Positions 1-20,097 of a stretch of 20,097 nucleotides of DNA are shown here, one piece after another. Position 1 is the stretch's first letter. Each line of letters starts with the position of its first letter. The stretch is from a virus, in IMG/VR virus record IMGVR_UViG_3300031396_000013, positions 1 to 20,097 of that record. One strand, 5' to 3'. Under the pieces are notes generated by a model that was not told the origin of the DNA, made no database searches, and saw only the letters and a list, made by a program, of their open reading frames with translations. The position numbers and the translations under genes were made by a program.

Positions 1-3000
1 CCTTGCTCAAATCTGAGCTGATCCATTTGACTGACAGTCTTGCCTATGCTACCAGTATACTTTTGGAATCTGCCAAATTCTTGTCCAGTCAGTTCTCCGG
101 TATCAACTGTTTTCGCGGCAAATTTAATATTCTTAATGTTTTCATTCTCTGCCAGACCGGTGTTAATATTGTCCATTATCTTGGCAAAACGAGCGATACC
201 ACCTGAAGGCTCCATACCGAACAACTGCTGGACCTTGTCAATGGCATATTCGATTTTCTCGCCGAATGTCCCTTCAGGGCCAAACATCCAAAGGCTTAGC
301 GCGCCCGCAGCCGCCGCAACACCTGTCAATATCAGAGTGGTTGTTCCGATAAAGGCGATAATTCGGAGGAAAGCGGCTCGCAAGCCCGTCAGACCGGCTC
401 GTGCTATGCGAACCATCCCTCCGATAACGTCGTTCATGAGAACGCCCAACGCGGGGCCCAGGTTTTGAATTGTTTCGGAGATACTGTTTGCAAGATCGGT
501 AAAAGTCTCTCCGCTAAAGCTCTTTAAAAGCTCGCCAATTTCGGAGAATGCACCGGCCTTGCCGATTGCGCCGCCTGCTACCAAGCCTTGGCTGCCGGTA
601 ATTTTGCCGAAAAGCTCGGTGATCGCTCCGAAGCCGACCCTGGCGGCTGGCCCCAAGAGCTGGAGGGCTGTGCTGAGGGAGTTGTAAATAACATTGCCCA
701 TCAGCTTGAATGCGGGAGTCACTACGGCTACTACTTTCATCACACTGCTTCTGAAACTGCCAAGAGCCGTTGCGAATCCTGCGAACCTGGCTTTTGCCGC
801 AGCTAGTCCTGCTGCTCTTGCCGCTTTAGCCGCGCCTGCTGCTGCTTCAGAACCCACGACAGCCGTCCTGCGGCTGGCATAGTCGGTAGCGACACCAGCC
901 GTCATCCCGTTACGCATGTTGCGAAGTCTTTCGCTGTTGATGCCGGGAGCCGCCGCCGCAATCGCAGAAGTGGAGGCATTCTTGAGCACTAAGTTGCGTG
1001 CCACTGAGAAATCTTTGAAAGCATTGGCCAACAAGCCGATACCTGTGACTGCCACACCAACACCTGCCGCGACAGCAATTAGCCTGCCGAGTTCGCCAGA
1101 GATGTCAGAAAGCGTATCGTCACTGCCCGCGAATGCGCCCATGCTGCCAAATAGGAGACCTAGCCCCCCAATGATCAAGCCTGTTTTTGAAGTAGCTACT
1201 CTCGCTAACAGTCCAAAGCCTGATCGGAATGCGTCAAGGGCTATCCCAAGACCAGCTTTTATTACTCTGCCTGAGCTTCGCGCCAAGCTTATTGTAGCGC
1301 TCACCACTCTCCCGCCGACTCCGTTAGGACCTAGTACGTTAAATACTCGGCTGCCGAAATTAACTACGGTGTCATATAGCGGGGCAAGCTTCCTGGCAAA
1401 GACGCCTGTCATTTTGCTGAACGCAGACTTTAAGTCGTTCAAGGCGAACAATCTCTCTCCGAAAATTAATCGGGCAAATGAGATGTTGCCGCTCACGTAT
1501 TTGCTGCGGTTCTTGCGGATGTTTGCCATAACATCTGAGCCGACGTTTGCGATGTCGTTTGCAAACGTACCTAACACGCCCGGCCCTCTCCTGCGGCGTC
1601 CTCCGCCGAAAGCTTTTGAGAGTACCGCTGACATTCCTGCGGCTGCCGGTGCGATTGCATCAGCAAGGAAAGAGCCCGCGTAGACGCTCTTTGCATAGAC
1701 CGCCGAAGCCAAGAAACTACCTTTAAGCATTTGCGTCAGAACCGCCGCTGACTGCCGGAAGATCAAGCCCAGACGCGCGGGGCCAATCAAGCCGTTTATG
1801 AGCAAGGGGATGCCGACGAGCGCTGATTCCAGAAATGAAATCGATTCAAAAGCAAAAGAAGAAGCAAATGCAGCGCCAGCTAGAAGACCCGATTTCCCTA
1901 GGCTCTTGATGATGCCAGCCATTTTTCCGCCACCACCGAGGCCGCCAACGGGCAGGAAAGGTGCCATGTAGCCGACAGCTCCTCCACCGCGTGGTCTCTT
2001 GCCTTTGGTTGGCCCTTTAGTCGCTGCTTCACCGAGTAGCAGGTTGCCGATACCTTGAAAGAGCTTCTGGCCTTTTACGTACTTCATGTATGCAACAGAG
2101 CCGATAATCATACCTGTCAGTACAGCATTAGAAGTAGCAAACTCTAAGAGGGACCCGAACAAATCAGAGATGATTGGAATTCCGCCGGTGATTGCGTTGA
2201 CTAGCCCACTGATGAGCCCGTTCATAACAGCCGGAATTGCGGCTAACATGAAATCAATAGCGTCTTTGATGCCGGTGATGAAGGCTGCCGCGACCGTGCC
2301 TCCAATTGTTCCTACGAAAGTAGCGATACCGCCAAACACTTTTTCGTAGTCAACGTTGAAAGCGTCACTAAGCAAGTTAAGAAGGAAACCTGCGGAACCT
2401 ATTTTCAGAAGGGCATTGCTGCTAAACAATGCAAACCCAGTACCGATAGCGGTTGCGAGGTTGGCGCTCAGCACACTGAACACCCGACCGTAGTCGGCGG
2501 TCATAATTGTCTCAAAAATGCCTGCCACGTTTATGCCGACGCTGGAAAACATGTTAGCGATTCTTTCGCCGATCGACATAAAAGCTTGACTAACTCTATC
2601 TCCAAAGCGGTTTATTTTACTGAGCGCGCCGCCTAGGTTGTCTGTGTAATCCACCACGCCGTCAATCATGTCAGGCCAATAAGAATTACCAACCACTTTA
2701 TCGTAGATGTCTAGAAACACAGCCTTGACACTGCGGCCAAAGTCTTTAACCATCTTCGGGACTACAGCTGTCATCTTGACAGTCAATGCCTGAACGCGAT
2801 CAACCATCCTTTTGTAGAGGTCCATTGAGCCTTCTGCGATGCCCTCCATGTCGAATGACGGAAGCGCTTTAAAAGAAAAGTCAATATCGGTAATGCTTTT
2901 CAACTTGTCTTTGAAGTTGTCTAGACCTTTGTCAATATTTTTACCAAACAACTCCTCGAATGCCGCACCAAAACCGTCGAGGAGGCGTTCGCCCATTGTT

Positions 3001-5129
3001 GCGCCAAACCCTTTCAACAAGGCAAGAATACCTTTCAACGCCTCTTTCGTAACACTGACTGCCTTCGACGTAAAAGACTGTTTGTTAAAGAGGCTGTCAG
3101 CAATTTTTGTGCCGATGTCAGCAAGAAATCTGAAAGCACTTACAATCACATCCGCAATAAGATTGGCCAGCTTTGAGCCAAAGCTCTCAGAAAATGTGTC
3201 TGATAGAACATCTTTAAAAATTTTGCCAAAATACTTCAACTCAACCAGCAAGGGTGTGAACAAAACTCTAAGATTAGGCTGGATGATGTCTTTGTAAAGC
3301 ATGACAAATGCGCCACCCAGGGCTTTCACTGTCGTCAGCAGCTTGTCAAAGCGCGTGTTCCTGATAAACAAGAATTTGTTCTCAAGAAGACCCAGCTCAA
3401 CGCCTAAATCTCTAAACGGAATAGCAACGCGGTACGCCGCTACCTCTAACGATCTGAAAATCACAGGCCATTGCCGAGTCGGGCCGGACTGGAGTTCGTC
3501 GTTAAAGTTTCCGAGGTTTTCCTTCAAAGTAATGAGTGAGTCTGACCTGAAAATATCAACGAATGACCTTTCGATATTTTGTCCCAGGCGAGAAACACTG
3601 AGTGTGTCATTAATAGCTTGTAGCCCACGAAGGAAAGGTCGTAGTGCCCTGTCAGCTTTTGCTTCCGTGACTGTGAAAAGCTTGACAATTTCTTTCTCGA
3701 CACTGTTTGTGAGAGGTCGTATTGCCAACCTTGTGTCGCCCACAACGCCTAAGATTTTTGAGCTAACTGTTGCGAAAACTGAGCCAATTTCAAAGCCAAT
3801 TAGGGCCGTCGATTTCAAGGTCTCTGTAAGCGCACTGTCGGCTTCTTTTCGGGCGGCTTTTAGCGTACCTACATCCACACTGTATGTGAACTCACCGGAG
3901 CCGACTGTTGTGAGCTTGCCGATCTGCTCAGAAGCTGCGCTAATCTCTTCGGCGACTTCTCCGGGCTTGAAATACTTTTGTAATTGGTTCAGCCCGTAAA
4001 GGACTTTTCGATAACGCCAGGTAGCTGCGGCGACGTCATCAATAGAATCGCTGTACTTGTAAACTAACTTTGCCGCACGGAAAGCGCTGTCTTCCACTTG
4101 GAACGACCGCGAAAAGTTTTGTATGTCCAGCATCGTGTTGTTGACGGAATCACTAACCGACGATGAAGCGCGGTCGATTGCGTCTGACATGCCTACAAGC
4201 TTTGTGGCAAAGCGTCTAGAGGTCCCCAGCGCGTGGTTCAGTTCGCCAGAGAATAATGCGATAGATTTTGAAAGCTTTGCGACGCCTTGCTCGGCTTTGA
4301 TCTCTGTCCGGTTAAACGCTTCTTCGGTCTTTGCGGCGTTATTGCGTAAGGTGCTGAATATAATTTCAGTTGTGATACCACCGGTAGCGGCAAACTCTCG
4401 CAATTCGCCGGCATTCATTTTCAACTCTCTCTGAAGTGCAAAGCTCAGTACTTTGAACTGCTCCATAACAGAGTTTAGCTCTTCACCCCTCAGCGCACCC
4501 GACGCAATACCCTGGCCCAGCTGCGTGAAGGCTGCTTTGAGGCCATCCAGAGAGGTGCCGGATAGCATTGCCATCTGCTGCAAGGTTCGAAGGTTGCTTA
4601 TGGTTGCTTGCTGGCTGACGCCCATCCTGTCGGACGCTTTCGTCAAGTCAACATACAGTGAAACGTTCTGAGCAAGCTCTGAGCGGGTATCCTTAGATAC
4701 CTTATATAGCTGTTCTTGCGCGCGAAAGACGCCCAGCATGCTGTTTTCGACCAGCTTGAGGCGGTTTTGTAAGTCCGTCAAGTCGTCCGCGACTTTGTTG
4801 AAAGCGTTAGTGGCCGCGATCGCCGCAATTGCGCTGCCCACGGCAAGTACAGTGTTCCTAAGTCCCGACATCCCATTGGAGGTTTTAGTTACAGACTTGT
4901 CTACTTTGCGCAGTGACTGAGTCCCTTTGCGCTCCATTTTCTTAAAAGACTTTGTAGCGCCGTCGGCTTCTTTCTCAAGGTTATTTGAGCGTTTGCCAAA
5001 GACTTTGTCTAGAGCAGTTCCGGAGAAACGTGCATTCTTTGTCACGTCTCCGATCTTCCGGTTGAGTTGCTCTAATTCCGCTCTCGCGCTATTAGTTTTA
5101 GCCTCAGCATCAATACGAATGCCAGCCAT
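1..5129 (-). CDS. Tape measure protein, C-terminus beyond the left edge
   Basis: Start ATG at 5129 with AGGAG seven bases upstream; the frame is open without a stop for 1709 codons to the left edge. Residues about 1-75 are a basic coiled coil (ARAELEQLNRKIGDVTKNAR). Residues about 75-270 carry the tape measure N-terminal domain (TIGR02675 type), with MLSGTSLDGLKAAFTQLGQG at residue 188 and ASGALRGEELNSVMEQ after it. Long helical stretches follow, interspersed with several hydrophobic or Gly/Ala-rich segments such as GKSGLLAGAAFASSFAFESI, likely membrane-interacting during DNA entry. The protein sets tail length; with about 0.15 nm per residue, 1709 residues already imply a tail over 250 nm. 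No lysozyme or peptidase domain is evident in the visible part. Confidence 0.93.
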   Translation of the reverse strand, partial: MAGIRIDAEAKTNSARAELEQLNRKIGDVTKNARFSGTALDKVFGKRSNNLEKEADGATKSFKKMERKGTQSLRKVDKSVTKTSNGMSGLRNTVLAVGSAIAAIAATNAFNKVADDLTDLQNRLKLVENSMLGVFRAQEQLYKVSKDTRSELAQNVSLYVDLTKASDRMGVSQQATISNLRTLQQMAMLSGTSLDGLKAAFTQLGQGIASGALRGEELNSVMEQFKVLSFALQRELKMNAGELREFAATGGITTEIIFSTLRNNAAKTEEAFNRTEIKAEQGVAKLSKSIALFSGELNHALGTSRRFATKLVGMSDAIDRASSSVSDSVNNTMLDIQNFSRSFQVEDSAFRAAKLVYKYSDSIDDVAAATWRYRKVLYGLNQLQKYFKPGEVAEEISAASEQIGKLTTVGSGEFTYSVDVGTLKAARKEADSALTETLKSTALIGFEIGSVFATVSSKILGVVGDTRLAIRPLTNSVEKEIVKLFTVTEAKADRALRPFLRGLQAINDTLSVSRLGQNIERSFVDIFRSDSLITLKENLGNFNDELQSGPTRQWPVIFRSLEVAAYRVAIPFRDLGVELGLLENKFLFIRNTRFDKLLTTVKALGGAFVMLYKDIIQPNLRVLFTPLLVELKYFGKIFKDVLSDTFSESFGSKLANLIADVIVSAFRFLADIGTKIADSLFNKQSFTSKAVSVTKEALKGILALLKGFGATMGERLLDGFGAAFEELFGKNIDKGLDNFKDKLKSITDIDFSFKALPSFDMEGIAEGSMDLYKRMVDRVQALTVKMTAVVPKMVKDFGRSVKAVFLDIYDKVVGNSYWPDMIDGVVDYTDNLGGALSKINRFGDRVSQAFMSIGERIANMFSSVGINVAGIFETIMTADYGRVFSVLSANLATAIGTGFALFSSNALLKIGSAGFLLNLLSDAFNVDYEKVFGGIATFVGTIGGTVAAAFITGIKDAIDFMLAAIPAVMNGLISGLVNAITGGIPIISDLFGSLLEFATSNAVLTGMIIGSVAYMKYVKGQKLFQGIGNLLLGEAATKGPTKGKRPRGGGAVGYMAPFLPVGGLGGGGKMAGIIKSLGKSGLLAGAAFASSFAFESISFLESALVGIPLLINGLIGPARLGLIFRQSAAVLTQMLKGSFLASAVYAKSVYAGSFLADAIAPAAAGMSAVLSKAFGGGRRRRGPGVLGTFANDIANVGSDVMANIRKNRSKYVSGNISFARLIFGERLFALNDLKSAFSKMTGVFARKLAPLYDTVVNFGSRVFNVLGPNGVGGRVVSATISLARSSGRVIKAGLGIALDAFRSGFGLLARVATSKTGLIIGGLGLLFGSMGAFAGSDDTLSDISGELGRLIAVAAGVGVAVTGIGLLANAFKDFSVARNLVLKNASTSAIAAAAPGINSERLRNMRNGMTAGVATDYASRRTAVVGSEAAAGAAKAARAAGLAAAKARFAGFATALGSFRSSVMKVVAVVTPAFKLMGNVIYNSLSTALQLLGPAARVGFGAITELFGKITGSQGLVAGGAIGKAGAFSEIGELLKSFSGETFTDLANSISETIQNLGPALGVLMNDVIGGMVRIARAGLTGLRAAFLRIIAFIGTTTLILTGVAAAAGALSLWMFGPEGTFGEKIEYAIDKVQQLFGMEPSGGIARFAKIMDNINTGLAENENIKNIKFAAKTVDTGELTGQEFGRFQKYTGSIGKTVSQMDQLRFEQ

Positions 5130-5140
5130 AGCAATCTCCT

Positions 5141-5177
5141 GAAATTAAACCCCACCAAGCGACAGGCTCAGTGGGGT
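5141..5177 (-). terminator. Terminator-like hairpin before the tape measure gene
   Basis: On the minus strand ACCCCAC (5177-5171) pairs with GTGGGGT (5155-5149), with an inner AGC/GCT pairing, followed by TTAATTTC. The stem is strong but the T-run is broken by AA, so it may act as a partial terminator or an mRNA-stability element that separates the tape measure from upstream genes. The tape measure SD (AGGAG) follows directly. Confidence 0.6.
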
Positions 5178-5182
5178 ATGGT

Positions 5183-5479
5183 TTAATCTTCGCGAACAAT
5201 TATCCCGTTAGCTTCTACGCCGGGGGTGCTCAGAATCGCGCTTTCAACAAAGTTTAGTGGTGCCTGCATGGAAGAGCCCCGGTTGAGTTGGCGCAGATGC
5301 TCTACGGGGTTATATATCCCCTTATCATCGTACGTCCAACCATCTCTGGCCTCTCCTGTGTCAACGGGTGTGGCGTCTCTCAGACCTCTAATTGCTTTCT
5401 TTTTAGTTTCTTTGACCAGCTTTTTAGAAGCTTCGTCAAATTCGTCTTTCAAATTACCCGTCACTCTGACTCTCATCAT
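5183..5479 (-). CDS. HK97 gp10-like tail/neck protein
   Basis: The protein has 98 residues. Two ATGs are adjacent; the first (5479) is nearer to GGAGA. The sequence fits the HK97 gp10 family: an N-terminal strand (MMRVRVTGNLKDEF), an amphipathic helix (DEASKKLVKETKKKAIRGL), then the hallmark ATPVDTGEARDGWTYDD (family 'aPvdTG.Lr.s') and a C-terminal LRQLNRGSSMQAPLNFVESA (family 'a..le.GsskqapP.fv..a'). Family members help complete the neck or tail joint and usually sit between head closure and tail terminator. Here the gene lies after the chaperones and just before the tape measure, which is unusual. It is short for the family. Confidence 0.82.
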   Translation of the reverse strand: MMRVRVTGNLKDEFDEASKKLVKETKKKAIRGLRDATPVDTGEARDGWTYDDKGIYNPVEHLRQLNRGSSMQAPLNFVESAILSTPGVEANGIIVRED

Positions 5480-5795
5480 AGGGTAGTTTCTCTCCGCCTC
5501 TGGCCGCCATCAGCTTCCCTAGAAGGCTCGTGCCTTGAAGTTCGGGCTGTTCCAGCATGCCGTCTGTGTGCTTGATATCTCTAGGCTTCATAATCTTAGC
5601 CAGAGAAGGGAACACCTCACCGGGCTTTGCTTTGACGCCTTGGGCTTGAAGAAGTTTAAAAGCTCGGTTGTCTTCTTGCCAGCCGGGTGGTTGAATCTCA
5701 AAGAAAGCTTGCCACCCAAGAATTTCCTCGTAAGGCATCTCTTCAATGAGTTGGTAAACCGGCATCTTCAGGTGAAAGGCGATCTCGTAGATCAT
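5454..5795 (-). CDS. Tail assembly chaperone, T-type domain
   Basis: The stand-alone ORF has 113 residues from an ATG at 5795, 14 bases after the G-type stop. The start MIYEIAFHLKMPVYQLIEEM followed by PYEEILGWQAFFEIQPPGW closely fits the T-type chaperone pattern (hydrophobic 'gm.v.el....s..El..W.ay...eP'). It could be translated on its own from AGGTGA, about eight bases upstream, or as the C-terminal half of a G-T fusion of roughly 236 residues after a -1 frameshift. In related phages the fusion is the working form, binding tape measure and recruiting tail tube subunits. The end overlaps the next gene by 26 bases. Confidence 0.78.
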   Translation of the reverse strand: MIYEIAFHLKMPVYQLIEEMPYEEILGWQAFFEIQPPGWQEDNRAFKLLQAQGVKAKPGEVFPSLAKIMKPRDIKHTDGMLEQPELQGTSLLGKLMAARGGEKLPYDESQSDG

Positions 5796-5809
5796 CTGTT
5801 CTTCACCTG

Positions 5810-6166
5810 TTAGTCGGGCTCCCCCGGCGTAGCGGCATCCGGATTAATCCCCGAGAATTTTAGAATGCTGTTGGACAGGTTGCCCAGCTCGTCCATAGGG
5901 AAAGTCTCAAAGTCCTCGTCCGAAAGCTCTCCGGCCTCAGGGACAGACGACTTGATAACCATGCGAAGCATTGTCATGCCGTTGGTGTCATCTTCCTTCT
6001 TGGCCTGCTCCTGGATCTCCATAACGGTGCGGACACTCAGTTTGCCAATTTCAACTTCTTCGTCCATGAACGTAACTTTCATGGTCATGCGTTTTGAGAC
6101 AAGAGCTTTAAAACCTGACATTGGGGTTTGATCCTTTTTAATATTTGGAATATTAGGAGTTGTCAT
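5810..6166 (-). CDS. Tail assembly chaperone, G-type
   Basis: The gene encodes 118 residues from the ATG at 6166, picked because GGGAG sits five bases upstream; a GTG at 6172 falls within that SD spacing. Sequence shows a beta part (MKVTFMDEEVEIGKLSVRTV) and an acidic helical part (ELSDEDFETFPMDELGNLSN), the pattern of G-type chaperones that coat the tape measure protein during tube assembly. The next ORF (5795-5454) is in the -1 frame relative to this gene and begins just after it, the arrangement that lets a fraction of ribosomes make a fused G-T protein. The -1 frame is open from the TCC after a TAA (about 5842) through to the next ORF. Confidence 0.82.
   Translation of the reverse strand: MTTPNIPNIKKDQTPMSGFKALVSKRMTMKVTFMDEEVEIGKLSVRTVMEIQEQAKKEDDTNGMTMLRMVIKSSVPEAGELSDEDFETFPMDELGNLSNSILKFSGINPDAATPGEPD
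5819..5825 (-). other. Candidate -1 ribosomal frameshift site
   Basis: Near the end of the G-type gene the minus strand reads G-GGG-GAG in frame (codons CCG GGG GAG). A -1 slip on the G-run leaves the P-site codon GGG unchanged and moves the ribosome into the downstream chaperone frame, which has no stop before the next ORF. The fused junction would run on through ARLTGEEQMIYEIAFHLK. The heptamer is not identical to the lambda site GGGAAAG, so this position is a candidate, not proven. Confidence 0.5.
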
Positions 6167-6401
6167 TTTCACTCCCTGATTTGTTGACTATTGATTCGGA
6201 TAATTTGTCAATATCGCGTTTCATACCGTGGAGAATAGACAGCGTTTGCATAATCTCCATACTCTTGACGCTGTCGCCGCTAAATTCGGCCACACGGGCG
6301 ATAGTCTTGTTTATGCTGTAGTCAGCAGTGCCCCGCATGTGCTTTAGCGTGAGACTAATTACATAGTTTTTGTCAAAAGGCCGGTCAGGCGTATCAGTCA
6401 T
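6153..6401 (-). CDS. Small hypothetical protein between tail tube and tail chaperones
   Basis: The protein has 82 residues; its ATG is preceded by AGGGA, and it follows the tail tube terminator. It is mostly helical and charged (KNYVISLTLKHMRGTADYSI, DSVKSMEIMQTLSILHGMKR), with a Ser/Asn/Glu-rich tail SESIVNKSGSENDNS. It has no membrane segment. Its end overlaps the next start by 14 bases. Many siphoviruses carry a small extra gene at this point, but I do not recognise the family. Tail assembly is a guess from position only. Confidence 0.7.
   Translation of the reverse strand: MTDTPDRPFDKNYVISLTLKHMRGTADYSINKTIARVAEFSGDSVKSMEIMQTLSILHGMKRDIDKLSESIVNKSGSENDNS
6172..6176 (-). promoter_or_regulatory. 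Ribosome binding site for the G-type chaperone
   Basis: GGGAG on the minus strand lies five bases before the ATG at 6166 and touches the alternative GTG at 6172, so the ATG is the better start. Confidence 0.65.
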
Positions 6402-6420
6402 TGTAAATCCCTAATTAGGT

Positions 6421-6447
6421 AAAAATAGCCCCGCCAGTAGACGGGGC
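6421..6447 (-). terminator. Intrinsic terminator after the tail tube gene
   Basis: On the minus strand GCCCCG (6447-6442) pairs with CGGGGC (6433-6428) around an eight-base loop, followed by TATTTTT. A perfect six-pair GC stem plus a T-run is a textbook rho-independent terminator, placed just after the tail tube stop. It should lower expression of the following chaperone and tape measure genes relative to the tube. Confidence 0.88.
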
Positions 6448-6453
6448 AAAGTC

Positions 6454-7053
6454 TTAGCTTGTGAAAGCACCGAAGAACTCAGACTGAATAGTAAGAGTTA
6501 CCGTAGCAGTGTTCGTGTCGCTCAGCTGAGGAGAAACTTGAAGTGCTTCCAGCTTACCGAGCCAGTAATACTGAGAGTTGCCTACAGTGCCCACGCCCGG
6601 TGCGGTAGACGCGTATTTGGTATCGTCTGTGCCAGTCGGCTCAGCATTCAGCAAAGTGAACCGGAAGACGTGCTGTTTGCCGTCGCCGACGAAGTTACCC
6701 AAGATGTTACCGGCTTCTTTGGCCCATTCGGCGGGAACAAAGTTTAGAGTGATCTCCATTGAAGGAGCATCCGCCTGGCCCTGAATCTGCTGAGAGGTTT
6801 TTGAGCCGAACACCGGAACGTTCACAACGTTCGGAGGTGTACCCAAGCTCGGGAATTCTCGAACGTTCTTGATACGGGTGAATGTACCAGGAGCGGGTGT
6901 GCCGCCCATTGAAGCGATTTCAGTTGCGAACAGCGCTTGGAACTCGGCATCGGTGTCAAGAGCCGCGATCCCTGCAGGGGTCAGTTCTGTTGCTGGAGCT
7001 GCGACCGCAAGGTCTGAGAACAAACCTGCGCCGATTGAGGTAATTTGAGACAT
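6454..7053 (-). CDS. Major tail tube protein
   Basis: The protein has 199 residues; its ATG directly follows the TAA of the tail terminator, with GGAGA as SD. The sequence is Ala/Thr/Gly-rich and beta-structured, as expected for the gpV-type subunit that stacks into the hollow tail tube. Key segments are FTRIKNVREFPSLGTPPNVV, MEITLNFVPAEWAKEAGNIL, DGKQHVFRFTLLN and the closing TATVTLTIQSEFFGAFTS. A one-domain protein of this size without a sheath gene nearby indicates a siphovirus tail. A strong intrinsic terminator lies 6 bases after its stop, consistent with a transcript ending in this abundant protein. An Ig-like tail domain is not evident. Confidence 0.87.
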   Translation of the reverse strand: MSQITSIGAGLFSDLAVAAPATELTPAGIAALDTDAEFQALFATEIASMGGTPAPGTFTRIKNVREFPSLGTPPNVVNVPVFGSKTSQQIQGQADAPSMEITLNFVPAEWAKEAGNILGNFVGDGKQHVFRFTLLNAEPTGTDDTKYASTAPGVGTVGNSQYYWLGKLEALQVSPQLSDTNTATVTLTIQSEFFGAFTS

Positions 7054-7458
7054 TTAGTTTTCTCCGAAGTAGTTAAAAGCTATTGAATAAAGAGTCATGC
7101 TTAACGCAGGATCTTCTCTATCCTCTAGAGGCTTACCTGTACTGCTGCTCATAAACTGCGTCATCCCGGAAGAAAGCTGAACTGATTTGGCATTTAAGTA
7201 CTTGTCCAAAGCGTCAGCGATTTCCATTGGCCTTCTGGGGCCTTGAACGCGTGCAGCGAATATGTCTATTAACAGCATTCCCGCAACAGACTTTGTGTTG
7301 ATGCCTGTAGACGAGGGAATAACTGAAATTCGGATGTATTCTTGCCCAGGATTGTCGGGGACAATAAGAGAAGGGTGTGTCGCAATTCCTTCACTTTTCC
7401 ATTCATTTGTTGCGAACACCGAAAAGATGTCCTGTTGAGCATCAGTGTACCTACCCAT
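7054..7458 (-). CDS. Tail terminator protein
   Basis: The gene encodes 134 residues from the ATG at 7458. This start is selected by a perfect AGGAGG five bases upstream; an in-frame ATG at 7482 lies upstream of that SD inside the previous gene. The start overlaps the preceding TAG by eight bases. The sequence follows the pattern of the DUF4128-type tail terminators: QEYIRISVIPSSTGINTKSV, AGMLLIDIFAARVQGPRRPM (family 'G.l.idvf.p.g.G...'), and an alpha helix EIADALDKYLN, ending with a strand YSIAFNYFGEN. Such proteins cap the tail tube and join it to the head. Position directly before the tail tube gene agrees. Confidence 0.82.
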   Translation of the reverse strand: MGRYTDAQQDIFSVFATNEWKSEGIATHPSLIVPDNPGQEYIRISVIPSSTGINTKSVAGMLLIDIFAARVQGPRRPMEIADALDKYLNAKSVQLSSGMTQFMSSSTGKPLEDREDPALSMTLYSIAFNYFGEN

Positions 7459-7804
7459 CAGCGCCTCCTGATACAAGATCAAGTAAGGTAATATATTTGC
7501 GCTGGTGGACGACAGGTCCTACCGACCAAGATTCTCCTTTGATTTTCACTTGATCAAAACCTGATAAGATTGGCAGATCAACTGTTTTGAAAAGTAGCTG
7601 CATCTTTTTTACGCCTTTCTTTTTGGTTTCTTCAAGGATTACCGCAAGTATCTCCCTTTCGGGAGCGGCCTCGATAGCAGGTTGTCCCGAGCTGAAGTCA
7701 AAATCTGTAACCTCAGTTCTCACAAACACTACTGTCTGAGCCAAATCTTTGAGCTGTCGATAAGCTGTTGAAAGCTTTGCGTCAATTAACGCTGCGTAAG
7801 CCAT
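7451..7804 (-). CDS. Head closure (stopper) protein, probable
   Basis: The protein has 117 residues and starts within a TAATG overlap with the adaptor gene. An N-terminal helix (DAKLSTAYRQLKDLAQTVVF) is followed by beta-strand-rich sequence, including KKMQLLFKTVDLPILSGFDQ and VKIKGESWSVGPVVHQ. The small beta-barrel with phrases such as 'g..w.v' and a closing 'tLl.lv' fits head closure proteins that seal the connector after DNA packaging (SPP1 gp16-like). Gene order (adaptor, this gene, terminator, tail tube) is the main support. I did not see a family-specific signature, so it could be another small neck protein. Confidence 0.65.
   Translation of the reverse strand: MAYAALIDAKLSTAYRQLKDLAQTVVFVRTEVTDFDFSSGQPAIEAAPEREILAVILEETKKKGVKKMQLLFKTVDLPILSGFDQVKIKGESWSVGPVVHQRKYITLLDLVSGGADG
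7464..7469 (-). promoter_or_regulatory. Ribosome binding site that fixes the tail terminator start
   Basis: A perfect AGGAGG (minus strand) lies five bases before the ATG at 7458, inside the end of the preceding gene. It decides this start against the upstream in-frame ATG at 7482. Confidence 0.85.
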
Positions 7805-8283
7805 TAGTTAGCTCTCCACCATGAAGCTGCGCCTCTGTTCTCAAGCAGAGGCCGAACGATCCTTTTTATTGCTGCCGGTAAAGTAGCCACTGACTTGATT
7901 TCTTTCAACTCGATACCGCTGAGTTTCAGAGTTTCAATACTGCCAGTGTCATTCAGCAGATCCTCGTTATTTAGAAGATGCAAGGAAAGCTCAAACAGGG
8001 CTGTCATAACTCTTTTGGGTGTAAATGTCCCGTCGAGAGTTACTGTCATACCTAATCGGGGATCAAAGTAACTGCCTTTTCTCGGAAATGCCGTCAGCTG
8101 CGTATCTGACACAGCGACACCAATCCAGAGGAGCTCATCAAAGATTCCTGTTCCGGTGACAAGCGCTGCCGCCTTCCTAGCGTAATTAGCAGTCAGCCAA
8201 GCTTCGCTGTCAACGCGTGTAGAGAAATACTCATCACCTTCTGAAGGAAGTGCAAGTGAGTTAACACCTTTGACGAGACTCAT
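7804..8283 (-). CDS. Head-tail adaptor (connector) protein
   Basis: The protein has 159 residues with a strong AGGAG SD. The pattern is that of small helical connector proteins that dock under the portal, and of phage proteins often mislabelled DnaT-like: YFSTRVDSEAWLTANYARKA at about residue 19, then a helix, DELLWIGVAVSDTQLTAFPRK with the typical W-G......AFPR segment, and PKRVMTALFELSLHLLNNED, where the family has a P-x-x-v-x-x-A-x-x-E-L-a helix. It lies directly after the major capsid gene, the usual place for the first connector. It probably occupies the adaptor position of the neck (HK97 gp6 / SPP1 gp15 equivalent). Its stop overlaps the next ATG as TAATG. Confidence 0.78.
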   Translation of the reverse strand: MSLVKGVNSLALPSEGDEYFSTRVDSEAWLTANYARKAAALVTGTGIFDELLWIGVAVSDTQLTAFPRKGSYFDPRLGMTVTLDGTFTPKRVMTALFELSLHLLNNEDLLNDTGSIETLKLSGIELKEIKSVATLPAAIKRIVRPLLENRGAASWWRAN

Positions 8284-8295
8284 GACAATCTCCTT

Positions 8296-9480
8296 TTATG
8301 AATGGAATACCGGGAGGATACCGAGAGACAGTGCAGAGGCAGCCTTACGCTTCCAAGTACCTACAACATTCGCAAGGGCATTGGTGGAAGCAGACAGCGT
8401 TTTCGGAGCGCCGGATTCAACAACATACCGATAAGCCGCATCGGAGGGAAATGCTTCTTCGCTACCTACCCAGTCGTAGCCTGCGGGAGCAAGAACATAG
8501 CCCCAGCGACGCCAGATTGCGGTCTCGCCACCACCTTGATAAGTGCCCGCTTTGCGCTCGATTTCGGTGGGCATTGGGACTGTCAAATCTTCCATTGCCA
8601 GAGCGCCCGGCATTACAATGAAGGACGTTTTGTTGCCGACAATATCAACGCCTGGACCGGTGTTCAATTTGATCAGTTCAGCTGAAGTCAGCCCTTGCGA
8701 GGCGCGAGTCTGGATCAAACGGAGTTTACCTTGAAAAATCGTGGTAAACTCGATGCTGCCGTCGCGAACACGATCAGCGTCAACCAAGTTGGCTGAACGC
8801 AAAGATGCGTAAACTTCAGGGGTAGTGATCAAGTACGCGTAGTCGGGTTCGTAGTCTTTGAACGCCATGCCCATCGCTTGCAAGAAGGACTCTGCGCGAG
8901 CAGCACCCTGAATAGCTGAGGTGGCTGCCACAACAGGAGAGTCTGACCCAAGGTCTACGTAAAAGCCGTATTTCTGTTCAGATGGATCGTTGTCAAAAGT
9001 TTGTCCACCCAGGCCTGCACTGCCACTGCCTGCTGCGACACCGTTCAGGGCCTCAGAAAGAGCAACGCCCTTGAGGACGGCCAGAACACCGTTATGCTCG
9101 TCTTGCGCTTGGGTCTCACCGAAGTCACGACCAATTTTGGCCAGACCATCGTGTTGCGTCACAACCTCTTTCATGTTAACTTTCTTCGCACCGTGTGTAC
9201 GAACAGTTTTGATGTACTTGAGGTAATCGGTGCTGTAGCTGGTAGTCTGACCCTCAGTAGCATCTGTAAGCGAAGCTACGTTGATGTTGGCTGACAATGG
9301 CTTCATCCAGCGCATTTGGCCAACAAAAGTTTCGGTCTTTTTGTCAATAAGCGGGTTACCGCCTACGATTGCAGTGCCGGAGAGCTTCCGAGCATTTGTG
9401 TACGCTTCGTCGGAGTACGCAGAGAGTGCTTCCTGCAGTACTTCGTTAGTGGCACCTGCTAGGTTAGTTTCAGCAGCCAT
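8296..9480 (-). CDS. Major capsid protein
   Basis: The protein has 394 residues; AAGGA precedes the ATG. Position is the strongest clue: it sits between the scaffold-like gene and the head-tail connector genes. The sequence fits a HK97-fold shell protein of the non-cleaved kind: an N-terminal helix (MAAETNLAGATNEVLQEALS), an arm with ETFVGQMRWMKPLSANINVA, a long helix with HNGVLAVLKGVALSEALNGV, a Gly-rich loop AAGSGSAGLGG, an A-domain-like region with DYAYLITTPEVYASL, and a C-terminal RRWGYVLAPAGYDW strand region. A 394-residue length is normal for the fold. I recognise no delta-domain cleavage site or prohead protease in the window, so maturation by proteolysis is not supported here. The exact capsid family was not identified. 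Confidence 0.87.
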   Translation of the reverse strand: MAAETNLAGATNEVLQEALSAYSDEAYTNARKLSGTAIVGGNPLIDKKTETFVGQMRWMKPLSANINVASLTDATEGQTTSYSTDYLKYIKTVRTHGAKKVNMKEVVTQHDGLAKIGRDFGETQAQDEHNGVLAVLKGVALSEALNGVAAGSGSAGLGGQTFDNDPSEQKYGFYVDLGSDSPVVAATSAIQGAARAESFLQAMGMAFKDYEPDYAYLITTPEVYASLRSANLVDADRVRDGSIEFTTIFQGKLRLIQTRASQGLTSAELIKLNTGPGVDIVGNKTSFIVMPGALAMEDLTVPMPTEIERKAGTYQGGGETAIWRRWGYVLAPAGYDWVGSEEAFPSDAAYRYVVESGAPKTLSASTNALANVVGTWKRKAASALSLGILPVFHS

Positions 9481-9491
9481 TTTTTAATTCC

Positions 9492-10190
9492 TTAACGGGG
9501 TTTAAGAGTACCCTCCTGTGCTCGCTTGATAACTTCGTCTTGACTTAGGTCAAACACGGAGCCACCTTTGCTAGAAACAGAAGACTTTGTTTGAGGACTC
9601 ATAACACCAGCACCGCTGGATTCTTTTGTCTTGAATAAGAAAGAGTTGTCATCGTCTTCGGAGAAAGATTTGACAAAGCTGCTCAGGTCGGAACCCGATT
9701 TGTGCTTCCAATTGCCATTTTCCTCTTGTACCAGTTCGCTGACAATTTCTTCGAAGGCCATCTTACGTGACTTGTCGCTTCGGAATTCTAAGCTGGCTAG
9801 CATACTGTTGACTTCCATGTTTCGGGTCAGTTCAACAATTTTGCTGTCTTTCACCTTGTCTTTTGCTTTGAATTCGTCGAGTTCGCTTTGCAGGGCTTCT
9901 GATTCTTTGCCTTGCTCACGCATTCTCTCGCGTTCTACTTCTTTGGTTTTCTGCTCATGCTCAGCAGACTGTGCCAAAGCTTCGTCACGCTTAGTGTAAG
10001 CTTCGTCAAGTTTAGCTTTGATGGGGGCTAGAGCTGCGTCCACAGCTTTCTTCAGAACATCTGCAGAAACACCGTCATCATCACCGGTTTCTTTAAGCTT
10101 TTTATCACCTTCCTCTTTTTCAAGTGCCACCTTACGGGCAGCTTCCTGCTCTTCAGCAGTTCCAGGGTCTTTTGCGTCATTCGGGTCCAT
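9492..10190 (-). CDS. Scaffold-like protein
   Basis: The gene encodes 232 residues from the ATG at 10190, chosen because AGAGGAA lies five bases upstream; an in-frame TTG at 10214 has no SD and precedes that site. The protein is strongly charged. It has a coiled coil over residues about 48-130 (with KAKLDEAYTKRDEALAQSAE), an acidic segment SFSEDDDNSF near residue 183, and a short C-terminal helix DLSQDEVIKRAQEGTLKPR. Acidic, helical proteins of this size immediately upstream of the major capsid gene are scaffolds that organise procapsid assembly and then leave; the basic C-terminal helix is often the capsid-binding part. No protease domain is seen, so this appears to be a stand-alone scaffold. 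Its stop overlaps the SD of the capsid gene. Confidence 0.85.
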   Translation of the reverse strand: MDPNDAKDPGTAEEQEAARKVALEKEEGDKKLKETGDDDGVSADVLKKAVDAALAPIKAKLDEAYTKRDEALAQSAEHEQKTKEVERERMREQGKESEALQSELDEFKAKDKVKDSKIVELTRNMEVNSMLASLEFRSDKSRKMAFEEIVSELVQEENGNWKHKSGSDLSSFVKSFSEDDDNSFLFKTKESSGAGVMSPQTKSSVSSKGGSVFDLSQDEVIKRAQEGTLKPR

Positions 10191-10436
10191 ATCGTTCCTC
10201 TGAGTACAACTCAATATTGTGAAGCACAGCTTCTTTAGTTAAACATTACTCTGCGAGGTCATTTGAATAAACCCCGCAGTATATGTTAGTTTGAAGAGAT
10301 CAACTGTTATTATTGTAAATAAATACAATGATAAAAGCTTACTTTTTCAGGGTAACGCTCAGCGTCGACCTCTTCCTTTAATTTAACGGGCTGGGGGAAG
10401 GCTTATGCGGCTTTAGGCCAGCTCACGAGTGTTCCC
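10191..10436 (-). other. Non-coding spacer between polymerase exon 2 and scaffold gene
   Basis: This 246-base stretch is the longest non-coding gap outside the intron. Read on the minus strand, it begins with a compact structured-looking segment: GGGAA just after the stop pairs with TTCCC about 35 bases later, enclosing CTC/GAG and GGC/GCC hairpins. Next is a short hairpin ACGC-TGA-GCGT (10365-10355), then an AT-rich hairpin ATTGTA/TACAAT (10329-10312). A TACAAT (5 of 6 matches to a -10 box) is present but lacks a good -35 box. A TATACT further on has only a poor -35 box at the wrong spacing. I see no T7-class promoter. The region is a plausible place for a promoter or processing signal for the highly expressed scaffold and capsid genes, but no single element is proven. 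Confidence 0.5.
10195..10201 (-). promoter_or_regulatory. Ribosome binding site that fixes the scaffold start
   Basis: AGAGGAA on the minus strand lies five bases before the ATG at 10190. It selects that ATG over the in-frame TTG at 10214, which would put this site inside the coding sequence. Confidence 0.75.
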
Positions 10437-11934
10437 TCAACCTACACCGTACCACGCGCGATCTGCGTTAAAGCCGTCCGGCACGTCTTCTAAAATGTCT
10501 AATGCTTTAAGGATATCTTCCTCCGTCATCGTTTTTCCTGCGATTTTTGACTTACCGGCAACAGGAGTCAGTCCTGACTCGATGGCCTCTTTAAGGTATT
10601 TGTCGTAAAGATCTTTCGGCAAGCCCCGAGAGCGCATCTCGTCGAGTGTCATTTTAATGACATTTTTGTCCATGACCTCGCCGTAAATCTTACGAAGAGC
10701 TTTTCTGGCTTTTGTCATTACTGCGGCGTTCGCGAAGAAAGCATCGTGGATCGTGCTTGTTGCGATATTGTTTTCTTTTCCCCACAAGTGGAACTTTTTT
10801 ACGATAACGGCATCGTTAGAGTGATTCCCGTTTACTGCGAAGGCCGTTCTCGCCTTGGTGGCGTCGGCGATGTCGTTTATGTTGCCATCGTCATTAACCA
10901 CTTGCTCCCACCATGTCGCACTGGTTTTCTGGGGTACTTGCAGGATGCTTGTCATCCAATTTCCGTCTTTGTCCTTATACCGCAGCTTTTCTTCAAACGT
11001 CTGTGTGAAATTCTGCTCAATGGTGGAGCCGTCGAAATTTACCCAAGGAACATTTGTCCATTTTTTAGGCAGCTTGTTGGCATAAAAAATCTCCACTTCG
11101 CTAAGTTTCTTCAGCTTCGCTAAGTCAAACTTGAAGTACTTTGCGCCGGTTCTTCGATCGTCGGGAGAAGGGATCCCATAGAGGAACTGCGAAAGCGATC
11201 CGTCTTTAGTCCAGAAGGGCAGTTGCTCTAGCAGTTGCTCAGAGACGGATTTGCTGGGGTTCAAGCCGAGCATCTCTGAGAGCCTTGGCGGGAGCTTGTA
11301 CTGCCCTTTCTTCTCACCGAGCACCGCGATCTTGCCTATTGTTTTCCAATCAAAGTTAGACCTCGAAGGCTTAGCACTCTTGAGAAAGTCTTCCGCCAGC
11401 CTTCCGAAGAATTTGGTGAAGTCTTTTAAGATCGGCACTTGCTCGGCTAGCTCTTCGCTCATGATTTTGGCGATTGCCTTGAAGTCATCCGGCGTAACTA
11501 CTTTGTTGTAAGACTTCGACATTTTCTCCACAAGGTCCTTTGTCTGCGAATCGAGAAACCACAGTTGTTCCATTATGTCGTCGCCGGGATCCGAGCCCTT
11601 GTTGAACACGTCTCGAACGTTGGCGCGGAGTCTCTTCATCTCAGCGACTGTGTCGGTGTCCCAATTAGGCACTCTTGCCGTACGTGCTGAAATCTCCGCC
11701 AATACAGTGTCGCGGTCAGCAGCTTTTACGACTAACGTGTCAGTGTCTTTTCCGAGAACTTTCGCGAGCTTCCCTTCAACATTAAGAATGCCTGTCCTGT
11801 CGCCGGCGCCGTAGAATGTGACCATGTTTTGCGCTTTCGCTGCCTTGCGCAAGTCTTTTTCTGTTAAGCCCAGTTTCTCGTTAAGTTTCCGGAAGCGTGG
11901 GTCGTTAAATGTCGCCGCAGCGATCTCATCGTAT
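10437..11934 (-). CDS. MuF / single-subunit RNA polymerase fusion, exon 2 (motifs B and C)
   Basis: Exon 2 starts at 11934 with the third base of the junction codon and ends at a TGA at 10437, adding 498 residues for a 1762-residue spliced product. Numbering in that product: motif B is R1293-K-A-A-K1297 with Y1305-G1306, matching the spacing of T7 R627, K631, Y639 and G640. A WVNFDG block at W1561 matches T7 HWVTPDG. Motif C is IHDAFFAN with catalytic D1661 (T7 D812), preceded by a VNGNHSND helix start like T7 VHSQDGSH. R1293 to D1661 is 368 residues, against 185 in T7, so the fingers region carries a large insertion. An apparent stand-alone ORF with a TTG start at 11852 is an artefact: no SD precedes it, it begins one residue before motif B, and the reading frame is open through the splice junction. 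Confidence 0.9.
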
Positions 11935-12889
11935 CGATTTTCTTCAGTCTTGCTCGTTAGGCAAAACCAGTTCTTTGCCGAGTTGTTACGTTAGTAGTTC
12001 TTCCAAGTTTTTCCTGAGCGCACTTGATATATTGAGCCACGATTTACTTTAAAATGCTTTGCAATCGCAGTGTCAGATTCGCCGCTACTTATCATTTTGC
12101 GAATAACAGGGATATCATCTACATTGAGACTGTTTGCCTTTTTTCTAGAGGCAATTGGAGGGATGAGATCAGGTCTGACGTGCTTCCAAGAACGTCTGTT
12201 TCGAAGGTTAGATAAGCTTCCTGCATTTATTGGAAAGTCTTTTGAAATATCAACATCTCTGTCACCACTCATCATTCTCTCTAAAATCTCTTCAACATCT
12301 TCTTCGTCAACTTTTGCCCAAGATTTTTCAGAGCCCTTTTTCATTAACCCCGTTTCATAAGCATGCTTTGTATTCTCAGAAGAAGTGACCCACTCTAGAT
12401 TCGTATAGTCATTTTCTGTTTTAATACCACTGATATGGTTTACACTATACTTGCCTTCTACCTTTTCTAAGAAAGCCTCAGCTACAAGTTTATGCACGCG
12501 AGCTGTTCTTTTAGAGGGATCATAGAGATTTACACAGAAATAACCGCCTTGGTTTAAAGTTTGACGCAAGACTCTTTCTGTTTCTAAATTTACAACTTGA
12601 CCGCAGCTTGAAATACCGTATCTAGTGTCATCTATTCTTTTAATTTGCATAATATTTTCCAGTATGTTCTCGGCAAAGAACATCTACATGTCACCATGCA
12701 GTCGAGACTATATCATCACCTTCACAGGTGTCCCGAGCTTCGAGCTCACTTGAGCCCTACGGATTTCATCCACCGTTCTGGCGGGTATATCCTAGTCGTT
12801 GAACCTTCAAACCCATTCCTGGGTAGGCTTGGCTGCTGATTATCTCTTAGAGACGTCCCAGCAATTCACGGGATTTTACAAGGCCGTAC
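11935..12889 (-). ncRNA. Group IA self-splicing intron in the RNA polymerase gene
   Basis: All core elements can be paired by eye. P1: exon AAGGCT (12895-12890) with GGCCTT (12885-12880), ending in the required U.G pair at the splice site. P3: TCCCG (12873-12869) with CGGGA (12735-12731). P4: TGCTG (12863-12859) with CAGCA (12838-12834). P5: GTCTC/GAGAT. P6a with a GGAA loop. P7: GACTA (12797-12793) with TAGTC (12710-12706). P8: CACCT-GTGA-AGGTG (12730-12717). P9 with a GTGA loop (12701-12684). P9.1: ATGTTCT/AGAACAT (12683-12664). Consensus strings AATCAGCAGCCAAGCC, GGTTCAACGACTA and GATATAGTCT are present. Extra hairpins between P7 and P3 mark subgroup IA. The HNH gene lies in the P9 periphery. 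A hairpin GGCAAA/TTTGCC (11979-11960) follows it, and the intron ends at G11935. Confidence 0.93.
11991..12650 (-). CDS. HNH homing endonuclease inside the group I intron
   Basis: I take the ATG at 12650 as the start, giving 219 residues. An upstream in-frame ATG at 12683 is buried in the perfect P9.1 stem. Residues about 1-50 match the NUMOD4-like N-terminus of phage homing enzymes (YGISSCGQVVNLETERVL, then GGYFCVNLY and VHKLVAEAFLE). The HNH motif follows with KYSVNHISGIKTENDYTNLE, then WVTSSENTKHA, keeping the catalytic His and Asn. Two C-terminal helix-turn-helix-like repeats follow, each ending SWKHV or TWKNY, and are likely DNA-binding. It should cut intron-less alleles of the polymerase gene and drive intron spread. 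Two sampled 60-base blocks (from 12241 and 12421) each contain 21 G/C bases, lower than the flanking exons, consistent with separate ancestry. The stop lies 56 bases before the intron end. Confidence 0.93.
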   Translation of the reverse strand: MQIKRIDDTRYGISSCGQVVNLETERVLRQTLNQGGYFCVNLYDPSKRTARVHKLVAEAFLEKVEGKYSVNHISGIKTENDYTNLEWVTSSENTKHAYETGLMKKGSEKSWAKVDEEDVEEILERMMSGDRDVDISKDFPINAGSLSNLRNRRSWKHVRPDLIPPIASRKKANSLNVDDIPVIRKMISSGESDTAIAKHFKVNRGSIYQVRSGKTWKNY

Positions 12890-15800
12890 AGCCTTCGCTT
12901 CTGATTTGTGGGAACTACGTTGGAAAGCTCTGCCAGTTGCTTGTTCCGAGTTGTCAAGGCAATAATCTGAGCACCGGACGAGGAGGCGTCTTGCTCCAGG
13001 GCCAAGCCTGTTTTGTAATTCACAAGATTCTCTAAATTACTATCTGAGTACACATTGGCAATTGGTTTGAGATTCGGAATGCTGGCTTCAATCTTTTCAC
13101 TAAGCTCTTCAATCAGCGCTTCTATCTCAAACCTGCCTGGGGCAATGATGCCTGCATGCTTAGCCGCCAAGTCTGCAGCTTGCCTGTTTGTTTTCAAGTA
13201 GTAAGAGCTGGCAACATCTTTAATTACAGTGTCTTCACCAAAACGTGACACTTTTAAAGCACGCTTTTGAGCTTCAATTAGCCGATAGCTCCTGTGCTGG
13301 CTGGGCACCCCTATTGCTTTTAACTGCTCCTCTACAAGCTCTCCGAGTTCTTCTACAACTTGCATTGCTAGATATTTTTGAGTGTTGCCACCACTGCGTT
13401 TTACAAATTTAGCTTTATTAGCAGCTACTTTCTCTGCACTAAATTTTTGACCGGTCTCATGATCAAACGTTTTATATGTGGCCCGCTCCCGCCTCAGTTT
13501 AGTTAGCTCAACGTCTGCAGTGTGTACCCATGGCGCAGCACCTTCAAGTGACTCGCCTTTTAATGCTCTTCGGATTATTTCTCTCTGAGACGTAAGTGCC
13601 TCGGAAGGTGTGCCCACATAGCTGGCATCGCCTTTGTTATTCACGCCCATCAGCTTAAGAAGACCGGCGACATCTTGCCTTTCACTCAACAGTGTAGTGG
13701 TTGTCGGGATACGTGCTGTCAAGAAGTCATCTATCTTTGAAGTCTCAATGGCAAACCTGAAAAACTTCCCCAACTCTTCCGCGTCAATGCTTTGCACAAT
13801 ATCCATTTCAAGAATAGCGCGAATGTCTCCGGGCTTATTCCTGCGCATATGATTGCCAATCTTAATCATATCAGGCCGAAACTTTTCGGCAATCTTCTGC
13901 CGTCCGGTGATACTCAGAGAGTTGAAACGTCCTTCAAACTTGTCGTCAAGCCCACCCAAGAAAGCACCCACCTGATCCTGAAAATTCTCAAATGCGTCTT
14001 TGCTGAAGGCGTAATCTTCGGCGGTGTTAAGGAAAGGCCTGAATGTTTCGCCCGCTTGAGGACCAATGAGCCCTCGATCATATATGCGCGCGCGGTGGTC
14101 AACAAAAGGATTATTGCTGAATGCGGTATCTTTCTTTCTCAGCCACTCCATCGCCTTTAAGCGCTCATACGCGTCCCCGCGCGAGGCCATATACTTTTTG
14201 TACTCGTTAAGAGAATTATAGTACTTTGCGTCGCCGCGATCATCCTCAAAGTATAACAGCTTTTTTGTGAAATCGTAAAAGTCACTATCAATTTTGTACT
14301 CTGCTTCTGACGCCTGGGTCATGGCATCGACGAGGCTTTGATCGACGAGGTCTTCGGGAAAATCCGAAAAGCTGGTGGTAGACGTTATTGGTATTCTGGT
14401 GTCTTCGATAAGGCCAGAAGGTTTCTTCATGAAATAAGTCTTATAGCCTTTGCGAAAAATTAGCCTGTTTCCTGGAGATATCGTACTGACACGCATGCCG
14501 ACTTCTACTTTGCGAGTCAACTTAGAATACTCCGCAACACGAGGGTCGACAATCTTAAGACTATAAGCCAGGGTGTCATAGTATGGCCCGAAATATTGGT
14601 TACTCATTCGGCTTTTCATTCGGCGCTTTTGCACTCCGAACGTTTCCATGCTATAGAGCTTGGCAGTTCTTTTAGATTCCAAGAGCTTAACACCAACGTC
14701 AAACCACTTGCGTCTGTCGCCGTTCAAGTTCGCCATGTTGTAAAGGTCACGACCAATCGCGACGGCCAGCTGATCTCTGTCTGGTGAATCAGCCAAAGCC
14801 AACCTGTGCGCAAACCTTGTGTAGAACTGCTGAAGTTTCCCCTTGTTTAACCGGCTCATGAGGACCAACGGGATTTCCGTATTCAGCATCGGAGCCAACT
14901 CGCGGGCAATCTTAGGAGCGGTCTTGTCCTCCCATAGATTCTTCGCTCGGATGTTACTCAGGAAGTTATCGTGAAGGTCGTCCAGCTGCACCGCGCCCAA
15001 CACAGGGTCAATGTAGTTGTCTTGCGTAAGCTTCTTGAGTACGTCTGAGCCCTTCCGTATCTGTGTTTCGATGGCGTCGGAAACGTTCATCACATCAAAC
15101 TTGACCTGTGCCTGGGCAACGGCTTTGAAGTTCGCCCAAGGCTCCGGATTCTTGCGGTACCGTGTGAAGACTATTCGCAAATTGTCTGAGATAACCGCTC
15201 TTTCGTTGATTCCCATGTACTCGTCGAGGGAGCTCACAAACTTATTTATAAACTCTTTGTCTTGCGGCTGTAGGTCTTCAGACGAGTCCACCAGTCTTTG
15301 AGCATTGAAAAAGACGTAAGGGTTGGGCTGGTAGAGCCTAACGTCCTCGTAACGGCTTGTCATTGGGTTGAATTTAAGCTGATCCTCCGTAGGTGGCCTT
15401 GTAAGCACAAATCGTTTAGTTCTGCGCTTATTTCCCAAAACAGCGCCTCGGTAGTTGATAAGGGACAGCGTGCCATCGAGTTCGCCCGCTTGAAGCTTGT
15501 AGTAATCGCGCAAACGGTTTTGCATCCCGACGTCACCGAGGACGTCTTCAGGGCGCGAGATACCCAAATGTATAGCATCGAGTTTCCTTTTTGCGTTGGC
15601 AAACTTGATAGTGTCGTTCGGCGCCGTAAATTCAGAGTCCGTCAGCTGACGAAGGCCCCTGATGCCCACCGAGTTACCTTTCGAGTTGTAAAACTTACTG
15701 CCTTCTAGCTGGCCTTTATTGAATAGATCGACAGACTCAGAGCTTCCTAAGTGCCTCAGCTGTACTTCAAGAGTCTGCCGCTTCAGCCAACCGTCGTAGG

Positions 15801-16680
15801 TTTCACCAAGCGGTGCTCGCCCTTCGTAGTAGCGTAACTGAGAAGGCGTGAGCTTTGAGATATTGCGCTTTCGGACTTGGGCGACGTTCTCCAGAGAAGC
15901 CAGGTCTGCCCAATTTTTGAAAACAGGGGTGGTGGTCGACCGACAGTAGAAATGCGCGGGAGGCAGGTGTTTGTAGTCACCTACGGCATATACGTGAGTG
16001 TCGCGGTGAATGCAAATCTTAGTGGTTCGACCGTCAATGAGGGCAACATACTGCCAACCGTCCAGGCCGTCCGCGTTAGCCTCGTAAACAGCTTGGTCGG
16101 CTTGCGCGTTGACCGATGTCATCGCTGTAACCACAAGCGCATTGGAATTATTCCGAGTGATTTTATGAACACTCCCGGTACGCACCTCTTTGGCGATTTC
16201 TGCTGCGCCTTTACTTTGCGAGATACCCTTGCGGATCACCCCCTCAAGTCGCCGCTTCTCGCTCATACGCACGTTGTTCCACGCGGGCGCTAAGGCGCGG
16301 TTGCCTGCCAGGGGCTGCTTCAGCACCACGTCCTCGCCGACGGCTCTCGTGGCCTTTTTAGTGCGCCAGATGCCTGAAGTCGCAGACTCCAAACTTTGCC
16401 GCGTGTAACTCATCTGGTCATGCACAAGGCTCAGAAGAGAACGCTTTGTTGTCTGATACATTGTTTTGTAAGTTCTGATAAGCTCTTCGTCAAGCGCATC
16501 TCGTAGCCGGTTAAAGCCTTTGGTCGAAAGACTTGCTTCACGGAGCAACTTATCAACACGAAGCTCATGACCGTCCAGCGTAAGGAAAACTTTCCCTTCA
16601 ACATTTTTCTCATACCGGCGGAGCATCGCGGCTCTGTCGATTGATCTATCATACATCTGTTCGTTTGCTGAAACGGCCAT
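12890..16680 (-). CDS. MuF minor-head / single-subunit RNA polymerase fusion, exon 1
   Basis: Start ATG at 16680, SD GAGG, 9 bases after the portal stop. Exon 1 encodes 1263 residues plus two bases of the next codon. The MuF/SPP1 gp7 domain lies at about residues 130-260, with D216-G-R-T-T-K-I-C223 and P240-P-A-H-F-Y-C-R-S248, the family's conserved D..T..C and P..H..CRS motifs. Residues about 290-850 are not assigned. The polymerase part begins near residue 850: D861-H-R-A-R865 followed by LIGPQAG matches the T7 DWRGRVY...FNPQG block, and D1231-A-S-S-S-G-A-Q matches motif A (T7 D537). If the intron is not removed, translation runs 14 codons on and stops at 12847 (1277 residues), giving MuF plus an incomplete polymerase. 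Inferred role: capsid-internal polymerase at the portal. Family calls rest on motif recall. Confidence 0.9.
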
Positions 16681-16689
16681 GACTGCCTC

Positions 16690-18249
16690 TTACTTTTCTA
16701 GATTAGTTTTATCATCCGTAGCGCCTTCACTGCCAGAGAGGATCAGCTCATCATCGTTGATTTCTTGCTGACCTTCCTCGTCGTTGTACTCTCCCGAGAG
16801 CATGTCGTTTTGCTTCAAGAGGTTTAACCAGATCTTGCGTGGGATGAGCCCTAACTGATACCATTCAGTAGCCAGCCTTAGCCAGTCTACACCAATTTGT
16901 CCTGTTTCAAAGTCAGCGGACATTGTAAATGAAACATCTTTCGCGGCAACCTCGACACCATAGCGCCACTCCAGCATAAACGCAATAATCTGCCGCAGAG
17001 TGTTACTGACTTGGACATTCAGTGAGCCAAGTTGCGCTGTTTGTGCGGCGTTGCGAATCATCAGAGCAACACCTGACTGCGCGTTCTCGGGCGCGAGGAT
17101 GCGGATACCGAGCCTGGCCATCTCCTCGATAGCGGCGGCGATGGTCTTTTCCATGTCTTCCAGAGCGTCACTAGGGGTTGCCAGCACACCGATGGAGTCG
17201 TCTTGATCAAGGCGTATCCATGTGCCCAGGCCTTTGCTCACAACTTCTTCAAACTCTTCCGTGTTCATGTCTGAAGCGATCCACGGTGTAAACGTTGAGG
17301 CCCCGTACATAAGATGGTTTCGCCGGCTGACCTTGTTGTAGAGCGCGACTTCTTTGTCAACAAGTGGCGTCACAAACGGCTCACGCGGAGTGTAATCCCC
17401 ATTCAGAGGCCAGGCGGGGATGTACTTAAGCTTCTCGCCGTTTTTTGTCAGGTTATCTTGCGTCTTGTCCAGTTTAAAAGTCTTTCCGGAGCCTTCAGGA
17501 TTGTACTGAACTTGGCCGTTCACGGTTTCGCGCTGAGCTTCACCGGCTTCAGTGTAAGTTCGAATCCGGTAAGACCCTTCGGGGTCAATGTCATGGACCC
17601 AGACTGTCTCAATTAGCTCCGGATGGAATGTATCGTCGTCTTCAAACACTTCTTGATAGCCCCGAACGATAACGTGCTTTAAAGTTTCTTGGCCATACAC
17701 GTCCGTGACTGTCCTGACGTTTATTACTGTTTCCGCCGGCCAGATAACTGGGGAAGGTCTGTATTTCAGCTTTTCTTCTCGAGTCAAGTCTGCGGCGTTT
17801 GGGACTTCGGGGTACCCAACGTAAATCCACGTGTTGTCAGTCTTCATTTCTTCCCACAGAGCGTCTTTCAAAAATGCTGTGATGGGGGAATTGTCAGTGC
17901 CAAACTCTTCTAAAATCCAAGCCGTGGCGTCTTTGGGGACGTTGGCAGGAAGCTCCAAAGCGGGTTGCTTTCGCAGCAAAGAGCCGATTAACATCTTTGC
18001 AAATTGCGACACAATGCCAGGAAGCTCTGCCTCGGCTTTGAAAAAGCTGTATTGTTGCTGAGTCATGCTGGGTGAAAAGGGGATCAGCATATTTGAGTAA
18101 CTGACCGCGTCAAGCAGCCGGTCTTTCTCTTTAACGTACTGCTCCCCACCACAGACGGCATGATTTTTGTCCCAAATCGGTTTAAGCGACTCGTAAGCAT
18201 CGGTAGGATCGCCTACGTTTTTTGGGTTAACTCCGGATAAAATTGCCAT
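16690..18249 (-). CDS. Portal protein (DUF4055-type)
   Basis: The protein has 519 residues; its ATG is preceded by GAGGACAAT (SD GAGG). It should form the dodecameric ring at the capsid vertex through which DNA is packaged and ejected, and on which the neck is built. The pattern matches the DUF4055 portal family: an N-terminal segment with repeated aromatic residues and LIGSLLRKQP at about residue 90, a central part with ILAPENAQSGVALMIRNAAQ near residue 386, and a long helix after it (LGSLNVQVSNTLRQIIAFML) typical of the portal crown/stem. The C-terminal 30 residues are acidic and low-complexity. It lies immediately upstream of the MuF-class minor head gene, with a gap of 9 bases, which is the conserved portal-MuF order of many phages. 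Confidence 0.88.
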   Translation of the reverse strand: MAILSGVNPKNVGDPTDAYESLKPIWDKNHAVCGGEQYVKEKDRLLDAVSYSNMLIPFSPSMTQQQYSFFKAEAELPGIVSQFAKMLIGSLLRKQPALELPANVPKDATAWILEEFGTDNSPITAFLKDALWEEMKTDNTWIYVGYPEVPNAADLTREEKLKYRPSPVIWPAETVINVRTVTDVYGQETLKHVIVRGYQEVFEDDDTFHPELIETVWVHDIDPEGSYRIRTYTEAGEAQRETVNGQVQYNPEGSGKTFKLDKTQDNLTKNGEKLKYIPAWPLNGDYTPREPFVTPLVDKEVALYNKVSRRNHLMYGASTFTPWIASDMNTEEFEEVVSKGLGTWIRLDQDDSIGVLATPSDALEDMEKTIAAAIEEMARLGIRILAPENAQSGVALMIRNAAQTAQLGSLNVQVSNTLRQIIAFMLEWRYGVEVAAKDVSFTMSADFETGQIGVDWLRLATEWYQLGLIPRKIWLNLLKQNDMLSGEYNDEEGQQEINDDELILSGSEGATDDKTNLEK

Positions 18250-18276
18250 TATTGTCCTCGCGGGGAGCCGCTGAAA

Positions 18277-18555
18277 TTACTGGTTACGCAGTGCTGCGTT
18301 GAACTGCACGACAGTACCGCGAAAAATAGTCCGACTGGTGGTGCAAGTGGCAATCACGATTCCCTCTTCGTCATCGGCGGGGACAATGCTCCAATGGGCG
18401 GGTATACGATCCGGCAGAGTTTGAAGAAGCTCGCCGACTTTAACGGGAGACGCAAGCGGTTCTGGCGGTTGCGCTTCCGTAAGTTTTTCTTCCGGGGCGA
18501 CTTGTGGCCTTTTTTCATCTTCTAGTTGCTTTGCGGATTTTGGTGTTGATACCAT
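18277..18555 (-). CDS. Small hypothetical protein upstream of the portal
   Basis: The protein has 92 residues. Its ATG has a good GAGG SD seven bases upstream and overlaps the end of the holin-like gene by 41 bases. Residues 1-40 are hydrophilic and Pro/Glu/Lys-rich, likely disordered (KSAKQLEDEKRPQVAPEEKL). Residues about 40-92 form a small mixed alpha/beta domain with RIPAHWSIVPADDEEGIVIA and ending VVQFNAALRNQ. There are no membrane segments or recognisable catalytic residues. It sits directly before the portal gene with a gap of 27 bases, so a role in early head assembly is possible, but I do not recognise the family. Confidence 0.7.
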   Translation of the reverse strand: MVSTPKSAKQLEDEKRPQVAPEEKLTEAQPPEPLASPVKVGELLQTLPDRIPAHWSIVPADDEEGIVIATCTTSRTIFRGTVVQFNAALRNQ

Positions 18556-18901
18556 TTACGGCCTCTACTATGTTGAAGTCTTCTCTGGTCTTCCAACCTA
18601 AGAAAACGTGGATGGAAACTACGTAGGAAAGCATGACAAGGCCATTCAACAGGTCGAATGCCAGCCACATCAGCGATGCGGCTCCCCCGATGTATTTTCC
18701 GGGGTCGCCGTAAAGCCAATTTAGTTGCAGGAAGACCAATGCGCCCGCTTGCAGCAGAACCAAGCCCAAAAGGATTGAGAGCGCCGTTTTCAGATGTGCT
18801 TCCGTGTGTTTACATTTGCGAAGCATACTCACGTCAATGAGCGCGTTGGTGATAACGCAAATATAGAGGGCAAGACTAACATAATGCACTACTGTCAGCA
18901 T
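18515..18901 (-). CDS. Three-helix membrane protein, putative holin
   Basis: I start this gene at the ATG at 18901, giving 128 residues, because it forms a TAATG stop-start overlap with the preceding gene. The reading frame is open further upstream to 18973, but that extension lies inside the neighbour and reads as Cys/Arg-rich noise. Three hydrophobic stretches are visible: residues about 3-22 (VVHYVSLALYICVITNALID), about 38-60 (TALSILLGLVLLQAGALVFL) and about 73-100 (AASLMWLAFDLLNGLVMLSY). The tail is basic and ends KIRKATRR. Size, three membrane helices and a charged C-terminus fit a class I holin, and pairing with the XhlA-like neighbour supports that. No family-specific motif was recognised. 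Confidence 0.65.
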   Translation of the reverse strand: MLTVVHYVSLALYICVITNALIDVSMLRKCKHTEAHLKTALSILLGLVLLQAGALVFLQLNWLYGDPGKYIGGAASLMWLAFDLLNGLVMLSYVVSIHVFLGWKTREDFNIVEAVNGINTKIRKATRR

Positions 18902-19176
18902 TATAGTAACCTCTCGGCGAGAAAGGCCAGTGTGATGGCAATACCGCTTGTCCCAGTTGCTCCCACAACCCATATAAAGCCTTTCTGAACAAGTTTTGCA
19001 TTACTGAGATCAATGCGGAGTTGTTGAACTTCCGGTGCGAGATTAGAGTGAATTTCGACAAGCTGGGACTGCTGAACGATAAGTTCAGAGAGTTTATTGA
19101 GCTTCTCATGAATCTTATCGTCAGCCTTCTCCAGTCTGTCCAGTCTGCGGCCGAGATCACTGCCTCCCTCAGACAT
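18901..19176 (-). CDS. Coiled-coil protein with one C-terminal membrane segment, XhlA/holin-like
   Basis: The protein has 91 residues; its ATG is preceded by an AAGGGA SD and lies ten bases after the previous stop. Residues about 8-60 form a charged heptad-like helix (LGRRLDRLEKADDKIHEKLN and onward). A single hydrophobic segment follows at about residues 67-88, ending the protein after AFLAERLL. A cytoplasmic coiled coil followed by a C-terminal membrane anchor is the layout of XhlA-type haemolysin/holin partner proteins. The stop overlaps the next ATG as TAATG, so the pair is co-translated with another membrane protein, as expected for a holin and its partner. An alternative is a membrane protein involved in entry. 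No endolysin gene is visible in the window, so the lysis role is inference. Confidence 0.65.
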   Translation of the reverse strand: MSEGGSDLGRRLDRLEKADDKIHEKLNKLSELIVQQSQLVEIHSNLAPEVQQLRIDLSNAKLVQKGFIWVVGATGTSGIAITLAFLAERLL

Positions 19177-19185
19177 AGTAATCCC

Positions 19186-19506
19186 TTAAGCCGCCGTCAA
19201 TACAGCTGTAGGCACTTCGGCAATACCTGGCGAAGAGTAAGTTTCGGGAGTACCAAAAGCGTTCGTAGACTTGAGGCTGCTGCCGCCCCATAAAGAGTAG
19301 TGAGAGATCGTGTCAGCGGGGACCGAAATGTCAAGAGAGCTAGCCATCGCGCGGACGCCTGCAGAGGCCGCTGCGAGAACAACTGCAGTGCTTGTGTCCG
19401 CAACTTCATTTAACGTGCCTGCAGCGCCGGGGTCTGCCGAGTGGAGCTTGATTGTGTCGATGATAATGCCGTCAAGGCCTTCGTCTTTTGCCAGATCAGT
19501 AATCAT
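19186..19506 (-). CDS. Small beta-rich phage virion protein
   Basis: The protein has 106 residues and starts at the ATG of an ATGA overlap with the upstream gene. It carries a signature of a widespread family of small phage proteins often labelled tail-fibre-like or decoration proteins: LHSADPGAAGTLNEV near the N-terminus (residues about 21-35) and then VPADTISHYSLWGG near residue 62. In that family the first motif is usually LHTADPG..G.NEV and the second VPA.T.TH.GLW. The rest is rich in Ala, Ser, Thr and Val and looks beta-structured, with no membrane segment. The family is normally found among virion genes, so a capsid-decoration or fibre-associated role is plausible. The exact role is not proven by sequence, and the family match is from memory of its pattern. 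Confidence 0.75.
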   Translation of the reverse strand: MITDLAKDEGLDGIIIDTIKLHSADPGAAGTLNEVADTSTAVVLAAASAGVRAMASSLDISVPADTISHYSLWGGSSLKSTNAFGTPETYSSPGIAEVPTAVLTAA

Positions 19507-20096
19507 AGGAAGTTTGCCTGTGTGTGTTGAATTTGCATTTCGTCTTGCATCACAAAGAATGAGTTATTGTCAGAATCAGTGAACCAGAGCTCAAACTGGT
19601 AGTTGTGATTAACTAAATTTGCCGTGAAAGTCTCATCCAAGACTAGGACAATAGTCCCATCGATATAAGTCAGCTCAGAGCCTCTTTCAAAGACCTTGAA
19701 AATTTGCCCGTCTGAATATATCGTGAAGTACAGGCCGTTCACGCTACTCGGGACTACTCCATTCACTGTTATCGGAAATTCTAATTGCCGCCACGCATTT
19801 TGAACAACTTCAATCATCTCTTGATTCTCCGTCAAAATATGGCTAGACTCTGAAACCACGTCCACCAAAATGTAGCGAGACCCTGAAATCACGTCTACAA
19901 GGTCGCTGCGGTGTTCCCCTGTTAGTACGATTACGACGGGAATCCCAAACACAGCCTCGCTGGAAAACGCAACACAAACATGGTGGCCAGTAGGTGTTTC
20001 ATAAAATTTCCTCTGCGTATTGATCGTAAGAAGATTTACCGAAGAAGCGAACCCCCCAGTAGATAGGGTACCTGCGCCTGCGCGGGAGGCCCTCGT
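19503..20096 (-). CDS. Partial virion-type protein, 5' end outside the window
   Basis: The frame is open from the right edge to a TGA at 19503, giving at least 198 residues. It has no ATG; the first possible start is a GTG at 19952 with GAGG only two bases upstream, which is too close to serve as an SD. The roughly 48 residues before that GTG also read as ordinary protein, including VNLLTINTQRKFYETPTG, so I treat the gene as truncated by the window rather than starting there. The last 100 residues alternate hydrophobic and polar residues (for example LYFTIYSDGQIFKVFERG and YQFELWFTDSDNNSF), which suggests a beta-sandwich of the sort found in tail-fibre or baseplate proteins. Its stop overlaps the next start as ATGA, so the two are probably translationally coupled. 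Family not recognised. Confidence 0.7.
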   Translation of the reverse strand, partial: TRASRAGAGTLSTGGFASSVNLLTINTQRKFYETPTGHHVCVAFSSEAVFGIPVVIVLTGEHRSDLVDVISGSRYILVDVVSESSHILTENQEMIEVVQNAWRQLEFPITVNGVVPSSVNGLYFTIYSDGQIFKVFERGSELTYIDGTIVLVLDETFTANLVNHNYQFELWFTDSDNNSFFVMQDEMQIQHTQANFL

Positions 20097-20097
20097 C

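Follow-up and report, generated by a model that had tools for sequence, protein, structure and literature searches.

What is an RNA polymerase doing inside a phage head protein gene? In the window, the 20,097-nt stretch analyzed here (positions 1 to 20,097 of IMG/VR virus record IMGVR_UViG_3300031396_000013), one gene located between the portal and major head protein genes encodes an SPP1-gp7/MuF head protein joined to a complete T7-type RNA polymerase. The product probably serves as a virion RNA polymerase: tethered by the minor head protein to which it is joined, it would be injected into the host and there transcribe the early operon.

A spliced gene in the head operon

Like all the features located below, the gene is encoded on the minus strand; it comprises two exons. 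Exon 1 (12890-16680), which is homologous to uninterrupted genes, encodes residues 1-1263 together with two bases of codon 1264; exon 2 (10437-11934), which matches PF00940 at 28.4 bits (cut-off 22), runs from the remainder of that codon through the stop. Joined by splicing, they give a protein of 1762 aa with zero internal stops. Between them is a 955-nt group I intron (11935-12889; RF00028, 68.3 bits) whose ends were set from the sequence, with the 5' exon AAGGCU pairing with the guide GGCCUU. Profile matches to NUMOD4 and HNH_3 place an HNH homing endonuclease inside the intron (11991-12683). Because EBPR siphovirus 1 reads uninterrupted over the equivalent of the splice junction (KKRLYDEIAAR), the splice and the exact intron ends are confirmed. 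The limits proposed in the initial annotation (10437-16680) were correct, and its description of one gene holds for the single 1762-aa product, but that product is read from the minus strand and is a single protein by splicing only.

The MuF/SPP1 gp7 domain occupies residues 147-254 (15919-16242). As had been proposed, it was recognized above the curated cut-offs by both TIGR01641 SPP1_gp7 (51.8 bits; cut-off 39.65) and PF04233 (34.4 bits; cut-off 29.6), and a phrog_241 (head morphogenesis) match of 213 bits over residues 1-352 points to a wider head-protein homology. For the N-terminal 720 residues, AF2 gave a model of low confidence (pLDDT 64.7, pTM 0.40) that had no informative match in a PDB search, so the MuF assignment rests on sequence profiles. 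The portal protein gene (16690-18249; phrog_145, 178.6 bits; DUF4055) is located 9 nt upstream, in agreement with the prediction of a minor head protein gene adjoining the portal gene. Downstream are a scaffold-like gene (9492-10214), called from its position and its charged, helical-looking sequence only, and the major head protein gene (8296-9480; phrog_247, 65.9 bits). The fusion is the sole MuF gene in each of the six large relatives examined, and any essential MuF role in them therefore requires the fusion.

Conservation and fold of the polymerase half

The motifs listed in the initial annotation were found at exactly the positions given: D861HRAR865 (14086-14100), which corresponds to the T7 DxxGR motif (421-425) with the G replaced by A; motif A, D1231ASSSGAQ (12967-12990); motif B, R1293-KAA-K1297-...-Y1305-G1306 (11808-11849); W1561VNFDG; and motif C, H1660-D1661 (10743-10748). 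Motifs A to C were placed from the sequence and an alignment of homologues. Down to ~30% identity, the catalytic positions, with D and R of DxxxR among them, are invariant in all 45 aligned sequences, R1293 being kept in 44 and W1561 in 41. The loss of catalytic residues in homologues, which had been named as grounds for abandoning the proposal, was not seen. In addition, dN/dS values of 0.04-0.10 in this half of the protein indicate purifying selection.

Residues 1220-1312 match phrog_414 (RNA polymerase) at 73.6 bits. A direct phmmer search of exon 2 against the PDB returned no useful match; a profile was required to detect the relation to PDB polymerases, which was weak even so on sequence alone. 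The structure searches against T7 and N4 that had been suggested as a check were made with the AF2 model of a homologue, of moderate confidence, in which the cupped-right-hand RNAP fold is present: for T7 RNAP, the 541 aligned residues gave Z 24.2 and the Foldseek E-value was about 1e-14; for the N4 mini-vRNAP/virion RNAP, Z was 17. Profiles, conservation, and fold all bear out a complete single-subunit RNA polymerase core, and the C-terminal half is predicted, from its sequence and the homologue model, to be a DNA-dependent RNA polymerase that is catalytically active and has the single-subunit T7/N4 fold.

An extra domain of ~220 aa (residues ~988-1210; 13051-13719), delimited by homologue alignment, sits directly before motif A. 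Most relatives are without it, and some have unrelated inserts at the same site. The window insert matched no Pfam family above cut-off and no PHROG, and for three relatives (L046, L071, and L084) the only matches of the inserts were to PHROGs without an assigned function. An intein was considered and dropped on inspection by eye, as no splice-junction residues were seen.

Relatives, second polymerase, and promoter-like motifs

The same fusion is present in roseophage DSS3_VP1 (~30% identity), in EBPR siphovirus 1, and, uninterrupted, in 42 metagenomic contigs. The homologues of DSS3_VP1 and DSS3_PM1 (Naomviridae) are uninterrupted and full length, at 1463 aa, and these two phages and EBPR siphovirus 1 (gp47-gp49) have the same architecture and gene order as the window. 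Labels in the EBPR siphovirus 1 and DSS3 records are head or hypothetical only; the DSS3_VP1 and DSS3_PM1 entries read "minor head protein-like protein," the polymerase half being unnamed. A prophage or host gene was rejected after 84,980 species genomes were scanned and only two contigs were returned, both from one MAG; at 74,179 bp, the larger is equal in length to one of the IMG/VR virus records of the set. The search for MuF-ssRNAP fusions elsewhere, recommended at the outset, revealed a large group that includes isolated roseophages. The initial annotation knew of no described system with this exact architecture: our literature search for MuF-RNAP found no describing paper, but the fusion is not unique to the window. 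In an unrecognized large group of long-tailed phages, a head protein appears to have an RNA polymerase built into it.

A second, ordinary T7-like RNAP is encoded in all 27 large relatives checked, and two classes of promoter-like motif, E and L, were found on the coding strand of the large relatives. In 25 of 26 records, class E (GCG-N9-GTATCTTATATGA) precedes the second RNAP by 2-6 kb, on the coding strand only, and a search with class E by itself found 18 large contigs, every one encoding both the fusion and a second RNAP. Most of 19 class E sites are directly followed by a hairpin (mean z -2.6) in a layout that differs from N4; recurring N4-like hairpin families were not found in intergenic DNA. 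Class L has the sequence CCCGTTAAATTAACCC, and its sites are often near those of class E. In the window, a class L core (CCCGTTAAATTAA; 10378-10390) lies 47 nt past the stop of the fusion gene, a position conserved in relatives. In DSS3_VP1, candidate start sites for early transcripts lie at 35.8 and 36.3 kb. Neither a second RNAP nor class E sites were seen in the window, a 20-kb fragment, or in the partial record of EBPR siphovirus 1.

Taken together, this evidence supports a programme like that of N4, run by a virion polymerase tethered to MuF. In N4, RNAPII is encoded by early RNAs that the encapsidated vRNAP synthesizes (PMC4496689), and MuF-enzyme fusions are proposed to deliver their enzymes (PMC5512222). 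We infer that the protein is packaged and injected, that its polymerase is active, and that the two motif classes are divided between the two polymerases as follows. The N-terminal ~350 residues (MuF, SPP1-gp7 type) would bring a small number of copies into the prohead, close to the portal, to which the polymerase would be tethered, and the C-terminal ~1000-1200 residues would be the active T7/N4-fold enzyme. On infection, the protein would exit the capsid with the DNA via the tail and transcribe the early operon from class E promoters, mostly with a hairpin after them. The second, free T7-like RNAP, putatively an early gene, would be produced from this operon and would then read the class L promoters before later operons, capsid genes included. 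The second RNAP operon has a promoter-like motif of its own at its head, as would be expected of a programme started by an injected polymerase; most likely, the enzyme enters the host together with the DNA to transcribe the first viral genes.

Of the alternatives, a late role survives best, although we consider it unlikely: the polymerase would be active and not injected, working late in infection (in packaging at the portal or in late transcription, for instance), MuF would do no more than recruit it to proheads, and host RNAP would read the early genes. The location of the gene within the late structural block would fit, and a long tail is presumably a hard path for so large a protein. However, a second free RNAP is already available for later genes, class E is fixed, with 13 exact bases in genomes of unrelated GC and a spacing unlike host sigma-70 promoters, and MuF proteins are capsid proteins for which injected cargo is proposed (PMC5512222). 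A swapped assignment, with the injected MuF-RNAP reading class L and host RNAP or the second RNAP reading class E, is quite unlikely; it is class E, not class L, that is consistently ahead of the second RNAP operon, and the A/T-rich TATAT stretch within class E, a point in its favour, follows TTGCG at a TTGCG-TATATG spacing of about 14 nt as read from the sequence, short for sigma-70. The frequent closeness of class L and class E sites would suit this assignment. It is improbable that the injected polymerase serves another task, genome pull-in by transcription or replication primers, in place of early expression: N4 vRNAP also participates in genome injection (PMC4496689), but the class E sites ahead of the second RNAP operon would be left unexplained, and such a task is compatible with the main model and not exclusive of it. 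Finally, an assembly chimera or a decayed, inactive remnant, which the interrupted window gene and its need for splicing might suggest, is hardly credible and already refuted by the homologues, given the uninterrupted ORFs in the 42 contigs, DSS3_VP1, and DSS3_PM1, the EBPR siphovirus 1 junction, the invariant catalytic residues, and purifying selection.

An enzyme carried within a conserved minor head protein would represent a simple packaging route, by domain fusion to MuF. The putative MuF-tethered virion polymerase comes with a promoter of 16 fixed bases that can be tested and, in DSS3_VP1 on Ruegeria pomeroyi, with an isolated phage to serve as a model; it may also yield a new tool polymerase. 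It also bears on how large proteins cross the phage tail; a point against injection is that a protein of ~170-200 kDa would have to cross a long, narrow tail, presumably unfolded.

Comparison with known systems

In the literature consulted, virion-carried single-chain polymerases are mainly those of N4 and the Schitoviridae, where the enzyme is a giant dedicated protein. The window protein resembles N4 gp50 in its single-subunit RNAP fold (Z 17), in being encoded among virion genes, and in the presence of a second phage ssRNAP; a role in early transcription after carriage in the head would be a further likeness. In contrast, gp50 is ~3500 aa long, lacks MuF but has an NTD and a CTD of its own, and its motif C is without the HD found in the window protein, whereas the fusions are 1463-1762 aa long with an N-terminal MuF. 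N4 is a podovirus and the window group is long-tailed; N4 RNAPII is a heterodimer (PMC4496689), whereas the second RNAP of the window group is mostly one chain. The protein was not assigned to the N4-type vRNAP class, as the architecture differs and T7 matches better in both fold (Z 24 vs 17) and profile comparison (E 4e-4 vs 0.05). We lean towards a system that evolved apart from N4 in a widespread group of long-tailed phages, in which a head-tethered polymerase, delivered on a MuF protein of the portal vertex and with its own promoters, leads to the second polymerase and host RNAP is unneeded at the start.

With the T7 and mitochondrial RNAPs, the window protein shares the fold (T7, Z 24), DxxxR, the D of motif A, K...YG of motif B, and HD of motif C, although the sequences are no more than 15-18% identical when aligned by fold. 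Unlike the window protein, T7 RNAP is a free enzyme produced after infection, with no head-protein fusion. The likeness to SPP1 gp7 and Mu gpF lies in the N-terminal domain and in the position of the gene after the portal gene; known MuF proteins are, however, short or have other C-termini, whereas here the RNAP adds ~1200 residues. Other MuF relatives bear different C-terminal parts. A parallel in design is with the MuF polyvalent/effector fusions of Iyer et al. 2017 (PMC5512222), which likewise combine MuF with an enzymatic domain and are proposed to be delivered to the host; in the window, too, the enzymatic domain is C-terminal to MuF within the head operon. In the passages of that work consulted, phage RNAP appears as a family of its own, that of N4, and not as a MuF fusion.

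The fusion gene and its interruptions

The window record, 20,097 bases of a virus, is probably a fragment, and its structural genes are read on the minus strand. The portal gene (18249-16690, minus) is followed by the MuF-RNA polymerase fusion gene (16680-10437, minus), a scaffold-like gene (10214-9492, minus) and the major head protein gene (9480-8296, minus), after which come head-tail and tail genes on the same strand and a very long gene in the tape-measure position that extends past the window end. A group I intron (RF00028, 68.3 bits) lies inside the fusion gene, with splice junctions deduced from the sequence as ...AAGGCT|GTACGGCC...AAAATCG|ATACGAT.... The guide GGCCUU pairs with the 5' exon AAGGCU so that a U.G pair falls at the splice site, and G is the last intron base. 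Splicing yields a protein of 1762 aa whose only stop is terminal. The EBPR siphovirus 1 homologue (57% identity) is continuous across the window's junction (KKRLYDEIAAR); it is interrupted elsewhere, within motif B (NMV|TFYG), and an HNH gene accompanies that interruption. Exon 2 begins at the same place as in the window in the relatives' loci L006-L008, L036 and L054, and Rfam confirmed an intron there in L008 and L036.

Interruptions cluster in the polymerase part (window 11935-12889, minus; L003 ~15190-16039): the window has its group I intron/HNH, and EBPR siphovirus 1 uses another site. This part is broken into several pieces in record G015 and interrupted near motif B in G019 and G030 and near the C-terminus in G025. 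An insertion site lies directly before motif A (window 13051-13719, minus; L046, L071/L077, L084), where inserts of ~100-220 aa differ and are apparently unrelated among these loci; no family was identified for the window's insert. Several more relatives, with records G017, G023, G029 and G032 noted here, carry long additional stretches at other places in the polymerase half.

Conservation, fold and distribution of the fusion

The initial annotation had read the gene as a MuF domain joined to a T7/N4-class polymerase, and every residue number it gave was exact in the spliced sequence. The N-terminus of the window protein matched phrog_241 head morphogenesis (213 bits, aa 1-352), TIGR01641 SPP1 gp7 (51.8 bits, cut-off 39.65) and PF04233 (34.4 bits, cut-off 29.6), and its C-terminus phrog_414 RNA polymerase (73.6 bits), with PF00940 at 28.4 bits in exon 2 (cut-off 22). 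Across 45 aligned sequences, including EBPR siphovirus 1 and the roseophage DSS3_VP1 (~30% identity to the window), MuF residues D216, C223, P240, C246 and S248 and polymerase residues D861, R865, D1231, S1233, G1236, K1297, Y1305, G1306, H1660 and D1661 are invariant. The dN/dS of the polymerase half was 0.04-0.10 in the pairs where it was estimable.

An AlphaFold2 model of the polymerase part of the homologue from locus L020 (~aa 350 to end; pLDDT 69, pTM 0.65) matched mitochondrial and T7 RNA polymerases in Foldseek (E 1e-12 to 3e-15), and the polymerase fold is predicted to span ~aa 565 to the chain end. VIA-align gave Z 24.2 (541 residues, 5.3 A) and Z 24.1 (518 residues, 4.1 A) against T7 and Z 17.2 (496 residues, 5.0 A) against N4 mini-vRNAP. 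In profile comparisons T7 gave the alignment for DHRAR and motif A (E 4e-4), N4 that for motif B (E 0.05) and the phages' second RNA polymerase that for motif C (E 0.002).

Scanning IMG/VR with exon 2 returned 359 relatives, from which 80 loci were kept; at least 42 of the 80 hold MuF and polymerase together in an uninterrupted ORF of ~1540-1700 aa. The roseophages DSS3_VP1 and DSS3_PM1 (Naomviridae) encode the fusion in one 1463-aa gene that follows the portal gene, and its annotation there is 'head morphogenesis' or 'minor head protein-like protein'; the polymerase half carries no name in database records. Six large records have no MuF gene besides the fusion, and Pelagibacter and Pseudanabaena phages have remoter MuF proteins with different, shorter C-termini. 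The carriers look like a group of lytic phages, because the last 365 residues found no further relatives in 50,697 phage records and 84,980 species genomes yielded nothing beyond one phage contig plus a fragment, both in one MAG. L090 (JAOUJT010000001.1), a 74,179-bp phage contig binned into a gammaproteobacterial MAG, is poor evidence of host and equals in length an IMG/VR record of the set (74,179 bp). Our literature search found no description of a MuF-RNA polymerase fusion, which may nevertheless have been recognized earlier.

An additional polymerase and two classes of promoter-like motif

An ordinary T7-like RNA polymerase (RNAP2) is also encoded by every checked relative of at least 49.8 kb (8, DSS3_VP1 and 18 more), the partial EBPR record (54 kb) excepted. 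It is mostly ~733-786 aa long (PF00940, 209-272 bits) and is split or enlarged in five records.

Two intergenic motifs accompany these genes. Class L, CCCGTTAAATTAACCC, occurred 33 times on the coding strand (at most one mismatch) and never on the other in eight records. Of 65 loci, 36 have its core at most 300 nt past the end of the fusion gene (window 10390-10378, minus); in 804 kb of partly overlapping loci there are 52 copies on the coding strand vs 0 antisense. Class E, GCG-N9-GTATCTTATATGA, is represented on the coding strand by 19 exact copies of its 13-base core and on the opposite strand by 0; at least one copy lies 2.0-6.0 kb upstream of the RNAP2 core domain in 8/8 records, and a short hairpin of variable sequence directly follows most (mean z -2.6, P 0.008 vs local control).

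As a gene-independent test, IMG/VR was searched with the class E pattern by itself. Among the matches listed, all 18 new records of at least 60 kb encode both the fusion and RNAP2, every one of the 44 exact E cores shares the coding strand of the fusion, and the reversed pattern used as a control gave no match. In these same listed records class L occurs in 15 of 18, always on the fusion's coding strand, and by reading of coordinates 17 have E upstream of RNAP2 at a distance of no more than ~6 kb (three requiring circular reading; G021 is the exception). Class L CCCGTTAAATTAACCC and class E GCG-N9-GTATCTTATATGA, on the coding strand only, mark a large phage group (intergenic, G001-G032; window 10378-10390, minus), and class E alone retrieves more than 100 viral stretches.

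DSS3_VP1 has a motif pair of its own: GTGAGAAAACTAAGGCATCTATAATGA, whose sites (35.8 and 36.3 kb) lie upstream of the phage's RNA polymerase at 42.4 kb, and ATAGGGTGCGTTAAAGAGGGGG-like sites (13 coding-strand copies). The 13 coding-strand ATAGG[GT]TGCGTTAAAGAGGGGG-like sites at 2248-59202 of its record (L004/L108), several followed by G/C-rich inverted repeats, probably serve one of the phage's two RNA polymerases as promoters.

A proposed route and its precedents

We propose that a few copies of the fusion protein would enter the prohead by way of MuF and leave the capsid together with the DNA. The polymerase would then transcribe the class E operons, one product of which would be RNAP2, and RNAP2 would next read class L. 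That MuF head proteins can take an enzyme to the host is the existing proposal for MuF fusions (PMC5512222). What speaks most against this route is the long tail, which the polymerase would have to cross unfolded; the same passage question has been raised for N4's giant enzyme (PMC12633501).

In its architecture the fusion falls outside the N4 vRNAP family: there is no 3500-aa chain and no N4 NTD or CTD, and motif C is HD. The fusion polymerase fits T7 RNA polymerase better than N4 vRNAP. This candidate virion polymerase most likely works like a vRNAP, and N4 is the closest precedent for the proposed route: four copies of its vRNAP sit above the portal, are injected and make the early RNAs encoding RNAPII (PMC4496689).
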